From: Hydrogenophaga sp.
Lineage (GTDB): Bacteria > Pseudomonadota > Gammaproteobacteria > Burkholderiales > Burkholderiaceae_C
Assembly: GCF_018780075.1 (NCBI RefSeq)
Contig: NZ_JADMKB010000005.1
Span: 1 to 64,000, forward strand
DNA length: 64,000 nt
Reading direction: 5' to 3'
Below, piece after piece: positions 1 to 64,000 of this stretch (the stretch's first letter is position 1; every line of letters begins with the position of its first letter). The notes beneath the pieces were generated by a model that was given only the letters and a program-made list of their open reading frames with translations, was not told the DNA's origin and did not search any database. The position numbers and the translations under genes were made by a program.

Positions 1-57
1 ACGCCTGGAAAGCGTGTGTGGGCTAATCCCCACCGCGGGTTCGAATCCCGCCCTCCA
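1..57 (+). tRNA. tRNA-Ser(GGA) 3' portion, cut by window edge (probable island left boundary)
   Basis: The first 55 bases are identical to 15,507-15,561 inside a complete tRNA-Ser(GGA), covering the anticodon arm from its first bases, the variable arm and the T arm. After the T arm the sequence differs: the 3' acceptor strand reads cctccac instead of cctctcc, and no CCA is encoded. If the missing 5' strand is the usual ggagagg, two acceptor pairs would be mismatched. It is therefore either an attachment-site remnant or a tRNA with an altered acceptor stem. The upstream half lies outside the window, so the two cannot be separated. Confidence 0.75.
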
Positions 58-75
58 CTACAAGCATTCATGACC

Positions 76-104
76 AACGGGCCCAAGCGGCCCGTTTTGT
101 ATTT
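76..104 (+). terminator. Rho-independent terminator after the tRNA-Ser copy
   Basis: A perfect 8-bp stem (aacgggcc / ggcccgtt) with a 5-nt loop is followed directly by ttgtattt. It lies 20 bp after the tRNA 3' end, which suggests that this tRNA copy is, or once was, a transcribed locus. Confidence 0.7.
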
Positions 105-460
105 CTACCCATCGCTTTACCTATCGCCGGAAGCGGTGCATGCCCCGCCTCCTGCCAATCGGTATTGGCGCAAGGCTGGCGAAGTCCTCCTGATGCGTGC
201 CCCATCGGCAGAAGCGGCCAAGTCGCCAACAGATCAGGCCGTCTCCCCATCACCCTACCCAGCACTGAGATAGCTGGTTCGAACGCCGCCATTCCCAATG
301 GCTCACAGGTGTTTAGGAAGCCCGGATCGATTTATTGTGGTGTAGCAGCAATCAGTATCCTTCGGCCCCGGCCTACCCTCACCCGGAGAGAAGCAGTCGT
401 CTAATTCTGGAACAACGGTGGGGTCCGAAGTAAGCACGGCACCTCATTTCGAGCGACGGG
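105..460. other. Intergenic stretch with no recognisable gene
   Basis: Short open frames cross this stretch on both strands. None shows a ribosome binding site, a recognisable domain or a coding bias that stands out. I see no gene here; it is the outer edge of the island. Confidence 0.5.
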
Positions 461-1018
461 TCACACCTCGTCGCTGTTTGAGGAAAGTGTCTTACGCTTG
501 CGACCAGTTCCTGGTTCAAGTTTTGAGCGGAGGCTATCTCGAAACGATTCCCAGTGTTTAACCTGCTCATCAAGCAACTCTGCACGAACACAGATTACAT
601 GGAGGCTGTATTTTTCGTGGGCCTGCTTAGCGAGCGGCACCGCTGGCTTCCCAAGTACGGCTGCAGAGATCCAGTATGCCTTGTTTACACCAAGGACATT
701 GATGGCCTCACCAAGACTGTCGCGGTCTTTGGGGTCGATCTCCCTCAGCCCCCACTTCAGTTCAATAGCGATCTTCGGCGTAGTTTCATGAAAGATCACT
801 ATGTCGACAAAGCGCCCCGTCTGCGGGACGTGACGACGGGCAGTTACAGTCCAGCTTTGGTCGACGTCGAGTAGTCGGCGAAGATGCATGTACGTCGCGC
901 ACTCGACGTCTGATTCACGTAGAAGCCGGTAGGCCTTCAGGTCCTTCCTCAGTAGCGCAGGAATCTTTTTGCGTACGTAGCTCTGCACTTGTTGGAGCGT
1001 GATTCGGGTGCGAGGCAT
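461..1018 (-). CDS. PD-(D/E)XK nuclease-like protein
   Basis: A 185-residue protein with the pattern of a PD-(D/E)XK nuclease core: an N-terminal helix carrying Glu39, then Asp72 in a beta strand (FVDIVIF), then Glu86-Leu-Lys88 (AIELKWG) in the next strand. The spacing D-x13-ExK fits the fold used by restriction enzymes, Holliday-junction resolvases and many anti-phage nucleases. A Lys/Arg-rich tail follows. No target-recognition domain is visible. No good Shine-Dalgarno precedes the ATG. It is the outermost gene of the island, on the same strand as the PIN-like and Ntn-like genes upstream, though separated by about 200 bp. The fold is inferred from the motif; the substrate is unknown. Confidence 0.6.
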   Translation of the reverse strand: MPRTRITLQQVQSYVRKKIPALLRKDLKAYRLLRESDVECATYMHLRRLLDVDQSWTVTARRHVPQTGRFVDIVIFHETTPKIAIELKWGLREIDPKDRDSLGEAINVLGVNKAYWISAAVLGKPAVPLAKQAHEKYSLHVICVRAELLDEQVKHWESFRDSLRSKLEPGTGRKRKTLSSNSDEV

Positions 1019-1221
1019 GTAGGGCGTGTGTCAGGAGTTGAATGAACGGAAGGTGCTCTGCTCGTAGGTCTCGGCAGGTCAGGCAAGCGAGTCACTTTGA
1101 CTTCTTGCTTGTGGCTCCATCCTTTCAGAGAAAAGGGCCTCCCCAAAACCCCGGGGCGGTTCACTCTGCAAGGAAGGTTGGAGCATATCGCTGCGAGCGG
1201 AACTGAACCGCACGGGGCGAT

Positions 1222-2067
1222 TCAAGGCCGTGAGCGGCCAGGCCAAATGGTTTTCCTGCTGGCAGTTAACCATTGCATATCTTCAGACGCAGCATTCACA
1301 CCGACTTCGCTGCTGAGAACGCCATCAAATGAAGTCCCCAGCAGAACGTAGTCTTGGTCTAGCAAGTCTCTTAGCACTGCATTTGGATTCGCTCCCTCGA
1401 TACCTCCATCGCCAAGCCATTGCAGAGCATGGTGAATGCGAAGCGTAATCCAGCGCCAGGTAAGACAGTTTTGCCGGCGCAATCGCGCAGCCTGTGAGTA
1501 TGTGAGGCTGTTCCTCGCCGCGAAAGCGTAAAAGGCAGAGCGCCCCATTCTGTGGGCGATCACGGCGCGTGCACCACGACCGACTCCAGTGGCTCTGCAA
1601 ACTGCCTGATCCCCTGCAGGCAAATTGTCTCTAAGAAATTGCACCCAACGTATCAATTCTTTCTTCGCTGCTTCAGCGTTCAGATCATTTTGCAGAAGCT
1701 CATCTCGAACAGCTGAGATTCTTGCTTCGAGATCAACCGGAAGTTGTGGGTCTTGACTGCTCTTGATTGCCATCCTTAGCAGATCTGTGAAAGCTGTTGG
1801 CAACAACTCTCTGCGAATAGGTCGCGCGTTCTTCATTTCCCACTTCACCGCTTCATCCACGGAGATCGACATATGGCAGCGGTTTGGAACAGTGCTCAAG
1901 AACCGGAGCCCTGCCTGCAGGGTAGTCTTCCATTTCACAGGCCTAACCAATTCGACAAGTGCCGTATCGATAAGTACGAACCTCACTGATTTATGTGCCA
2001 ATAGTGGAGGCAGAGGGCCCTTCTTACGTTGAAGGACGTTTTGGTCAAGTACAAGAAATTTTGTCAT
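1222..2067 (-). CDS. PIN-like domain protein, function unknown
   Basis: A 281-residue protein opening with a hydrophobic strand that ends in Asp8 (FLVLDQNVL), the classic first acidic residue of PIN-like nucleases. Further acidic residues follow (ALVELVRP near residue 37). Near the C terminus a segment of the type DQDYVLLGTSFDG resembles the strand and acidic loop that close the PIN active site. The centre is helical and rich in Lys/Arg, longer than in simple VapC toxins (about 130 residues). No antitoxin-like small gene is adjacent. Neighbours are a PD-(D/E)XK-like gene downstream and an Ntn-hydrolase/SEC-C gene upstream. The PIN assignment is tentative and RNase activity is an inference. 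Confidence 0.45.
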   Translation of the reverse strand: MTKFLVLDQNVLQRKKGPLPPLLAHKSVRFVLIDTALVELVRPVKWKTTLQAGLRFLSTVPNRCHMSISVDEAVKWEMKNARPIRRELLPTAFTDLLRMAIKSSQDPQLPVDLEARISAVRDELLQNDLNAEAAKKELIRWVQFLRDNLPAGDQAVCRATGVGRGARAVIAHRMGRSAFYAFAARNSLTYSQAARLRRQNCLTWRWITLRIHHALQWLGDGGIEGANPNAVLRDLLDQDYVLLGTSFDGVLSSEVGVNAASEDMQWLTASRKTIWPGRSRP

Positions 2068-2364
2068 TTTTGATGGTATTAATGCAGCCTTTTATATCAC
2101 GCAATAATGTTTCCCTATCAGCGCTTTGCAGGCCAACATAGTGTGCACTTGATCTCTACTTTCGGCGACTATATCGCACGTTGCATGAGAGTCGATAGAC
2201 TCCTTCGGAGTTGCCAACTACCACCATCACCCAGGAGTATATTTGACCACATCACTCAGTCGAACCAGGTAAAAGGTAATTACCCCAAAGAGGCCGATTC
2301 CTTGTTTTTCTGCTCATTTTGCGTCGCTTGGCCTGCATGCGGGGAAAAATAAACCACTTATGCG

Positions 2365-3273
2365 CTACTGCCTCCGAGGCCGGTGGCAAAACCTGTACTT
2401 CTTCCCGCTCCCGCACGGACAGAGTGCGTTCCGATGCACGACCGGGTACACGACCGGCACATCCGTAGTGAGTTGGAGTTGGCTGATCAATAGGTCAGTA
2501 CCCCCCGTCCGTGCGTCGAGCATGTCCAGCATTGGAATTCCCTGTTCGACAATGTCGCTTTCATAACCTGCGCATGCAATCAGTGGTGAGCGATAGTCGA
2601 TCCTTCCTGTGTTAAGGCGTTTTCCTACAGTCCCAGCCGAGCGGGGTCGGTCAGATATCTCACCTACGATGGCAGTGGCCTTCGCCCGGATCGCGGCATG
2701 TGGCGCACGTTTCTCAAGCAACTGTCGCAACTCGCGCTCGTCCACGTCGGTCATGGCGTTGAATGCACCTATCGCCTGGATCATTGTTGGGTTTTCAGAA
2801 GCCGGCATATTGCTTAGCTCGCAGTGGACAGTGAACTGTGGCTGCGCAGCAGGGTGGTCAATGAAGTTGACGAAATCCTGAAAGTTTGAAATCAAAGCGC
2901 TGACGATGTGTCCGCGCGAGGTGTACCCGGACAGCATCACAGTTAATCTTCGTTGCTTGACTGGCGCAGAGAGCACGTCCGGATTCGATCTGAAGTACTC
3001 AGTCGCTAGATCGGCGAAATGCTCGATCAGCTCGCGGAATCGCGCGTCCTTCTTAGCCGCGGCTTGCAATGCCTCCATCAGCCAAGTTGAAGTATTGAAT
3101 CCGCGGAAGGTGGCGAGACCGGTGAAGCTGTACAGAACAGACGCGTCGTCGCACAGGAGGTGCCCGACTTTGCCTGATGCCTCGGTGAACACGGAGCCAT
3201 CCCACCCTGTGAGGCGCCGGTCACTTACTTGGATGATTTGGTCCGCGTTGGCTAGTACGAGAGCGAAGGTCAT
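2365..3273 (-). CDS. Proteasome-like Ntn-hydrolase domain protein with C-terminal SEC-C zinc motif
   Basis: I place the start at the ATG at 3273; the frame is open further upstream but only through a TTG and another in-frame ATG. With this start, removal of Met exposes Thr as residue 1 (MTFALVLANADQ). Asp falls at position 17 (VSDRRLTG) and Lys at 34 (SGKVGHL). That is the Thr1/Asp17/Lys33 arrangement of proteasome beta subunits and HslV. The C terminus ends in a SEC-C motif, CPCGSGKKYRFCH (Cys285, Cys287, Cys296, His297), a zinc site found in SecA and many uncharacterised proteins. At 302 residues it is longer than HslV (about 175), with an unassigned middle part. No HslU-like ATPase is nearby. 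The protease role and partners are unknown. Confidence 0.6.
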   Translation of the reverse strand: MTFALVLANADQIIQVSDRRLTGWDGSVFTEASGKVGHLLCDDASVLYSFTGLATFRGFNTSTWLMEALQAAAKKDARFRELIEHFADLATEYFRSNPDVLSAPVKQRRLTVMLSGYTSRGHIVSALISNFQDFVNFIDHPAAQPQFTVHCELSNMPASENPTMIQAIGAFNAMTDVDERELRQLLEKRAPHAAIRAKATAIVGEISDRPRSAGTVGKRLNTGRIDYRSPLIACAGYESDIVEQGIPMLDMLDARTGGTDLLISQLQLTTDVPVVYPVVHRNALCPCGSGKKYRFCHRPRRQ

Positions 3274-3431
3274 GGCCCGCATTCTCGCGCGGCTGCAGCC
3301 AGCCTCCAAACAGACGCGCGTCGGACGGGTCTGGACTTCACAGTAGCACAGTCGATTCCGGCCCCACGCAACCTAGAAGCGCAAACGCCAGAGCCATATC
3401 AACTTGGCTGCGCATTGCGTAACGGCACCCA

Positions 3432-3658
3432 TCAGGTCAGGGCCAGACAGGATTTGCGGCGGTTATGATCTTTGATGGCGTGACAGCGATCCGGTGACCC
3501 CTTGGTTTTCGCAAGACACTCATTGCGCCGGTCGCCATCCTTGATGCGGTAGCAATATTCATGGTTCTGCCGGGCCAGCCCCAGGCAGTATGCCCTCTCG
3601 TCCCCATCCTTGCCACGGCGACCATGCAAAGCGGCACAAGGAGGCTACTTCTCGCCAT
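3432..3658 (-). pseudogene. Frameshifted copy of the cysteine-repeat protein encoded at 6315-6617
   Basis: In one frame the 3' part encodes ERAYCLGLARQNHEYCYRIK and later Cys repeats, nearly identical to residues 45 onward of the intact paralogue at 6315-6617. The upstream part, in a different frame, encodes its signal-like start (LLVPLCMVAVARMG). Aligning the DNA shows a deletion of roughly 45 bp in this copy, between the signal segment and the second repeat, which removes the first Cys repeat and shifts the frame. It is therefore a broken duplicate, unless the 65-residue frame is still translated from an internal start. Confidence 0.65.
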
Positions 3659-3688
3659 ATGGGCAACTGCCTTGGTGCTGGGATTGCA

Positions 3689-3811
3689 TCAGGCCCCGGC
3701 AACAGCCTTGGGAATGTCCGAGCCGCAGTGCTTGCAGCGCGTGGCCTGCAGCCTGACCGTCTCCGCGCAGTAGGGACAGACCGCCTGATCGGACTCGTAG
3801 GTGATGGCCAT
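3689..3811 (-). CDS. 40-residue zinc-ribbon microprotein
   Basis: An open frame of 40 codons from ATG 3811 encodes a compact two-knuckle zinc ribbon: CPYC at residues 12-15 and CKHC at residues 28-31, followed by GSDI. Four cysteines in a CxxC-x12-CxxC arrangement fill most of the protein. The Shine-Dalgarno is weak (acaggtaag). It lies between the broken cysteine-repeat copy and the truncated domain copy at 3821-4165, on the same strand. Small zinc ribbons of this kind usually bind nucleic acid or partner proteins, but nothing here shows which. Confidence 0.5.
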   Translation of the reverse strand: MAITYESDQAVCPYCAETVRLQATRCKHCGSDIPKAVAGA

Positions 3812-3820
3812 TTATATGGC

Positions 3821-4165
3821 TTACCTGTAGTCACAGACGTTGTCGAACTTGGCCTGCTCTTCTCCGGCAGTGCAAATGCTCAACCGCCGCTCGCCTCGCT
3901 GCCATTCGAATCTGCACATGGCCAACCCTGTTCCGCTGCAAGACTGCATTTCTGGACGGCCCTGGCATCGTGAGTCATCCTTCATGCACTCGTCCGCATC
4001 TTTGGAAATCACCGGCTGCCAGCCATCACGCAGCAGCGTTTCTCGCACCTGTGCATAGGGCCGACCTTGTGTGAAGTTTCGAATGGGGCGCACGTACATC
4101 CGAGTTTGAGTGCATTCATCAACTGCATGCGGTGCGTTGGGCATGACCACGGATAGGGGCATCAA
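3821..4165 (-). pseudogene. Truncated duplicate of the C-terminal domain of the membrane protein at 6614-7546
   Basis: From about 4080 down to the stop this frame encodes a domain nearly the same as residues 232-310 of the 310-residue protein at 6614-7546. Shared blocks include YAQVR, DGWQP, CQGRPEMQSCSG, GLAMCRF and CTAGE. The membrane anchor, linker and first two thirds of the intact protein are missing and are replaced by unrelated sequence (4085-4165) that overlaps the opposite-strand nucleotidyltransferase fragment. It is best read as a truncated relic of a duplication. A free-standing soluble domain gene cannot be excluded because the frame is open and has ATG codons. Confidence 0.6.
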
Positions 4166-4550
4166 CGACTACGACGTGCTCTATTTCGACGACACCGATC
4201 TATCCGAGGAGGCAGAGGATCGAGTCATCAAGCAGGTTGCGAGCGCTACCGACGATCTTGGTGTCAAGGTGGAGGTGAGAAACCAAGCTCAGGTCCACCT
4301 CTGGTATCCGAATCGGTTCAAGGCACCCTACCCTCAGCTGATGCATACCCGGGATGGGATTGATCGCTATCTGGTCGCATGCACACGCATTGGGATTGAG
4401 GTGGCCACGGGGGCGCTGTACGCGCCTGATGGGCTTACTGATCTGACAGCAGGCGTGCTCAGAGTCAATCCCCAGTTTCCAGACTTCGATCAGTTTGCGG
4501 CCAAGGCGCTCAGCTACCAAGAGCGCTGGCCCTGGCTTCGAATTGCATAG
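4110..4550 (+). pseudogene. 5'-truncated nucleotidyltransferase-family (COG3575/DUF925) gene
   Basis: From about residue 11 the protein matches the DUF925/COG3575 nucleotidyltransferase family as I know it: GINDYDVLYFDDTDLS with the acidic cluster, EAEDRVI, VEVRNQAQVHLWY, DGIDR, YAPDGLTDL and AAKALSYQERWPWL. Family members are about 180-200 residues long and carry a further N-terminal segment that is absent here. The frame starts inside sequence shared with the opposite-strand truncated domain copy, so a rearrangement near 4,085-4,140 probably removed the 5' end. An 11-bp inverted repeat (4517-4527 and 4596-4606) spans its 3' end. Probably non-functional. Confidence 0.6.
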
Positions 4551-4777
4551 CAGGAAACCCAATAGGGCCAGAGTCAGGCAGCTACTATTCCGGTGAGCGC
4601 TCTTGGTGGCGTTACAGCGATGCCGACCATCAGGTTCCAATCGGCAACAGGCGGTCATTACACAACAGCAATTGCCCCTTTAAACGTCGGCAGTGGCGGA
4701 GGCACATGAAGCAAGAGCGCAAGGCACACAAAATGCACGTGCGTCAGTATTGAACAACCCGTAAACGCAACCCATAA

Positions 4778-5104
4778 CTATTGACCAACAAACCGGCCAT
4801 TGGGGGTCATCACGCAACGACTTCCAGCTACGAACGAGCCGTCAGGGCACATGACCATTCCGCCACCGCCCTGTACGAAGGTACCGTTTGGTGTCATACG
4901 CGGACCTTGGCGGGTTTCGGGTACGAACTGGCCATTTGGCGCCATCTGACAACGTCCTCCGCCGCCGATGAAGGTCCCATCCGGACATATCACACATGGC
5001 CCCTTTGACACGAAACTGCCGTCAGGGCACATGACCTGTGCCAAAGCGGCCTGGGATGTCAACATGCCTACACTTATCGCAAGCAACAGACTTTTCGCAT
5101 TCAT
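4778..5104 (-). CDS. Small secreted protein built of six (M/I)xP(D/N)GxF(V/I) repeats
   Basis: The ATG at 5104 has a strong Shine-Dalgarno (ggggag, 7 bases upstream). The 108-residue product opens with a clear Sec signal peptide (basic start, LLLAISVGML core, cleavage near AALAQ). The mature part is six short repeats of the form MCPDGSFV, ICPDGTFI, MAPNGQFV, MTPNGTFV, MCPDGSFV and MTPNGRFV, separated by Gly/Cys-containing linkers. About six cysteines could form disulfides in the periplasm or outside the cell. I do not recognise the family. It stands alone between a truncated gene and the HEPN-like gene. Confidence 0.7.
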   Translation of the reverse strand: MNAKSLLLAISVGMLTSQAALAQVMCPDGSFVSKGPCVICPDGTFIGGGGRCQMAPNGQFVPETRQGPRMTPNGTFVQGGGGMVMCPDGSFVAGSRCVMTPNGRFVGQ

Positions 5105-5202
5105 CAATCTACTCCCCCCACAAAAATCGGATGATGTCTGAGTTTAGGCGCAGGCAAACTATTCCCTAGAATAATTTTCTGGGAGATAACATTACCGCTG
5201 CG

Positions 5203-6129
5203 TCAACCTTCAGACAGAACTCTACCACTAATAGCCTCGACTAGCTGATACTGCCTACTTGTCCCGGACACAAGCTCAAGAAAAAGCTTCCCGATCTTTG
5301 GTCCAAGGGCAATACTAACGATTCTCCCAAGCAATGGGATCGCACTTGAGATTTGCCTCATGGATTCCTTATCCAAGGCGGTGGCGCCCAATTGCTCGCC
5401 ATTAGCATAGTGAGCACATCGATCCCTTATTGAATGAATCCAGTTCTTTGCTGCTTTGCTTGTACCGTCTGGCTTGGCAACATCAACCCCGGATTTTTCG
5501 ATACATTCATTTAGGGCATCATAATTCCAACTATTGTTGTTTTTCAGCAGCAATTCTAGAACTTTGTACAGGGATAGATAGCGAAACTGTAGAGGCATAC
5601 CCTGGTCATGCGCATCCACCAACAGCTGCATCAACAATGAATTTCTCTCGGAAGAGAGAGCAAAATCAAGCCCGCGCCCAAGATCACCAGTCTTGATAGG
5701 TAGAGCTGCTCTTCGTACTTTGGGGTGAATTTCAATAACGTGCCGCTCGCCTATGCCGTAGGTTGTCGCAAGAACATGTGAGCTAAATCTCGCCTCTCCG
5801 TTGAATGATAATCGTATTATTGTTCCAACACTCTCGATCACCGATAAAATTTCATCATCCTTATCTGGAACTGATTCATCCCCTGAAGAATAATTGGGCA
5901 CCATGACGCGGACAAAGCGAGCATCGGTGGAAATAAATACAGCTACCTCAATCAATCCACAAATTGGCGCCATATGGCTGTATGCCAAGTCCGGAATGCA
6001 ATCGTAACGATCTTTGTAAGATATTACTATAGGCTCGATTAGCCAGTAGCCTATGTAGGTACGCATGCTATTCAAGTATATTTCGCACAACGCCAAGTCT
6101 TCTGCGGTTCTGCAGGAAAAATTGACCAT
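5203..6129 (-). CDS. HEPN-like domain protein, candidate RNase, function unknown
   Basis: A 308-residue protein with a good Shine-Dalgarno (gggag, 5-6 bases from ATG). The C-terminal third is helical and contains RDRCAH at residues 235-240, the R-x4-H motif of catalytic HEPN RNases. It is preceded by a helix of the type FRYLSLYKVLELL (182-195) that is typical of the first HEPN helices. The N-terminal 150 residues are unassigned beta-rich sequence. The gene is clearly more AT-rich than its neighbours and uses codons such as ATA and AAT freely, which suggests separate acquisition. HEPN RNases with an N-terminal sensor are common in abortive-infection systems, but no partner nucleotidyltransferase is adjacent. 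Confidence 0.5.
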   Translation of the reverse strand: MVNFSCRTAEDLALCEIYLNSMRTYIGYWLIEPIVISYKDRYDCIPDLAYSHMAPICGLIEVAVFISTDARFVRVMVPNYSSGDESVPDKDDEILSVIESVGTIIRLSFNGEARFSSHVLATTYGIGERHVIEIHPKVRRAALPIKTGDLGRGLDFALSSERNSLLMQLLVDAHDQGMPLQFRYLSLYKVLELLLKNNNSWNYDALNECIEKSGVDVAKPDGTSKAAKNWIHSIRDRCAHYANGEQLGATALDKESMRQISSAIPLLGRIVSIALGPKIGKLFLELVSGTSRQYQLVEAISGRVLSEG

Positions 6130-6314
6130 TCTGCTCCCAAAGTTCGCAGTAGATCAACTAGCAAAGAATGGAGGGCAGCAAGCGGTCCGGGGAAGGGTTG
6201 CGGTACTTGCTTCTGGTGGATTTCTTGGGGCTTGATGCCCTCCACGGATCGATTCCGTCCCGTTGGCACTCTATAGGTGCGCCAGGAACAGATCAACCGG
6301 ACTGGGCACTTACC

Positions 6315-6617
6315 TCATCGAATCAGAGTTAGACAGATATGTCGGCTGTCCGGGTCCTTGATGGTGTAGCACCGATCCCGTGACCCCTTGGTTTTCGCGA
6401 GACACTCATTGCGACGATCAGCATCCTTGATCCGGTAGCAGTAGTCATGGTTCTGCCTGGCCTCTCCCAGACAGTACGCCCTTTCGTTCGCATCCTTGAT
6501 CGAGTAGCACACCGAAGCGCTCGCCATGGCCTCCCCCATCCATGTCACGGCGACCATGCAAAGCGGCATTAGAAGACCACCTCTCACCATAGTGCCGATG
6601 GTCACAGGCGCCCTCAT
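6315..6617 (-). CDS. Exported cysteine-repeat protein coupled to the upstream membrane protein gene
   Basis: The start at ATG 6617 overlaps the stop of the upstream gene as ATGA, implying coupled translation. The 100-residue product begins with a hydrophobic export segment (GGLLMPLCMVAVTWMG, probable cleavage after AMASA). It then carries three to four repeats of about 21 residues of the type C(Y)xIKDxxxRxxCL (CYSIKDANERAYCL, CYRIKDADRRNECL, CYTIKDPDSRHICL). Each repeat has two cysteines, probably forming disulfides in the periplasm. A broken paralogue lies at 3432-3658. Function unknown; co-expression with an anchored protein that has its own Cys-rich domain suggests the two act together. 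Confidence 0.7.
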   Translation of the reverse strand: MRAPVTIGTMVRGGLLMPLCMVAVTWMGEAMASASVCYSIKDANERAYCLGEARQNHDYCYRIKDADRRNECLAKTKGSRDRCYTIKDPDSRHICLTLIR

Positions 6618-7546
6618 TCGCAAACGCTGTAGAACTTTGCCTCGTTCTCTCCAGCGGTGCAGACAGCCAGCCGCTGCCCTTCACGCTGCCACGTGAATCT
6701 GCACATGGCCAGCCCTGACCCGCTGCAAGACTGCATTTCTGGACGTCCTTGGCATCGGGAGTCATCCTCCATGCACTTATCTGCATCTTCGGAAATCAAC
6801 GGCTGCCAGCCATCTCGCATGAGCACCACGCGCACCTGAGCGTAAGACTCGCCGCGAGCGAATGGCGGGACCGGACTGAGTTTGGGGGTTGGCTGAACCT
6901 GGGCGGCGGATTCAGCATTGGAGGGTGGGGACTGAGTACGCCCCTCTGGAGCAATACGAGCCACTTGAAGCGGTGCACGATCTTGCTCCGCAACTGCCTT
7001 CCCAGTCGCCTTTTGCCATGATCCTGCATACGTCCAATATCTCTGCCCTTGGTATGTGACCTGCACACGCAGGGGCTCGCTGAAGGGTTGAGCTTGATCC
7101 GAGGATGGCCAATCTGTCCAATTGACTTTCACAGGGTCTCCGTGCGTCACCTCCAAGCAATGCCCCTGAGCGATCTTGCGCAGGATCTCCAGTCTGAGTG
7201 CTGTTGCATCGCGACGCGTAAAGCTGTCGCTGGAAATGATGCCCGCCAGTATCTCCGGCTGGTGGCGGTAGTTTTCCATCAGCGCTTGGTTTGTCACATC
7301 CTCGGCATCCATGATTGCATCAAATGACTGCTGCTGGCTGCACAGCAATGCAGGCTCCTTCAGGGCGGGGCGCAGTTCCAACTCCAATTCCAGAGACGAT
7401 ATGTGCCAAGTAAACGGTGCCGTGGCCACTAACACCAGCGCGGACCAAGCCAGGATTACCCTCGTCTTGCCCATCTGTCCCTGCGCCCACGTGGCCGATG
7501 ACCAGGCCCGCAAGGATTTCCATTTGGCGGCTATGTAGTTCTTCAT
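6614..7546 (-). CDS. Inner-membrane-anchored protein with C-terminal cysteine-rich domain
   Basis: A 310-residue protein with a short cytoplasmic N terminus, one transmembrane segment at about residues 30-46 (ILAWSALVLVATAPF), a helical periplasmic region, a Pro/Ser/Gln-rich linker (about 190-230) and a compact C-terminal domain (232-310). That domain has six cysteines and the motifs YAQVR, DGWQP and CQGRPEMQSCSG. The start overlaps the integrase stop by 4 bp, and its stop overlaps the next start by 4 bp. A truncated second copy of the C-terminal domain lies at 3821-4165. The family is not recognised. Its position directly behind an integrase makes it cargo co-transcribed with mobility functions. 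Confidence 0.7.
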   Translation of the reverse strand: MKNYIAAKWKSLRAWSSATWAQGQMGKTRVILAWSALVLVATAPFTWHISSLELELELRPALKEPALLCSQQQSFDAIMDAEDVTNQALMENYRHQPEILAGIISSDSFTRRDATALRLEILRKIAQGHCLEVTHGDPVKVNWTDWPSSDQAQPFSEPLRVQVTYQGQRYWTYAGSWQKATGKAVAEQDRAPLQVARIAPEGRTQSPPSNAESAAQVQPTPKLSPVPPFARGESYAQVRVVLMRDGWQPLISEDADKCMEDDSRCQGRPEMQSCSGSGLAMCRFTWQREGQRLAVCTAGENEAKFYSVCE

Positions 7547-8871
7547 TGCGGTACTCCCTCAAGTTGCTTCTGTTGATCAGTTGTTGTTGGTACGGGGTTG
7601 CTAGAGCCCAGACTGACGGTCTGGGTCGCTGCTGCATGACCGTGGGCGTAGTCCGCCCAGTCCTGCATGAGCTGCTGACGCTTGCCGAACAGGTCACCAC
7701 GCCGGTAGGCCGCTTCCACCTTGTTGCCCACCGCATGGGCCAGGGCCATTTCCGCTACCTCGTTCGGATAGTCCGTCTGCTCCGCACACCAATCACGGAA
7801 CGTGGAGCGAAACCCATGCGGCACTGCCGCCAGCTTCAAGCGACGCAAGACCGCCGTGAGCGTCATGTCCGAGAGTGGGCTGCCCAGTTCAGGGTCGCGG
7901 CTGTTGGGGCTGGGGAACACGTAGGCTTTGCCCGTGGTGCGCCCTGCTGCTAACGTGAGGGCCTGCATTTCTTGCAACAAGGCCATGGCTGCGTCCGACA
8001 GCGGCACGCGATGGGGCTTGCTGGCCTTCATGCGTTCGGCGGGAATCGTCCACATGCGCGCCTCCAGATCAATCTCATCCCAGGTCGCTCCCCGAACTTC
8101 TCCTGAACGAGCCGCCGTCATGATCACGAATTGCAGGGCCTTGGCGCCCCTGCCCTCCTGAGCCATCAACTGCTCCATGAAGGCTGGCAGTTGGGCGTAA
8201 GGCAGCGCCTCGAAGTGTGTGGTCTTGGTCACTTTGCCCGGAGCCGGCAACAGCTTGTCCAACAGGCCCTTCCAGCGGGCGGGATTGGAGTCCGTGCGGA
8301 AGCCCCGTGCGATGGCCCAGTCGATGATGGATTCGATGCGCCCCCGTAAACGGGTGGCGGTCTCGGTCTTGCTGGCCCAGATCGGCTCCAGCACCTTGAG
8401 CACCATCGGCAGCGACACATCCCGCACCGGCACCTTGCCCAATACCGACATGGCGTACATGTCCAGCGACCGTTGCCACTGCTGCGCGTGTTTTGCGTTC
8501 TTCCAGCCCTTCTCGTGCGAAGCGATGTAGCGCTTGGCGGCATCCCCGAAGGTCATGCTGGCGTGGATTTCTGCGGCTAGGCGCGCCCTCGCCCGCCGCG
8601 CATCCTCAACCGGGTCGATGCCCTGGGCCAGCTTCGCCCGAGCAGCTCGTGCCGCCTCCCGGGCATCGGCCAGCGTGACGGACGGATAGGAGCCGAGCCC
8701 AAAGTCCCGACGTTTGCCTGCCACCTGATAGCGCAGCAGCCAACTGCGCGAGCCGTACATCGTGACGTTGAGGATCAGGCCGCGCACGCCGCCCACGTGA
8801 TTGGTGCCGCGGCGCCAAATGGTGGCCACCTGGGCAGCGCCCAGCTCCTTGCGTGGCTCGTGGGGCGTCAA
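7543..8871 (-). CDS. P4-type tyrosine site-specific integrase
   Basis: A 442-residue integrase with the N-terminal arm-binding domain of P4-like integrases (about residues 25-90: GVRGLILNVT, DFGLGSYPSVTLADAREAA), a core-binding domain (105-200) and a catalytic domain. The catalytic set is complete: Arg255 (AARSGEVRG), Lys282, His352-x2-Arg355 (HGFRSTF), His379 and nucleophile Tyr389. Enzymes of this class insert islands at tRNA 3' ends, which fits the duplicated tRNA-Ser segment at both ends of this region. It overlaps the upstream 86-residue gene and the downstream membrane protein gene by 4 bp each, forming one operon. All catalytic residues are present, so it may be active. Confidence 0.93.
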   Translation of the reverse strand: MTPHEPRKELGAAQVATIWRRGTNHVGGVRGLILNVTMYGSRSWLLRYQVAGKRRDFGLGSYPSVTLADAREAARAARAKLAQGIDPVEDARRARARLAAEIHASMTFGDAAKRYIASHEKGWKNAKHAQQWQRSLDMYAMSVLGKVPVRDVSLPMVLKVLEPIWASKTETATRLRGRIESIIDWAIARGFRTDSNPARWKGLLDKLLPAPGKVTKTTHFEALPYAQLPAFMEQLMAQEGRGAKALQFVIMTAARSGEVRGATWDEIDLEARMWTIPAERMKASKPHRVPLSDAAMALLQEMQALTLAAGRTTGKAYVFPSPNSRDPELGSPLSDMTLTAVLRRLKLAAVPHGFRSTFRDWCAEQTDYPNEVAEMALAHAVGNKVEAAYRRGDLFGKRQQLMQDWADYAHGHAAATQTVSLGSSNPVPTTTDQQKQLEGVPQ

Positions 8872-9128
8872 GATTTTGCCTCCGGGAAGCTCCAGCCTGG
8901 GGGCTCATAGATCAGCACCTGCCACTCGCACTCGGTGGCACAAGCCAGGACGGAGGCATCCCCATCCATGGCGATCAGCTCACCCTCAACGTCGCGTGTG
9001 CCGCTCTTGGAAAGCCATTCGTTCCAGACGCGCAAGCGCGAGATCATCCCGGTGCCGGGCTGGTAAAGGTAGGCGAACCTCAAAGGCTCGGGGGCCAGGG
9101 GCACTCCCTGCTGGATGGTGTCAGACAT
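8868..9128 (-). CDS. Small hypothetical protein upstream of and coupled to the integrase
   Basis: The frame is open further upstream, but ATG 9128 has a Shine-Dalgarno (ggag, 9 bases away) and opens the conserved-looking part (MSDTIQQGVPLAPEPLRFAY). The product is 86 residues, acidic, with two Trp-containing blocks (RVWNEWLSKSG, WQVLIYEPPGW). The stop overlaps the integrase start as ATGA. Its position suggests an excision or integration cofactor, but it has no helix-turn-helix or AlpA-like motif, so I leave it unassigned. Confidence 0.55.
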   Translation of the reverse strand: MSDTIQQGVPLAPEPLRFAYLYQPGTGMISRLRVWNEWLSKSGTRDVEGELIAMDGDASVLACATECEWQVLIYEPPGWSFPEAKS

Positions 9129-9331
9129 GGTGATCAACTCCGTTTCGGTAGTGCTTAGTGCCAAAATTTTCATCAGAGGAAGACAGGCGCGCTGATACGC
9201 CGCGATGACGGCCCGGGTGGCGATGCGGGACAAGGCAGGGGGCGGGTTTTCTTGCCGTAGATGGCAAGAACGCATTCCGGCAATGGGGTGCATGGAGGGG
9301 GGAACAATGGGTAGCACAACCCACCGTCGCC

Positions 9332-9892
9332 TCAGGCTGGCTCGTAGGCCTCCAGCGTCCAGCTGTAGCTCAGGTACACGGGGTGGCGAGGATGGCCGTT
9401 CGCGGTCAGGTCACCGAATCGGCGCCATTGGGGGGCGTACTTTGCCAACCGTTGGAACAGCTCATCCCGAGCCCGGATGAGATACGGGCGGTTCACCACG
9501 GACTCACCCCAGGCCGCCCATATGGTGGGCGTGGCATGTTGCGCGACGGCCTTTTCGATTTCGTCCAGATTGCGCTCATAGGCCACGGGATCGGCCTTGG
9601 GTGGCAGGTCTTGGGGCTTGGTGGCCCGCACCGGGTAGAGGTTGAGCATGACGAAGCCATCGAATCCGCATTGCTGCGCCACCTTCTGCACCCGGGTGAC
9701 GGTGGGGTCGAGCTTCTCCTGGGTGGCAGTGCTTGGATTGAGGCCGATGACCAGCAGCGGACGCTTGCCAGTGGTGCCCAATGTGTATCGCCATTGGTCG
9801 TCGCGGTCGCAGTGGTAGACGTCGTACATGGAGTCCTTCAGTTCGTCGGCCCATTCCGCTCTGGAAGGAGGCCTCAGATCATTTTGTACCAC
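9332..9892 (-). CDS. DUF1643 family protein
   Basis: A 186-residue protein starting with GTG, matching the DUF1643 family: a DDQWRY block, then LLVIGLNPSTATQEKLDPTV (residues 46-65), then GFDGFVMLNLYPVRATKP and a TIWAAWGE strand. The family is widespread in phages, plasmids and islands and has no established biochemical function that I know of. It is divergent from an XRE regulator whose start is only 45 bp away, so the two probably share a control region. Confidence 0.8.
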   Translation of the reverse strand: MVQNDLRPPSRAEWADELKDSMYDVYHCDRDDQWRYTLGTTGKRPLLVIGLNPSTATQEKLDPTVTRVQKVAQQCGFDGFVMLNLYPVRATKPQDLPPKADPVAYERNLDEIEKAVAQHATPTIWAAWGESVVNRPYLIRARDELFQRLAKYAPQWRRFGDLTANGHPRHPVYLSYSWTLEAYEPA

Positions 9893-9937
9893 ATATGCAG
9901 GTGCATAAAGTAGCCTAGCAAAGGACAGTCCCTGCCC

Positions 9938-10174
9938 ATGGGCCGGGACGAGTTATTGATCGCTGCGTTTGCCGATGAGCTTCGCTCCCGGCGAGCAGCA
10001 TTGCGTCTGTCTCAGGAAGAACTCGCTCACCGGGCAGGTATCAACCGAACGTATGTCGCCAAGTTAGAGCTGGCGAGAAATCAACCCACCTTGACGGTCA
10101 TGCTCCGCGTGGCGGAGGCATTGGAGACACCGCTCCCCGAGTTGATTGCCGGCGCCCTTGCTCGCCGGGGGTAG
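9938..10174 (+). CDS. XRE-family helix-turn-helix regulator
   Basis: A 78-residue single-domain regulator. The helix-turn-helix occupies residues 10-65 (LRSRRAALRLSQEELAHRAG, INRTYVAKLELARNQPTL), and the C-terminal PLPELI segment is typical of Cro/C1-type and restriction-modification controller proteins. It is divergently transcribed from the DUF1643 gene and likely represses that promoter and its own, as is usual for this family. It could also act on the integrase operon; nothing in the sequence settles this. Confidence 0.85.
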   Translation: MGRDELLIAAFADELRSRRAALRLSQEELAHRAGINRTYVAKLELARNQPTLTVMLRVAEALETPLPELIAGALARRG

Positions 10175-10188
10175 CCACCCACAAGCAC

Positions 10189-10488
10189 TCAGCGGCCGGC
10201 CGTGTGCTCGCAGTGCTCCCATGGCGGCACATCGCACCCGCAGTCCGGCAGGACCGTGGCGGCTGCCAGAGGGCTTACTTTCAGGGGCATTGGTGCAGCT
10301 TTAGGCGTCGCCGCCCTCGGCGACTGTTGGGCCGTCTGGAACGCAGCCACCTCCGGCACCCAGCGAGCAAACCGGTTGAGGTCCGGGGGATCAATCACAT
10401 ACCAGACCTTGAGATTCGAGTCCCAACGGGCACCGGCGGCCTTCGCGGCATCTTTCTCTGCAAATGGGACCTTCAGGTCAACTCTCAT
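10189..10488 (-). CDS. DUF5710-domain protein
   Basis: A 99-residue protein whose first 45 residues match the DUF5710 domain (RVDLKVPFAEKDAAKAAGARWD, LKVWYV, FARWVPE), common in plasmid and conjugative-element proteins, often attached to primases or DNA-binding proteins. A Pro/Ala-rich linker leads to a Cys/His-rich end (CGCDVPPWEHCEH) that may bind metal. Probably DNA-related, but the function is not established. Confidence 0.7.
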   Translation of the reverse strand: MRVDLKVPFAEKDAAKAAGARWDSNLKVWYVIDPPDLNRFARWVPEVAAFQTAQQSPRAATPKAAPMPLKVSPLAAATVLPDCGCDVPPWEHCEHTAGR

Positions 10489-10726
10489 TCAGACTCTCCG
10501 TGGTACGGCGGTGGATGGCTATGGATGGCACTGCCCGGAGTTGCTGCCGTGTCCAGAGAGCAACTGGTGGTACGCCCATGACACCGGGTGATAGCATGCT
10601 GCGCTGTGGGCCTCGTCGGGCCAAAGAGGATACCCGGCGGGCCTCTCGAAGGAGCATTTGCGCCATTCATGGCAATCACCCGCTTCGCTTCTCCGGCTCC
10701 AGCATCCATCCATCCATCCGTTGCCT

Positions 10727-10745
10727 CCCCCCTCTTTAAGGGGGG
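10727..10745. terminator. Short hairpin, possible terminator or origin element
   Basis: A perfect 7-bp stem (ccccccT / Aggggggg) closes a 5-nt loop (cttta). No T-run follows on either strand, so termination is uncertain. It sits directly beside the cggatg repeat array. Confidence 0.35.
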
Positions 10746-10748
10746 GAA

Positions 10749-10798
10749 CGGATGAACGGATGCGGATGAGCGGATGAGCGGATGAACGGATGCGGATT
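10749..10798. repeat. Array of six cggatg units plus one variant
   Basis: Six exact cggatg units occur at 10749, 10757, 10763, 10771, 10779 and 10787, followed by cggatt at 10793, spaced 6 or 8 bp. The array lies 20 bp beyond the stop of a RepA-like ATPase gene. Regularly spaced direct repeats near a replication ATPase recall iterons, but simple slippage could also produce this pattern. Confidence 0.6.
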
Positions 10799-10817
10799 GC
10801 CCCCAACCTCGGGACGG

Positions 10818-12155
10818 TCAATCCGGACTGACGAATCGAAACTCGCCATCGGTCAACTGCTCCAGGCGTCCCGACTTGCGGAAGTGCTCGACGGCCCTCT
10901 TCACGTCCCGGGTGTGGTACTCGGAAACACCTAGGCAAGCTTGCTGGGCCTCTTCCAGCGAGAAACTGACGCTGCCCTTCGTGCGGTCAGCCCACAACTG
11001 CTCCAGCACGACAAGAATCCGTTTCTGCAGATCCGTCGGCCCCCTTGCGCCGGACTTCGTTGCCGGGGCGAAGGCAGGCTCTGCGACTGCCACTGCCGTC
11101 CCTGACCTTGATCCCGCCCCTCGCTTCTTGCCGCCCGCCGATGGCTTCTTCGGCCTCCCCGAGGATGGCGCCTCATCGCTGGTGAAGGGCCTACCGTGCT
11201 GCACGACCACTGACGACCAATCCGGCCGATCGGGCACCTGCGCAGGCTCCAACTCGAACCATCCCCCAAAGCCCTCTTCGCCGTCCCGCTGCTTCTCCAT
11301 CTTCCAGTAGCGCCCATCCTTGCGACGCTTGATGCTGATTGAGGTGTCCACGCCTCCACGGATGGCGGTGGCGCCCCGTTCATGGCTTTCATTGTGACCC
11401 GTATGGTGTGTGAGCAGTACCGTCGCCCCAGTTGCCCATGAAAGACGCTTGGCATTCTCGATTACTGCTGCCATGTCTCTATTGGAGCTCTCATCCATCT
11501 TGCCGGCAAGCGCGGCAGCTAGTGTGTCAATGATGATGAGCTGACTGGAGTACCTCGCCGCGGAGGCCGCCAGTCGAACCAGGCTGTCGTCATCGGCAAG
11601 ATCGACCGGTTCGAACAGAAAGCGCAGTCGAAACAAAGGCGATGGTCGGGTGTCGTGGTGCTCAACAGCCGCCAGCACTCGGTTGCGAAACCCCTCAGCT
11701 CCTTCCATCGCGCAGTACAGCACGCCTACGTTGTGGACGGGGCGACCCGCCCACTCGTCGCGGGCGGAGATCGCCAGCATGAGGTCAATGAGCCAGGCGG
11801 TCTTGCCTGCTCCGGAAGGGCCCCAGACCATGACGATGGAGCCCAAATGGAACAGCCCTTCTACGATCCATTTCAGACCCTCCCACCCCTCCAACTCATG
11901 CAAACCGTAGGTCTTGTATCCCTTTACACCCACAGGTATGGCCTCGAAAGGCGCGGGTCGACCAAGATGATGACCGCGCAGAGATGGCGAGGCAGGAGCC
12001 GGGCTCTCCCGCTCGACAAGCGTCTCGGCATCAGGCGGAAATTCCCCTGAGGGCTCACCGAGGTCGTGAGGAACGAACAGGAGGCCGCCATCCTCATCAT
12101 CATTGGTGGTTTCCGCATCGGGAGCAGGTTGCTTGCTTCTCTTCGTTGGGGCCAT
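10818..12155 (-). CDS. RepA-like AAA/RecA-fold ATPase (hexameric helicase family)
   Basis: I choose ATG 12155 (MAPTKRSKQ); the frame is open to a GTG at 12221. The 445-residue product has an acidic N-terminal tail, then a RecA-fold domain with Walker A GPSGAGKT (112-119) and Walker B LIIIDTLAAAL (about 207-217). A HHTGHNESHERGATAIRGGVD block is typical of RSF1010 RepA/AAA_25 helicases. A Lys/Gly/Ala-rich linker leads to a C-terminal winged-helix-like segment. Such proteins serve as replicative helicases or DNA-stimulated ATPases of mobile elements. It is divergent from the ParB-like/methyltransferase pair. Confidence 0.8.
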   Translation of the reverse strand: MAPTKRSKQPAPDAETTNDDEDGGLLFVPHDLGEPSGEFPPDAETLVERESPAPASPSLRGHHLGRPAPFEAIPVGVKGYKTYGLHELEGWEGLKWIVEGLFHLGSIVMVWGPSGAGKTAWLIDLMLAISARDEWAGRPVHNVGVLYCAMEGAEGFRNRVLAAVEHHDTRPSPLFRLRFLFEPVDLADDDSLVRLAASAARYSSQLIIIDTLAAALAGKMDESSNRDMAAVIENAKRLSWATGATVLLTHHTGHNESHERGATAIRGGVDTSISIKRRKDGRYWKMEKQRDGEEGFGGWFELEPAQVPDRPDWSSVVVQHGRPFTSDEAPSSGRPKKPSAGGKKRGAGSRSGTAVAVAEPAFAPATKSGARGPTDLQKRILVVLEQLWADRTKGSVSFSLEEAQQACLGVSEYHTRDVKRAVEHFRKSGRLEQLTDGEFRFVSPD

Positions 12156-12535
12156 GGTGCTAGAGGCAAATATCAGGGATGTTGTGCAAGGACTTCGTGT
12201 GCCCAACCACAAGGTGCCCACTTACATGTAGGAACGAGGGGGAGCGCGAGGGAGAGCGATAGAGGACAGCTTACGCCACGAGCACGGCGATCACCTATTT
12301 GCAGTGGTTGGGAGCGTCGTTCTGCCTTGCGGATGAGTCGGCAGCATCTGTTCCATTCAGTCGGCATCAGGGCAGCAAGCGGCTATCGGGCGGTGCAATC
12401 TGACTGGCCGGTCCAAGCTGGATCAGGGCAGTAAGTTCCCAATCCTAAGCCGGACCCATGATTCCATGCGCAGTGATAATCACAGCAAACGGAAGTGCCT
12501 CCAACGAGGGGCAAATTACCACCACAGGGAGCAAG
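12156..12535. other. Intergenic region between the divergent ATPase and ParB-like genes
   Basis: A 380-bp region that must hold the promoters for both flanking genes. I see no credible gene, strong dyad or repeat in it. The downstream end carries the ParB-like gene's Shine-Dalgarno. Confidence 0.45.
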
Positions 12536-13945
12536 ATGGCAAGTCGAAAACAAACGCCCCAAGGCGGCGCCCCAGTCCAGCAATTTGCCTCGAATGTTCC
12601 AGGCGAGTATCGAATCATTGATATCAAGCGCCTACACCTGAATCCTGAGAATCCGCGCCATTCCCCAATGGAGCGTCAGCCAGAGATCATCAAGGCGCTG
12701 TACTCCAGTGAGGAGGTGCAGGCGTTGGCGAGGGATATCGCCAACCGCGGTGCCCTTAGCCCCTTGGATGTGCTCGGGGTCTACGAAATGCCTGACCATC
12801 CTGGCCACTACGTCACACTGGAGGGCAACAGGCGGACCTGTGCAGTCATCCTACTGGCTGATCCTGCACGGGCGCCGACGCCAGACGCGCGAGCCTACTT
12901 GGAGGGCGTAGCGCAAGGGCGGTCTGTCCCGACGCAGGTGCCTGCGTTTGTGTTTCCTGCCAAGGAGGCAGCAGATCAGTGGATTGACCTGAGGCACATG
13001 GGCGCACAAGGCGGTGTCGGCACCCGACCCTGGAGCGCCGACCAGCAGGCCAATGCCTTGGCCCGACGCAACGGTGGCGGCCCAGTCACGGCTGCGGCTC
13101 GACAAAACTTGCTGGCTCACGCTGTTCTTATGCGGCTGAGAGAGACGGGCCATGTTTCCCCAGAGCAGTATCAGGCTGCTAGCCTGACCACAATTGCGCG
13201 ATATCTCACGACTCCCGCAGTGCGGGCTCTGCTGGGCCTGGCCCACCACGAACGATTGGAGTACACCCATGAGCCAGCCGAGGTGGAAGGCGCGCTCCAA
13301 CGCTTGGTACTCGATAGCCTAGAAAAGCGCCACGGCGAAGATCATCTGAGGGTAACTTCTCGCTCCAATGCCGATGGTCGGCGCGCTTACGCCCAAGGCC
13401 TAGCTGCAGAAGGGAATGCTCCCACCTCCCTGCTCTCGTCGCCCGTTGCGCCGCCAGCAATCACCAAGCCAGCGACTAAGTCAGCACGCCCTACGAGCGC
13501 CCGCAACCCCAATCTAGAGACACGCTTGCTGACGACAGCATTCACCGTCAACCACGACGACAAGGTGCTCGGATACTTGCGGCAAGAGATGCTCAAGCTG
13601 AAGGTGGCAGAGCATCCGTTTGCGTGCAACTACCTCCTGCGTGCCTTCGTGGAGCGAGTCATGACGCTCTTCCTGATCAAGCGAGGTGCCCACCGCGACA
13701 AGATGAGTGATCGGGATTTGACTCAAACTTGCGCGCGTGAAATGTTGGACGCGGGCGCGAAGCGTGGCACACATGACATCATGAACAAGGCAGGTTCCAA
13801 CGATGCAACGCCCTACAACTTGGCCTGCCTTGGGGCCGCCATCCATGGGGGTCATATTCCCACGCAGCGCGATCTAGTGAAGTACAGCCACACATGGCAG
13901 CCTGCCCTTCGGTTCATGCTGGACCACATGGCAAATATTGCCTAA
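12536..13945 (+). CDS. ParB/sulfiredoxin-like domain protein
   Basis: ATG 12536 follows a strong Shine-Dalgarno (aggga, about 7 bases away); the frame is open about 80 bp further upstream. In the 469-residue product the N-terminal domain matches the ParB/Srx fold: IDIKRLHLNPENPR (28-41), EEVQALARDIANRG (59-72), and the phosphate-binding signature LEGNRR (95-100) in place of GERR. A middle helical region and a Ser/Pro/Ala linker (about 300-345) lead to a C-terminal domain (350-469) I do not recognise. ParB-like domains of this kind can act as CTP-dependent clamps or as nucleases. It stands 46 bp before the D12 methyltransferase start, and the two look like one operon. Confidence 0.65.
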   Translation: MASRKQTPQGGAPVQQFASNVPGEYRIIDIKRLHLNPENPRHSPMERQPEIIKALYSSEEVQALARDIANRGALSPLDVLGVYEMPDHPGHYVTLEGNRRTCAVILLADPARAPTPDARAYLEGVAQGRSVPTQVPAFVFPAKEAADQWIDLRHMGAQGGVGTRPWSADQQANALARRNGGGPVTAAARQNLLAHAVLMRLRETGHVSPEQYQAASLTTIARYLTTPAVRALLGLAHHERLEYTHEPAEVEGALQRLVLDSLEKRHGEDHLRVTSRSNADGRRAYAQGLAAEGNAPTSLLSSPVAPPAITKPATKSARPTSARNPNLETRLLTTAFTVNHDDKVLGYLRQEMLKLKVAEHPFACNYLLRAFVERVMTLFLIKRGAHRDKMSDRDLTQTCAREMLDAGAKRGTHDIMNKAGSNDATPYNLACLGAAIHGGHIPTQRDLVKYSHTWQPALRFMLDHMANIA

Positions 13946-13991
13946 AGGAGGTCCTGACCAAGAGGCCAGGACTTCAATATCCTCGCGCGCA

Positions 13992-14864
13992 ATGCCCGTA
14001 ACCTACTCCCCCCTTCGCTACCCTGGCGGCAAGACCCAACTTGCGCCGTTCGTCCTGGATCTGATCCAGGCGAATGGCCTATATCAGGGCGTCTACTGCG
14101 AGCCATTTGCTGGCGGAGCTGGCGTTGCCTGGCAACTGTTGCTGGACGGACATGTCTCCGAAGCTTGGATAAACGACCTTGACCCAGCCATACATGCGTT
14201 CTGGAGCGCGGTGCTTGACGAGACTGATGCACTGTGTGAATTGGTGGAGAGTACTCCCGTCACCATTGATGAATGGCACTCGCAGCGAGCTACCCTGCAG
14301 GCCGATAGCGTCACACCGCTGCAGCGCGGATTCGCCGCGCTTTTCATGAACCGCACCAACCGTTCCGGCATCCTCAAGGGTGGCGTGATCGGAGGGCTGG
14401 GGCAGACAGGAAACTACGCGCTGGATTGTCGATTCAACCGAAAAGAGCTTGTCCGCAAGATCAAGCGAATTGGCTCCTACCGCGCGGTGATCCGCCTCTC
14501 TCGCCTTGACGCCGCTGAATGTTTGAAAGAATGGGATAAGGCGCTACCCAAGCGCGCCTTGATCAATATTGACCCGCCTTACTTTGCACAGGGCCATGCC
14601 CTCTATCTGAATTTCTACAAGGCAGAGGACCATGGCGACTTGGCCAAGGTTGTTCGAGGCTTGCGGCACCATTGGATGGTGACCTACGACAACGTACCCG
14701 AGATCTCTAGGCTTTACCAGGGCCTGCCACAGCACGCCAGCAGCCTGATCTATTACGCTCAGATCAAGCGCAGAGCTAACGAATTGATGGTGCTGTCACC
14801 TTTGCTGGCGCTTCCCATGGAGGCCGATTCAGTCACCAAGCGTATTTCGCGCCTTGAGGCTTGA
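13992..14864 (+). CDS. D12-class (Dam-like) DNA adenine N6-methyltransferase
   Basis: The start at ATG 13992 (MPVTYSPLRYPGGK) is chosen because the D12 family begins with this block; the frame is open to 13938. The 290-residue product has RYPGGK (9-14), AdoMet motif I EPFAGGAG (37-44), an acidic NDLDPAIHAFW block, and catalytic motif IV DPPY (194-197). It transfers a methyl group from AdoMet to adenine N6, in a sequence context that cannot be read from the protein. No cognate restriction gene is recognisable beside it; the preceding ParB-like gene is the obvious partner candidate. The 3' end abuts the truncated paraslipin gene at the island's right edge. Confidence 0.85.
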   Translation: MPVTYSPLRYPGGKTQLAPFVLDLIQANGLYQGVYCEPFAGGAGVAWQLLLDGHVSEAWINDLDPAIHAFWSAVLDETDALCELVESTPVTIDEWHSQRATLQADSVTPLQRGFAALFMNRTNRSGILKGGVIGGLGQTGNYALDCRFNRKELVRKIKRIGSYRAVIRLSRLDAAECLKEWDKALPKRALINIDPPYFAQGHALYLNFYKAEDHGDLAKVVRGLRHHWMVTYDNVPEISRLYQGLPQHASSLIYYAQIKRRANELMVLSPLLALPMEADSVTKRISRLEA

Positions 14865-14904
14865 GACCTGCGCCATACTGAGCCGAGGCAATGAAAGATC
14901 GTCT

Positions 14905-15438
14905 CAAGAGCGCGACATCATCAACGCGCAGATCGTGCAGGCCATCGACGAAGCCGCGCTCAACTGGGGTGTCAAGGTGCTGCGCTACGAAATCAAGGAC
15001 CTCACGCCACCGAAGGAAATTCTTCACGCCATGCAGGCACAGATCACGGCCGAGCGCGAAAAGCGCGCCCTGATCGCCGCGTCCGAAGGACGCCGCCAAG
15101 AGCAGATCAACATCGCCACTGGCGAGCGTGAAGCCTTCATTGCACGCTCCGAGGGTGAAAAGCAGGCGGCCATCAACAGTGCTCAGGGTGAAGCGGCCGC
15201 CATCACCGCGGTGGCCGACGCCACCGCCCAAGCCATCGAGCGCATCGCCATCGCGATCCGCCAACCTGGGGGTGAACAGGCCGTGCAGCTGAAAGTGGCC
15301 GAGCGCGCGGTGGACGCCTACGGCAAGGTGGCGGCCGACGCGACCACCACGCTCATCATCCCCGGCAACATGAGTGAGGTCTCGGCGTTGATCGGTTCGG
15401 CGATGAAGATGGTCGGCACCATCAAAACGGGCGGCTGA
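14905..15438 (+). pseudogene. 3' fragment of a paraslipin (SPFH/Band 7, QmcA-like) gene
   Basis: From about 14,905 the frame encodes the C-terminal part of a Band 7/paraslipin protein: ERDIINAQIVQAIDEAALNW, VLRYEIKDLTPPKEIL, the AEREKRALIAASEGRRQ coiled coil, and the conserved SEVSALIGSAMKMV end. The membrane anchor and most of the SPFH domain, roughly the first 120-130 residues, are missing. The upstream sequence belongs to the methyltransferase side of the island, so 14,865-14,905 is a recombination junction. Translation could start at an ATG at 14,854 or 14,891, but a functional protein is unlikely. A complete copy may lie just left of the window beside the other tRNA-Ser copy. Confidence 0.8.
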
Positions 15439-15460
15439 CGAAATGGGTCCAGCAGCCTGC

Positions 15461-15466
15461 TACAAT
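15461..15466 (+). promoter_or_regulatory. Probable -10 element of the tRNA-Ser promoter
   Basis: tacaat lies 13 bp before the tRNA 5' end. A -35-like ctgacg is 20 bp upstream, so spacing is long and the -35 is uncertain. Confidence 0.45.
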
Positions 15467-15478
15467 CGTGGGCTTCGC

Positions 15479-15568
<90 letters not shown>

Positions 15569-15612
15569 GTAATTTGTCTTAGAGCGTTCCACAACGTCTC
15601 ACCAGACACCCT

Positions 15613-15653
15613 GAAAGCCCTGTCTTCCCCAATGAAGCGGGGCTTTCTTGTTT
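15613..15653 (+). terminator. Terminator after tRNA-Ser
   Basis: An 8-bp stem (gaaagccc / gggctttc) with a 19-nt loop that can itself pair (cttc/gaag) is followed by ttgttt. It sits 45 bp past the tRNA. Confidence 0.6.
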
Positions 15654-15718
15654 CAGGACGTCCCGCCGCAGTTCAACGCACTTTGGGCCGTGGATGTCAC
15701 AGGCTCGTCATTTTTTTC

Positions 15719-15750
15719 GTCAATAATTCAACATTCAGTGAATTATTGAC
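15719..15750. promoter_or_regulatory. Perfect 12-bp dyad, probable ArsR operator of the ars operon
   Basis: Arms gtcaataattca and tgaattattgac are exact inverted repeats with an 8-nt spacer, in an AT-rich block 17 bp before the first ars gene. ArsR-family repressors bind such AT-rich dyads over the promoter and release on binding arsenite or antimonite. The operon encodes its own ArsR as third gene. Confidence 0.8.
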
Positions 15751-15766
15751 ATGAGGAGTCTCACGC

Positions 15767-16810
15767 ATGAAAGTCGGTATCAACGGCATGGGCCGCATGG
15801 GGCGCCTTGCCCTGCGAGCGGCCTTCGGTGCCATCGAACGCGAAGCCATCGACCCGCGCAGCGGCAACCGCCTGGAAGTCGTGCACCTGAACGAAATCAA
15901 GGGTGGCGCTGCCGCCACCGCCCACCTGCTGGCCTTTGACACGGTGCAGGGCAAATGGCGCGCCGACATCGCCGCCGAAGGCCACGACGCGATCCGCATC
16001 AACGACCGCCGCCTGTCGTTCAGCGAACACGCCACCACGGCCGAGATTCCCTGGGGCGACCTGGGTGTGGACCTTGTGCTCGAATGCACCGGCAAGTTCC
16101 TCACGCCCGAAACGCTGCAGGGCCACCTGGACCGGGGCGCCAAGCGCGTGATCGTGGCCGCGCCGGTGAAGGTCGGCGACGTGCTCAACATCGTGGTTGG
16201 CGTCAACGAGCGCCTGTACAACCCGGCGCGCGACCGCATCGTGACTGCCGCCAGCTGCACCACCAACTGCCTGGCCCCGGTGGTGAAGGTGGTGCACGAG
16301 GCCATTGGCATCAAGCACGGCCAGATCACCACGCTGCACAACCCGACCAACACCAACCTGGTGGTGGACGCACCGCACAAAGACCTGCGCCGTGCACGCA
16401 GCGCCATGGTGAACCTCGCGCCCACGACCACGGGCAGCGCCACCGCCATCGCGCTGATCTACCCCGAACTCAAGGGCAAGCTCAACGGCCATGCGGTGCG
16501 TGTGCCAGCGCTCAACGCCTCGCTGACCGACTGCGTGTTTGAGCTCAACCGAGCGACCACGGCCGAAGAGGTCAACGCCCTGTTTGAAGCCGCCGCCAAC
16601 GGCCCGCTGGCCGGCATCCTGGGCTTCGAGAACCGCCCGCTGGTGAGCGCCGATTACGCGCGCGACACCCGCAGCGCCATCGTCGATGGCCTCTCGACCA
16701 TGGTGACCGACGGCACCCTGCTCAAGGTCTACGCCTGGTACGACAACGAGATGGGCTACGCCACGCGCATGGTCGATCTCGCCTGCCACCTCGAGTCGTG
16801 CGGCCTCTGA
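15767..16810 (+). CDS. ArsJ-associated glyceraldehyde-3-phosphate dehydrogenase
   Basis: A 347-residue GAPDH with the N-terminal NAD site ([15 protein letters not shown]), catalytic Cys164 in [11 protein letters not shown], and the C-terminal [12 protein letters not shown] signature. A Shine-Dalgarno (gaggag) precedes the ATG. Its place directly before arsJ, in an operon with arsR and arsC, identifies it as the GAPDH that uses arsenate in place of phosphate to make 1-arseno-3-phosphoglycerate, which ArsJ then exports, rather than the housekeeping glycolytic enzyme. The gap to arsJ is 1 bp. Expression is probably controlled by ArsR at the dyad just upstream. Confidence 0.9.
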
Positions 16811-16811
16811 G

Positions 16812-18083
16812 ATGTCGGACGTGACCGCATCGGCTTCCACAGCGGGTACCGCCACCCGCAACTACGCCATCGTCACCGCCGCCTACTGGGGCTTCACGCT
16901 CACCGACGGCGCGCTGCGCATGCTGGTGCTGCTGCACTTCTACCGCCTGGGCTATTCGCCCTTCACGCTGGCCTTTTTGTTCCTGCTGTACGAAGCGGCC
17001 GGCGTGCTGGCCAACCTGATCGGCGGCTGGCTGGCCACGCGCTACGGCATCCAGCGCATGCTGACCGTGGGCTTGGTGACGCAGATCACAGGCTTCACCC
17101 TGCTCTCGCTGCTCAACCCGGCTTGGACGGCGGTCATGTCGGTGGCCTGGGTGGTGGTGGCGCAGGGCATCTGCGGCGTGGCCAAGGACCTGACCAAGAC
17201 CGCGAGCAAGTCGGCCATCAAGATCACCGCCGACCAGGCCAAGAACCAGGGCTCGGGCCAGTTGTTCAAGTGGGTGGCGTGGTTCACCGGCAGCAAGAAC
17301 GCCATGAAGGGCTTCGGCTTTTTCCTCGGCGGCCTGCTGCTTGATGCGCTGGGCTTCCAGCACGCGCTATGGGCCATGGCCGGCCTGCTGGTGATCGTGC
17401 TGGCCGGTGTGGTGGGCTTCGTGCCGCCGCTCATGGGCAAGAGCAAGGCGTCCAAGTCCGCCAAGGAACTGTTTGCCAAAAACGCGGGCATCAACGCGCT
17501 GGCCGCAGCGCGCGTGGCGCTGTTCGGCGCGCGCGACGTGTGGTTCGTGGTGGGTGTGCCGGTGTTCCTGTATTCGCAGGGCTGGACCTTCACCATGGTG
17601 GGCGGTTTTCTCGCGCTGTGGACCATCGGCTACGGCCTGGTGCAGGCACTCGCGCCCAACATCGTCAAACGCAGCCCGGACGGGCTGACCAGCGAGGTAC
17701 CGGCGGCGCGCTGGTGGTCGCTGGGCCTCGCGCTGATTCCGGTGGGCATCGCCGCCGCCGTGCTGCTTGAAGTGCCGAATTTGCAGTGGTGGGTGGTCGG
17801 CGGCCTGGGCCTGTTCGGCTTTGCCTTCGCGGTCAACTCGTCGGTGCACTCCTACCTGATCCTGGCCTATGCCGGCAGCGAGAAGGCGGCCGAAGACGTG
17901 GGCTTCTACTACGCCGCCAATGCGTTGGGGCGCTTCTTTGGCACGCTGATGTCGGGCCTGCTCTACCAGTGGGGCGGCCTGCTCTATGCGCTGGTGGGCT
18001 CGGCGCTGATGCTGCTGGTGTGCTGGCTGCTCACGCTCGGTTTGCCGACCCGGTTGACTGTGCCCGGTTCCCCCACCCACTGA
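16812..18083 (+). CDS. arsJ: ArsJ organoarsenical efflux permease (MFS)
   Basis: A 423-residue polytopic major facilitator with about 12 membrane segments. It opens with NYAIVTAAYWGFTLTDGALRMLVLL, a signature of ArsJ, and continues with RYGIQRMLTVGLVTQI and KDLTKTASKSAIK. It exports 1-arseno-3-phosphoglycerate formed by the GAPDH encoded just upstream; the product then breaks down to arsenate outside, so the pair works as an arsenate efflux route. It starts 1 bp after the GAPDH stop and is followed 9 bp later by arsR. Confidence 0.92.
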   Translation: MSDVTASASTAGTATRNYAIVTAAYWGFTLTDGALRMLVLLHFYRLGYSPFTLAFLFLLYEAAGVLANLIGGWLATRYGIQRMLTVGLVTQITGFTLLSLLNPAWTAVMSVAWVVVAQGICGVAKDLTKTASKSAIKITADQAKNQGSGQLFKWVAWFTGSKNAMKGFGFFLGGLLLDALGFQHALWAMAGLLVIVLAGVVGFVPPLMGKSKASKSAKELFAKNAGINALAAARVALFGARDVWFVVGVPVFLYSQGWTFTMVGGFLALWTIGYGLVQALAPNIVKRSPDGLTSEVPAARWWSLGLALIPVGIAAAVLLEVPNLQWWVVGGLGLFGFAFAVNSSVHSYLILAYAGSEKAAEDVGFYYAANALGRFFGTLMSGLLYQWGGLLYALVGSALMLLVCWLLTLGLPTRLTVPGSPTH

Positions 18084-18092
18084 GGAGACCCC

Positions 18093-18422
18093 GTGGAAGA
18101 ACCCGAAGTGATCAAGGCCCTGGCCGCGCTGGCCCAGGAAACGCGTTTGCGCATCTTTCGCCTGCTGGTGGTCGCGGGGCCCGACGGACGGACCCCTGGC
18201 CACATGGCGGACGAACTGGGCACCGCGCCCACCGCCCTCTCGTTCCACTTGAAGGAGTTGAGCCACGCCGGCCTGATTGCCGCCGAGCGCGATGGCCGAA
18301 ACCTGATCTACCGCGCGTCCATTCCGACGATGAATGACTTGCTGGGCTTCCTGACGGCCCACTGCTGTCAGGGTCAGGCCTGCCTCGACATGCCAACCAA
18401 GCTGGATTGCAGCCGCTGCTGA
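18093..18422 (+). CDS. arsR: ArsR-family arsenic-responsive repressor with C-terminal cysteine site
   Basis: A 109-residue winged helix-turn-helix regulator starting at GTG. It has the typical ArsR core: ALAQETRLRIFRLLV, then ALSFHLKELSHAGLI as recognition region. The classic ELCVCDL metal site of the DNA-binding helix is absent. Instead cysteines cluster at the C terminus: Cys91, Cys92 and Cys97, plus Cys106 and Cys109. This resembles the Acidithiobacillus-type ArsR, in which three C-terminal cysteines bind As(III). It probably represses its own operon from the dyad at 15,719-15,750. Confidence 0.9.
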   Translation: MEEPEVIKALAALAQETRLRIFRLLVVAGPDGRTPGHMADELGTAPTALSFHLKELSHAGLIAAERDGRNLIYRASIPTMNDLLGFLTAHCCQGQACLDMPTKLDCSRC

Positions 18423-18499
18423 CAAGCCCCAGGCCACGCCCCCCCTCACCACAGCTTCCTCAACCACCGCCAGCCGCCGCGGCTGAAAGGATCTTGAAC

Positions 18500-18994
18500 A
18501 TGTCCGTCTACAACGTGCTTTTCCTGTGCACCGGCAACTCGGCCCGAAGCATCATGGCCGAGTCCATCCTCAACCACCTGGGTGGTGGCCGGTTCCGGGC
18601 CTTCAGCGCCGGCAGCCACCCGGCTGGCCAGGTGAACCCCCACGCCATTAAGCTGCTGCAGCGCAACCACTACAAGACCGAGCGCCTGCGCAGCAAGAAC
18701 TGGGACGAGTTTGCCCAACCCGATGCGCCGCACATGAACTTCGTGCTCACCGTCTGCGACAAGGCCGCGGGTGAGGTCTGCCCGATCTGGCCCGGTCAGC
18801 CTATGTCGGCCCATTGGGGCGTGCCCGACCCGGCCGAGGTCAAAGGTGACGAGGAAACCTTGAAAAACGCCTTCGCCGAGACCTTCATGGTCCTCAGTCG
18901 CCGCATCGCCCTGATGGTGAACCTGCCGTTTGACAAGCTCGACCGGCTGGCCCTGCAGAAGGAGCTGGTGGACATTGGCCAGCAACAAGCCTGA
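18500..18994 (+). CDS. arsC: Arsenate reductase, low-molecular-weight phosphatase fold
   Basis: The start at ATG 18500 is set by a gaaagga Shine-Dalgarno and by the family start MSVYNVLFLCTGNSARS. The 164-residue enzyme has the catalytic P-loop CTGNSARS (Cys10, Arg16), further cysteines at 86 and 94 (VCDKAAGEVCP), and the HWGVPDPAE block with the general acid Asp. It reduces arsenate to arsenite, which the downstream Acr3 pump expels. The two redox cysteines after position 80 suggest a thioredoxin-linked mechanism, though the exact arrangement differs from the Bacillus/S. aureus enzyme. It belongs to the same operon as arsR. Confidence 0.92.
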   Translation: MSVYNVLFLCTGNSARSIMAESILNHLGGGRFRAFSAGSHPAGQVNPHAIKLLQRNHYKTERLRSKNWDEFAQPDAPHMNFVLTVCDKAAGEVCPIWPGQPMSAHWGVPDPAEVKGDEETLKNAFAETFMVLSRRIALMVNLPFDKLDRLALQKELVDIGQQQA

Positions 18995-19060
18995 GCCGAC
19001 AATCCATGGTGCAGCCCGGTCGCTGAAGCGATCGGGCGTTTTTCTTTTGTGAGGTGAGCG

Positions 19061-20074
19061 ATGGGTGTGTTTGAGCGTTACCTGACCGTGTGGGTCGGCC
19101 TGGGCATTCTGGCCGGGGTGGGTTTGGGGCTGGCCATCCCCGGTGTCTTCCAGGCCGTGGCCGCGATGGAGATCGCGCAGGTGAACCTGGTGGTCGCGGT
19201 GTTCATTTGGGTGATGATTTATCCGATGATGATCCAGATCGACTGGCACGCGGTGAAGGACGTGGGCAAGCGTCCCCTCGGCCTGCTGCTCACGCTGGTG
19301 GTGAACTGGCTGATCAAGCCCTTCACCATGGCGGCGCTGGGTGTGCTGTTCTTCCAATACCTGTTCGCGGGCTGGGTCGACCCGCAATCGGCCAGCGAGT
19401 ACATCGCCGGCATGATCCTGCTGGGCGTGGCGCCCTGCACGGCCATGGTGTTCGTGTGGAGCCAGTTGGTCAAAGGCGATGCCAACTACACACTCGTGCA
19501 GGTCTCGGTGAACGACCTCATCATGGTGGTGGCGTTTGCGCCGATTGCGGCCTTTCTGCTGGGCGTGACCAACGTGACCGTGCCCTGGGAGACGCTGCTG
19601 CTCTCCACCGTGCTGTACGTGGTGCTGCCGCTGCTGGCGGGCATGGCCACGCGCCGGGTGCTGGTGAACCGCTCCTCCACCGCGCTGGGGCAGTTTGTGG
19701 CGCGCCTCAAGCCCTGGTCGGTGGTCGGCCTGATTGCCACCGTCGTGCTGTTGTTCGGCTTTCAGGCCGGCACCATCGTGGACAAACCCGGTGTGATCGC
19801 CCTGATCGCGGTCCCGCTGATCCTGCAGTCGTACGGCATCTTCTTCATCGCCTGGTGGGGTGCCAAGCTGCTGAAGCTTCCACACGACATCGCCGGCCCG
19901 GCCTGCCTGATCGGCACCTCCAATTTTTTCGAGTTGGCAGTGGCCGTTGCCATTTCCCTGTTCGGTCTGAATTCGGGCGCGGCGCTGGCCACTGTGGTGG
20001 GGGTGCTGGTCGAGGTGCCGGTGATGCTGTCGCTGGTGGCCATCGTCAACGCCTGGAAGCCCAAAACCGCCTGA
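19061..20074 (+). CDS. acr3: Acr3-family arsenite efflux permease
   Basis: A 337-residue protein with about ten membrane segments, matching the Acr3 branch of the BART superfamily. It has PMMIQIDW near residue 60, the conserved cysteine in [15 protein letters not shown], and the VSVNDLIMV and [13 protein letters not shown] blocks. It exports arsenite produced by ArsC using the proton-motive force. It is the last gene of the ars operon, preceded by a gtgagg Shine-Dalgarno. A terminator at about 20,390 lies beyond a decayed gene remnant. Confidence 0.93.
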
Positions 20075-20078
20075 ACCT

Positions 20079-20385
20079 GTTGCACGCCACCCCGTCCATA
20101 CCCGGCCTGAATGTGTGGCGCCCGGCCGACGGTGGACGGGGTGCATGAGATCGCACGCTCTGTGGTGCTCGCGCCAGAACCTGCTGCGCCTGAGCGACAT
20201 GTCCACGGTTGAAAAGGTCCACCAGGGTGGCCATGTGCTGTCAAAAGCGCGACCCCACGGGCGGTGATTCTGGCCGCAGAAGGCATCGCACCCTCAAGGG
20301 CCTGGGCCCCAGGTGGGGCGCAGGCGCTTCACGCCGGCCATGCCAACCGGACCTGCGTGTTTGACCGGATCGACAACCCGTTCAA
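20079..20385 (+). pseudogene. Decayed remnant of a transketolase C-terminal region
   Basis: Three short pieces in order, in different frames, match the C-terminal half of transketolases: IPGLNVWRPAD (frame continuing from about 20,079), then SRQNL followed by GGHVLSKA, then VILA...GIA followed by VFDRID. In intact enzymes these correspond to IPGLDVWRPAD, LSRQNLP, GGYVL, VIIATGSE and the late FDRQ segment. Frameshifts and stops separate them, so this is a relic. The intact protein is about 660 residues, so only a small portion survives. Confidence 0.55.
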
Positions 20386-20386
20386 C

Positions 20387-20418
20387 AAAAAAAAGGCCAC
20401 CCTGAGGTGGCCTTTTTG
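20387..20418. terminator. Bidirectional intrinsic terminator
   Basis: A stem of 7 G/C-rich pairs (ggccacc / ggtggcc) is extended by five A/T pairs, with a 4-nt loop, giving a T-run on both strands. It serves the ars operon on the plus strand and the binding-protein gene on the minus strand. Confidence 0.85.
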
Positions 20419-20464
20419 CAAGAGCGGAAATCCCCAGGATTCCCGCCGCTTCGATCCCACTTGA

Positions 20465-21673
20465 TCAGCGGATCACAGCGATGGTGGTGCGGGCGCCGCC
20501 CTTGTAGGTCATCAGCGTCAGGGCACCGTTCTTGATGTCGCCCTTTTCGTCGAACGCGATGTTGCCGGTCACGCCCTTGTGGTCGATGGCCTTGAGTGCT
20601 GGCAGGTACTTGGCCGGCTCAGACGAGTTGGCCTTGACCATGGCTTCGGCCATCACCTTCACCGCGTCGTACACGTAGGGGGCATACACCTGAACGTCGC
20701 TACCGAACTTGGTCTTGAAGTCGGCGCGGAACTTTTCCATGCCGGCCTTCTGCTCGCCTTCAACGCCACCGGCTTCCGCGCAGTAGACCTGGTCGTCGGC
20801 CATGCCGTCACCGGCCAGCTTGGGCAGCTCGCTGGAGCAGATGCCGTCGCCGCCCATGAACTTGGCGTTGATGCCGAGCTGCTTCATCTGCTTGAGCATC
20901 GGGCCGGCCACGGCGTCCATGCCGCCGAAGAACACGACGTCGGGCTTCTTGGCCTTCAGGGTGGTCAGGATGGCGTTGAAGTCGGTGGCCTTGTCGTTGG
21001 TGAATTCACGACCCACGACCTTGCCGCCGGCAGCCGTCACGCCTTTTTCGAACTCGTCGGCCACGCCTTGGCCGTAAGCGGTGCGGTCGTCGATGACGGC
21101 GACGTTCTTGCCCTTGAGGGTCTCCACGGCGTACTTGCCGAGGGTGCCACCGAGGTGCACGTCGTCAGCCACCATGCGGAACACGCCCGCGTAACCCTGG
21201 CGGGTGTACTTGGGGTTCGTGGCCGAGGGGGAGATTTGGGGAATGCCTGCGTCGTTGTAGATCTGCGAAGCAGGGATGGTGGTGCCGGAGTTCAGGTGAC
21301 CGATCACGCCGGCCACTTTCGCGTCCACCAGCTTTTGTGCAGCGGCGGTGCCCTGCTTCGGATCGGCAGCGTCGTCTTCGGCCAGCAACTCGAACTTGGC
21401 AGGCTTGCCATCGATGGTCAGGCCAGCGGCATTGAGTTCTTCAATGGCCATTTTGGCGCCGTTTTCATTGTCTTTGCCGAGGTGGGCAATGGCACCACTG
21501 GTCGGACCCACGTGACCGATCTTGATCACACCGTCGGCGGCCGGGGCTGGAGCGGGTGCTGCGGCAGGTGCTTCAGCGGCAGGAGCGGCTGCCGGAGCGG
21601 CCTCTTCTTTTTTACCGCAAGCAACCAGAGCGACGGCCGCAGCAATAACGGCCAGTTTGATGTTCATGTGCAT
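20465..21673 (-). CDS. Branched-chain amino acid ABC transporter substrate-binding lipoprotein (LivJ/K-type)
   Basis: The start at ATG 21673 follows a gagg Shine-Dalgarno; a long upstream extension of the frame is ignored. The 402-residue precursor has a lipoprotein signal (LAVIAAAVALVAC, lipobox LVAC), an unusually Ala/Pro/Glu-rich linker, then a type I periplasmic-binding fold: IKIGHVGPTSGAIAHLG, FELLAEDDAADPKQG, VAGVIGHLNSGTTIPAS, and DVVFFGGMDAVAGPML. It delivers branched-chain amino acids or related ligands to an ABC importer whose other genes are not in the window. It is monocistronic, with its own terminator. Confidence 0.88.
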   Translation of the reverse strand: MHMNIKLAVIAAAVALVACGKKEEAAPAAAPAAEAPAAAPAPAPAADGVIKIGHVGPTSGAIAHLGKDNENGAKMAIEELNAAGLTIDGKPAKFELLAEDDAADPKQGTAAAQKLVDAKVAGVIGHLNSGTTIPASQIYNDAGIPQISPSATNPKYTRQGYAGVFRMVADDVHLGGTLGKYAVETLKGKNVAVIDDRTAYGQGVADEFEKGVTAAGGKVVGREFTNDKATDFNAILTTLKAKKPDVVFFGGMDAVAGPMLKQMKQLGINAKFMGGDGICSSELPKLAGDGMADDQVYCAEAGGVEGEQKAGMEKFRADFKTKFGSDVQVYAPYVYDAVKVMAEAMVKANSSEPAKYLPALKAIDHKGVTGNIAFDEKGDIKNGALTLMTYKGGARTTIAVIR

Positions 21674-21857
21674 AGATATCCTCGGAAAGGAATAAAGGTT
21701 GGAATGCGGAGGGAACTTTTTCTCCACACCCATAAAGATACTCCAAAACACCAGCACTTTCGCGGGCTGCGCCGTATTTGCGCGGCATCTTCGAGGGTTT
21801 GCCCCAGCCCGCATCACGCCAACGCATGGGCCATAAGGCGTGCGCATGAAGCGGAGG

Positions 21858-22292
21858 TCAGGTGTCCCGCGAGGCGGCGAGATCGTGCGACAACGGTTCG
21901 ATGCCAGCGGCCTTGTACTGCCGCCACCGCGCGCGCGCGCCCTGGCGGTCCTCTGGGCCGCCACCCACCAACTCGATGACCTTTTCGAACCGCCCCAGTT
22001 CCGCCGGCATGGCGCCGCCCATGTTGACCAGCACATCGGCGGCAAAACCATCCGTCTCGCGGGCACTCAGCAGAATGGGGGAATGCCGCAGCACGTGCAC
22101 CGGATCGGAACCACGGGCGTGCGGCACGAACTCGCCCGGCCCCATGAGCCAGAGCGCAAGGTCCAACGCGTCGAGGGAGGGCTCATCGCCCAGCACCAGC
22201 AGCCTCGACCCCTTCAGGTAGGCTTTGCGAAGCAGTCGACAGGCGTAGACTCGCTTGTCGCCCACGTTGAGATGGAAAGCAACCTCGGTCAT
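21858..22292 (-). CDS. holC: DNA polymerase III chi subunit
   Basis: A 144-residue protein from ATG 22292 with the family pattern: MTEVAFHLNV, YACRLLRKAYLKG, LLVLGDEPSLDALDLALW, FVPHARG, SPILLSARE, and DVLVNMGGAMP. Chi links the clamp loader (via psi) to single-strand binding protein at the replication fork. The gene starts 13 bp after the pepA stop, an arrangement (pepA-holC) conserved across proteobacteria. A longer frame overlapping pepA upstream is a shadow. Confidence 0.9.
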   Translation of the reverse strand: MTEVAFHLNVGDKRVYACRLLRKAYLKGSRLLVLGDEPSLDALDLALWLMGPGEFVPHARGSDPVHVLRHSPILLSARETDGFAADVLVNMGGAMPAELGRFEKVIELVGGGPEDRQGARARWRQYKAAGIEPLSHDLAASRDT

Positions 22293-22305
22293 GGCGACCA
22301 GGCGG

Positions 22306-23817
22306 TCAAGCTCGCCGAGACGCCGCCACAACCCGGCGCTTTTTCTGAATGGGTTTGTCGTTCTCCGCCACGGCGGCTTGATCAACCAGATACTGAAGCA
22401 GCAAAGGCACGGGTCGTCCGGTGGAGCCTTTGGCGGCACCGCTCTTCCAGGCCGTGCCCGCGATGTCCAGGTGCACCCAGGGCGTTTCGGCGACAAACTT
22501 CTGGAGGAACTTGGCGGCGGTGATGGCCCCGCCCGCGCGTCCAGCGACGTTGCCCATGTCGGCAAAGTTGGACTTAAGTCCCTCGGCATAGTCGTCGTCC
22601 AGCGGCATGCGCCAGCACAGATCGAGGGAGCGGTCCCCGGCCACACGGAAGGCATCGGCCAGCTCTTCGCGGTTGGCAAACAGCCCGGAACGGACGGCAC
22701 CGAGCGCAATGACACAGGCCCCGGTGAGGGTGGCGATATCGACCACACAACGGGGCTTGAACCGCGCCGCGTAGGTCAACGCGTCGCACAGGATCAAGCG
22801 CCCTTCGGCGTCGGTGTTGAGTATCTCGATGGTCTGCCCACTCATGCTGGTGACCACGTCCCCAGGTTTCACCGCCAGCCCGTCGGGCATGTTTTCACAG
22901 CTGGGGATGATGCCGACCACGTTGATGGCTGGCTGAAGCTCAGCCAGCGCAGCGAAGGTGCCCAGCACGCTCGCTGCCCCGCCCATGTCGAACTTCATCT
23001 CGTCCATCTCGGCCGCTGGCTTGATGGAAATGCCGCCCGTGTCGAAGGTGATGCCCTTGCCCACCAGCACCACGGGTGCACTGCCCTTGGCTCCACCTTG
23101 GTACTGCATCACGATGAAGCGCAGCGGTTCGGCCGACCCGCGGGCCACGGCCAGGAACGCGCCCATGCCCAGAGCGGCCACTTCCTTCGGACCCAGCACC
23201 TCGGTCTTGATGCGTGGTTGGCGGCCCAGCTTGCGCGCGGCGTCGGCCAACTGACTGGGCGTGGCGTGGTTGGCGGGTCGGTTCGCCCATTCCTTGGCCA
23301 ATTCCACCCCCGTCACCAAGGCCTGCCCCATCTGGAACTCCTGACGCGATGCCGCCAGATCTTTCACCCCCAGCACGACCTGTTTGAGCGATCTCGCGTG
23401 GGCCGAGGGTTTGGTGGTCACATAGCTGTAGGTCGCGTCGGCCGCCGCAGTCATGGCCGTGCGCACCACAGCAGCGTCACGCTCCAGCAACGACAGCAGG
23501 ACACCCAGCTTCTTGACCCCAGGCACTTTCAGCTGACCCAGACCCGCAGCCATCGCCTTGCGCACCGACGAAGACGAGCCGTCCCCGGCACGGACCAGCA
23601 CCACACGACCGGCCTTGAAGCCCGCCGGGCGGTAGCACGACAGGCACTTGCCCGCGCCCGACTCCAGATCACCCCGGCGCAAAGCCTCGCGAACCAGCTC
23701 GGTCAGCGCATCGGTACCGTCGGCAGCGACCAGGCTGTCGGGCACCAGCACCAACACGGCGTCGACGGCCCACTGAGCCGCTTGAGCGCCTGAAAGGGGT
23801 TTGAGTTCAAAGTCCAT
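22306..23817 (-). CDS. pepA: Leucyl aminopeptidase (M17)
   Basis: A 503-residue M17 aminopeptidase. The N-terminal third is the regulatory domain; the C-terminal catalytic domain carries VGKGITFDTGGISIKP, DMGGAASVLG, and the signature NTDAEGRL with the metal-binding Asp and Glu, plus the TLTGACVIALG block. It is a cytoplasmic hexameric enzyme releasing N-terminal residues from peptides; in some bacteria PepA also binds DNA. It is divergent from lptF with only 25 bp between starts, and holC follows in the same operon. Confidence 0.95.
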   Translation of the reverse strand: MDFELKPLSGAQAAQWAVDAVLVLVPDSLVAADGTDALTELVREALRRGDLESGAGKCLSCYRPAGFKAGRVVLVRAGDGSSSSVRKAMAAGLGQLKVPGVKKLGVLLSLLERDAAVVRTAMTAAADATYSYVTTKPSAHARSLKQVVLGVKDLAASRQEFQMGQALVTGVELAKEWANRPANHATPSQLADAARKLGRQPRIKTEVLGPKEVAALGMGAFLAVARGSAEPLRFIVMQYQGGAKGSAPVVLVGKGITFDTGGISIKPAAEMDEMKFDMGGAASVLGTFAALAELQPAINVVGIIPSCENMPDGLAVKPGDVVTSMSGQTIEILNTDAEGRLILCDALTYAARFKPRCVVDIATLTGACVIALGAVRSGLFANREELADAFRVAGDRSLDLCWRMPLDDDYAEGLKSNFADMGNVAGRAGGAITAAKFLQKFVAETPWVHLDIAGTAWKSGAAKGSTGRPVPLLLQYLVDQAAVAENDKPIQKKRRVVAASRRA

Positions 23818-23842
23818 AATTGCGTCTTTCCGGTTTCATTCG

Positions 23843-24964
23843 ATGTTATTCCATTCTTCTATCCGCACGGAGCTGGCACGCAGTTTTGGGGCCACTCTGG
23901 TGGTGCTGTTCACCATCGTGCTGACGGTGCTGCTGATCCGCACGCTGGGCATGGCCTCGCGTGGCAGCGTCAACCCGGAAGAGGTCATGCTGGTGCTGGG
24001 TTACACCGTGCTCGGCTACACCCAGACCATCCTGACACTGGCCCTGTTCATCGCCATCGTCTCCACGCTCTCGCGCATGTACCGCGACAGCGAAATGATC
24101 ATCTGGTTCTCCAGCGGGCGCTCGCTCGGTGGCTTCCTCAGCCCGGTGTTCCGCTTTGCCTGGCCCATCCTCGCGGTGATCGCGCTGATGGTTTTCTTTG
24201 TCTGGCCCTGGGCCAACCAGCAAACCGAAGACCTGCGCGCCCGGTTTGAAAACCGGGGTGACCTGCAGCGCATTGCGCCGGGTCAGTTCCAGGAGTCGTC
24301 CAGTGGTCGTCGTGTCTTTTTCATTGACAAGGACACCGCCGACGGCACGGAAGGCAAGAACGTGTTCATCTCCAGCATCGAAAAGAACGGCAACGAAACG
24401 GTCACCTCGGCCAATTCGGGGCGCATCGAGTGGGTCAAAGAGCGGCAGTTCCTGATGCTCAACAATGGCCAGCGGCTGGAGAACGACCCGAAAACCGGGC
24501 GCATCAAGGTCAGCGAATTTGAGCAGTACGGTGCCCAGATTGGCGCGGCCGCCATCTACACCGGCAGCGCGAGGGCGCTGAAAGCGCGCAACACGCTCGC
24601 GCTGCTCAAGGACCCCACGGTGGGCAACATGGGCGAGTTCGGATGGCGCATCGGTGTGGCGCTGACCGCGTTGAACCTGGTGTTGCTGGGCGTGGCCGCG
24701 ACCATCAGCAACCCGCGAGCCGGCAAAGGCGGCAACCTCATGTTCACCCTGTTCGCCTTCATCGTTTACTTCAACATGCTCAACGTGGGACAACGGTGGG
24801 TGGCCTCCGGTCAGATCAACTGGGTCACCTTGCTCGTGCTGCTGCACGGCATTGTGTTTCTGCTGTGTGCCGTGTGGCTGGCCAAGCGCCACCACAACGT
24901 CAGCCTGCTCGACCTGCCCCGCCGCTTCCTGGCGGGTCAACGGTCCACCGGAGCGGTCGCATGA
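23843..24964 (+). CDS. lptF: LPS export permease LptF
   Basis: I use ATG 23843 (MLFHSSIRTELARSFG), the usual family start, rather than an upstream in-frame codon lying inside pepA. The 373-residue protein has an N-terminal helix, three membrane segments in the first 120 residues, a large periplasmic beta-jellyroll part (about 130-260), and three more segments at the C terminus. With LptG and the LptB ATPase it extracts LPS from the inner membrane and passes it to LptC/LptA. The stop overlaps the lptG start by 4 bp (ATGA). Confidence 0.93.
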   Translation: MLFHSSIRTELARSFGATLVVLFTIVLTVLLIRTLGMASRGSVNPEEVMLVLGYTVLGYTQTILTLALFIAIVSTLSRMYRDSEMIIWFSSGRSLGGFLSPVFRFAWPILAVIALMVFFVWPWANQQTEDLRARFENRGDLQRIAPGQFQESSSGRRVFFIDKDTADGTEGKNVFISSIEKNGNETVTSANSGRIEWVKERQFLMLNNGQRLENDPKTGRIKVSEFEQYGAQIGAAAIYTGSARALKARNTLALLKDPTVGNMGEFGWRIGVALTALNLVLLGVAATISNPRAGKGGNLMFTLFAFIVYFNMLNVGQRWVASGQINWVTLLVLLHGIVFLLCAVWLAKRHHNVSLLDLPRRFLAGQRSTGAVA

Positions 24965-26079
24965 GGACCATCCGCCGCCTGATCTATGGCGAGATCCTCA
25001 TCGCCACCGGATTTGTGTTGCTGGCCTTCCTCTCGCTGTTCTTCTTCTTCGACTTTGTGGAAGAGCTGGGTTCGCTGGGTCAGCCCTCGCGCCTGGACCC
25101 GAAGGTGATCTACGAGATGCGCCACGCCCTGCTGTACGTGGGCCTGCTGATGCCCAGCCGGGTGTACGAGTTGCTGCCCATTTCGGTGTTGATCGGGTCG
25201 GTCGCGGTGCTGGCGCGCCTGGCACAGAGTTCGGAATACACCATCCTGCGCACCAGCGGCCTGGGGCCTTGGAAAGCGCTGCGCACCCTGCTGGGACTGG
25301 GCTTGCTGTTTGTCGCGCTGACCTTCGCCATCGGCGACTACGTGGCCCCCATCGCCGACAAGACGGCCCAGTTGCTCAAGGCCCGCTACCAGGGACGCAT
25401 CAGCCTGGGGCAGACGGGCGCCTGGCTCAAGGAGCGGCAGACCCACAGCAATTTTTCGGTGAACGTGGGTTCGCTCTCGCCTCAGGGTGAACTCGGGGAG
25501 GTCCGCATCTTCGAGTTCGACAACCAGGGTCTGCTGGTGTCCACGCTGCAAGCTGAAAAAGGTCAGATCGAAAAAGACACCTCCTGGACCTTGCGCAAGG
25601 TGGTTCGCCGCGAGTTCGAGACGTCGGGGCAGCAGTCGGCCAAGATTGTCAAGAGCGTGCACCGGACGTATCACTGGCCCAGCAGCATTTCGGCGGAGAT
25701 GATCTCGGTCGCCTTGCTGAAGCCCGACCGCATGCGCACGGCGGACCTGTACGCCTACGTGCAGCACCTGGAAGCCAACGGTCAGACCGCCCAGCGCTAC
25801 GAAATCGAGTTCTGGCGAAAGGTGTTCTACCCGCTCAGCTGCCTGGTGATGGTGGTGCTGGCGCTGCCTTTTGCCTACTTCCATTTCCGCAGCGGCGGGA
25901 TCACGGGCTATGTGTTTGGCGGCGTGATGATCGGCATCAGCTTCTTCCTGCTGAACAACGTCTTCGGGCACATCGGCAACCTCAACCATTGGCGCCCCTG
26001 GCTCGCGGCGGCGTCTCCGGCCATCATCTATTCCTTCGTCTCGCTCGGTGCCTTCGGTTGGCTCGTGCTGCGGCGGTGA
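24961..26079 (+). CDS. lptG: LPS export permease LptG
   Basis: A 372-residue partner of LptF: RTIRRLIYGEI at the N terminus, membrane segments at about 12-35, 55-80 and 98-120, a periplasmic domain, then three C-terminal segments beginning with FWRKVFYPLSCLVMVVLALPF, whose coupling helix contacts LptB. It forms the LptB2FG complex with the upstream gene product. Translation is coupled to lptF by a 4-bp overlap, and cbiX follows 5 bp later. Confidence 0.94.
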   Translation: MRTIRRLIYGEILIATGFVLLAFLSLFFFFDFVEELGSLGQPSRLDPKVIYEMRHALLYVGLLMPSRVYELLPISVLIGSVAVLARLAQSSEYTILRTSGLGPWKALRTLLGLGLLFVALTFAIGDYVAPIADKTAQLLKARYQGRISLGQTGAWLKERQTHSNFSVNVGSLSPQGELGEVRIFEFDNQGLLVSTLQAEKGQIEKDTSWTLRKVVRREFETSGQQSAKIVKSVHRTYHWPSSISAEMISVALLKPDRMRTADLYAYVQHLEANGQTAQRYEIEFWRKVFYPLSCLVMVVLALPFAYFHFRSGGITGYVFGGVMIGISFFLLNNVFGHIGNLNHWRPWLAAASPAIIYSFVSLGAFGWLVLRR

Positions 26080-26084
26080 ACCCC

Positions 26085-26450
26085 ATGCAAGGTGTGATCG
26101 TGTTTGCCCATGGTTCGCGCGATCCGTTGTGGCGCGCGCCGGTGGAGGCGGTGGCCGAACAGATTCGGCGCACCGATCCGCACGCCAAAGTGGCCTGTGC
26201 CTACCTGGAGCTCTGCGAACCCGATCTCCAGTCGGCCGCCAGCGCCCTGCTGGCCCAAGGTGCCACCCGGGTGCGGGTGCTTCCGCTGTTTTTTGGCATG
26301 GGCAAACACGCCCGGGAAGACCTGCCCGTGCTGATGGCCGAGCTGGCCGCGTCTCACCCCCACGTGGTGTTTGAACAGCTGGCGACCGCCGGCGAAGACC
26401 CCCGACTCACCGCGCTGCTCGCTCACATCGCCCTGGAACCCCGCACATGA
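26085..26450 (+). CDS. cbiX: CbiX/SirB-type sirohydrochlorin chelatase
   Basis: A 121-residue short-form chelatase. VIVFAHGSRDPLW near the N terminus supplies the metal-binding His, and VLPLFFGMGKHAREDLP supplies the second His. Such small CbiXS proteins insert iron or cobalt into sirohydrochlorin. Here, next to cysB and in a genome with a siroheme-dependent CysI, siroheme production is the likely role. The stop overlaps the cysB start by 4 bp. Confidence 0.85.
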   Translation: MQGVIVFAHGSRDPLWRAPVEAVAEQIRRTDPHAKVACAYLELCEPDLQSAASALLAQGATRVRVLPLFFGMGKHAREDLPVLMAELAASHPHVVFEQLATAGEDPRLTALLAHIALEPRT

Positions 26451-27391
26451 ATTTGCACCAGTTCCGCTTCGTGCAGGAAGCGGTGCGCCGCAACCTCAAC
26501 CTGACCGAAGCGGCCAAGGCGCTGCACACCTCGCAACCGGGGGTGTCCAAAGCCATCATCGAGCTCGAAGACGAGCTGGGCATCGAGATCTTTGCGCGGC
26601 ACGGCAAGCGCATCAAGCGCGTCACCGAGCCCGGCCTCCAGGTGCTCAAGAGCATCGAGGTCATCCTGCGTGAGGTGAACAACCTCAAGCGCATCGGCGA
26701 GCAGTACGCCGCCCAGGACAGCGGCACGCTGTCGATTGCAACCACACACACCCAGGCGCGTTATGTGCTCCCGGGACCGGTGGCGAAACTGAGACAGGCC
26801 TACCCCAAGGTGGCGATCAGCCTGCACCAGGGCTCGCCCGATCAGGTGGCGAAGATGCTGATGGAAGAGGTGGCTGAGATCGGCATGGCGACCGAGTCGC
26901 TGACCAACTACCCCGACCTGGTCACCCTGCCCTGCTACGAGTGGCAGCACGTGCTGGTGTTCCCGCACGATCACCCCCTGGTGAGCCGCGATCGCATCAC
27001 GCTCGAAGATCTGGCCCAGGTGCCGCTGATCACCTACCACCCCAGTTTCACGGGCCGCACCCGCATCGACCAGGCCTTTGCCCTGCGCCACCTGCGGCCC
27101 AACATCGTGCTCGAAGCCATCGACTCCGACGTGATCAAAACCTACGTCAAGCTGGGCATGGGGGTGGGCATCGTGGCCGAAATGGCCATGCAGGGCGACA
27201 ACGCGACGCCCGATCTGGTGGCCCGCCCCGGAGCACAGCTGTTCGGCCACAACCTGGCACGTGTCGCCTTCAAACGCGGCAGCTACCTGCGCCAGTTCGT
27301 GCTGCGGTTCGCCGAGCTGCTGAGCGACCGGCTTTCGCGTGAACTGATCATGAAAGCCATGAGCGGGACGCCGGACGACTATGAACTTTGA
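26447..27391 (+). CDS. cysB: LysR-type regulator of cysteine biosynthesis, CysB
   Basis: A 314-residue LysR regulator with the CysB-type helix-turn-helix (MNLHQFRFVQEAVRRNLNLT, ALHTSQPGVSKAI) and the long effector domain with TTHTQARYVLP, which binds N-acetylserine or sulfate. CysB activates sulfate uptake and reduction genes; the cys cluster at 39.7-45.7 kb is the likely target. It is coupled to cbiX by a 4-bp overlap. One of the dispersed GC-rich repeats follows directly. Confidence 0.93.
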   Translation: MNLHQFRFVQEAVRRNLNLTEAAKALHTSQPGVSKAIIELEDELGIEIFARHGKRIKRVTEPGLQVLKSIEVILREVNNLKRIGEQYAAQDSGTLSIATTHTQARYVLPGPVAKLRQAYPKVAISLHQGSPDQVAKMLMEEVAEIGMATESLTNYPDLVTLPCYEWQHVLVFPHDHPLVSRDRITLEDLAQVPLITYHPSFTGRTRIDQAFALRHLRPNIVLEAIDSDVIKTYVKLGMGVGIVAEMAMQGDNATPDLVARPGAQLFGHNLARVAFKRGSYLRQFVLRFAELLSDRLSRELIMKAMSGTPDDYEL

Positions 27392-27419
27392 CCCCCCCCC
27401 GCGCCGGCCTGACGGCCGT

Positions 27420-27480
27420 CACCCCCCAGGGGGCAACACCTGTGGCCCGGCGAAGCCGGTTCCACGGTGTTCTGGCTGGG
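27420..27480 (+). repeat. Dispersed intergenic repeat, copy 1
   Basis: A GC-rich block containing gggggcaac, ggcccggcgaagccggttcc and cggtgttctgg. Close copies occur at 44,349-44,413 (same orientation) and 61,361-61,420 (inverted). All lie between genes, so it is a genome-wide interspersed element. Confidence 0.75.
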
Positions 27481-27505
27481 GTTACCTTGATCGCCGGACA
27501 TTGAC

Positions 27506-28684
27506 ATGGCAACTCTCATACCCAGCACCCCAGCCCTCACCTCCCGCCTGCCCAACGTGGGCACGACCATCTTCACCGTCATGTCCACCCTGGCGACCGA
27601 GGTGGGCGCCGTCAATCTGGGTCAGGGGTTTCCTGATTTCAATTGCGACCCCGCGCTGGTGGACGCGGTCACCCACGCCATGCAGGCGGGCCACAACCAG
27701 TACCCGCCCATGCCGGGTGTACCCGCGCTGCGCCAGGCCATGGCGGCCAAGATGCAGGCGCTTTACGGCCTGCGCAGCGACGCCGCCACCGAGATCACGG
27801 TCACGGCGGGTGCCACGCAGGCCATCCTCACCGCCATCCTGGCCGTGGTGCATCCGGGCGACGAGGTCATCGTGCTCGAGCCCTGCTACGACAGCTACGT
27901 GCCCAACATCGAGTTGGCCGGTGGTGTGGCCGTGCGCGTGCCGCTCACGCCGGGCAGCTTCCGGCCCGACTTCGACCTGATCCGCGCCGCCCTCACGCCG
28001 CGCACCCGCGCGCTCATCATCAACAGCCCGCACAACCCCAGCGGCCAGGTGTGGAGCGATGCCGACATGTTGCAGTTGCAGGAGCTGCTGGCGCCCACCG
28101 ACGTGCTGCTCATCAGCGACGAGGTGTACGAACACATGGTGTTCGACGGCCAGCAGCACCAGAGCGCGGCGCGTTTCCCCGGCCTGGCAGCGCGTGCCTT
28201 CATCATCAGCAGCTTCGGCAAGACCTACCACGTGACCGGCTGGAAGGTGGGCACCGTGGTGGCGCCTGTGCCGCTCACGGCCGAGTTCCGCAAGGTGCAC
28301 CAGTTCAACGTGTTCACCGTGAACACGCCCATGCAGCACGCACTGGCTGCCCACATGGCCGACCCGGCGCCCTATCTGCAGCTGAGCGCTTTCTATCAGC
28401 GCAAGCGCGACCTGTTCCGCGAAGGCCTGGCCAGCACCCGCTTCACGCTGCTGCCGGGCCAGGGCACCTACTTCCAGTGCGTGGGCATCGGTGATCTGGC
28501 GGTGCCCGAACGCGACCTGCCCGAGGCCGACTTCTGCCAGTGGCTCACGCGCGAGATCGGCGTCGCGGCCATTCCGCTTTCGGCGTTCTACGGCAACGGG
28601 TTTGACCAGAAGGTGATCCGTTTCTGCTTTGCAAAGAAAGACGACACGCTGCACAGCGCCCTGCAGCGGCTGGCCCGTCTGTAG
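27506..28684 (+). CDS. Methionine/aromatic aminotransferase (YbdL-like, PLP fold type I)
   Basis: A 392-residue class I aminotransferase with VNLGQGFPDFNCDP, NQYPPMPGVPALR, TVTAGATQAI, NSPHNPSG, the Asp of LISDEVYEHMVF, and the PLP Lys in SSFGKTYHVTGWKVG. The order and spacing match the methionine aminotransferase YbdL/kynurenine aminotransferase group, which moves amino groups from methionine or aromatic residues to 2-oxo acids and often takes part in methionine salvage. It is monocistronic and converges on hrpA. Confidence 0.85.
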   Translation: MATLIPSTPALTSRLPNVGTTIFTVMSTLATEVGAVNLGQGFPDFNCDPALVDAVTHAMQAGHNQYPPMPGVPALRQAMAAKMQALYGLRSDAATEITVTAGATQAILTAILAVVHPGDEVIVLEPCYDSYVPNIELAGGVAVRVPLTPGSFRPDFDLIRAALTPRTRALIINSPHNPSGQVWSDADMLQLQELLAPTDVLLISDEVYEHMVFDGQQHQSAARFPGLAARAFIISSFGKTYHVTGWKVGTVVAPVPLTAEFRKVHQFNVFTVNTPMQHALAAHMADPAPYLQLSAFYQRKRDLFREGLASTRFTLLPGQGTYFQCVGIGDLAVPERDLPEADFCQWLTREIGVAAIPLSAFYGNGFDQKVIRFCFAKKDDTLHSALQRLARL

Positions 28685-28755
28685 CGGCCCAGCGTTATCT
28701 GCATCACGTTTCTCCCGCCACGGTGCACCGGCGGGGGCACGGCGCGCATCCGATC

Positions 28756-28772
28756 CGCGGTCGCTGACCGCG
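28756..28772. terminator. GC-rich hairpin between convergent genes
   Basis: A perfect 7-bp stem (cgcggtc / gaccgcg) with a 3-nt loop sits between two convergent genes. There is no T-run, so its role as a terminator is uncertain. Confidence 0.3.
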
Positions 28773-28790
28773 AACTGATGTTCGCTGCGC

Positions 28791-31700
28791 TCAGCTGTTG
28801 AGCTGGCTCCAGGCCTTGTCGATCCGCTTCACGCTCACCGGCTGGGGCGTGCGCAGCTCCTGCGCAAAAAAACTCACGCGCAGTTCTTCGAGCAGCCAGC
28901 GCACTTCCTGCAGGCGCGCGTCCTGCACACCCTTGCGCTCAGCCACCAGGCGCCAGAAGCGCTGGTCCTGCGGGCGCAGTTCGGCCAGTTTGGTGGCGTC
29001 GCGCGCCGGGTCGGCGCGCAGCTTGTCCAGCCGAAGCTGCACCGCTTTCAGGTAACGCGGAAAGTGCTGCAGCTGCGCGTAGGGTGTGGTCAGCAGGAAG
29101 CGCTTGGGCACCAGGCGCTGCAGCTGCTGGCCGATGTCGGTCGCGACGTCGGCCGGCGGGCGGCTGTCCTTGAGCTTGCGAGCGGCGGCCGCGTACTCGG
29201 TGAGGATCAGGCCCGCGTTGCGCGCGATCTCGGATGAGATCAGCGTCAGCCGGCCACGGCCCTCGTCCAGCCGCTTCTTGAACGCGGCCTCGTCGGTGGG
29301 CAGCGGATCGGCCAGGAAGGCGCGGTCCAGCGCAAGTTCGATGATCTGGTTGCGCAGTTCTTCCAGTGTGCCGCCGCCCGATCCGCTGTCCGTCTTGCCC
29401 ACCTGCATGTAGGCCGTGGCCATGGTCATCAGGCCCGGCAAGTTCTTTTCGAGGTACTTCAACGCGTCGCGGATCTGCAGCGCGAACAGGCGGCGCAGGC
29501 CCTCGCGGTGGCGTGCCATCGCCACCTCGGGCTCGTCGAACACCTCGATGCCGACCGCGTCGCCGAGGTCCATCAGCGCCGGGAAGCCGATCAGTGTCTG
29601 CCCGCCCTTGCGGATCTCCATCAACTCGGGCAGTTCGCCGAAATCCCAGCTGGTGTGGCGCTGGGTGGCGCTGGCCGCGGGTGCGGCCGGCGCTTCGGCC
29701 GCGACGCGGCGCGCACCGCCTGCGCTGGCGGGCGCCGGAACCGCCTTGGGCTCGGGCGCTGCCGGGCGCAGACTGTCCAGCTTCAAGGACGCCAGCGCCT
29801 GGAAGGCACCGCGCGCCTGGCCGCCCAGCTCGGCCTTGAGCGCGGCGAGGCTGCGCCCCTGGCCGAGCTGGCGGCCGTGTTCGTCCACCACGCGCAGGTG
29901 CATGAAGTGGTGCGGTGTGAGCATGTCGACCTTGATGTCGTTGCGCACGATGTCGAGCTGTGTCGCCTCGCGCACCAGTTTCAGCAGCGCGTCCATCAGG
30001 TTGCCAGCGCCGAACACCGCGGGCTCGGTGAGCGCAGCGACGAAACGTTCGGCCGTGGCCGGCAGCGGCACCAGGCGCGAACGCGGGCGCTGATGCAGGG
30101 TCTTGAGCAGCGCGAGCAGCTTCTCTTTCAGCATGCCGGGCACCAGCCAGTCGCAGCGGTCTTCGCTCACCTGGTTGAGCGCAAAGATCGGCACCGTGAC
30201 GCTCAATCCATCGCGCGGGTCGCCGGGCTCGTGCAGGTAGGTGCAGGCGCAGTCCACGCCGCCCAGGCGCAGCGTCTTGGGAAACGCCTGCGTGGTGATG
30301 CCGGCCGCCTCGTGGCGCATCAGCTCTTCTTTGGTCAGCAGCAAGAGCTTGGGGTTGAGCTTGACCGCACCCTGGTACCAGCGCTCGAAGCTGGCGCCGT
30401 TGCAGACATCGGCGGGCAGTTGCTGGTCGTAGAAGGCATAGATCAGCTCGTCGTCCACCAGCACGTCTTGCCGGCGCGACTTGTGCTCCAGCTCCGCCAC
30501 CTGCTTCACCAGCTTCTGGTTCGCGGCCAAGAACGGCAGGCGGGTCTCCCAGTCCCCGGCGACCAGCGCTTCGCGGATGAAGATTTCGCGTGCGCCCGCC
30601 GGGTCCACCCGACCGTAGTCGGTGCGGCGGTTGTGATAGACCACCAGGCCGTAGAGCGTGGCGCGTTCCAGCGCCGAGACGCGGGCCGCTTTCTTTTCCC
30701 AGTGCGGGTCCAGCAACTGCTTTTTCAGCAGGTGCGTGCCCACCTGCTCCAGCCAGGTCGGATCGATGTTGGCGATGCCCCGGCCAAACAGGCGCGTGGT
30801 CTCGACCAGCTCGGCGCAGACGATCCAGCGCCCGGGCTTCTTGCTCAGGTTCGCGCCCGGGTGGCGGTAAAACTTGATGCCGCGCGCGCCCAGGTACCAG
30901 TCTTCGGCCTCGCTCTTCTGGCCGATGTTGCCGAGCAGACCCGAGAGCATGGCCAGGTGCAGCTGTTCGTAGCTCGCCGGCTGCGTGTTGAGGACCCACT
31001 TGTGTTCGGCCACCACGGTGTGCAGCTGGGTGTGGATGTCGCGCCACTCGCGCACCCGCCGCACGTTGATGAAGTTCTCGCGCAGCAGGTTTTCGTACTG
31101 CCGGTGGCTGAGCTTGTGGTCCTTGCCGTGGCCGCCCTTGGTGTCTTCGAGCCACTTCCAGAGCTTGAGCGTGCCGCTGAACTCGCTCTTCTCGTCGTCG
31201 AATTTGGCGTGCGCCTGGTCGGCCTGGGTCTGCTTGTCCATGGGCCGGTCGCGCACGTCCTGCACGCTCAGGGCCGAGGCGATCACCATCACTTCATCGA
31301 GCGCGCCGCGCTGCTGCGCCTCCAGGATCATGCGGCCCACGCGCGGGTCGAGCGGCAGGCGCGAGAGCGTCTGGCCGATGGGGGTGAGTTCGTTGGCCTC
31401 GTCCACCGCGCCGAGTTCGGAGAGCAGCTGGTAGCCGTCGACGATGGCGCGCTTTTGCGGCGCCTCGATGAAGGCGAAGTCTTCCACCGCGCCCAGGCGC
31501 AGTGCCTTCATGCGCAGGATCACGCCCGCGAGCGAGCTGCGCAGGATCTCGGGGTCGGTGAAGGCCGGCCGGCCGTTGAAGCCGGCTTCGTCGTACAGCC
31601 GGATGCAGATGCCGTCGGCCACGCGGCCGCAGCGGCCGGCGCGCTGGTTGGCCGCCGCCCGGCTGATGGGTTCCACCATCAGCTGCTCGACCTTCTGACG

Positions 31701-32684
31701 GAAGCTGTAGCGCTTGACGCGCGCGGTGCCGGCGTCGATCACGTAGCGGATGCCCGGCACCGTGAGCGAGGTCTCAGCCACGTTCGTGGACAGCACGATG
31801 CGCCGCCCGCTGTGGTCCTGGAAGATGCGGTCCTGCTCGGCCTGCGACAGGCGCGCAAACAGCGGCAGCACCTCGGCGTTGCGCAGCGTGGGGATGTGGC
31901 TGAGGTGCTTGCGCAGGTGGTCGGCCGCCTCGCGGATTTCGCGCTCACCGGGCAGAAAAATCAGGATGTCGCCGCCCTGCGGTGTGCGCCACAACTCGTC
32001 CACGCCATCGGCGATCGCGTTGTTGAGGTCGTACTCGCGGCTTTCTTCAAAGGGTCGGTAGCGCACCTCCACCGGGAAGGTACGGCCCGAGACCTGGATG
32101 ACCGGCGCCGGGCCTTTTTTCGAGGCGAAGTAGTCGGCAAACCGTTGCGCGTCGATGGTCGCCGAGGTCACCACCACCTTCAGGTCGGGCCGGCGCGGCA
32201 GCAGCTGGCGCAGGTAGCCGAGCAGGAAGTCGATGTTGAGCGAGCGCTCATGCGCCTCGTCGATGATGATGGTGTCGTAGGCGCGCAGGTCCGGGTCGGT
32301 CTGCGTCTCGGCCAGCAAAATGCCGTCGGTCATCAGCTTGACCGATGCGTCTTTCGAGAGCCGGTCCTGGAAGCGCACCTTGAAGCCCACCACGTCGCCC
32401 AGTGGCGTCTTCAATTCCTCGGCAATGCGCTTGGCCACGCTGGAGGCCGCGATGCGGCGCGGCTGCGTGTGACCGATCAGCTGCGGGCGCTGACCCGGTT
32501 TCGCATTGAGCTTGCCGCGCCCCATCTGCAGCGCGATCTTGGGCAGTTGCGTGGTCTTGCCCGAACCGGTTTCGCCACAGACGATGACCACCTGGTGCTC
32601 GCGCATGGCGGCCTCGATCTCGTCCCGACGGGCGGAGACGGGCAGGGACTCGGGGAATTCGATGTGCAGCGGCGTGGAGGACAA
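28791..32684 (-). CDS. hrpA: ATP-dependent RNA helicase HrpA
   Basis: A 1297-residue DEAH-box helicase, the usual length of HrpA. Walker A GETGSGKTTQLP lies at 37-48, HTQPRRIAA at 72-80, DEAH at 142-145, SATID, then TNVAETSLTVPGIRYVID and QRAGRCGR (motif VI). An OB-like domain and a long C-terminal DUF3418 region follow. HrpA remodels RNA-protein complexes; in E. coli it acts on fimbrial mRNA and rescues stalled ribosomes. It is divergent from argA, with 87 bp between starts. The complementary strand is open over most of the gene, which is a composition artefact. Confidence 0.95.
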   Translation of the reverse strand: MSSTPLHIEFPESLPVSARRDEIEAAMREHQVVIVCGETGSGKTTQLPKIALQMGRGKLNAKPGQRPQLIGHTQPRRIAASSVAKRIAEELKTPLGDVVGFKVRFQDRLSKDASVKLMTDGILLAETQTDPDLRAYDTIIIDEAHERSLNIDFLLGYLRQLLPRRPDLKVVVTSATIDAQRFADYFASKKGPAPVIQVSGRTFPVEVRYRPFEESREYDLNNAIADGVDELWRTPQGGDILIFLPGEREIREAADHLRKHLSHIPTLRNAEVLPLFARLSQAEQDRIFQDHSGRRIVLSTNVAETSLTVPGIRYVIDAGTARVKRYSFRQKVEQLMVEPISRAAANQRAGRCGRVADGICIRLYDEAGFNGRPAFTDPEILRSSLAGVILRMKALRLGAVEDFAFIEAPQKRAIVDGYQLLSELGAVDEANELTPIGQTLSRLPLDPRVGRMILEAQQRGALDEVMVIASALSVQDVRDRPMDKQTQADQAHAKFDDEKSEFSGTLKLWKWLEDTKGGHGKDHKLSHRQYENLLRENFINVRRVREWRDIHTQLHTVVAEHKWVLNTQPASYEQLHLAMLSGLLGNIGQKSEAEDWYLGARGIKFYRHPGANLSKKPGRWIVCAELVETTRLFGRGIANIDPTWLEQVGTHLLKKQLLDPHWEKKAARVSALERATLYGLVVYHNRRTDYGRVDPAGAREIFIREALVAGDWETRLPFLAANQKLVKQVAELEHKSRRQDVLVDDELIYAFYDQQLPADVCNGASFERWYQGAVKLNPKLLLLTKEELMRHEAAGITTQAFPKTLRLGGVDCACTYLHEPGDPRDGLSVTVPIFALNQVSEDRCDWLVPGMLKEKLLALLKTLHQRPRSRLVPLPATAERFVAALTEPAVFGAGNLMDALLKLVREATQLDIVRNDIKVDMLTPHHFMHLRVVDEHGRQLGQGRSLAALKAELGGQARGAFQALASLKLDSLRPAAPEPKAVPAPASAGGARRVAAEAPAAPAASATQRHTSWDFGELPELMEIRKGGQTLIGFPALMDLGDAVGIEVFDEPEVAMARHREGLRRLFALQIRDALKYLEKNLPGLMTMATAYMQVGKTDSGSGGGTLEELRNQIIELALDRAFLADPLPTDEAAFKKRLDEGRGRLTLISSEIARNAGLILTEYAAAARKLKDSRPPADVATDIGQQLQRLVPKRFLLTTPYAQLQHFPRYLKAVQLRLDKLRADPARDATKLAELRPQDQRFWRLVAERKGVQDARLQEVRWLLEELRVSFFAQELRTPQPVSVKRIDKAWSQLNS

Positions 32685-32771
32685 GGGGGAACTTCAGTCA
32701 AAATCAGGCAACCGGCGATTATCCGCGCCCCAGCCCCTTCAGTCCGCCACAAGACCGCCCTGCCCCGCTCC

Positions 32772-34124
32772 ATGTCCAACGTCTTCAATTTCACCTTCGT
32801 GCCCTGGTTCCGCTCGGTGGCACCCTACATCCACAAGCACCGCAGCAACACGCTGGTGGTGGGCATCGCGGGCGAAGCCATCGCGGCGGGCAAGCTGCAG
32901 AACGTTGCGCAGGACCTGGCCCTGATCCAGAGCATGGGCGTGAAGATCGTGCTGGTGCACGGCTTTCGCCCACAGGTGAACGAACAACTGCTGGCCAAGG
33001 GCCACACACCCAAATACTCGCACGGCATGCGCATCACCGACTCGGTGGCCCTGGACTGCGCGCAGGAGGCCGCCGGTCAGCTGCGCTACGAGATCGAGGC
33101 CGCGTTCAGCCAGGGCCTGCCCAACACGCCCATGGCCGGCGCCACGGTGCGCGTGATCTCGGGCAACTTCGTCACGGCGCGCCCGGTGGGTCTGATGGAC
33201 GGTGTGGACTTTCAGCACTCGGGCCTGGTGCGCAAGATCGACACCGAAGGCATCCAGCGCACGCTGGACATGGGCGCGCTGGTGCTGCTCTCGCCGTTTG
33301 GTTTTTCGCCCACGGGCGAGGCCTTCAACCTCACCATGGAAGACGTCGCCACCTCGGTGGCCGTGGCGCTGCAGGCCGACAAGCTGATGTTCCTGACCGA
33401 GGTGCCGGGCATCGCGCTCGACGCGGGAGCGCCGCACCCGGCCCACGACAGCGCCATCGACACCGAACTGCCACTGGCCGATGCCAAGAAGCTGCTGAAG
33501 GTCCTGCCCGCGCCCACCCAGCCCACCGACACGGCCTTCTACCTGCAGCACTGCATCCGTGCCTGCGAGGGTGGCGTGGAACGCAGCCACATCCTGCCGT
33601 TTGCGGTCGATGGCGCACTCCTGCTGGAGATCTACACCCACGACGGCATTGGCACCATGGTGGTGGACGAAAAACTGGAGAGCGTGCGCGAGGCCACGAT
33701 GGACGACGTGAGCGGCATCGTGGCGCTGATCGAGCCGTTCGAAAAGGATGGCACGCTGGTCAAGCGCGACCGCACCGAGATCGAGCGTGACGCCGGCAAC
33801 TACACCATCATCGAACACGACGGCGTGATCTTCGGCTGCGCTGCGCTCTACCCTTACCCCGAGGCCCGCACCGGCGAGATGGCCGCGCTCACCGTGTCGC
33901 CCGACACACAGAGCCAGGGCGACGGCGAGCGGCTGCTCAAGCGCATCGAAAGCCGCGCCCGCGCCCAGGGCCTGCAGAGCATCTTCGTGCTCACCACCCG
34001 CACCATGCACTGGTTCCTCAAGCGCGGCTTCGTGCAGGTCAACCCCGAGTGGCTGCCCGAGGCCCGCAAACGCAAATACAACTGGGACCGCAAGAGCCAG
34101 GTGCTGGTGAAAAAGCTGGGTTGA
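32772..34124 (+). CDS. argA: N-acetylglutamate synthase (amino-acid acetyltransferase)
   Basis: The start is ATG 32772 (MSNVFNFTFVPWFRSVAPYI), the family start; an in-frame open stretch upstream is antisense to hrpA and is ignored. The 450-residue enzyme joins an amino-acid-kinase-like domain (1-290; VVGIAGEAIAAGKL, VLVHGFRPQVNE, HGMRITD) with a C-terminal GNAT domain (AALTVSPDTQSQGDGERLLKR). It makes N-acetylglutamate, the first step of arginine synthesis, and the kinase-like domain carries the arginine feedback site. Confidence 0.94.
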   Translation: MSNVFNFTFVPWFRSVAPYIHKHRSNTLVVGIAGEAIAAGKLQNVAQDLALIQSMGVKIVLVHGFRPQVNEQLLAKGHTPKYSHGMRITDSVALDCAQEAAGQLRYEIEAAFSQGLPNTPMAGATVRVISGNFVTARPVGLMDGVDFQHSGLVRKIDTEGIQRTLDMGALVLLSPFGFSPTGEAFNLTMEDVATSVAVALQADKLMFLTEVPGIALDAGAPHPAHDSAIDTELPLADAKKLLKVLPAPTQPTDTAFYLQHCIRACEGGVERSHILPFAVDGALLLEIYTHDGIGTMVVDEKLESVREATMDDVSGIVALIEPFEKDGTLVKRDRTEIERDAGNYTIIEHDGVIFGCAALYPYPEARTGEMAALTVSPDTQSQGDGERLLKRIESRARAQGLQSIFVLTTRTMHWFLKRGFVQVNPEWLPEARKRKYNWDRKSQVLVKKLG

Positions 34125-34217
34125 AGCGCACCGCGCGGCCCGGTTTGACGAACATCAAGCCAGCACCGTGCGATCTGTCCATACTGGTGGATTCAGTGAC
34201 ACCCAGGTGAAAACAGC

Positions 34218-35441
34218 ATGACCGAACGCAGCACCCCCACACCGAACTCCTCCAGTTCCGGCACGGCCGCCAGTGGAAAAACGGCCGCCAAGACCGCCGC
34301 CCGAAAGGCCGCCGTTTCGCGCAAAACCGACGAAACCCCGCGTCGTGTGGCCCTGGGTGACACCAGTGGCAGCAGCCAGCCCAAGACCATCCGCAAAAAC
34401 ACCGTGGCGCAGGTGGTGGCCTCCAGACAGGCAGGCCAGCTCGCGGTCGTGAGGGACATCCTCTCTCGCCCTGAAAACAGCAAGAGCGACAAAGCCGCGT
34501 CACTTCGCGCCATCCTCGAAGGCGCGGCCCCTGACGATGCCAAGGCCATTCGCCAGCTGCTGCGCGGTGAGGCGAAAGCCTCTCAGCGAACCACCACAGC
34601 CCCTGAAGTGGACCCCAACGAACAGCTCAACAAGGACTGGCGCAGCGGCGCCTACCCCTACAGGAACCTGTTGTCGCGCAAGGTCTATGAGGCACAGAAG
34701 TACCTGCTGCAAGTGGAGCTGCTCAAGCTGCAGGCCTGGGCCAAGGAAACCGGGCAGCGGGTGGTGATCCTGTTCGAGGGCCGCGATGCCGCCGGCAAGG
34801 GCGGCACCATCAAACGCATGATGGAGCACCTGAACCCGCGCGGCGCCCGCGTGGTGGCACTGGAGAAACCCAGCGAGGTGGAGCGTGGGCAGTGGTACTT
34901 CCAGCGCTATGTGCAGCACCTGCCCACGGCCGGCGAGATCGTGCTGTTTGACCGCAGCTGGTACAACCGCGCCGGCGTGGAGAAGGTGATGGGCTTCTGC
35001 TCCGACGACGAGTACCAGGAGTTCATGCGCCAGGCACCGCAGTTCGAACGCCAGCTGGTGCGCAGCGGCGTGCACCTGATCAAGTTCTGGTTCTCGGTGA
35101 GCCGAGAAGAGCAGCGCCGCCGCTTCAAGGAGCGCAAGGCCCACCCGCTCAAGCAGTGGAAGCTCAGCCCCATCGACCTGGCTTCGCTGGACAAGTGGGC
35201 CGACTACACCCAGGCCAAGGAGGCCATGTTCTTCGAGACCGACACGGCCGACGCTCCATGGACCGTGATCAAAAGCGACTGCAAGAAGCGTGCGCGCCTC
35301 AACGCCATGCGTTACCTGCTGCAGAAGCTGCCGTACACCAACAAGGATCCGAAAAACATCGGTCCTCTCGATTCACTGATCGTGGGCCGGGCCCACGTGG
35401 TGTATGAGCGCGGGGAGCGACCCGGCGGCGCCATTCTCTGA
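34218..35441 (+). CDS. ppk2: Polyphosphate kinase 2 with long Lys/Ala-rich N-terminal extension
   Basis: A 407-residue protein. Residues 135-400 are the PPK2 domain: YRNLLSRKVYEAQKYLLQVEL, Walker A EGRDAAGKGGTIKRM, LEKPSEVERGQWYFQRY, and DRSWYNRAGVEKVMGF with the lid residues. It transfers phosphate between polyphosphate and nucleotides. The first ~130 residues are low complexity, rich in Ala, Lys, Ser and Thr, like a histone-H1-type tail, and are far longer than in standard PPK2. They may target the enzyme to DNA or polyphosphate granules. It is monocistronic, with a terminator just downstream. Confidence 0.93.
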   Translation: MTERSTPTPNSSSSGTAASGKTAAKTAARKAAVSRKTDETPRRVALGDTSGSSQPKTIRKNTVAQVVASRQAGQLAVVRDILSRPENSKSDKAASLRAILEGAAPDDAKAIRQLLRGEAKASQRTTTAPEVDPNEQLNKDWRSGAYPYRNLLSRKVYEAQKYLLQVELLKLQAWAKETGQRVVILFEGRDAAGKGGTIKRMMEHLNPRGARVVALEKPSEVERGQWYFQRYVQHLPTAGEIVLFDRSWYNRAGVEKVMGFCSDDEYQEFMRQAPQFERQLVRSGVHLIKFWFSVSREEQRRRFKERKAHPLKQWKLSPIDLASLDKWADYTQAKEAMFFETDTADAPWTVIKSDCKKRARLNAMRYLLQKLPYTNKDPKNIGPLDSLIVGRAHVVYERGERPGGAIL

Positions 35442-35460
35442 ACGATCAGAACACCCCAAA

Positions 35461-35490
35461 AGAGAAGCCGCCCTCGGGCGGCTTCTCTTT
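35461..35490. terminator. Bidirectional terminator between ppk2 and dsbB
   Basis: A 12-bp perfect stem (agagaagccgcc / ggcggcttctct) with loop ctcg is followed by a short T-run on the plus strand. It separates two convergent genes. Confidence 0.85.
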
Positions 35491-35505
35491 GTGAGCACCA
35501 TCGGT

Positions 35506-36027
35506 TCAGACGGACGGCCTGCGCAGCAACATCAGCAAGGCCAGCGCGGCAATGCCCGCGAAACAGAGAAACGACCAGTTGGCAATCGTCAGACCCAAGA
35601 AGGTCCAGTCCACCGCCGAACAGTCTCCACTGCCCTTGAAAATCATGGGGATGGCGCGCTTGAGCGGAAACGATTCGATCATTCCGTAGAAATCGCGTCC
35701 ACAGCTCATGATCTCCGGCGGGTTCCACTGCAGAAAGCTCTGGCGCGCCGCCACGAAGGCGCCACCGATCGCCAGCAGCCCCATGGCGCCAACGCCCACC
35801 TGGCGCCCGCGGCGACCAGGCAGCAAAGCACCCACACCCGCCACCAATGCCACCAGGATCAAGGCGTAGCGTTGCACGATGCACATCGGGCACGGCTCCA
35901 GCCCAACGACCTGCTGCAGATAAAGAATGCCGAACGCCAACAGGCCGACACAGGCCACCGCCACCAGCGCGAGCACTCGGCGAGGGTGTTGGTCCAACAG
36001 GCGAAAAACAGGGGCAAGGGTGCTCAA
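35506..36027 (-). CDS. dsbB: Disulfide bond formation protein B
   Basis: A 173-residue inner-membrane protein with four transmembrane segments. The first periplasmic loop has the redox pair CPMC (residues 46-49); the second has Cys103 (MSCGRDF) and Cys130 (SGDCSAVDW), the pair that reoxidises DsbA. Electrons pass to quinone. It converges on ppk2 across a shared terminator. Confidence 0.93.
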   Translation of the reverse strand: MSTLAPVFRLLDQHPRRVLALVAVACVGLLAFGILYLQQVVGLEPCPMCIVQRYALILVALVAGVGALLPGRRGRQVGVGAMGLLAIGGAFVAARQSFLQWNPPEIMSCGRDFYGMIESFPLKRAIPMIFKGSGDCSAVDWTFLGLTIANWSFLCFAGIAALALLMLLRRPSV

Positions 36028-36106
36028 ACGATCTCCTGAAAATGAAACGAGGCGCCCCGGTGGACCCGGCCAGCGCCTCAGAGTTCCGGCGGAAACAGGC
36101 GATCGA

Positions 36107-36880
36107 TCAGCTGTCGGCGAAAGCGCGCTCGATCACGAACTGGCCCGGCCGCGTGGTATTGCCTTCGGCAAAACCGCGCTTTTCGCACAGGGCCTTGAGA
36201 TCGCGCAGCATCTCGGGGCTGCCACAAATCATGACACGGTCTTCCGCCGGGTTCAGGTCGGGGATGCCCAGGTCTTTGGCGAGCTGGCCGTTCTCGATCA
36301 CGACCGGAATGCGGCCCTGGTGCACGAAGGGCTCACGGGTCACGGTCGGGTAGTACAACAATTGCTGCTGCACCAGCTCACCCAGGAATTCGTCCTGCTT
36401 GAGCGTGCTTTCCAGCATCTCGCGGTACGCCAGTTCCTTGACCTCGCGCACGCCGTGCACCAGCACGACCTGTTCGAACTTTTCGTAGGTTTCGGGGTCG
36501 CGGATCACGCTCAGGAAGGGAGCCAGTCCGGTGCCGGTGGCCAGCAGGTACAGGCGCTTGGCGGGCAGCAGGTAGTCGATCAGCAGGGTTCCGGTGGGCT
36601 TGCGGCCGACAATGACCTTGTCACCCACCTGAATGTGCTGCAGGCGGCTGGTCAGCGGACCGTCCTGCACCTTGATGCTCAGGAACTCCAGGTGGTCGGC
36701 GTAGTTGGGGCTGGCAATGCTGTACGCGCGCAGCAGCGGCTTGTCGTTGACCCGCAAGCCGATCATGGTGAAGTGCCCGTTCGAGAAGCGCAGGGCCTGG
36801 TCACGGGTGGTGGTGAAGCTGAACAGGCGGTCGGTCCAGTGATGCACGGTCAACACGCGTTCTTCGATGAAAGCACTCAT
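36107..36880 (-). CDS. fpr: Ferredoxin-NADP reductase (Fpr type)
   Basis: The start is ATG 36880 (MSAFIEERVLTVHHWT); the frame is open further upstream. The 257-residue flavoprotein has the FAD-binding LRAYSIASPNY, the NADP-binding LLATGTGLAPFLSVIRD and GPLTSRLQ blocks, and the C-terminal VMICGSPEML...RPGQFVIERAF typical of bacterial Fpr. It passes electrons between NADPH and ferredoxin or flavodoxin and often takes part in oxidative-stress defence. Confidence 0.92.
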   Translation of the reverse strand: MSAFIEERVLTVHHWTDRLFSFTTTRDQALRFSNGHFTMIGLRVNDKPLLRAYSIASPNYADHLEFLSIKVQDGPLTSRLQHIQVGDKVIVGRKPTGTLLIDYLLPAKRLYLLATGTGLAPFLSVIRDPETYEKFEQVVLVHGVREVKELAYREMLESTLKQDEFLGELVQQQLLYYPTVTREPFVHQGRIPVVIENGQLAKDLGIPDLNPAEDRVMICGSPEMLRDLKALCEKRGFAEGNTTRPGQFVIERAFADS

Positions 36881-37231
36881 GGTCTTGAAAAGGTCTGTGA
36901 ACCGCAGCCAGGCTGCGGCAGGTCGGCGAAAGGTCCGGCGCACCGGTGGCGGTATGGGCACCGCATCAGATCCCCAGATTGTAAAAGCCCGCGTCTGTCA
37001 AAGATTTGCGTTATGTCAGCCCGGACCATGCCGATCCGGGCCACACTGCACCCCGATGTCCCGCCCCGCTGGGTCCAGGGACACCCAATCGTTGATACAG
37101 TCGGGCCCATGCCAGCCAGGCTCCACCCGGCTGGCCGTTCTGGAAAACCCGCATGATGCCCGCGCTCGGTTAAAACCAGAACCAATATATTTTTATTTGA
37201 TTCATATCCAAAGAGATATTAAGGACACCCC
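36881..37231. other. Intergenic region between divergent fpr and yggX
   Basis: A 350-bp region holding the promoters of both genes. The yggX side is AT-rich (about 37,180-37,220) and ends in a Shine-Dalgarno (aagga). A GC-rich 7-bp inverted repeat (gccagcc / ggctggc) lies near 37,112-37,135. I see no gene. Confidence 0.45.
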
Positions 37232-37510
37232 ATGGCACGCACCATCCAATGCATCAAGCTCGGCAAAGAAGCCGAAGGTCTGGACTTTCCGCCCTACCCG
37301 GGCGAGCTGGGCAAGCGCATTTATGAAAACGTGAGCAAGGAAGCCTGGGCGGCCTGGCTCAAGCACCAGACCATGTTGCTGAACGAAAACCGCCTCAACC
37401 TGGCCGACGCCCGCGCGCGCCAATACCTGGCCCGCCAGATGGAGAAGCACTTCTTTGGCGAAGGCGCCGACGCCGCCGCCGGTTACGTGCCGCCGCCCAG
37501 CGCATCCTGA
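37232..37510 (+). CDS. yggX: Fe(II)-trafficking / oxidative damage protection protein YggX
   Basis: A 92-residue protein with the full family pattern: [25 protein letters not shown] with the conserved Cys7, then [25 protein letters not shown] and the FFGEG end. YggX protects Fe-S clusters and is controlled by SoxRS-type regulators in enterics. It is close to but divergent from fpr, another oxidative-stress gene. Confidence 0.93.
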
Positions 37511-37533
37511 TCGCGTCCCACGCGTCCGGTCTT

Positions 37534-38733
37534 GTGGGCCCGGATGCCCCAACCCCATTGCACGAGCCGTCCTCTACCCGCCATGCCTTGGTGATCGGCG
37601 CCGGTCTGGCCGGGTCTGCCGCCTGTGTGGCCCTGGCCCGTCGGGGATGGCGGCTGACCTTGCTCGACGCTGCGCCTGGCCCAGCCCAGGCGGCGTCTGC
37701 CTTGCCCGTGGGCATGCTCAGCCCGCATGTGACCCGGGTGCCCACGCCGTTGTCGCGCCTGTGCGCCTTGGGTGTGGCGGATGCCCGCCTTGAATTGCAG
37801 CGGCGGGTGCCACAAGGCCACGGTTGGCAAGCCTGTGAGGTGGACAACCTGGGCCATGACCCTGGCCGCTGGCCCGCTGCACTGGTGCGACCAGCCGCGC
37901 TGGTGAATGCCTGGCTGGACGAGGCGCGCGGCTTCGGTGCGCTGGACTGCCTTTGGAGCCAGCGCGTGGCGGGCCTCACGCGCTGGCCTGACGGCGCCTG
38001 GGTGGCGCTGGACGAAGCCGGCCGGCCACTGGCCCAAGCGCCGACCGTGGTGGTGGCGTCTGCCCATGGCACCCGGACCCTGCTCGAAAGCCATCACGGA
38101 TTGACCGCCACGGCCCTGCCGTTGCGCCCGGTCAAAGGACAGATGAGCCTGGCCGCGCTCGACGGCGACCCGCTGGCACCCCGCCCCATGCGCAACAACG
38201 GTGTTTTTGTACCCGCCTACGAAGACGCTGGCCTGTCGCCGGCGTGGCCGCCGCGCGTCTGGGCCATGGGTTCGACATACGAACGTGGAGCAGACAACAA
38301 CACTGTCGAGGCGGCTGCCCATGAACGCAACGCACAGAGTCTGGAAGAGATGCACGCACCCGCGGCTGGCGTGTTGCGGCAATCGGTCGCCGACGGCTCG
38401 TTGCGGGGCTGGGCCCAGGTTCGTTGCGCTTCACTGGACCGTTTGCCCCTGGTGGGTGCCGCGCCCGACCTGCAGGCGCTCGACGCGCTGATGAACGCCG
38501 CTGGCGCTCGCCGGGGGCGGGTGCCGCTGGCCGAGACACCGCACCTGCCCGGTCTGTACCTGCTGACCGCCCTGGGATCGCGTGGCCTGACGCTGGCACA
38601 TTGGTGTGCCCACCTGTTGGCCGCCCGCATGAGCGGCGAGGCATCGCCCCTGCCGCCCGCCGACCACGACCTGGAACAGGCGCTGGACCCGTCGCGGTTT
38701 GCCTGGAAAGCCGCCCGGCGACAGCGCGTCTGA
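37534..38733 (+). CDS. FAD-dependent oxidoreductase resembling the C-terminal domain of MnmC
   Basis: A 399-residue protein starting at GTG. ALVIGAGLAGSAACVALARRGW (residues 18-39) is the dinucleotide site, and GMLSPHVTR, LPLRPVKGQMS, RNNGVFVPAY, MGSTYERG and GSRGLTLAHW match the DadA-like MnmC2 domain that removes the carboxymethyl group of cmnm5U34 in tRNA. The MnmC1 methyltransferase half is missing and not adjacent. The role in tRNA wobble modification is therefore likely but not proven. It follows yggX by 23 bp. Confidence 0.75.
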   Translation: MGPDAPTPLHEPSSTRHALVIGAGLAGSAACVALARRGWRLTLLDAAPGPAQAASALPVGMLSPHVTRVPTPLSRLCALGVADARLELQRRVPQGHGWQACEVDNLGHDPGRWPAALVRPAALVNAWLDEARGFGALDCLWSQRVAGLTRWPDGAWVALDEAGRPLAQAPTVVVASAHGTRTLLESHHGLTATALPLRPVKGQMSLAALDGDPLAPRPMRNNGVFVPAYEDAGLSPAWPPRVWAMGSTYERGADNNTVEAAAHERNAQSLEEMHAPAAGVLRQSVADGSLRGWAQVRCASLDRLPLVGAAPDLQALDALMNAAGARRGRVPLAETPHLPGLYLLTALGSRGLTLAHWCAHLLAARMSGEASPLPPADHDLEQALDPSRFAWKAARRQRV

Positions 38734-38739
38734 GCGCGT

Positions 38740-39534
38740 TCAGCGCAGCAGGTCCAGCGACCGTTGCAGCTCGTCGGCCTGCAGCGGTCGGGCCAGCAGG
38801 GCGTTGATGCCGGTGCGCTCCGTGTCCCGTCTCATCCGTCGCCGGCTCCACCAGGGCGACAGCGGCCCCGCGTGTTCGCTGATGCCCATGTTGAGCGCTT
38901 GGGGGTTGTGCTGCGCGAACAGCCGGGCCAGCGACCAGGCGTCGATATGGTGCTCGTCCAGATTGAAGACACCACAACAGTAGCGCTGGCGCCCGATCAG
39001 CTCTGCCGCCAGTTCGGTGCTCTGGGCCACGTCGGCATCCAGCACGCCCACGCGCGCCAACCGGGCGCGAAAGAGAGGCTCTTCCTCGGGTTGAGATCCC
39101 ACCAGCAGCGCCCGCTTGTGGACCTCACCGGGTGCCATCTCCAGCGGGGCCGGCGAGGTGACGTCCAGATCCAGTTGACCGGAATCGACCTGCCTCGCCG
39201 CAGACACCGCGTCGAGATCGTCCAGCAGGCCCGCCCACTGGATCGGCCGGTCCACCACCCGCCACGCGTGAGCCGGTGCCCTGGTCCCCACCCAGATCAA
39301 TCGCTGCCCGGGAGGAAGTTCCTTGGCGTGGGCGAGCACCGCCTCGGCGCTGTCGCCATCCACCAGCGCAACATCGGCGCGCATGGTGTTGAGTTCGACG
39401 CCCGGGGCGGTGAGCGGGACCCAGGGCACATAAGACAGTTCGCGCTCTTCCGACAAGCGAAACACCGTGTTGAGCGCATGCCGTTCCACGTCGGAAAACC
39501 CCACGACATTGACGTAAATCCGCTGCTTGACCAT
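38740..39534 (-). CDS. Conserved hypothetical protein, possible degenerate receiver domains
   Basis: A 264-residue acidic protein. Two alpha/beta segments (about 1-110 and 140-260) look like paired receiver-like or pseudo-receiver folds: RADVALVDGDSAEAVLAH and LIWVGTRAPAH in the first, KRALLVGSQPEEEPLFRARLARVGVLD in the second. A full phospho-acceptor set (DD...D...K) is not visible. I do not recognise the family. It converges on the MnmC2-like gene, with stops 7 bp apart. Confidence 0.6.
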   Translation of the reverse strand: MVKQRIYVNVVGFSDVERHALNTVFRLSEERELSYVPWVPLTAPGVELNTMRADVALVDGDSAEAVLAHAKELPPGQRLIWVGTRAPAHAWRVVDRPIQWAGLLDDLDAVSAARQVDSGQLDLDVTSPAPLEMAPGEVHKRALLVGSQPEEEPLFRARLARVGVLDADVAQSTELAAELIGRQRYCCGVFNLDEHHIDAWSLARLFAQHNPQALNMGISEHAGPLSPWWSRRRMRRDTERTGINALLARPLQADELQRSLDLLR

Positions 39535-39622
39535 GGCTGCATGTTACTGCCACCCCACTGACCGCAGGCCGGTCGGGGCGATCCAGATGCGTCCCCCGAT
39601 GCTTCCTTTTATTGCCGAAAGG

Positions 39623-39682
39623 CATATATGAACAACCAAAATGTCGTTTGCAATATAAGCAGGCATCTTTACAGTCGCGCCC
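39623..39682 (+). promoter_or_regulatory. AT-rich upstream region of the tauE-cys cluster
   Basis: AT-rich DNA with an 8-bp palindrome (catatatg) precedes the first gene of the sulfate-assimilation cluster. CysB is encoded at 26.4 kb and is the expected activator, but no consensus site can be confirmed by eye. Confidence 0.3.
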
Positions 39683-40474
39683 ATGCCTGAATTCGCCATC
39701 ATCTTTGCCGGCTTTGCCGTGGGACTCATCGTCGGGCTCACCGGCGTGGGCGGCGGCTCGCTGATGACGCCGATACTGATCTTTTTCTTCGGCATCAAGC
39801 CCTACCTCGCGGTGGGCACCGACCTGCTGTTCGCCGCCTTCACCAAGGCCAGCGGCACGCTCAGCCTGGCGCGCCAGCGCCTGGTGCCGTGGCGTGTGGT
39901 GGGCCAGCTCTGCGCCGGCAGCATCCCGGCCGCGCTGGTCACGCTGGCGGTGCTGCACAAGGTCGGTCCGGCCAATCCCCAAGTGCAGTCGGTCATGACG
40001 CACACCTTGGGCATCGCCCTGCTACTGACCGCCGTGGCCATGCTCTACAAGGCCGCCCGCGGGAAACAGCTGCCACGCACCCTGCCAGAAGGCCGGCTGC
40101 AGGACGCGACCCGCGCACGCCACTGGAGCCTGCCGGTGCTGTTCGGCGCCGTGATCGGCACCCTGGTCACCCTCACCTCGGTCGGCGCCGGTGCGATCGG
40201 CGTCTCGGTGCTGCTGATCCTGTTCCCGCTGCTGCCGCTGCCGCGCATCGTGGCCGCCGACATCGCTTACGCTGTGCCGCTGACGCTGGTGGCCGGTCTG
40301 GGTCACGCCAGCCTTGGCTCGGTGGACTGGCCGCTGCTGGTCAATCTGCTGGCCGGCTCCATTCCGGGCATCTGGCTCGGCACCCGCCTGATGCGCCACA
40401 CGCCCGAACGCCTGGTGCGCTCTGCGCTCTCGGTGTTGCTGGCCTACGCTGGCATGAAATTGATTGCCCTCTGA
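39683..40474 (+). CDS. TauE/SafE family membrane permease, probable sulfite/sulfur-compound exporter
   Basis: A 263-residue protein with about eight membrane segments and the family repeats VGLIVGLTGVGGGSLMTPIL (N half) and VTLTSVGAGAIGVSVLLIL (C half). Located 33 bp upstream of cysI, it probably moves sulfite or a related anion across the inner membrane and prevents toxic build-up. The substrate is inferred from context. Confidence 0.85.
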   Translation: MPEFAIIFAGFAVGLIVGLTGVGGGSLMTPILIFFFGIKPYLAVGTDLLFAAFTKASGTLSLARQRLVPWRVVGQLCAGSIPAALVTLAVLHKVGPANPQVQSVMTHTLGIALLLTAVAMLYKAARGKQLPRTLPEGRLQDATRARHWSLPVLFGAVIGTLVTLTSVGAGAIGVSVLLILFPLLPLPRIVAADIAYAVPLTLVAGLGHASLGSVDWPLLVNLLAGSIPGIWLGTRLMRHTPERLVRSALSVLLAYAGMKLIAL

Positions 40475-40507
40475 TTCTTTCTGCCCCACGAAGACGACGT
40501 ACCAACG

Positions 40508-42289
40508 ATGTACCAATATTCCGACTTTGACCGCCAGTTCGTGCAATTGCGCGCCGACCAGTACCGCGACCAGCTCACCCGCTGGCAAGCCGGCACGCTG
40601 GGCGACGACGAGTTCAAGCCGCTGCGCCTGCAGAACGGCTGGTACGTGCAGCGCTTTGCGCCCATGCTGCGCGTGGCCGTGCCCTACGGTGAGATCAACA
40701 GCGCACAGCTCAAGGTGCTCGCAAAGATCGCGCGCGACTTCGACCACAAGGAAGACCACGACGTCTCCCAAGCCAATGCAGGCCTCTCCGAAGTGCCCAC
40801 GCTGCCCGACCGCTGCGGCCACTTCACCACGCGCCAGAACGTGCAGTACAACTGGATCCCGCTCTCGCGCTCGGCCGACGTGATGGATCTGCTGGCCAGC
40901 GTGGGCATGCACGGCATCCAGACCAGCGGCAACTGCATCCGCAACATCACCACCGACGCGCTGGCCGGCATCGCGGTGGACGAGGTGGCCGACCCGCGCC
41001 CCTTCGCCGAAATCATGCGCCAGTGGAGCACGCTGCACCCCGAGTTCGCCTTCCTGCCGCGCAAGTTCAAGATCGCCATCACCGGCGCCCGCGAAGACCG
41101 CGCCGCCACGCCGTGGCACGACGTCGGCCTGCGCCTCTTGCGCAACGTGGACGGCGACCTGGGCTTCCAGGTGCGCGTGGGTGGCGGCATGGGCCGCACG
41201 CCGATCATCGGCACGGTGATCCGCGAGTTCCTGCCCTGGAACCAGATCCTCAACTACCTCGAAGCCGTGGTGCGCGCCTACAACCGCTTCGGCCGCCGCG
41301 ACAACATGTACAAGGCCCGCATCAAGATCCTGGTGAAGGCCGAGGGCCAGGCTTTCACCGATCAGGTAGAAGCCGAGTACCGCGACATCATCGAGAAGGA
41401 CGGCGCGCCGCACACCATCAGCCAGGCCGAACTGGACCGCGTGAGCGCCTTCTTCGTGCCGCCGCAGCTCAAATGCGACCGCAAGAGCGCCGACGCCAAG
41501 ATCGCGCACATCCTCAAGGCCGCGGCCGAAGACGACGTGGAGTTCAGCCGCTGGCTCACGCAAAACGTGAAGCCGCACCAGAACGCGGATCTGCGCGCCG
41601 TCACGCTGTCGTTCAAGCGCCTGGGCTCAGCCCCCGGCGACGCGAGCGCCGAGCAGCTGGAGCGCGCCGCCGAGCTGGCCGACCGTTTCTCGGCCGGCGA
41701 GGCGCGCGTGACGCACGAACAGAACCTGCTGCTGCCCTGGGTCAGCTGCGACCAGTTGCCCGAGCTGTGGCGCGAAGCGCGCCGCCTCGGCCTGGCCAAG
41801 CCCAACATCGGCCTGCTGAGCGACATGATCGCCTGCCCCGGTGGCGATTTCTGCGACCTGGCCAACGCCCGCTCGCTGCCCATCGCTCAGGCCTTGCTGG
41901 CGCGTTACCAGGACCTGGACGAGCTTCACGACCTGGGCGAGATCGACCTGCACATCAGTGGCTGCATCAACAGCTGCGGCCACCACCACAGCGGGCACAT
42001 CGGCATCCTGGGCGTCGACAAGGACGGCCAGGAGTGGTACCAAGTGACGTTGGGCGGCTCGGATGGCACGCGACTGTCGGGTGAATCCACACCGGGCAAG
42101 GTCATCGGCCCGTCGTTCGCCGCCAATGAAATGACCGACGTGATCGAAGCCGTGATCAACACCTACCGCGAGCAGCGCGACGGCCGCGAGACCTTCATCG
42201 ACACCGTCAAGCGCATCGGCATCGACCCCTTCAAGACCGCCGCCAACGCCGTGCGCGTGGCCACGGCCCGAACCCCTGTCGCCGCCTGA
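40508..42289 (+). CDS. cysI: Siroheme-dependent sulfite reductase, hemoprotein subunit
   Basis: A 593-residue protein of the nitrite/sulfite reductase family with two ferredoxin-like repeats. The siroheme/4Fe-4S ligands lie in CPGGDFC (about 445-451) and CINSCGHHH (about 489-497). The GHFTTRQNVQ and TSGNCIRN blocks are also present. It reduces sulfite to sulfide. No CysJ flavoprotein is adjacent, so electrons may come from ferredoxin, in line with the fdxA/ferredoxin reductase genes nearby. Nitrite as substrate is less likely given the cysH, cysD and cysN neighbours. Confidence 0.9.
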   Translation: MYQYSDFDRQFVQLRADQYRDQLTRWQAGTLGDDEFKPLRLQNGWYVQRFAPMLRVAVPYGEINSAQLKVLAKIARDFDHKEDHDVSQANAGLSEVPTLPDRCGHFTTRQNVQYNWIPLSRSADVMDLLASVGMHGIQTSGNCIRNITTDALAGIAVDEVADPRPFAEIMRQWSTLHPEFAFLPRKFKIAITGAREDRAATPWHDVGLRLLRNVDGDLGFQVRVGGGMGRTPIIGTVIREFLPWNQILNYLEAVVRAYNRFGRRDNMYKARIKILVKAEGQAFTDQVEAEYRDIIEKDGAPHTISQAELDRVSAFFVPPQLKCDRKSADAKIAHILKAAAEDDVEFSRWLTQNVKPHQNADLRAVTLSFKRLGSAPGDASAEQLERAAELADRFSAGEARVTHEQNLLLPWVSCDQLPELWREARRLGLAKPNIGLLSDMIACPGGDFCDLANARSLPIAQALLARYQDLDELHDLGEIDLHISGCINSCGHHHSGHIGILGVDKDGQEWYQVTLGGSDGTRLSGESTPGKVIGPSFAANEMTDVIEAVINTYREQRDGRETFIDTVKRIGIDPFKTAANAVRVATARTPVAA

Positions 42290-42311
42290 GCGCCGATTCC
42301 GAGGTATTTGA

Positions 42312-42695
42312 ATGAAACCCACGCTCCAACTCTTCAAGGCCGAGTCTTTCGCCGCTGACGAAGCCGGCACCCTGACGCTGGCCAACGACACCGACCCACG
42401 CGACGCCGCGCTGGACGGCGTCGGCACCGTCGTGCTGCAGTTCCCCAAATTCACCGATGGCCGCGCGTTCAGTCAGGCCTTTTTGCTGCGGCGCCGCCTC
42501 GGCTTCACGGGCGAGATCCGTGCCACCGGCGACGTGCTGATCGACCAGCTGGCGCAGATGCAGCGCAGCGGCTTCTCGCAGGCCGTGTTGCGCGACGACC
42601 AGAGCCTGGACCACGGCCGCAAGCTGCTGGCCCACTACCCCGCTTTCTACCAGGGCGACGCGGTGGACGCACTCCCGCATTTCGCTGTCGCCTGA
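42312..42695 (+). CDS. DUF934 family protein of the sulfur assimilation cluster
   Basis: A 127-residue protein matching DUF934: VVLQFPKFTDGRAFSQAFLLRRRLGF, RATGDVLIDQLAQMQRSGF. The family almost always sits between cysI and cysH in betaproteobacteria and alphaproteobacteria. Its biochemical role is not established; an accessory function in sulfite reduction or siroheme loading is inferred from context. Confidence 0.88.
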   Translation: MKPTLQLFKAESFAADEAGTLTLANDTDPRDAALDGVGTVVLQFPKFTDGRAFSQAFLLRRRLGFTGEIRATGDVLIDQLAQMQRSGFSQAVLRDDQSLDHGRKLLAHYPAFYQGDAVDALPHFAVA

Positions 42696-42713
42696 GACCC
42701 ACGAAAAGACACC

Positions 42714-43352
42714 ATGAGCACCATCGATCTCGCACCCATCCAGCTCGCAGACATCAACGCCGAGCTCGGCCGCAACCCCCAGGGACTGGTGAACTGGGCC
42801 TTGAGCCTGGGACAGCCCGCCATCGTCACCACCAACTTCCGCCCGTTCGAAGCCGTGATCTTGCACCTGGTCGCTTCCGTGAAGCCGGACGTGCCCGTGG
42901 TCTGGATGGACAACGGATACAACACCGAGGCCACCTACCGCTTCGCCGACGAAGTCACCCGCCAGCTCAAACTGAACCTGCACATCTACCTGCCGCGCCG
43001 TTCGCGCGCGCACCGCGAAGCGGTCGATGGCGCCACGCCCGCGCTGGACGACCCACGCCATGCCGCCTTCACCGAAGAGGTGAAGCTCGAACCCTTTGCC
43101 CGAGCCTTGCGTGAGACGGCGCCCAAGGTCTGGTTCACCGCATTGCGCGCCACCGACACCGCCGTGCGCGCCAACATGGACCCGGTGAGCATCAACCCCG
43201 ACGGCCTGATCAAGGTCGCGCCGCTGCTGCACTGGTCGTCCAAAGAGCTCTACCAGTACTGTGAGGCCCACGGCCTGCCCAACAATTTCGACTATGTGGA
43301 CCCGACCAAGGGCGAAGACAACCGCGAGTGCGGCTTGCATCTGGCCCACTGA
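42714..43352 (+). CDS. cysH: Phosphoadenylyl-sulfate (or adenylyl-sulfate) reductase
   Basis: A 212-residue reductase with the phosphate-binding fold (TTNFRPFEAVILH), VWMDNGYNTEATYRF, and the C-terminal catalytic ECGLH (residues 206-210). The two Cys-Cys pairs that bind the 4Fe-4S cluster in APS reductases are absent, which points to the PAPS-reducing type. Strangely, no APS kinase (cysC) is in the cluster and CysN has no fused kinase. The nucleotide specificity therefore needs testing. Confidence 0.85.
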   Translation: MSTIDLAPIQLADINAELGRNPQGLVNWALSLGQPAIVTTNFRPFEAVILHLVASVKPDVPVVWMDNGYNTEATYRFADEVTRQLKLNLHIYLPRRSRAHREAVDGATPALDDPRHAAFTEEVKLEPFARALRETAPKVWFTALRATDTAVRANMDPVSINPDGLIKVAPLLHWSSKELYQYCEAHGLPNNFDYVDPTKGEDNRECGLHLAH

Positions 43353-43373
43353 ACCGACCGCTTGAACCCGATC

Positions 43374-44318
43374 ATGAACGCCCGTACCGACACCGCCGTG
43401 CTGCAATCCGCCGAACACCACCTGAGCAACGCCCACCTCGACGCGCTCGAAGAGGAAACCATCTTCATCCTGCGCGAGGTCGCGGCCGCCTTCGAGCGCC
43501 CCGCCCTGCTGTTCTCGGGTGGCAAGGACTCGCTGGTGATGCTGCGCTGCGCCGAAAAGGCCTTTGGCGCCGGCCGCATTCCCTACCCGCTGCTGATGAT
43601 CGACACCGGCCACAACTTCCCCGAAGTGACCGACTTCCGCGACAGCCGCGCCGCCGAACTGCAGGCCGAGTTGATCGTGCGCAACGTCGAAGACTCCATG
43701 AAGCGCGGCACCGTGCGCCTGGCCCACCCGGGCGAGAGCCGCAACGTGCACCAGTCGGTGACGCTGCTGGAAGCGATCGAGGAATTCCGCTTCGACGCGC
43801 TGATCGGCGGCGCACGCCGCGACGAAGAAAAGGCCCGCGCCAAGGAACGCATCTTTTCGCACCGCGACAGCTTCGGCCAGTGGCAGCCCAAGGCCCAGCG
43901 CCCCGAGCTGTGGACCCTGTTCAACACCCGCCTGGCCCCGGGCGAGCACTTCCGCGTGTTCCCCATCAGCAACTGGACCGAGCTGGACGTGTGGCAGTAC
44001 ATCGAGCGCGAGAACATTGCCCTGCCCTCGATCTACTACACCCACCAGCGTGAGGTGGTCGACCGCCGCGGCCTGCTGGTGCCGGTGACCGAACTGACCC
44101 CGCCGAAAGACGGCGAGACCGTGCAGGTGCGCGACGTGCGCTTCCGCACCGTGGGCGACATCACCTGCACCTGCCCGGTGGAGAGCCTGGCCGCCACGGC
44201 CGCCGACATCGTCATCGAGACGCTGGCCGCCGACGTGAGCGAGCGCGGCGCGACCCGGATGGACGACAAGACATCGGACGCTTCGATGGAGAAGCGGAAA
44301 AAGGACGGGTATTTCTAG
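43374..44318 (+). CDS. cysD: Sulfate adenylyltransferase subunit 2
   Basis: A 314-residue ATP-PPase: PALLFSGGKDSLVML is the pyrophosphate loop, followed by DTGHNFPEVTDFRD, GGARRDEEKARAKERIFS and SNWTELDVWQYI. With CysN it activates sulfate to APS, driven by GTP hydrolysis. The ATG at 43374 is preferred to a TTG four codons upstream. A dispersed repeat separates it from cysN, unusual for genes that are normally adjacent. Confidence 0.95.
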   Translation: MNARTDTAVLQSAEHHLSNAHLDALEEETIFILREVAAAFERPALLFSGGKDSLVMLRCAEKAFGAGRIPYPLLMIDTGHNFPEVTDFRDSRAAELQAELIVRNVEDSMKRGTVRLAHPGESRNVHQSVTLLEAIEEFRFDALIGGARRDEEKARAKERIFSHRDSFGQWQPKAQRPELWTLFNTRLAPGEHFRVFPISNWTELDVWQYIERENIALPSIYYTHQREVVDRRGLLVPVTELTPPKDGETVQVRDVRFRTVGDITCTCPVESLAATAADIVIETLAADVSERGATRMDDKTSDASMEKRKKDGYF

Positions 44319-44348
44319 CCCACCCCTATCGCTGGCTCACTGCGTGTA

Positions 44349-44413
44349 GCCAGCTCCGCCCCTCAAGGGGCAACGCCAGCGGCCCGGCAAAGCCGGTTCC
44401 GCGGCGTTCTGGA
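44349..44413 (+). repeat. Dispersed intergenic repeat, copy 2
   Basis: It shares ggggcaac, ggcccggcaaagccggttcc and cggcgttctgg with copy 1 at 27,420-27,480, and is inserted between cysD and cysN. Internal complementarity (cccct / agggg) could form a hairpin in the transcript. Confidence 0.75.
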
Positions 44414-44440
44414 ACCAGACATTTCTCGCGAAAGTTTTGT

Positions 44441-45745
44441 ATGAACGCTGTTGTTTCTCCCTCTCCCGCCGCCGACACCCGAACCGCGCTGAAGTTCATC
44501 ACCTGCGGCTCCGTCGATGACGGCAAAAGCACGCTGATCGGCCGCCTGCTGGTCGACAGCAAGGCCGTGCTGCAGGACCACCTGGCCGGCGTGCAACGCC
44601 AGGGTGAAACCGACCTGGCCCTGCTGACCGACGGCCTGTCGGCCGAGCGCGAGCAAGGCATCACCATCGACGTGGCCTACCGCTACTTCAACACCGAAAC
44701 CCGCAAGTTCATCATCGGCGACGCGCCGGGCCACGAGCAGTACACGCGCAACATGGTGACCGCCGCCTCGGCCGCCGACGCGGCCGTGGTGCTGGTGGAT
44801 GCCACCAAGCTGGACTGGCAAAACGCCGGCCTCAAGCTGCTGGTGCAGACCCGCCGCCACTCGCTGCTGGTCAACCTGCTGCGCGTGCCGTCCATCGTGT
44901 TCGCCGTCAACAAGCTCGACGCCGTGGCCGACAGCGCGCTCGCGTTCGCCCACATCAGCGCCGCGCTCGCCGCCTTCGCCGCCGAAGCCGGCATCACCGT
45001 CACCGCAACGGTGCCCGTCTCTGCGCTCAAGGGCTGGAACGTGGTGGATGCCGCCGCCGACGCCGCCTGGTGTGGCTACAGCGGCCCCACGTTGCTGGAA
45101 ATTCTGGAACAGCTGCCGGTGACGGCGGCCGACACCACGCTGCCGTTCGCCTTCCCGGTCCAGTGGGTCGAGAAGTTCTCGTCGTCCTCCGACACCAGTC
45201 AAGGCCGCCGTGTGTTCTGGGGCCGCGTGGCCACCGGTGGCGTGCAGCCGGGCCAACAGGTCAAGGTCATGCCCAGCGGCCAGTCCGCGACCGTGGCACA
45301 GGTGCTGGACCATGCCCGCACGCCGAAAGCGGTGCTCGCTGGCCACAGCGCCGGCATCGTGCTCGACCGCGAAGTTGATGTGTCGCGTGGCGACTGGCTG
45401 CTCGCGGTGGACGGCGAAGGCTCTGCCATCGAGGCCAGCCGAGAGATCCGCGCCACCGTGGCCTGGATGGACGACGAAACCCTGGTCGCCGGCCGCGTCT
45501 ACTGGGCGCTGCACGGCCACCGCTGGGTCAAGGCCAAGGTCAAGCGCATCGTGCACAAGCTCGACATCAACACGCTGGCCGAAGAAGACGCGACCCAGCT
45601 GGAACCCAACGCCATCGGCCACATCGAACTGGCCCTGCAGGAACCGCTGGCCACGCTGCCCTACGCACAATCGCGCGCGCTGGGTTCGCTGGTGCTGGTG
45701 GACACGGCCAGCCACAAGACCTCGGGCGCGGTGCTCGTGAACTGA
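44441..45745 (+). CDS. cysN: Sulfate adenylyltransferase subunit 1 (GTPase)
   Basis: A 434-residue EF-Tu-like GTPase with P-loop CGSVDDGKSTLIGRL, switch region ERERGIT-type (EREQGITIDVAYRYF), DAPGHEQY, NKLDA, and two beta-barrel domains. The C-terminal APS kinase domain found in some CysN fusions is absent. It couples GTP hydrolysis to APS synthesis with CysD. Confidence 0.95.
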   Translation: MNAVVSPSPAADTRTALKFITCGSVDDGKSTLIGRLLVDSKAVLQDHLAGVQRQGETDLALLTDGLSAEREQGITIDVAYRYFNTETRKFIIGDAPGHEQYTRNMVTAASAADAAVVLVDATKLDWQNAGLKLLVQTRRHSLLVNLLRVPSIVFAVNKLDAVADSALAFAHISAALAAFAAEAGITVTATVPVSALKGWNVVDAAADAAWCGYSGPTLLEILEQLPVTAADTTLPFAFPVQWVEKFSSSSDTSQGRRVFWGRVATGGVQPGQQVKVMPSGQSATVAQVLDHARTPKAVLAGHSAGIVLDREVDVSRGDWLLAVDGEGSAIEASREIRATVAWMDDETLVAGRVYWALHGHRWVKAKVKRIVHKLDINTLAEEDATQLEPNAIGHIELALQEPLATLPYAQSRALGSLVLVDTASHKTSGAVLVN

Positions 45746-45866
45746 CGCCACACCGGCTCTGGTTGCCGGCGTGTCTCGTTAACTTATGTCAAGGTCAGGG
45801 CTTAGGCCCTGCTTTACCCTCTGGAAACCCTAAAATCCGGGCTCTTTCCGAATTTCACTTCTCACC

Positions 45867-46196
45867 ATGACCCACGTCGTCACCGAATCCTGCATCCGCT
45901 GTAAATACACCGACTGTGTCGATGTCTGTCCTGTTGACTGCTTCCGCGAAGGCCCCAACTTCCTGACCATCGATCCCGACGAGTGCATCGACTGTGCGGT
46001 CTGCATCCCGGAATGCCCGGTGAGCGCCATTTACGCAGAAGAAGATCTGCCCAAGGACCAGCTTCACATGACGGTGCTCAACGCCGACCTGGCCAAGCTG
46101 CCGAACTGGAAGAGCATCACCAAGCGCAAAGACGCACTGCCCGACGCCGACGACTGGAAAGACCGCACGGGCAAACTGCCTGAACTGAAGCGCTGA
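45867..46196 (+). CDS. fdxA: Seven-iron ferredoxin FdxA
   Basis: A 109-residue ferredoxin with two cluster motifs: [17 protein letters not shown] for the 3Fe-4S side and [12 protein letters not shown] for the 4Fe-4S side. The C-terminal extension ([14 protein letters not shown]) is typical of FdxA. It is followed 2 bp later by a ferredoxin reductase gene, so the two form an electron-transfer pair. A 6-bp hairpin (cagggc/gccctg) at 45,796-45,811 lies upstream. Confidence 0.94.
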
Positions 46197-46198
46197 GC

Positions 46199-47299
46199 AT
46201 GGCGCCGTCCCCGGTCGTGGCTTCGCCAGACCCAGCGAGCGCGGTGAACGGCCTCATCGAGGCCGATGCGGTCATCGTCGGCGCGGGGCCGGTGGGTTTG
46301 TTTCAGGTGTTCGAACTGGGTTTGCTGGAAATCAAGGCCCATGTCATCGATGCGCTGCCCTACCCGGGCGGTCAACCCGTCGAGCTGTACCCCGACAAGC
46401 CGATCTACGACATTCCGGCCATACCCGTGTGCACGGGTCAGGAACTGACCGACGCCCTGCTCAGGCAAATTGCCCCCTTCGGTGCCACCTTCCATCTGGG
46501 CCAAGAGGTGAGCACGGTCCAGCGCCAGGTCGATGGCCGTTTCCACGTGGAAACCGCGAAGGGCACACGTTTCCTCACCAAGACACTTTTTGTCGCCGCG
46601 GGCGTGGGCGCTTTCCAGCCGCGCACGCTCAAGGTCGACGGGCTCGAAAGGTTTGAAGGATCGCAACTGTTCTACTTCGTCAAGAACCCCGCCGATTTCG
46701 CTGGCAAGAACTTGGTGATTGTCGGTGGTGGTGACTCGGCGATTGACTGGGCGCTGAACTTCGTGGCTGAAGGGCCGAACAAGGCTGAGAGCGTGATCCT
46801 GATCCACCGACGCGATGGCTTCAAGGCCGCGCCAGCGAACGTGGCCCGAATGCGCGAGCTGTGTGAGCGGCTGGACATGCAGTTCATCGTCGGCCAGATC
46901 ACCGGCCATGAAGAGCAGGACGACCGACTCACCAGCATCAAGGTGACCGGCGCCGACGGCGTGACGCGGCTCGTGCCGCTCGATGTGTTGCTGGTGTTTT
47001 TCGGCCTGTCCCCCAAGCTCGGTCCCATCGCGGATTGGGGACTGGACATTGAGCGAAAACAGGTGGTGGTCGATACCGAGAAGTTCTCGACCAGCGTTCC
47101 CGGCATCTTTGCCGTGGGCGACATCAACACCTACCCCGGTAAGAAGAAGCTCATCCTCTCGGGCTTCCACGAGTGTGCACTCGCCGCCTATGGCGCGATG
47201 CCCATCATCTTTCCCGAGAAAAAAGTGTTTCTGCAGTACACGACCACCAGCCCCAAGCTGCACAAAGTACTGGGTGTGGAATCTCCAGTGTTCGACTGA
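46199..47299 (+). CDS. Thioredoxin-reductase-like ferredoxin-NADP reductase
   Basis: A 366-residue flavoprotein with two Rossmann motifs ([17 protein letters not shown] near 25-41, [14 protein letters not shown] near 175-188) and [13 protein letters not shown] at the C terminus, but without the CxxC of thioredoxin reductase. This is the TrxR-type FNR (EC 1.18.1.2) found in Chlorobium, Bacillus and many Burkholderiales. It reduces ferredoxin with NADPH, most likely the FdxA encoded 2 bp upstream. [19 protein letters not shown] is a strong family marker. Confidence 0.93.
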
Positions 47300-47360
47300 C
47301 GCGTTCGGCCCGATGGCTTCCAGGGCCCAAGCAAGAAATTTTCAAGAAATGCAAGGCATC

Positions 47361-47390
47361 TTTCAAAAGGCGTAAAAACCGCACTATAAT
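47361..47390 (+). promoter_or_regulatory. Promoter of tRNA-Asn
   Basis: tttcaa at 47361-47366 and a consensus tataat at 47385-47390 are separated by 18 bp, ending 10 bp before the tRNA. Confidence 0.65.
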
Positions 47391-47400
47391 TTGAGGCTGT

Positions 47401-47476
47401 TCCCTGATAGCTCAGTCGGTAGAGCGACGGACTGTTAATCCGCAGGTCCCTGGTTCGAGTCCAGGTCGGGGAGCCA
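47401..47476 (+). tRNA. tRNA-Asn(GTT)
   Basis: A 76-nt cloverleaf: acceptor tccctga/tcgggga, D loop with agctcagtcggtaga, anticodon loop ctgttaa (anticodon GTT), T arm ctggttcgagtccag, discriminator G and encoded CCA. A TATAAT promoter lies 10 bp upstream and a terminator 14 bp downstream. Confidence 0.97.
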
Positions 47477-47489
47477 ACAGAAATCACCA

Positions 47490-47520
47490 CAAAGGCCTTC
47501 TTCGGAAGGCCTTTGTTGTT
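47490..47520 (+). terminator. Terminator after tRNA-Asn
   Basis: An 11-bp perfect stem (caaaggccttc / gaaggcctttg) with stable loop ttcg is followed by ttgttt. Confidence 0.85.
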
Positions 47521-47540
47521 TGGGATTCTCTGTTCATCAC

Positions 47541-47915
47541 ATGCATTCATCACCCGCGCTACCACTCTTGCTGACGAAGTCGGCCTTCTGGCTCTGCGCC
47601 GTCGCTGTGGCCGTCTTGTCGCTGTTGCCGATGGCCTATTTGCCACCCCAGTCCTTCGACATCTGGGACAAAAGCCAACACGCGGGCGGGTTCGCGATGC
47701 TTGCTCTGCTGGGCCACGTCGCCTACCCCAAGAATCTCTGGCGCGTCTGCCTCGGCCTGCTCACCTATGGTGCCATGATCGAACTGGCGCAAACGGCCAC
47801 CGAGTGGCGACACGGCGATGAACTGGACCTGCTGGCCGATGGCGTTGGGGTCGCTCTGGGAACGGCAGTGCTGACTGTCATTCGTGAGATCAGGATGGCG
47901 CTCAGCCGACAATAG
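47541..47915 (+). CDS. VanZ-like family membrane protein
   Basis: The start is taken at ATG 47541 (MHSSPALP); an upstream TTG lies within the terminator region. The 124-residue protein has four short membrane segments and the VanZ pattern: LSLLPMAYLPPQSFDIWDKSQHAGGFAMLALL, then a charged ELAQTATEWRHGDELDLLADGVGVALG. Its role is unknown; such proteins are often housekeeping in Burkholderiales. It ends 4 bp before aat. Confidence 0.75.
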   Translation: MHSSPALPLLLTKSAFWLCAVAVAVLSLLPMAYLPPQSFDIWDKSQHAGGFAMLALLGHVAYPKNLWRVCLGLLTYGAMIELAQTATEWRHGDELDLLADGVGVALGTAVLTVIREIRMALSRQ

Positions 47916-47919
47916 GCAC

Positions 47920-48690
47920 ATGTCTGCTTCAGCACGCACCCCGGAGCTGCCCTGGCTTGAGCCAGGCGATGCATTCCCACCGGTGGACAGCGCCTGGGGG
48001 CCCAACGATCCCGCCACGGGCTTGCTCGCGGCCGGCGGCGCGCTCGATGTTCAGACACTGGTCTCGGCCTATTCACAGGGCATCTTCCCCTGGTACAGCG
48101 CGGGACAACCCATTCTCTGGTGGAGCACCGATCCGCGCATGGTGCTGCCGACGGAGGCCTTTCGCCTGCACCGTTCGCTGCGCAAGACGTTGAACAGGCT
48201 CCGCGCTGAACAACGCCTCGAGATCCGTTTCGATCACGATTTTGAGCGGGTGATCCGGGCCTGCGCACACACGCCGCGTGGCGAGCAGGCGGGCACCTGG
48301 ATACTGCCTGCGATGGAGCAGGCGTACGTCCGGCTGCACCGAGCCGGTATCGCCCACAGCGTCGAGACCTGGATCGATGGTGAACTCGCTGGCGGCCTGT
48401 ATTGCATCAACCTGGGTGCGATGGTGTTTGGAGAATCCATGTTCAGCCGGAAAAGTGATGCATCCAAGATCGCCCTGAGCGCTCTGGTGGCGTTTTGCCG
48501 TGCCGAACACATACCACTGATCGATTGCCAGCAAGACACCCCGCACCTCGCCTCGCTGGGAGCGACCTTGATGCCCCGCAACGCTTTTTGCCAGCATCTC
48601 CATCAGACGACGCTGGACCGCACCCCGATCTGGAAATTCCAGAACGTATACTGGAATCACCTCCTCTCTGACGACGGCGTTCGAGCGTGA
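47920..48690 (+). CDS. aat: Leucyl/phenylalanyl-tRNA-protein transferase
   Basis: The start is ATG 47920 ([17 protein letters not shown]). The 256-residue enzyme carries [73 protein letters not shown] and [14 protein letters not shown]. It adds Leu or Phe to the N terminus of proteins beginning with Arg or Lys, marking them for ClpS/ClpAP. The stop overlaps the GTG start of bpt. Confidence 0.95.
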
Positions 48691-49424
48691 CCCACCTCAA
48701 AGAACTACCGCTGCAGGCGCTGCAGTACTACGCGACCGCTCCCTACCCGTGCAGCTACATCACGGGACGCCAGGCGCGCTCCCAAGTGGCAACGCCGAGC
48801 CACCTCATCCACAACGACGCCTACTCCGATCTGGTCACCCATGGCTTTCGCCGCAGCGGCATGTTCACCTACCGCCCCTATTGCGATGGCTGCCAGGCCT
48901 GCGTGCCGCTCAGGGTGCCTGTCGAACAGTTCAAGCCCTCACGCAGCCAGCGGCGCAGCCAATCGCGACACGCCCACCTGGAAACACGGGTGCTCAGCCT
49001 CTGCTTCGTTCCAGAACACTACGAGCTGTACCTCCGGTACCAGAACAGCCGCCATGCCGGCGGTGGCATGGACCAGGACAGCATCGATCAATACACCCAG
49101 TTTCTCCTGCAAAGCCGCGTCAACTCAAGATTGGTGGAATTCCATGAACCCGCCACCGGGGAACTGCCCGCCCGGCTGGTGATGGTGTCCATCGTCGACG
49201 TGCTCAATGACGGGCTCTCCGCGGTGTACACCTTCTACGAGCCCGACAGCCGTGCCAGCTATGGCACCTACAGCGTGTTGTGGCAGATCGAACAGGCCAA
49301 AGCACTGGGGCTGCCACACATGTACCTGGGCTACTGGATCGAGCAGAGCCAGAAAATGGGCTACAAGTCCAGTTTTCAACCTCACGAACTGTTGCGAGAC
49401 GGCCGCTGGGCGCCGGGTCCTTGA
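48687..49424 (+). CDS. bpt: Aspartate/glutamate leucyltransferase
   Basis: A 245-residue member of the arginyl/leucyltransferase family, with a GTG start overlapping the aat stop by 4 bp. It has [12 protein letters not shown] with the conserved Cys22, [21 protein letters not shown] with Cys pairs, [40 protein letters not shown] and [10 protein letters not shown]. It attaches Leu to proteins with N-terminal Asp or Glu, and with aat forms the bacterial N-end-rule pathway. Confidence 0.94.
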
Positions 49425-49452
49425 TTTCATCTTGTAAAATGGGCGCAACCTT

Positions 49453-50265
49453 ATGGCGGCCATGACCAAACGATCCGATTCCCTCCCCAGCACACCCACC
49501 GTCCAGGTGATTGAACGGATGTTCAACCTGATTGAAGTGCTTGCCTCGCGCGAAGAGCCGGTGTCCCTGAAAGAAATCAGTGAGAAGACCGGGCTTCATC
49601 CATCCACCGCCCACCGCATCCTCAACGACCTGACGATCGGTCGTTTTGTTGATCGGCCAGAGGCCGGCAGCTACCGGCTGGGCATGCGCCTCCTGGAGCT
49701 AGGCAATCTGGTGAAGGCCCGCCTGAGCGTGCGTGACGCGGCGTTGACTCCGATGCGCGAACTGCACAAGCTGATCCAACAACCCGTGAACCTCAGCGTG
49801 CGCCAGGGCGACGAAATCGTCTATGTCGAGCGGGCCTACAGCGAGCGCTCCGGCATGCAAGTGGTGCGAGCCATCGGGGGTAGAGCGCCATTGCACCTCA
49901 CGTCGGTCGGCAAACTTTTCCTGGCCGCTGACGAACCGCAGCGTGTGCGCGCCTATGCCACACGCACAGGTCTTGCCGGCAACACGCGCAACAGCCTCAC
50001 CCAGCTGGTCACGCTGGAACGTGAGCTCCAGCAATGCCGCCTTGCAGGCCTTGCACGGGACAACGAAGAACTCGAGCTTGGGGTCCGCTGCATGGCCGCA
50101 GGCATCTACGATGACCAATGCCGCCTGGTGGCAGGTTTGTCGATCTCAGCACCGGCTGACCGCATCGATGAAAACTGGGTCCCCAAGCTGCGCGCTACTG
50201 CAGCTGACATCTCCGTCGCCCTGGGATGCCCCAAAGCCCAGGCCGCACACACCACGCCACGCTAG
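49453..50265 (+). CDS. IclR-family transcriptional regulator
   Basis: A 270-residue regulator. The winged helix lies at about 17-75 (VIERMFNLIEVLASREEPVSL, KTGLHPSTAHRILNDL), followed by the IclR effector domain (NLSVRQGDEIVYVERAYSERSGM, LTSVGKLFLA, LGVRCMAAGIYD). The regulon cannot be read from its neighbours. A -10-like taaaat sits about 20 bp before the start, and a bidirectional terminator follows. Confidence 0.9.
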   Translation: MAAMTKRSDSLPSTPTVQVIERMFNLIEVLASREEPVSLKEISEKTGLHPSTAHRILNDLTIGRFVDRPEAGSYRLGMRLLELGNLVKARLSVRDAALTPMRELHKLIQQPVNLSVRQGDEIVYVERAYSERSGMQVVRAIGGRAPLHLTSVGKLFLAADEPQRVRAYATRTGLAGNTRNSLTQLVTLERELQQCRLAGLARDNEELELGVRCMAAGIYDDQCRLVAGLSISAPADRIDENWVPKLRATAADISVALGCPKAQAAHTTPR

Positions 50266-50322
50266 CGTCACCAACGCCCTCATTCATCTTCCAGTTGAAG
50301 TGATTGATTCCGATCTGATGCA

Positions 50323-50356
50323 AAGCAAAACGGTCCTCAAGAGGACCGTTTTGCTT
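50323..50356. terminator. Bidirectional terminator between iclR-type gene and pbpG
   Basis: A 16-bp perfect stem (aagcaaaacggtcctc / gaggaccgttttgctt) separates two convergent genes. The A/T part of the stem gives a U-run on either transcript. Confidence 0.85.
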
Positions 50357-50369
50357 GAAGTGTGATCCC

Positions 50370-51620
50370 TCAACCCTGCGGACGAACCGCTGCCTGGGGA
50401 TAGGGCTGAGCCTCCACCCAGCGTCGAACACGCTCGGCATCCTGGGCGCGGCTCAGCTTGCCCGCTGAATCCAGGAACACCATGATCAGTTGCCGTCCAG
50501 CCACTTTGGCCTGCATCACCAGACAACGACCTGCCTCGGAGATGTAGCCGGTCTTCTGCAGACCGATCTCCCAGTCAGGATTGCGGATCAACCGATTGGA
50601 ATTCTTGAATTCCAGCACGCGGTGACCAAGTTCCAACTGGTGGCTGGGCGACGTGGACAAACTGCGCAAGATAGGACTTTGATAAGCCGCAGACACCAGC
50701 GTCGCCAGATCGCGGGCACTGGACTGGTTGAGACTGGACAAACCGGTCGGCTCGACGTAACGCGTGTCGCGCATGCCGAGCTCGCGGGCTTTGCTGTTCA
50801 TCAGGCGAACGAAACTGTCCAACCCACCCGGATAGGTCCTGCCCAGGGCATGGGCTGCACGGTTCTCGCTTGACATGAGCGCCAGGTGCATCAGTTCGCC
50901 GCGGGTGAGCGTCGAACCCACCGCCAGCCTGGAACGGCTGTTTTTGAAGGTATCCACATCGTCCTGGGTGATCGTCAATGGCTCATCCATCGACAGATTG
51001 GCATCGGTGATCACCAGACCCGTCATCAACTTGGTGAGCGATGCGATAGGCAGCACAGCCGAGTCGTTCTTGCTGAAAAGCACTTCATTGGTTTGCTGAT
51101 CCACCACAAGCGCCACGCTGGAGTTCAACGCCAACGGATCTTCAGCGGCACGCAGACCCAGGCGCTCACCATTGGACAGCCGCGGTTCCTCCAGCATGCG
51201 CATGACGTGCGCCGGACTGCGATGGGCCACCAACCGAATGTCGTTCTTTTGAACACGAGCACGGGTGGCCCGGGTCGACCGCTCAGGCTTGCGGGCACTG
51301 GCAATCTGTGTTGACGCGTTCTTTCTACCGGAACCGAGTCGCTTGGATCCACGAAATTCAGCCTTGGCCAATTTCACATCAATGCGATCCTGTTTGCGGC
51401 CTTTCGTTGCCACCGCCACACCCCTTCTTGAAGGAGCGGCCTTGGCCACGACGCGCTTCTTGCGCTCGACGACATGGGTGGCTGCAGGCTTTTTGGCCTT
51501 GGCTCCCAACTTCTTCGCCACAGCCGCTTCCGCCGACAGTGGCAGCAGCAGGGCCGCCGATGTCACGGCGGCCGCAACGAATTGCAACAGCGTGAATAAG
51601 CGTGTGCGAAAAGGTTTCAT
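50370..51620 (-). CDS. pbpG: D-alanyl-D-alanine endopeptidase (PBP7-type)
   Basis: A 416-residue precursor with a Sec signal (LLQFVAAAVTSAALLLPLSAEA), a long Lys/Arg/Ala-rich linker (35-130) and a serine peptidase S11 domain. Catalytic motifs are Ser194-Leu-Thr-Lys197, Ser251-Glu-Asn253 and Lys356-Thr-Gly358. It cleaves D-Ala-mDAP cross-links in the periplasm during wall growth. The basic linker is longer than in E. coli PbpG (about 310 residues in total) and may bind the wall or DNA. The start codon lies just beyond a hairpin that covers its ribosome binding site. Confidence 0.93.
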   Translation of the reverse strand: MKPFRTRLFTLLQFVAAAVTSAALLLPLSAEAAVAKKLGAKAKKPAATHVVERKKRVVAKAAPSRRGVAVATKGRKQDRIDVKLAKAEFRGSKRLGSGRKNASTQIASARKPERSTRATRARVQKNDIRLVAHRSPAHVMRMLEEPRLSNGERLGLRAAEDPLALNSSVALVVDQQTNEVLFSKNDSAVLPIASLTKLMTGLVITDANLSMDEPLTITQDDVDTFKNSRSRLAVGSTLTRGELMHLALMSSENRAAHALGRTYPGGLDSFVRLMNSKARELGMRDTRYVEPTGLSSLNQSSARDLATLVSAAYQSPILRSLSTSPSHQLELGHRVLEFKNSNRLIRNPDWEIGLQKTGYISEAGRCLVMQAKVAGRQLIMVFLDSAGKLSRAQDAERVRRWVEAQPYPQAAVRPQG

Positions 51621-51622
51621 TT

Positions 51623-51660
51623 ACTCCACTCCAGACAACGACGTTGTTCTAGAGTGGAGT
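51623..51660 (-). promoter_or_regulatory. RBS-sequestering hairpin upstream of pbpG
   Basis: On the pbpG mRNA strand, actccactc and gagtggagt form a 9-bp stem with an inner 5-bp stem (acaac/gttgt, loop gtc). The 3' arm contains the Shine-Dalgarno ggag and ends 2 nt before the ATG. Such a structure could repress translation until opened by heat, a protein or an sRNA. Confidence 0.6.
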
Positions 51661-51798
51661 ATAGAAGCTATGAAAAAAACTAGCAATATCAAATGCTTGG
51701 GAAATATTCCTCAGTGAACACCAGAACAGCCCTCCGTTTGCAGGGTATTTCTAGCAGTCGCTACAGAATTACATCTTAAGTACTTGATTTTCAAAGAC

Positions 51799-53340
51799 TT
51801 AACCTTGGGCAGCGACCCGATCAGCCTGACTCTGCAACTTGTTCAGTGCACTCAGATAAGCTTTGGCAGAGGCCACGACAATGTCAGGATCGGCGCCCAC
51901 GCCGTTCACCACACGCCCGCCATGCTGCAAACGCACGGTGACTTCACCCTGGCTTTCGGTTGAACCACTGGTGATGGCATTCACCGAATAGAGCACCAGT
52001 TCAGCCCCGCTTTTGACGTGGCTTTCAATGGCCTTCAGCGAGGCGTCAACAGGACCATTGCCATCCGACGAGCCTTGAAACTCCTTGCCGGCAATCGTGA
52101 ACACCACCTCTGCATGTGGGCGCTCGCCGGTCTCGCTGTGCTGGGCCAAGGACACCAGGCCGTATCGCTCTTTTTCCGTGGTCACGCTTTCATCGCTGCA
52201 CAGTGCCAGGATGTCTTCGTCGAAGATCTCGCTCTTGCGATCGGCGAGCTCCTTGAATGCGGCGAAGGCGGTGTTGATTTCGCTCTCCGACTCCATCTCG
52301 ATGCCCAGGTCCTGCAAGCGCTGTTTGAAGGCGTTGCGCCCGCTGAGCTTGCCCAGCACGATCTTGTTGGCGGCCCAGCCCACGTCTTCAGCGCGCATGA
52401 TTTCATAGGTATCGCGGGCTTTGAGCACGCCGTCCTGGTGAATACCGCTGGCGTGCGCAAAGGCGTTCGCCCCAACCACAGCCTTGTTGGGCTGCACCAC
52501 GAAACCGGTGGTCTGACTGACCATGCGGCTGGCCGGCACGATCTGTGTCGCATCGACGCCCACGTCGAGGTTGAAATAGTCGCGACGCGTGCGCACCGCC
52601 ATCACGATTTCCTCCAGCGAGCAGTTGCCCGCGCGCTCTCCCAGGCCGTTGATGGTGCACTCCACTTGGCGCGCGCCACCGATCTTCACGCCCGCCAACG
52701 AGTTGGCCACCGCCATGCCCAGGTCGTTGTGGCAATGCACCGACCAGATGGCCTTGTCGGAGTTGGGTACGCGCTCGCGCAACGTGCGAATGAAGTCGCC
52801 ATACAGCTCAGGGATCGCATAGCCCACGGTGTCTGGTATGTTGAGCGTGGTCGCCCCTTCCTTGATCACGGCCTCCAGGACACGGCAGAGGAAATCCATG
52901 TCGCTGCGGTAACCGTCTTCTGGACTGAACTCAATGTCATCCACCAGGTTGCGCGCGAAACGAACCGACTGTTTGGCCTGCTCGAACACTTGGTCCGGCG
53001 TCATGCGCAACTTCTTCTCCATGTGCAGAGGGCTGGTCGCGATGAAGGTGTGGATGCGTGCCCGGTGCGCGCCCTTGAGCGCCTCAGCGGCCCGAGAGAT
53101 GTCCCTGTCGTTGGCCCGCGCCAGCGAGCACACGGTGGAGTCCTTGATGGTGTTGGCAATGGCCTGCACACAATCAAAGTCTCCGTTGGAGCTCGCCGCA
53201 AAACCGGCTTCGATCACGTCCACCCTGAGACGCTCCAACTGACGAGCAATGCGCAGTTTTTCATCCTTGGTCATCGAGGCACCTGGTGACTGCTCGCCGT
53301 CGCGCAAGGTGGTGTCAAAAATGATGAGCTTGTCGGTCAT
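51799..53340 (-). CDS. leuA: 2-isopropylmalate synthase
   Basis: The start is ATG 53340 ([22 protein letters not shown]). The 513-residue enzyme has the alpha-IPMS signature: [30 protein letters not shown] with the metal-binding Hx[15 protein letters not shown], the HxDGVLK block, and a C-terminal LeuA dimer domain (about 390-513) that binds leucine for feedback control. It condenses acetyl-CoA with 2-oxoisovalerate. It is preceded by a leader peptide and a terminator, so transcription is also attenuated by leucine. pssA lies upstream on the same strand. Confidence 0.95.
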
Positions 53341-53394
53341 GTGATTCTCCGGTGTGGTGCCTCGTGGGCAGCGCTTGAAAAAACCCGCAGTCCA

Positions 53395-53432
53395 AAACAA
53401 AAACGGCCCGCTGCGGGTGCAAACGGGCCGTT
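53395..53432 (-). terminator. Leucine attenuator terminator of leuA
   Basis: On the minus strand, aacggcccg and cgggccgtt form a 9-bp stem followed by tttgtttt. It begins 20 nt after the leader peptide stop and lies 60 bp before leuA, as expected for ribosome-mediated attenuation. Confidence 0.8.
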
Positions 53433-53451
53433 GTTGGAAATCGCTTTTGCG

Positions 53452-53508
53452 TTACCAGACCTGCCCGTGACGGACACCCAGTAGCAGCGAGAACGAAACT
53501 TGTTTCAT
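53452..53508 (-). CDS. leuL: leuA leader peptide
   Basis: An 18-codon frame encodes MKQVSFSLLLGVRHGQVW. Three consecutive leucine codons (ctg cta ctg), one of them the rare cta, are placed so that a ribosome stalled there would affect folding of the terminator hairpin just downstream. Small proteobacterial leader peptides with Leu runs before leuA are a known attenuation design. A clear Shine-Dalgarno is not visible in front of its ATG, a weakness of this call. Confidence 0.7.
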   Translation of the reverse strand: MKQVSFSLLLGVRHGQVW

Positions 53509-53576
53509 GGCAAACAATGTATCACAAAGGGCATGCGATCTTCGTGGAGGAAACCCAGGGCCATCAAGCGGTGACT

Positions 53577-54419
53577 CTATTCATGCAAACCACGCTCGTC
53601 GGGTTCGTCCGTGGACGTGCTGATGACACTCGTCGGTCTGCCTTTGGACTTGCGCCAGAAGTACATCGCGTAACCCGAGAGCCCGTAAATGACAAACAGA
53701 CCGAACAGCACAGTCGGAGGATGGATGTTGATGACCGCGATACCCAGCGCCACCAAGACAATGGCCGCGAAAGGCACACTCTTCTTAAGGCTCAAGTCTT
53801 TGAAACTGTAGAACGGCACGTTGGTGACCATGGTCAGACCCGAATACAGCGTCAACGCGAACATCGGCCACACCAGCACGGTTCGGTCCAACTCCAATTC
53901 GGTCGCCAGCCAGATGAACCCCGCCACCAGTGCCGCAGCAGCAGGGGACGGCAGGCCCTGGAAGTAGCGTTTGTCCACCACCCCAGTGTTGACGTTGAAG
54001 CGCGCCAAGCGCAGCGCGGCGCAGGCGCAGTAAACGAAGGCGGCGATCCATCCCCAACGGCCAATGTCTTTGAGCACCCAGACATACGCCACCAACCCGG
54101 GCGCAGCACCAAACGACACCATGTCGGACAGTGAGTCCATCTGCTCACCGAAGGCGCTTTGGGTGTTGGTCATGCGGGCCACGCGACCATCCAGACTGTC
54201 CAGCACCATGGCCGCAAAAATGCCCACTGTGGCCAGGTCGAAGCGTCCGTTCATGGCCATGACGATGGCGTAAAACCCGCCAAACAAAGCGGCCAGCGTG
54301 ATCATGTTCGGCACCATGTAGATGCCCTTGCTTCGCTTGCGACTCTCGCCGCTGGGTTCGTTCAATGGGTCGGTTCCGTCGTGCATGGATGTTCGGCTCA
54401 GGCCGCTTGCCGCGCTCAT
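53577..54419 (-). CDS. pssA: CDP-diacylglycerol-serine O-phosphatidyltransferase
   Basis: The start is taken at ATG 54419 (MSAASGLSRTS); MHDGTDPL eleven codons later is an alternative. The 280-residue membrane enzyme has the CDP-alcohol phosphotransferase motif DG-x2-AR-x8-G-x3-D-x3-D (DSLDGRVARM...GEQMDSLSD) and about six to eight membrane segments. It makes phosphatidylserine, the precursor of phosphatidylethanolamine, by the type II route. leuL-leuA follows on the same strand 68 bp downstream. Confidence 0.93.
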   Translation of the reverse strand: MSAASGLSRTSMHDGTDPLNEPSGESRKRSKGIYMVPNMITLAALFGGFYAIVMAMNGRFDLATVGIFAAMVLDSLDGRVARMTNTQSAFGEQMDSLSDMVSFGAAPGLVAYVWVLKDIGRWGWIAAFVYCACAALRLARFNVNTGVVDKRYFQGLPSPAAAALVAGFIWLATELELDRTVLVWPMFALTLYSGLTMVTNVPFYSFKDLSLKKSVPFAAIVLVALGIAVINIHPPTVLFGLFVIYGLSGYAMYFWRKSKGRPTSVISTSTDEPDERGLHE

Positions 54420-54466
54420 GGCGCAAGGTGGCAGTGTAAGCCAGGGGAAAGTTGGCAGAAAAAGAA

Positions 54467-54490
54467 AAAGGCCACCGAGGTGGCCTTTGA
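54467..54490 (-). terminator. Terminator of the ilvBHC operon
   Basis: A 10-bp stem (aaaggccacc / ggtggccttt) lies 18 bp after the ilvC stop. On the minus strand it is followed by an extended T-rich run. Confidence 0.85.
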
Positions 54491-54507
54491 GCAAGCATGA
54501 AGCCAGA

Positions 54508-55659
<1,152 letters not shown>

Positions 55660-56151
55660 TCAAACGCGCAGGATTCTCTCACCCCGGCCGATGCCGCACG
55701 AACCGGTGCGCACGGTTTCGAGAATCGCACCACGGTCGATGGCCTCCAGGAATGCATCATTCTTGCCCTGGTCGCCGGTGAGTTCGATGGTGTAGCTCTT
55801 CTCCGTCACGTCGATGACGCGGCCGCGAAAGATGTCGGCCATGCGCTTCATTTCCTCGCGCTCCTTGCCCACCGCGCGCACCTTCACCAGCATGAGTTCA
55901 CGCTCCGTGTAGGCGCCCTCGGTCAGGTCCACCACCTTGACGACTTCGATCAGCCGGTTCAGGTGCTTGGTGATCTGCTCGATCACGTCGTCCGACCCTG
56001 TGGTCTGGATCGTCATGCGCGAGAGGCTGGGGTCTTCCGTGGGAGCCACGGTCAGCGATTCGATGTTGTAGCCCCGCGCGGAGAACAGGCCCACCACGCG
56101 CGAGAGCGCACCGGGTTCGTTTTCGAGCAGGACAGCGATGATGTGTTTCAT
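55660..56151 (-). CDS. ilvH: Acetolactate synthase small (regulatory) subunit
   Basis: The start is ATG 56151 (MKHIIAVLLENEPGALSRVVGLFSARGYNIESLTV). The 163-residue protein has an N-terminal ACT domain that binds valine and a C-terminal domain typical of IlvH/IlvN. It raises activity of the large subunit and gives valine feedback. It lies 109 bp after ilvB in the same operon. Confidence 0.95.
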   Translation of the reverse strand: MKHIIAVLLENEPGALSRVVGLFSARGYNIESLTVAPTEDPSLSRMTIQTTGSDDVIEQITKHLNRLIEVVKVVDLTEGAYTERELMLVKVRAVGKEREEMKRMADIFRGRVIDVTEKSYTIELTGDQGKNDAFLEAIDRGAILETVRTGSCGIGRGERILRV

Positions 56152-56260
56152 GAATGAGATTCCTCTTTTCTGAGCCCTCCCCGGCGCACGGTAATGCGCA
56201 GGCTTGGCTGCAAATAGATTCGTCGAAGGGACTGCCACTCGGGGTGGCAGGGTGAAAAGC

Positions 56261-58036
56261 TCAGAGGTCTTCGGCGCCCAATGTCATCTCGGTGATGCCC
56301 TTGCCGGCACGCACCATGGGGAAGACGTTTTCCGTGGGGTCGGTGCGGAAGTCCATGAAGACGGTGCGGTCCTTGAGCTTGCGCGCTTCGCGCAGAGCAC
56401 CTTCCACGTCCTGCGGGCGCTCGATCAGCATGCCGACGTGGCCATAGGCCTCGGCGAGCTTCACGAAGTTGGGCAACGCATCCATGTAGCTGTGGCTGTA
56501 GCGCCCCTCGTAGTCGAGCTCCTGCCACTGGCGAACCATGCCGAGGTAACGGTTGTTCAGCGCCACGATCTTGATCGGCGTGTTGTATTGCAGGCAGGTG
56601 GAGAGTTCCTGGATGCACATCTGCACCGAGCCTTCGCCGGTCACGCAGAACACTTCGCTCTCGGGCTTGGCCAGCTTGATGCCCATGGCGTAGGGAATGC
56701 CCACACCCATGGTGCCCAACCCCCCGGAGTTGATCCAGCGGCGCGGCTCGTTGAACTTGTAGTACTGCGCGGCCCACATCTGGTGCTGACCGACGTCGGA
56801 CGTGATGTAAGCGTCGGCGTCCTTGGTCATGTTCCAGAGCGTTTCCACCACGTGCTGCGGCTTGATCACGTCCTTGTTGCCACGGTCGTACTTCAGGCAG
56901 TCGGTCGAACGCCAGCCTTCGATGGTTTCCCACCAGCCCGCCAGCGCCTTTTCTTCGGCCCGGGTGCTGGTCTCGCGCACCATGTTGATCAGCTCGGTCA
57001 ACACATCTTTCACGTCACCCACGATGGGCACGTCCACCTTGACGCGCTTGGAGATGCTCGACGGGTCGATGTCGATGTGGATGATCTTGCGTTCGTTTTG
57101 AGCGAAGTGCTTGGGGTTGCCGATCACGCGGTCATCGAAACGCGCGCCCACGGCCAGCAGCACGTCGCAGTTCTGCATCGCATTGTTGGCCTCCACCGTG
57201 CCGTGCATGCCCAGCATGCCGAGGAACTTGCGGTCGGAGGCAGGATAGGCGCCCAGGCCCATCAGGGTGTTGGTGACCGGGTAACCCAGCAAGTCCACCA
57301 GCGTACGCAGTTCCTGCACCGCATTGCCCAGCAGCACGCCGCCGCCCGTGTAGATGTAAGGACGCTTCGCGGTGAGCAACAGCTGCAGGGCCTTGCGGAT
57401 CTGGCCTCCGTGGCCTTTGCGCACCGGGTTGTACGAGCGCATCTCCACCGATTCGGGGTAGCCCGAGTAGGCGGTTTTGTTGAACGACACGTCCTTCGGG
57501 ATGTCCACCACCACAGGGCCCGGGCGGCCGGTGCGCGCGATGTGAAAGGCCTTCTTCATCACCACCGCCAGGTCGCGCACATCCTTCACCAGGAAGTTGT
57601 GCTTGACGATGGGGCGCGTGATGCCGACGGTGTCGCACTCCTGGAAGGCGTCCAGACCGATCGCGGCTGTGGGCACCTGACCGGCGATGATCACCATCGG
57701 GATGCTGTCCATGTAGGCGGTGGCGATGCCGGTCACGGCATTGGTCAGGCCGGGGCCCGAGGTGACCAGGGACACGCCCACATCGCCAGTGGCGCGGGCA
57801 TACCCATCGGCGGCGTGAACGGCGGCCTGCTCATGGCGCACCAGCACATGCTGGATGGTGTCCTGTTTGTAGAACGCGTCGTAGATGTGCAGCACAGCAC
57901 CACCGGGATAGCCCCAGATGTACTTCACGCCTTCAGCCTGGAGGGCCTTGACGAGGATCTCTGCCCCGCGGAGTTCTTGGGTGGCTGCGCCGGACGCGGC
58001 GGCAGCGGAGGCCAGTTCGGCCTTGTTGATTTCCAT
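56261..58036 (-). CDS. ilvB: Acetolactate synthase large (catalytic) subunit
   Basis: The start is ATG 58036 (MEINKAELASAAAASG), preceded by gaaagg; a long upstream open extension is ignored. The 591-residue ThDP enzyme has GYPGGAVLHIYDAF, the catalytic Glu region RHEQAAVHAADGYARATG, TSGPGLTN, the FAD region LGAYPASDRKFLGMLGMHG, and the ThDP motif GEGSVQM...NNRYLGMVRQWQ. It forms acetolactate and acetohydroxybutyrate, the first common step of branched-chain synthesis. An extended -10 lies about 150 bp upstream. Confidence 0.95.
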   Translation of the reverse strand: MEINKAELASAAAASGAATQELRGAEILVKALQAEGVKYIWGYPGGAVLHIYDAFYKQDTIQHVLVRHEQAAVHAADGYARATGDVGVSLVTSGPGLTNAVTGIATAYMDSIPMVIIAGQVPTAAIGLDAFQECDTVGITRPIVKHNFLVKDVRDLAVVMKKAFHIARTGRPGPVVVDIPKDVSFNKTAYSGYPESVEMRSYNPVRKGHGGQIRKALQLLLTAKRPYIYTGGGVLLGNAVQELRTLVDLLGYPVTNTLMGLGAYPASDRKFLGMLGMHGTVEANNAMQNCDVLLAVGARFDDRVIGNPKHFAQNERKIIHIDIDPSSISKRVKVDVPIVGDVKDVLTELINMVRETSTRAEEKALAGWWETIEGWRSTDCLKYDRGNKDVIKPQHVVETLWNMTKDADAYITSDVGQHQMWAAQYYKFNEPRRWINSGGLGTMGVGIPYAMGIKLAKPESEVFCVTGEGSVQMCIQELSTCLQYNTPIKIVALNNRYLGMVRQWQELDYEGRYSHSYMDALPNFVKLAEAYGHVGMLIERPQDVEGALREARKLKDRTVFMDFRTDPTENVFPMVRAGKGITEMTLGAEDL

Positions 58037-58189
58037 GATGAACCTTTCGAGAATTTCTCTGACGAAATACCTTGGGTGCCCCTCCACCCACTCTTGTGAA
58101 GCGGTGTCAGGACTTGAGGCCAATGGACATGAGCGGACACATACCCCGCCGGACCTTGACCCGTTTGCCTTTTTGAATTGCAGCCTGAC

Positions 58190-58200
58190 ATTATCGCACT
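58190..58200 (-). promoter_or_regulatory. Probable extended -10 promoter of ilvBHC
   Basis: On the minus strand, tgcgataat fits the TGn-TATAAT extended -10 type. No good -35 is visible, which this type tolerates. It lies about 150 bp before the ilvB start. Confidence 0.4.
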
Positions 58201-58305
58201 GCAACAGACGTCGCGATCCGTCTTTGATGGGTCTGACAGACTTGGGGGCAAAAAAAGCCAGGGCCCGCGGTGCGACAATCCGCCCCAGGATCCAACCACC
58301 GCCCG

Positions 58306-58851
58306 ATGACAGACCCCGCTTCGCCCCCCCTTCTGACCACCGCAGCCAATCTGACGGCCCCTCCACTGCGGCGCCGAATGGCCTGCTGGTTGTACGAAGG
58401 CATGCTGTTGTTTGGGGTGGTCTTCATCGCCGGCTACCTGTTTTCCACGCTCACCCAGACCAGACACGCGCTGGACAACCGCCACTTGCAACAGGCCTTC
58501 CTATTTGTGGTGTTCGGGATCTACTTCGCTTGGTTCTGGGCCAAAGGCCAGACCCTGGCCATGAAAACCTGGCACATCCGCGTGGTGGACAACCAAGGTC
58601 GGCCACTCACACAGGCACGTGCCCTGTGGCGCTATGTGTTGAGCTGGTTGTGGTTTCTGCCACCACTGGCCGTGGGCGCGGCCTTTTCGCTGCCGGGCGG
58701 AGAGCTGGCGTTGATCGTGGTCGGATGGGTGTTGGTCTGGGCCCTGCTGTCGCGGTTTCATGCCCAGCGGCAATTCGTTCACGACGCGTTGGCCGGCACC
58801 CGCCTGGTGCACTTCCAGCCCGTCGAAACACCCAAGCGCAACAAACGTTGA
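58306..58851 (+). CDS. RDD family membrane protein
   Basis: A 181-residue protein from ATG 58306 with an RDD domain: RRRMACWLYEGMLLFGVVFI at the first membrane segment (an R-x-x-D-variant), a second segment near 62-80, KGQTLAMKTWHIRVVDNQGR, and a third around 120-150. The family is structural or transport-related with no fixed role. It is followed 10 bp later by dgkA. Confidence 0.8.
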   Translation: MTDPASPPLLTTAANLTAPPLRRRMACWLYEGMLLFGVVFIAGYLFSTLTQTRHALDNRHLQQAFLFVVFGIYFAWFWAKGQTLAMKTWHIRVVDNQGRPLTQARALWRYVLSWLWFLPPLAVGAAFSLPGGELALIVVGWVLVWALLSRFHAQRQFVHDALAGTRLVHFQPVETPKRNKR

Positions 58852-58861
58852 TGCTCCCTTC

Positions 58862-59260
58862 ATGAACCCCTCCACGCCGCGAGAAGCTCCGGACGCGCAA
58901 AAAGGTCGAACGGGTCTGCAGCGCATGTGGCACGCCTTCGGCTATTCCCTGGCTGGCCTGCGCGCCGGATGGCGCGAAACCGCGTTCCGGCAGGAGGCCA
59001 TGGCAGCACTGGTCATGCTGCCCCTGGCCTTCTGGCTGGGGCGGACCTGGGTCGAAGTGGTGTTGCTGACCGGCGTGGTGCTGCTGGTCATGATCGTCGA
59101 ACTGCTCAACACGGGTGTGGAATCGGCCGTGGACCGCATCGGGCCGGAATGGCACACCCTGTCCAAACGGGCCAAAGACATGGGCAGCGCCGCCGTGCTG
59201 CTGAGCCTGCTGCTGTGCGCGGGCACCTGGGGCGCCGCGATCTGGGCCCGCTGGCTTTGA
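58862..59260 (+). CDS. dgkA: Diacylglycerol kinase
   Basis: A 132-residue inner-membrane kinase with the DgkA pattern: [23 protein letters not shown] (amphipathic start), three membrane segments, and the catalytic [20 protein letters not shown] with Glu and Asn for Mg-ATP. It recycles diacylglycerol to phosphatidic acid. It sits between an RDD protein and a LOG-family gene on the same strand. Confidence 0.93.
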
Positions 59261-59282
59261 CCCCACCCCTCTCTCCCGACCC

Positions 59283-59870
59283 ATGAGCACTCCCACGTTT
59301 TCCTTGTGCGTCTACTGTGGCTCCCGACCGGGAGCCGACCCCGCCTTCGCAGACGCTGCCCGCGCCGTGGGCGAATGGATCGGGCGTCACGGTGGTCAAC
59401 TGGTGTACGGCGGAGGTCGCAATGGCCTGATGGGCTTGGTGGCCGACGCCACCATGGCAGCCGGCGGACGGGTGATCGGCATCATTCCCAAGGCGCTGGT
59501 GGAAAAAGAGTGGGCGCACCACGGTTGCAGCGAGCTGCATGTCGTGGACACCATGCACGAACGCAAACGGCTCATGGCAGAACACGCTGACGCGTTCCTG
59601 GCCTTGCCTGGCGGCATCGGCACACTGGAAGAATTTTTTGAGGTCTGGACCTGGCGCCAGCTGGGCTATCACGACAAACCGGTCGGGCTGCTCAACCTGG
59701 GCGGTTACTACGACAGCCTGTTGGCGTTCCTGCACACCGGCGTGCGACAGCAGTTCATGGGTGACTGGCAGATGAACCTGATTCGGGTCGACACAGACGC
59801 TGCGCGGCTGCTTCCCGATCTGGTTCAAGCCGCCGGTTTCTCGCCGGCGGCGCGGGTGGACGCCATCTGA
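59283..59870 (+). CDS. LOG-family protein (cytokinin riboside 5'-monophosphate phosphoribohydrolase-like)
   Basis: A 195-residue Rossmann-like protein with the LOG motif [16 protein letters not shown] (near 108-123) and [15 protein letters not shown] at the N terminus, plus [16 protein letters not shown]. Bacterial LOG proteins cleave nucleoside monophosphates to base and ribose phosphate. In non-plant-associated bacteria the role is probably nucleotide salvage or clean-up. It converges on the PII gene. Confidence 0.9.
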
Positions 59871-59876
59871 GCCCGG

Positions 59877-60236
<360 letters not shown>

Positions 60237-60311
60237 TCAAGAAGGGAAAAGATCATTATGCCCAAGGGTCACGAACCCGGTCATACACTCCGCCGGAACC
60301 GGAACCCTCAC

Positions 60312-61355
60312 ATGCCCACAACCCCGCCAGCCTTGACCGCCCTCCCTCGCCACATACCCATCACGGTGAGCTACCGCGGCGGTCATCCGGAGAACATCCA
60401 CCACGGCTCGCTGGCCGTGGTCAATGTCCAGGGCGAGTTGCTGGCCAGCGTCGGTGACGTGGACTCGCCGCTGTTCACCCGCTCCTCGCTCAAACCGTTT
60501 CAGGCCATGCCGCTGATCGCCCTCGCCGCCGACCGGCTCGACCTGGACGATGCCGATGTGGCCCTGCTCTGTGCCAGCCACAACGGCGAGCCGATGCACG
60601 TGGAACGCGTGGCCAGCCTTCTCGCCCGCGTGGGCGCGTCCGAAGCGACCCTGGCCTGCGGCAGCCATGTGCCCTACTTCTACAGTGCGAACGGGCGCCA
60701 GCCCGAACCGGGTGCGATCTTCAACCGCCTTCACCACAACTGCTCGGGCAAACACACCGGCATGCTGCTGCTGGCCCACGCGCTGGGGCAACCGCTGAGC
60801 GGCTATCTGGACACGCAACACCCGGTCCAACGGCAGATCGCGCAGAGTGTGAGCCACTTCGCGGGCGTGCCGGTCGAGCAGCTGGTGCGGGGCACCGACG
60901 GCTGCAGTGCGCCCAACTACGCCTTGCCGCTGCGCTCGCTGGCCCATGCGTTTGCCCGGCTGACGCTGACCGACCCCGACCCCATCTACGGGCCCGCTCC
61001 ACAACGCGTCGCGCACGCCATGTGCCGCCACCCCGAACTGGTCAGCGGCCAAGGCCGCAACGACCTCACACTGATGCGCGCGGGCCGGGGTGACTGGGTG
61101 AGCAAGGTCGGTGCCGACGGCGTGCAGGCCATGGCCAGCTTCAGCCGCGGCATCGGCCTCGCGGCCAAATGCAGCGAAGGGCAACTGGTGCCGTTGATGG
61201 TGGCCCTGGTGTCGGCACTGGACCAACTGGGTTGGCTCGATGCCGAGAGCCACGCCGTGCTGGCCAGCCTGGTCCCGCCACCGCTCAGAAACGCGGCGGG
61301 CATCGAGGTCGGGGAGATGCGCGCGGTGCTTCAGCTCAACGGTCCGCTCGCCTGA
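60312..61355 (+). CDS. Class 3 (Rhizobium etli ReAV-type) L-asparaginase
   Basis: The start is ATG 60312. In the 347-residue protein the ReAV-type residues are recognisable: nucleophile pair Ser58-x2-Lys61 in RSSLKPF, Ser89 in CASHNGE, and zinc ligands Cys144 and Lys147 (NCSGKHTG) with Cys198 (TDGCSAPNYAL). The Cys-to-Cys spacing of 54 equals that of R. etli AnsA (Cys135, Cys189). It hydrolyses asparagine to aspartate and ammonia and is unrelated to E. coli asparaginases. Placement next to a PII gene fits a nitrogen-scavenging role. Confidence 0.85.
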   Translation: MPTTPPALTALPRHIPITVSYRGGHPENIHHGSLAVVNVQGELLASVGDVDSPLFTRSSLKPFQAMPLIALAADRLDLDDADVALLCASHNGEPMHVERVASLLARVGASEATLACGSHVPYFYSANGRQPEPGAIFNRLHHNCSGKHTGMLLLAHALGQPLSGYLDTQHPVQRQIAQSVSHFAGVPVEQLVRGTDGCSAPNYALPLRSLAHAFARLTLTDPDPIYGPAPQRVAHAMCRHPELVSGQGRNDLTLMRAGRGDWVSKVGADGVQAMASFSRGIGLAAKCSEGQLVPLMVALVSALDQLGWLDAESHAVLASLVPPPLRNAAGIEVGEMRAVLQLNGPLA

Positions 61356-61360
61356 GCGGT

Positions 61361-61440
61361 TCCAGCCCAGGGATGCCGCGAACCGGCTGTTCCGGGCCAC
61401 AGGCTTGGCCCCACTGGGGGCCTGCGAGGCGCAGTGGGGT
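61361..61440 (-). repeat. Dispersed intergenic repeat, copy 3 (inverted), with hairpin
   Basis: On the minus strand this matches copies 1 and 2 (gaaccggct, cgggccacagg, ttggcccc read on plus). A hairpin with 8-bp arms (ccccactg / cagtgggg, 61409-61416 and 61432-61439) overlaps its end and may end transcription of both convergent genes. Confidence 0.65.
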
Positions 61441-63131
61441 CATGCCCGGTACTTGCTGGTGATCGGATAACGCCAGTCCTTGCCGAAACTGCGGTGGGTG
61501 ACGCGAATGCCCACGGGAGCCTGGCGGCGCTTGTATTCGTTGACCCGGATCAGCCGCACCACTTTGTCCACATCGGCTTGCGCGTAGCCCGCGGCCACAA
61601 TGCTGGCGGGGCTCTGGTCGTTCTCCATGTAGCGCTCGATGATGGCGTCGAGCACCTCGTACTCGGGCAGGCTGTCCTGGTCCTTCTGGTCGGGACGCAG
61701 CTCGGCACTGGGAGGCCGGGTGATGATGCGCTCGGGGATCGGGTTGGCGCCCGTGCCATAGGGGTCGTGTGCGTTGCGCCAGCGCGCAAGGCGAAACACC
61801 ATGGTCTTGGCCACGTCCTTGATGACCGCAAAACCACCGGCCATGTCACCGTACAGCGTGCAGTAGCCAGTGGCCATTTCACTCTTGTTGCCGGTGGTCA
61901 GCACGATGCCGCCGAACTTGTTGGACAGCGCCATGAGCAAGGTGCCGCGGATGCGGGCCTGCAGGTTCTCTTCTGTCGTGTCTTCCGCCCGCCCCGCAAA
62001 CTCCTGGGCCAGGCTGGCCTTGAAGGCCTCGAACTGGGGCGCGATCGCGATCTCGTCGTAGCGCACGCCCATGCGCGCCGCCATGTCGCGCGCGTCGATC
62101 CAGGAGATGTCCGCCGTGTACGGCGACGGCATCATCACCGCGCGCACACGGTCCTTGCCGAGCGCATCGACCGCGATGGCGAGCACCAGCGCAGAGTCGA
62201 TACCGCCCGAGAGGCCCAGGATCGCGGCCGGGAAGCCGTTCTTGCCGATGTAGTCACGAACGCCCAGCACCAGCGCGTGCCAAAGATCGGCCTCCTGGCT
62301 GTGCGCTCGGTCCACTGCGGCATCGATCCGCCAGCCACCCGCCTGCAGCTCCATGGCCACGTCGAACAGCGTTTCCTCAAAACTGATGGCACGCCCTGCC
62401 AGCGCACCGTCGGCGCCGAGCACGAAACTGCGCCCCTCGAACACGATCTCGTCCTGCCCACCCACCAGATGCGCATAGACCAACGGCAGGCCGGTGGACA
62501 ATGCGCGCTCACGCATCATTGCCTCGCGTTCGCCCCCCTTGCCAGTGTGGAACGGCGATGCGTTGATGACCGCCAGCACCTGGGCGCCCGCTGCCGCCGC
62601 ATCGGCCGCTGGCGCATCGAACCAGGCGTCTTCGCAGATCAGCAGGCCCACCCGCACCGCCACGCCCTCGGCGGTCGGCACATCGAACACACAGGGTTCG
62701 GTGCCCGGCACAAAGTAGCGGCGTTCGTCAAACACCTGGTAGTTGGGCAGCTCGCGTTTGGCGTAGCGGTGCTTCACCACTCCCTCGAGCAGCACGCTCG
62801 CCGCATTGAACAAGCGCGCCACCGAGACGCTGCGCTCGCGCCGGTCTCCGGCGTCCGTCGCGCGCCAAGGGTGACCCACCACGATGTGCAGGCCTTTGAG
62901 CTGGATCGTCTCGCTCGCCACGGTTTTCAGGGCATCATCACAGGCTTCGATGAAGGCCGGGCGCAGAAACAGGTCTTCGGCCGCATAGCCGCAGATCGCG
63001 AGCTCGGGCGTGAGCAAGAGCCGTGCTCCGCGCGCATGGGCTTCATGCGCCGCGTCGATGATTTTCCGGGCGTTGCCCGGCATGTCACCCACCACGAAAT
63101 TGAGCTGGGCCACACAGATTTTGAGCGTCAT
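61440..63131 (-). CDS. nadE: Glutamine-dependent NAD+ synthetase
   Basis: The start is ATG 63131 (MTLKICVAQLNFVVGDMPGN). The 563-residue two-domain enzyme has an N-terminal nitrilase-type glutaminase (Glu in LTPELAICGY, Lys in VVKHRYAKRELPNY, Cys in GLLICEDAWF) and a C-terminal synthetase with the PP-loop GLSGGIDSALVL. It amidates nicotinic acid adenine dinucleotide to NAD+. The nadE-glnB proximity is common in Burkholderiales; here an asparaginase lies between on the other strand. Confidence 0.95.
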   Translation of the reverse strand: MTLKICVAQLNFVVGDMPGNARKIIDAAHEAHARGARLLLTPELAICGYAAEDLFLRPAFIEACDDALKTVASETIQLKGLHIVVGHPWRATDAGDRRERSVSVARLFNAASVLLEGVVKHRYAKRELPNYQVFDERRYFVPGTEPCVFDVPTAEGVAVRVGLLICEDAWFDAPAADAAAAGAQVLAVINASPFHTGKGGEREAMMRERALSTGLPLVYAHLVGGQDEIVFEGRSFVLGADGALAGRAISFEETLFDVAMELQAGGWRIDAAVDRAHSQEADLWHALVLGVRDYIGKNGFPAAILGLSGGIDSALVLAIAVDALGKDRVRAVMMPSPYTADISWIDARDMAARMGVRYDEIAIAPQFEAFKASLAQEFAGRAEDTTEENLQARIRGTLLMALSNKFGGIVLTTGNKSEMATGYCTLYGDMAGGFAVIKDVAKTMVFRLARWRNAHDPYGTGANPIPERIITRPPSAELRPDQKDQDSLPEYEVLDAIIERYMENDQSPASIVAAGYAQADVDKVVRLIRVNEYKRRQAPVGIRVTHRSFGKDWRYPITSKYRA

Positions 63132-63236
63132 GAAACGGGTCAACCTCAGGAAAAACAAGGGACGCCAGGCCGTCGCGGTGCGCGTTCCCGTGGCATCGGT
63201 ACAAGCCCTGCTCGGCGCTCGAACGGGCACACCACC

Positions 63237-64000
63237 ATGGCGCTGAATGATTATGTCATCCGAGTCCTCAACACACCCACAGAGGTGCCCGCGGCGGATT
63301 GGGATGCGCTGCTCGATCAGGAGGCCGATCCGAGCCCCTTTCTGAAGCACGCCTACCTCAGCGCTCTGCACCACAGCGGCGGCGCGACGGCGCCCACCGG
63401 GTGGCAGCCACGCTTCGTGACGCTCTGGAAAGGCGCGCAACTCTGCGCAGCCTGCCCGCTGTACCTCAAGTCGCACTCCTACGGCGAATATGTGTTTGAC
63501 TGGGCGTGGGCCAATGCCCATGAACAGCACGGGCTGGCGTATTACCCCAAGGCCTTGGTGGCGGTGCCGTTCACACCCGTGCCAGGCGCCAGGCTGCTCG
63601 CACGGGATGGCTCAGCGCGCTCGGCGCTGGTCACAGCCCTGCTGCAGTTCACGAAGCAGGCCTCGCTGTCGTCGTTGCACCTGCTGTTCGCTCAACCGCA
63701 GGATGTCGCGGCCTGCGAAGCGGCCGGCATGATGCTTCGGCACACGGTGCAATTCCATTGGCACAACGCGACCTACCGCGATTTCGACCACTTCCTGAGC
63801 GGCCTGCAACAGGAGAAGCGCAAGAAAATCCGGCAGGAGCGGCGCAAGGTGGCCGAGGCCGGCGTGCACTTTCGACAAGCCCAGGGCCGAGCCATCACGG
63901 CGGACGACTGGGACCTTTTTTACCGCTGCTACGAACGCACCTACCGCGAACACGGCAACCCGCCGTACCTGAACCGCGATTTTTTCCAGCGCATGGCCAA
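63237..64000 (+). CDS. FemAB-like/GNAT acyltransferase (PF04339), partial at the right edge
   Basis: An open frame from ATG 63237 runs off the window after 254 codons. It matches the PF04339 (DUF482) family: DWDALLDQEADPSPFLKHAYLSAL, PLYLKSHSYGEYVFDWAWANA, YYPKALVAVPFTPVPGARLL, HWHNATYRDFDHFLSGLQQEKRKKIRQERRKV. The family has a GNAT-like fold related to FemAB; full proteins are about 380-400 residues, so about one third is missing. It is divergent from nadE, with about 105 bp between starts. Confidence 0.88.
   Translation, partial: MALNDYVIRVLNTPTEVPAADWDALLDQEADPSPFLKHAYLSALHHSGGATAPTGWQPRFVTLWKGAQLCAACPLYLKSHSYGEYVFDWAWANAHEQHGLAYYPKALVAVPFTPVPGARLLARDGSARSALVTALLQFTKQASLSSLHLLFAQPQDVAACEAAGMMLRHTVQFHWHNATYRDFDHFLSGLQQEKRKKIRQERRKVAEAGVHFRQAQGRAITADDWDLFYRCYERTYREHGNPPYLNRDFFQRMA

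Follow-up and report, generated by a model that had tools for sequence, protein, structure and literature searches.

A gene close to the start of a 64,000-nucleotide stretch of Hydrogenophaga sp. DNA (the whole stretch analysed, here called the window) raises the question of whether a mobile element can carry a proteasome-like protease of its own, one that ends in a SEC-C motif and stands alone. The reading that we favour, at somewhat better than even confidence, is that the product of this gene (the window protein) is a proteasome-like, though distantly related, Ntn hydrolase, and that a mobile island carries the gene as cargo. Its sequence signature, the conservation of that signature in most members of the family, the SEC-C motif and the location in an island are the demonstrated part of this picture (Table 1).

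Table 1. Features of the window gene and of the island around it, in window coordinates.
Feature	Coordinates	Strand	Source or remark
Copy of the 3' part of tRNA-Ser as a direct repeat, at the end of the contig; probable attachment site	1..55	plus	
Second neighbour, uncharacterised	461..1018	minus	sub-threshold Pfam matches only
Downstream neighbour, uncharacterised protein	1222..2067	minus	two Cupriavidus plasmids encode distant relatives (about 30% identity)
Window gene (CDS), putative proteasome-like Ntn protein with SEC-C tail	2365..3273	minus	302 aa, stop included in coordinates
SEC-C metal-binding motif, CxC-x8-CH	2377..2433	minus	PF02810, E 9.9e-07
S-F-T-G, mature residues 48-51, aligned with HslV G-F-A-G, Ser in place of the first Gly	3118..3129	minus	
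Codon of Lys34 (mature numbering), putatively equivalent to Lys33 of the proteasome	3169..3171	minus	profile alignment
Codon of Asp17 (mature numbering)	3220..3222	minus	
Codon of Thr1, which follows the start Met and is the proposed nucleophile	3268..3270	minus	
Phage-type integrase of the island	7543..8871	minus	Pfam
PD-Lambda-5 A and B defence genes, same island, upstream of tRNA-Ser	12458..14864	plus	PADLOC, A E 6.9e-142, B E 1.5e-115
Same 55-base repeat within the tRNA-Ser(GGA) gene (15479-15568)	15507..15561	plus	

The first-pass annotation had placed the start of the gene at ATG 3273 and proposed that removal of the methionine exposes Thr1, with Asp17 and Lys34 where proteasome subunits need them. 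The open reading frame and its start are borne out, relatives also beginning with M/V-T (seven of the eight, the exception being a protein from Opitutaceae), and all three residues stand in the translated frame at the positions named. The C-terminal SEC-C motif, likewise predicted, occupies residues 281-299 and scores 29 bits against a curated Pfam cut-off of 20.4. The combination T1, D17 and K32-35 occurs at 2 of the 498 in-frame Met positions of the window, one of them a chance match within the integrase gene; since the triad arises by chance, it is weak rather than decisive evidence, and the motif alone was rejected as proof of Ntn identity. A stricter signature, the triad plus [FY][TA]G at residues 41-58, gave 15 matches at 3208 Met positions of 110 sequences, all of them in the window-protein family or in HslV; this sample is enriched in relatives and counts some genes several times through overlapping loci. 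The residue just before [FY][TA]G, which we take to be the catalytic oxyanion-hole glycine (Gly47), is Gly in six of the eight members that bear the triad, Ala in one (L097) and Ser in the window protein, where by alignment Ser48 sits at the oxyanion-type position instead of a glycine.

Searches with the single protein recognized its tail only. PF00227 did not match in Pfam at E values up to 1, and SEC-C was the sole match anywhere in the protein at that limit. NCBIfam, PHROGs and PADLOC likewise returned the SEC-C tail only, bar one weak NCBIfam match at residues 46-115 (E 0.15) that was taken as chance; in PADLOC the core matched no defence family, the matched part lying within residues 277-299 of the tail. 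A PDB search found the tails of SecA and YchJ, no proteasome chain, and a weak match to a phage head decoration protein (E 1.3). In a full-length search of 40 relatives, every match apart from the window's own gene ended in the SEC-C region, and the core (residues 1-278) was therefore used in later searches.

These core searches led to eight distinct relatives and thus to a family of nine members. The closest relative found is a protein from an Opitutaceae MAG (L013), with 38% identity to the window protein in the best segment. The protein gp30, present in nine Gordonia phage records, and a protein from a Mycobacterium marseillense plasmid were each reached from the window protein at E 0.2, and gp30 at E 8e-36 from the plasmid relative; the two were the sole tblastn matches in their collections, with residues 1-278 as query and no motif patterns. 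Viral contigs supplied two further members, L020, discovered with a pattern that includes SDRR, and L031, reached via L029 (59% identity). Members from genomes were found by profile: L023 (E 6.3e-6), L029 (E 0.006) and L097 (E 8.9e-4), the last a protein without SEC-C tail from the window's own bacterial family. These profile matches covered only residues 1-75, 1-85 and 1-93, respectively; together with the pattern used for L020, this means that the conservation described below was partly selected for. Judged from sequence, direct comparison is strong for the Opitutaceae link only, and the other members would belong through weak steps, strong mutual links and a shared N-terminal pattern. The weak profile matches L015, L016, L022, L028, L030 and L096 were left out of the member counts. 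Viral scans with the window core, P0003 or the alignment of the SEC-C branch found no relative, two other viral scans recovered already known loci only, and neither tblastn of plasmids with L029 and P0007 nor tblastn of phages with L029 gave a match.

When 330 genomes of the order and 329 of the family were searched by profile, L097 and one short, stop-containing match turned up in addition to the window gene; the 330 genomes of the order held no member except the window's own gene. The description of the gene as unusual thus holds within the genomes searched.

Eight of the nine members (the window protein and seven relatives) have Thr after the start, Asp at exactly position 17, Lys at positions 33-39 and then [FY][TA]G. 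The ninth, the Opitutaceae protein, is the only other SEC-C-tailed relative found; it begins with Met-Ala, and Gly and Ala replace Asp17 and the lysine. The first-pass annotation had asked whether Thr1, Asp17 and Lys34 are invariant among homologues; Thr1, Asp17 and a lysine at 33-39 are kept in all members except this one. The earlier proposal had named homologues lacking the threonine after the methionine as grounds for giving up the Ntn assignment, and in part this has come about, the one such homologue being the closest relative and itself SEC-C-tailed.

The Opitutaceae sequence also gives reason to consider a pseudo-enzyme, in which the Ntn fold of the SEC-C branch would have become a binding module, catalysis would be dispensable, and tail and fold would together hold a partner. 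It retains ANADQIIQVS, GHLxCDD, RRLTxMxSGYT and the SEC-C motif but has neither T1 nor D17 nor the lysine, its gene faces Pup-ligase/Dop-type and PrcA-like genes in convergent orientation, and the window protein in turn has Ser at the oxyanion-type Gly position. However, the window protein keeps T1, D17 and K34, L097 has an intact triad despite its Ala at the oxyanion position, and two SEC-C-tailed sequences give no readable trend. We regard the loss of catalysis as rather unlikely for the window protein, and retain the reading as a proteasome-like hydrolase in which Thr1 would be catalytic.

Profile comparisons connect the family with HslV. The HslV and Anbu profiles were built from the loci that passed the pattern, 29 out of 30 for HslV and 13 out of 20 for Anbu, together with one host sequence for each; all others were dropped. 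A profile of seven members (without the Opitutaceae protein and L097) aligned in register with the HslV profile, residues 2-53 against 2-50, with a score of 26.8 (P 0.0044); none of 200 shuffles of the HslV columns scored as high, the maximum being 24.1. Adding L097 gave an HslV score of 26.5, the best of 200 shuffles then reaching 25.8, and exchanging L097 for the Opitutaceae protein weakened the match (P 0.016). A five-member profile found nothing when compared with single HslV and Anbu sequences, and a profile search of PDB sequences yielded two weak matches, among them an HslV that aligned in register (E 1.3). Between Anbu profiles and those of the window family the active-site regions failed to align, and no sequence match was significant. 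The same method leaves Anbu and HslV themselves unconnected (score 12.9) and must be called conservative, since it misses the relation between two accepted homologues.

That the best profile match is a peptidase weighs against a role as a specific Thr1 amidase, acylase or transpeptidase, instead of a general protease. Proteins with Ntn folds differ in function, however, and one of the proteasome-like family, connectase, is a ligase (PMC8665760). Moreover, the absence of an adjacent AAA unfoldase, remarked upon at first pass, is confirmed: the only AAA protein among the ten Pfam-scanned window ORFs is an AAA_25 ATPase (10818-12221), more than 7 kb away, and none of the ten encodes an unfoldase. 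We consider such a specific activity unlikely; the window protein is treated below as a candidate peptidase.

Two AlphaFold2 models were obtained from very shallow alignments, model 1 of the full-length protein (4 sequences, mean pLDDT 39.1), which is too weak as a basis, and model 2 of residues 1-232 (5 sequences, mean pLDDT 53.4, with blocks of 70-86 only within residues 61-130). In Foldseek searches with these low-confidence models, chains from proteasome entries took ranks 1-6 for model 1 (best E 0.049) and Anbu ranks 1-2 for model 2 (best E 0.019), PP2C-type phosphatase domains following close behind with similar scores; neither model had a match at E 0.001 or better. The order of predicted elements, i.e., strands, helix pair, strands, helix pair, together with these matches suggests, without establishing, an Ntn alpha-beta-beta-alpha fold. 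An unrelated alpha/beta protein with a coincidental triad is very improbable: the three residues alone do arise by chance in the window and the weak models also match PP2C/SpoIIE-type phosphatases, but the conservation at exact positions in eight of nine divergent members (though partly selected for), the outcome of the shuffle control and a four-part signature free of unrelated matches all speak against it.

The Ntn assignment of the first-pass annotation thus survives in tempered form. Homologue conservation, the in-register HslV match and the fold searches argue for it, each being weak or moderate alone, while the missing PF00227 match, Ser48, the low confidence of the models and a SEC-C relative without the triad argue against it. 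On sequence and predicted structure, the window protein is most likely a proteasome-like Ntn hydrolase, Ser48 in place of the oxyanion glycine being the reason why we call family membership likely and not certain.

The island that carries the gene is bounded by a 55-base repeat of tRNA-Ser(GGA), which is exact and present in two copies in the whole draft genome; the contig begins exactly at one of them. Between the defence genes and the tRNA lies the 3' part of an SPFH gene (14906-15438; stomatin-like, named by eye), which stands in full length (305 aa) before tRNA-Ser in a genus relative (G021); in this draft genome neither its 5' part nor the DNA upstream of it could be located. Another genus relative (L042) has an integrase-like gene, assigned by eye, after the same tRNA-Ser (2569-3501), so that the site looks like an integration hotspot. 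The island also contains two duplicated, diverged stretches (3430-4057 and 6316-6844; 79%), one of which holds a gene for a small Cys-rich repeat protein; by eye, the duplicate near 3430 seems decayed. A further small protein (4778-5107), again judged by eye, consists of CPDGSFV/TPNGTFV-type repeats after a signal-like N terminus.

Neighbours of the window gene had been called nuclease-like, a label that was not confirmed: for the product of 461-1018 all Pfam matches stay below threshold (HSDR_N, E 0.086; Ubie_methyltran, E 0.022), and that of 1222-2067 has no Pfam match. An operon of the three genes was considered and dropped, and no linkage is claimed; the gaps are about 300 and 200 bases, and the accompanying scan counted 2 promoter-like sites where 1.5 were expected and 7 terminator-like sites where the expectation was 3.2. 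Elsewhere in the host genome HslV with HslU and a separate Anbu are encoded. Since the host retains these, the island gene is no replacement for them.

Several relatives also reside in mobile DNA. The gene for gp30 lies less than 1 kb from the excise gene and no more than 3.5 kb from the integrase gene of its phage, with a tail gene on its other side; L020/L026 is near capsid, portal and terminase genes, L031 is flanked by a tape-measure gene and an adjoining integrase, L097 comes after a baseplate-hub gene, and the plasmid copy has a recombinase gene nearby. Four of the five mobile contexts (gp30, L020/L026, L031 and the plasmid) come from phage, viral or plasmid collections, which biases this picture; the window's island was not so sourced. 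Of the five members that genome collections supplied, the window gene and L097 are in mobile-type DNA, L013 and L023 not obviously so, and L029 is counted in neither group. L023 is about 1.6 kb from hslV, which hslU follows; in its genome, one of the window's phylum, L023 lies between a RhuM-family gene and genes for a ThiF-family protein, HslV and HslU (L099, 2965-8973). In the Opitutaceae MAG, divergent Pup-ligase/Dop-type and PrcA-like genes adjoin the SEC-C-tailed relative and are convergent with it (8897-11116). The two loci near HslVU or Pup-proteasome genes are a lead that could be due to chance.

If the protein is the active hydrolase that we favour, methionine aminopeptidase would remove the start Met, and the exposed Thr1 would act as nucleophile, tuned by Asp17 and Lys34 as in HslV and the proteasome. 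Peptides would then be cut (or transferred) without a dedicated AAA partner. The SEC-C tail may act in docking, delivering to the active site SecB-like chaperones, chains that are nascent or unfolded, or some other partner, and the likeliest use would be the selective removal of unfolded or foreign proteins, to the benefit of the mobile element or its host. A defensive role is suggested only by the location in an island that also holds the integrase and PD-Lambda-5 genes. In a wider scheme, which we think doubtful, a SEC-C-tailed proteasome-like Ntn protein spread by mobile elements would use its SecA-type tail to recruit unfolded chains associated with SecB or the ribosome. It would cooperate with the housekeeping self-compartmentalising proteases or oppose them, and in some hosts it would be a catalytically inactive partner of the Pup-proteasome.

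The survey of Fuchs, Alva and Lupas (2021, PMC8665760) describes 22 proteasome-like subfamilies, many of which show low pairwise similarity to known members; for many uncharacterised branches its authors found no genomic context that suggests a function. A branch in which a docking motif can be recognised gives experiments a direct point of entry, as the tail suggests testable partners, namely SecB, the ribosome or Sec substrates. Likewise, a connection between mobile elements and protein degradation in the host becomes open to test through the phage, plasmid and island locations and the two loci that have HslVU or Pup-proteasome genes nearby. The main text of the survey contains neither "SEC-C" nor "zinc". 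In the open-access literature searched, no paper on a SEC-C-tailed proteasome-like Ntn hydrolase was found, no such fusion is apparent from titles or abstract openings of the SEC-C-protease literature, and no paper joins proteasome-like proteins to anti-phage defence; the string "sec-c" in the BPH paper (PMC5777263) stands for "SEC-coupled" in the passage concerned.

Compared with known systems, the window family shares with HslV T1, D17, Lys33 and GF[AT]G in register. The window protein differs from HslV in length (302 aa, against 171-176 aa mature in three HslV sequences) and in having neither an HslU partner nor a PF00227 match. Anbu resembles it in the Met-Thr start, in S-D-x-R around Asp17 and in the Foldseek ranks of low-confidence model 2, but has no significant sequence match to the family and is encoded separately in the host. 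The tails of SecA, YchJ and YecA carry the same CxC-x8-CH motif, those of SecA and YchJ being the tails matched in the PDB search; in the window protein SEC-C is instead joined to an Ntn-like domain. By its description, the phage-borne proteasome-like protein of the survey has about 140 residues (PMC8665760), against 302 in the window protein. The Distant Actinobacterial proteasome Homolog (DAH; reference WP_085249540.1) is described there from Actinobacteria, Proteobacteria and phages; it carries an additional domain at the C terminus, to which no known structure matches (PMC8665760). Relatives of the window protein include Gordonia phage and Mycobacterium plasmid proteins, a likeness to DAH in distribution only, and by distribution and description DAH is the likeliest of the published subfamilies in or near which the window family probably has its home. 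As far as our searches reach, the new part is the SEC-C-tailed form, represented by two sequences, of a known proteasome-like kind.
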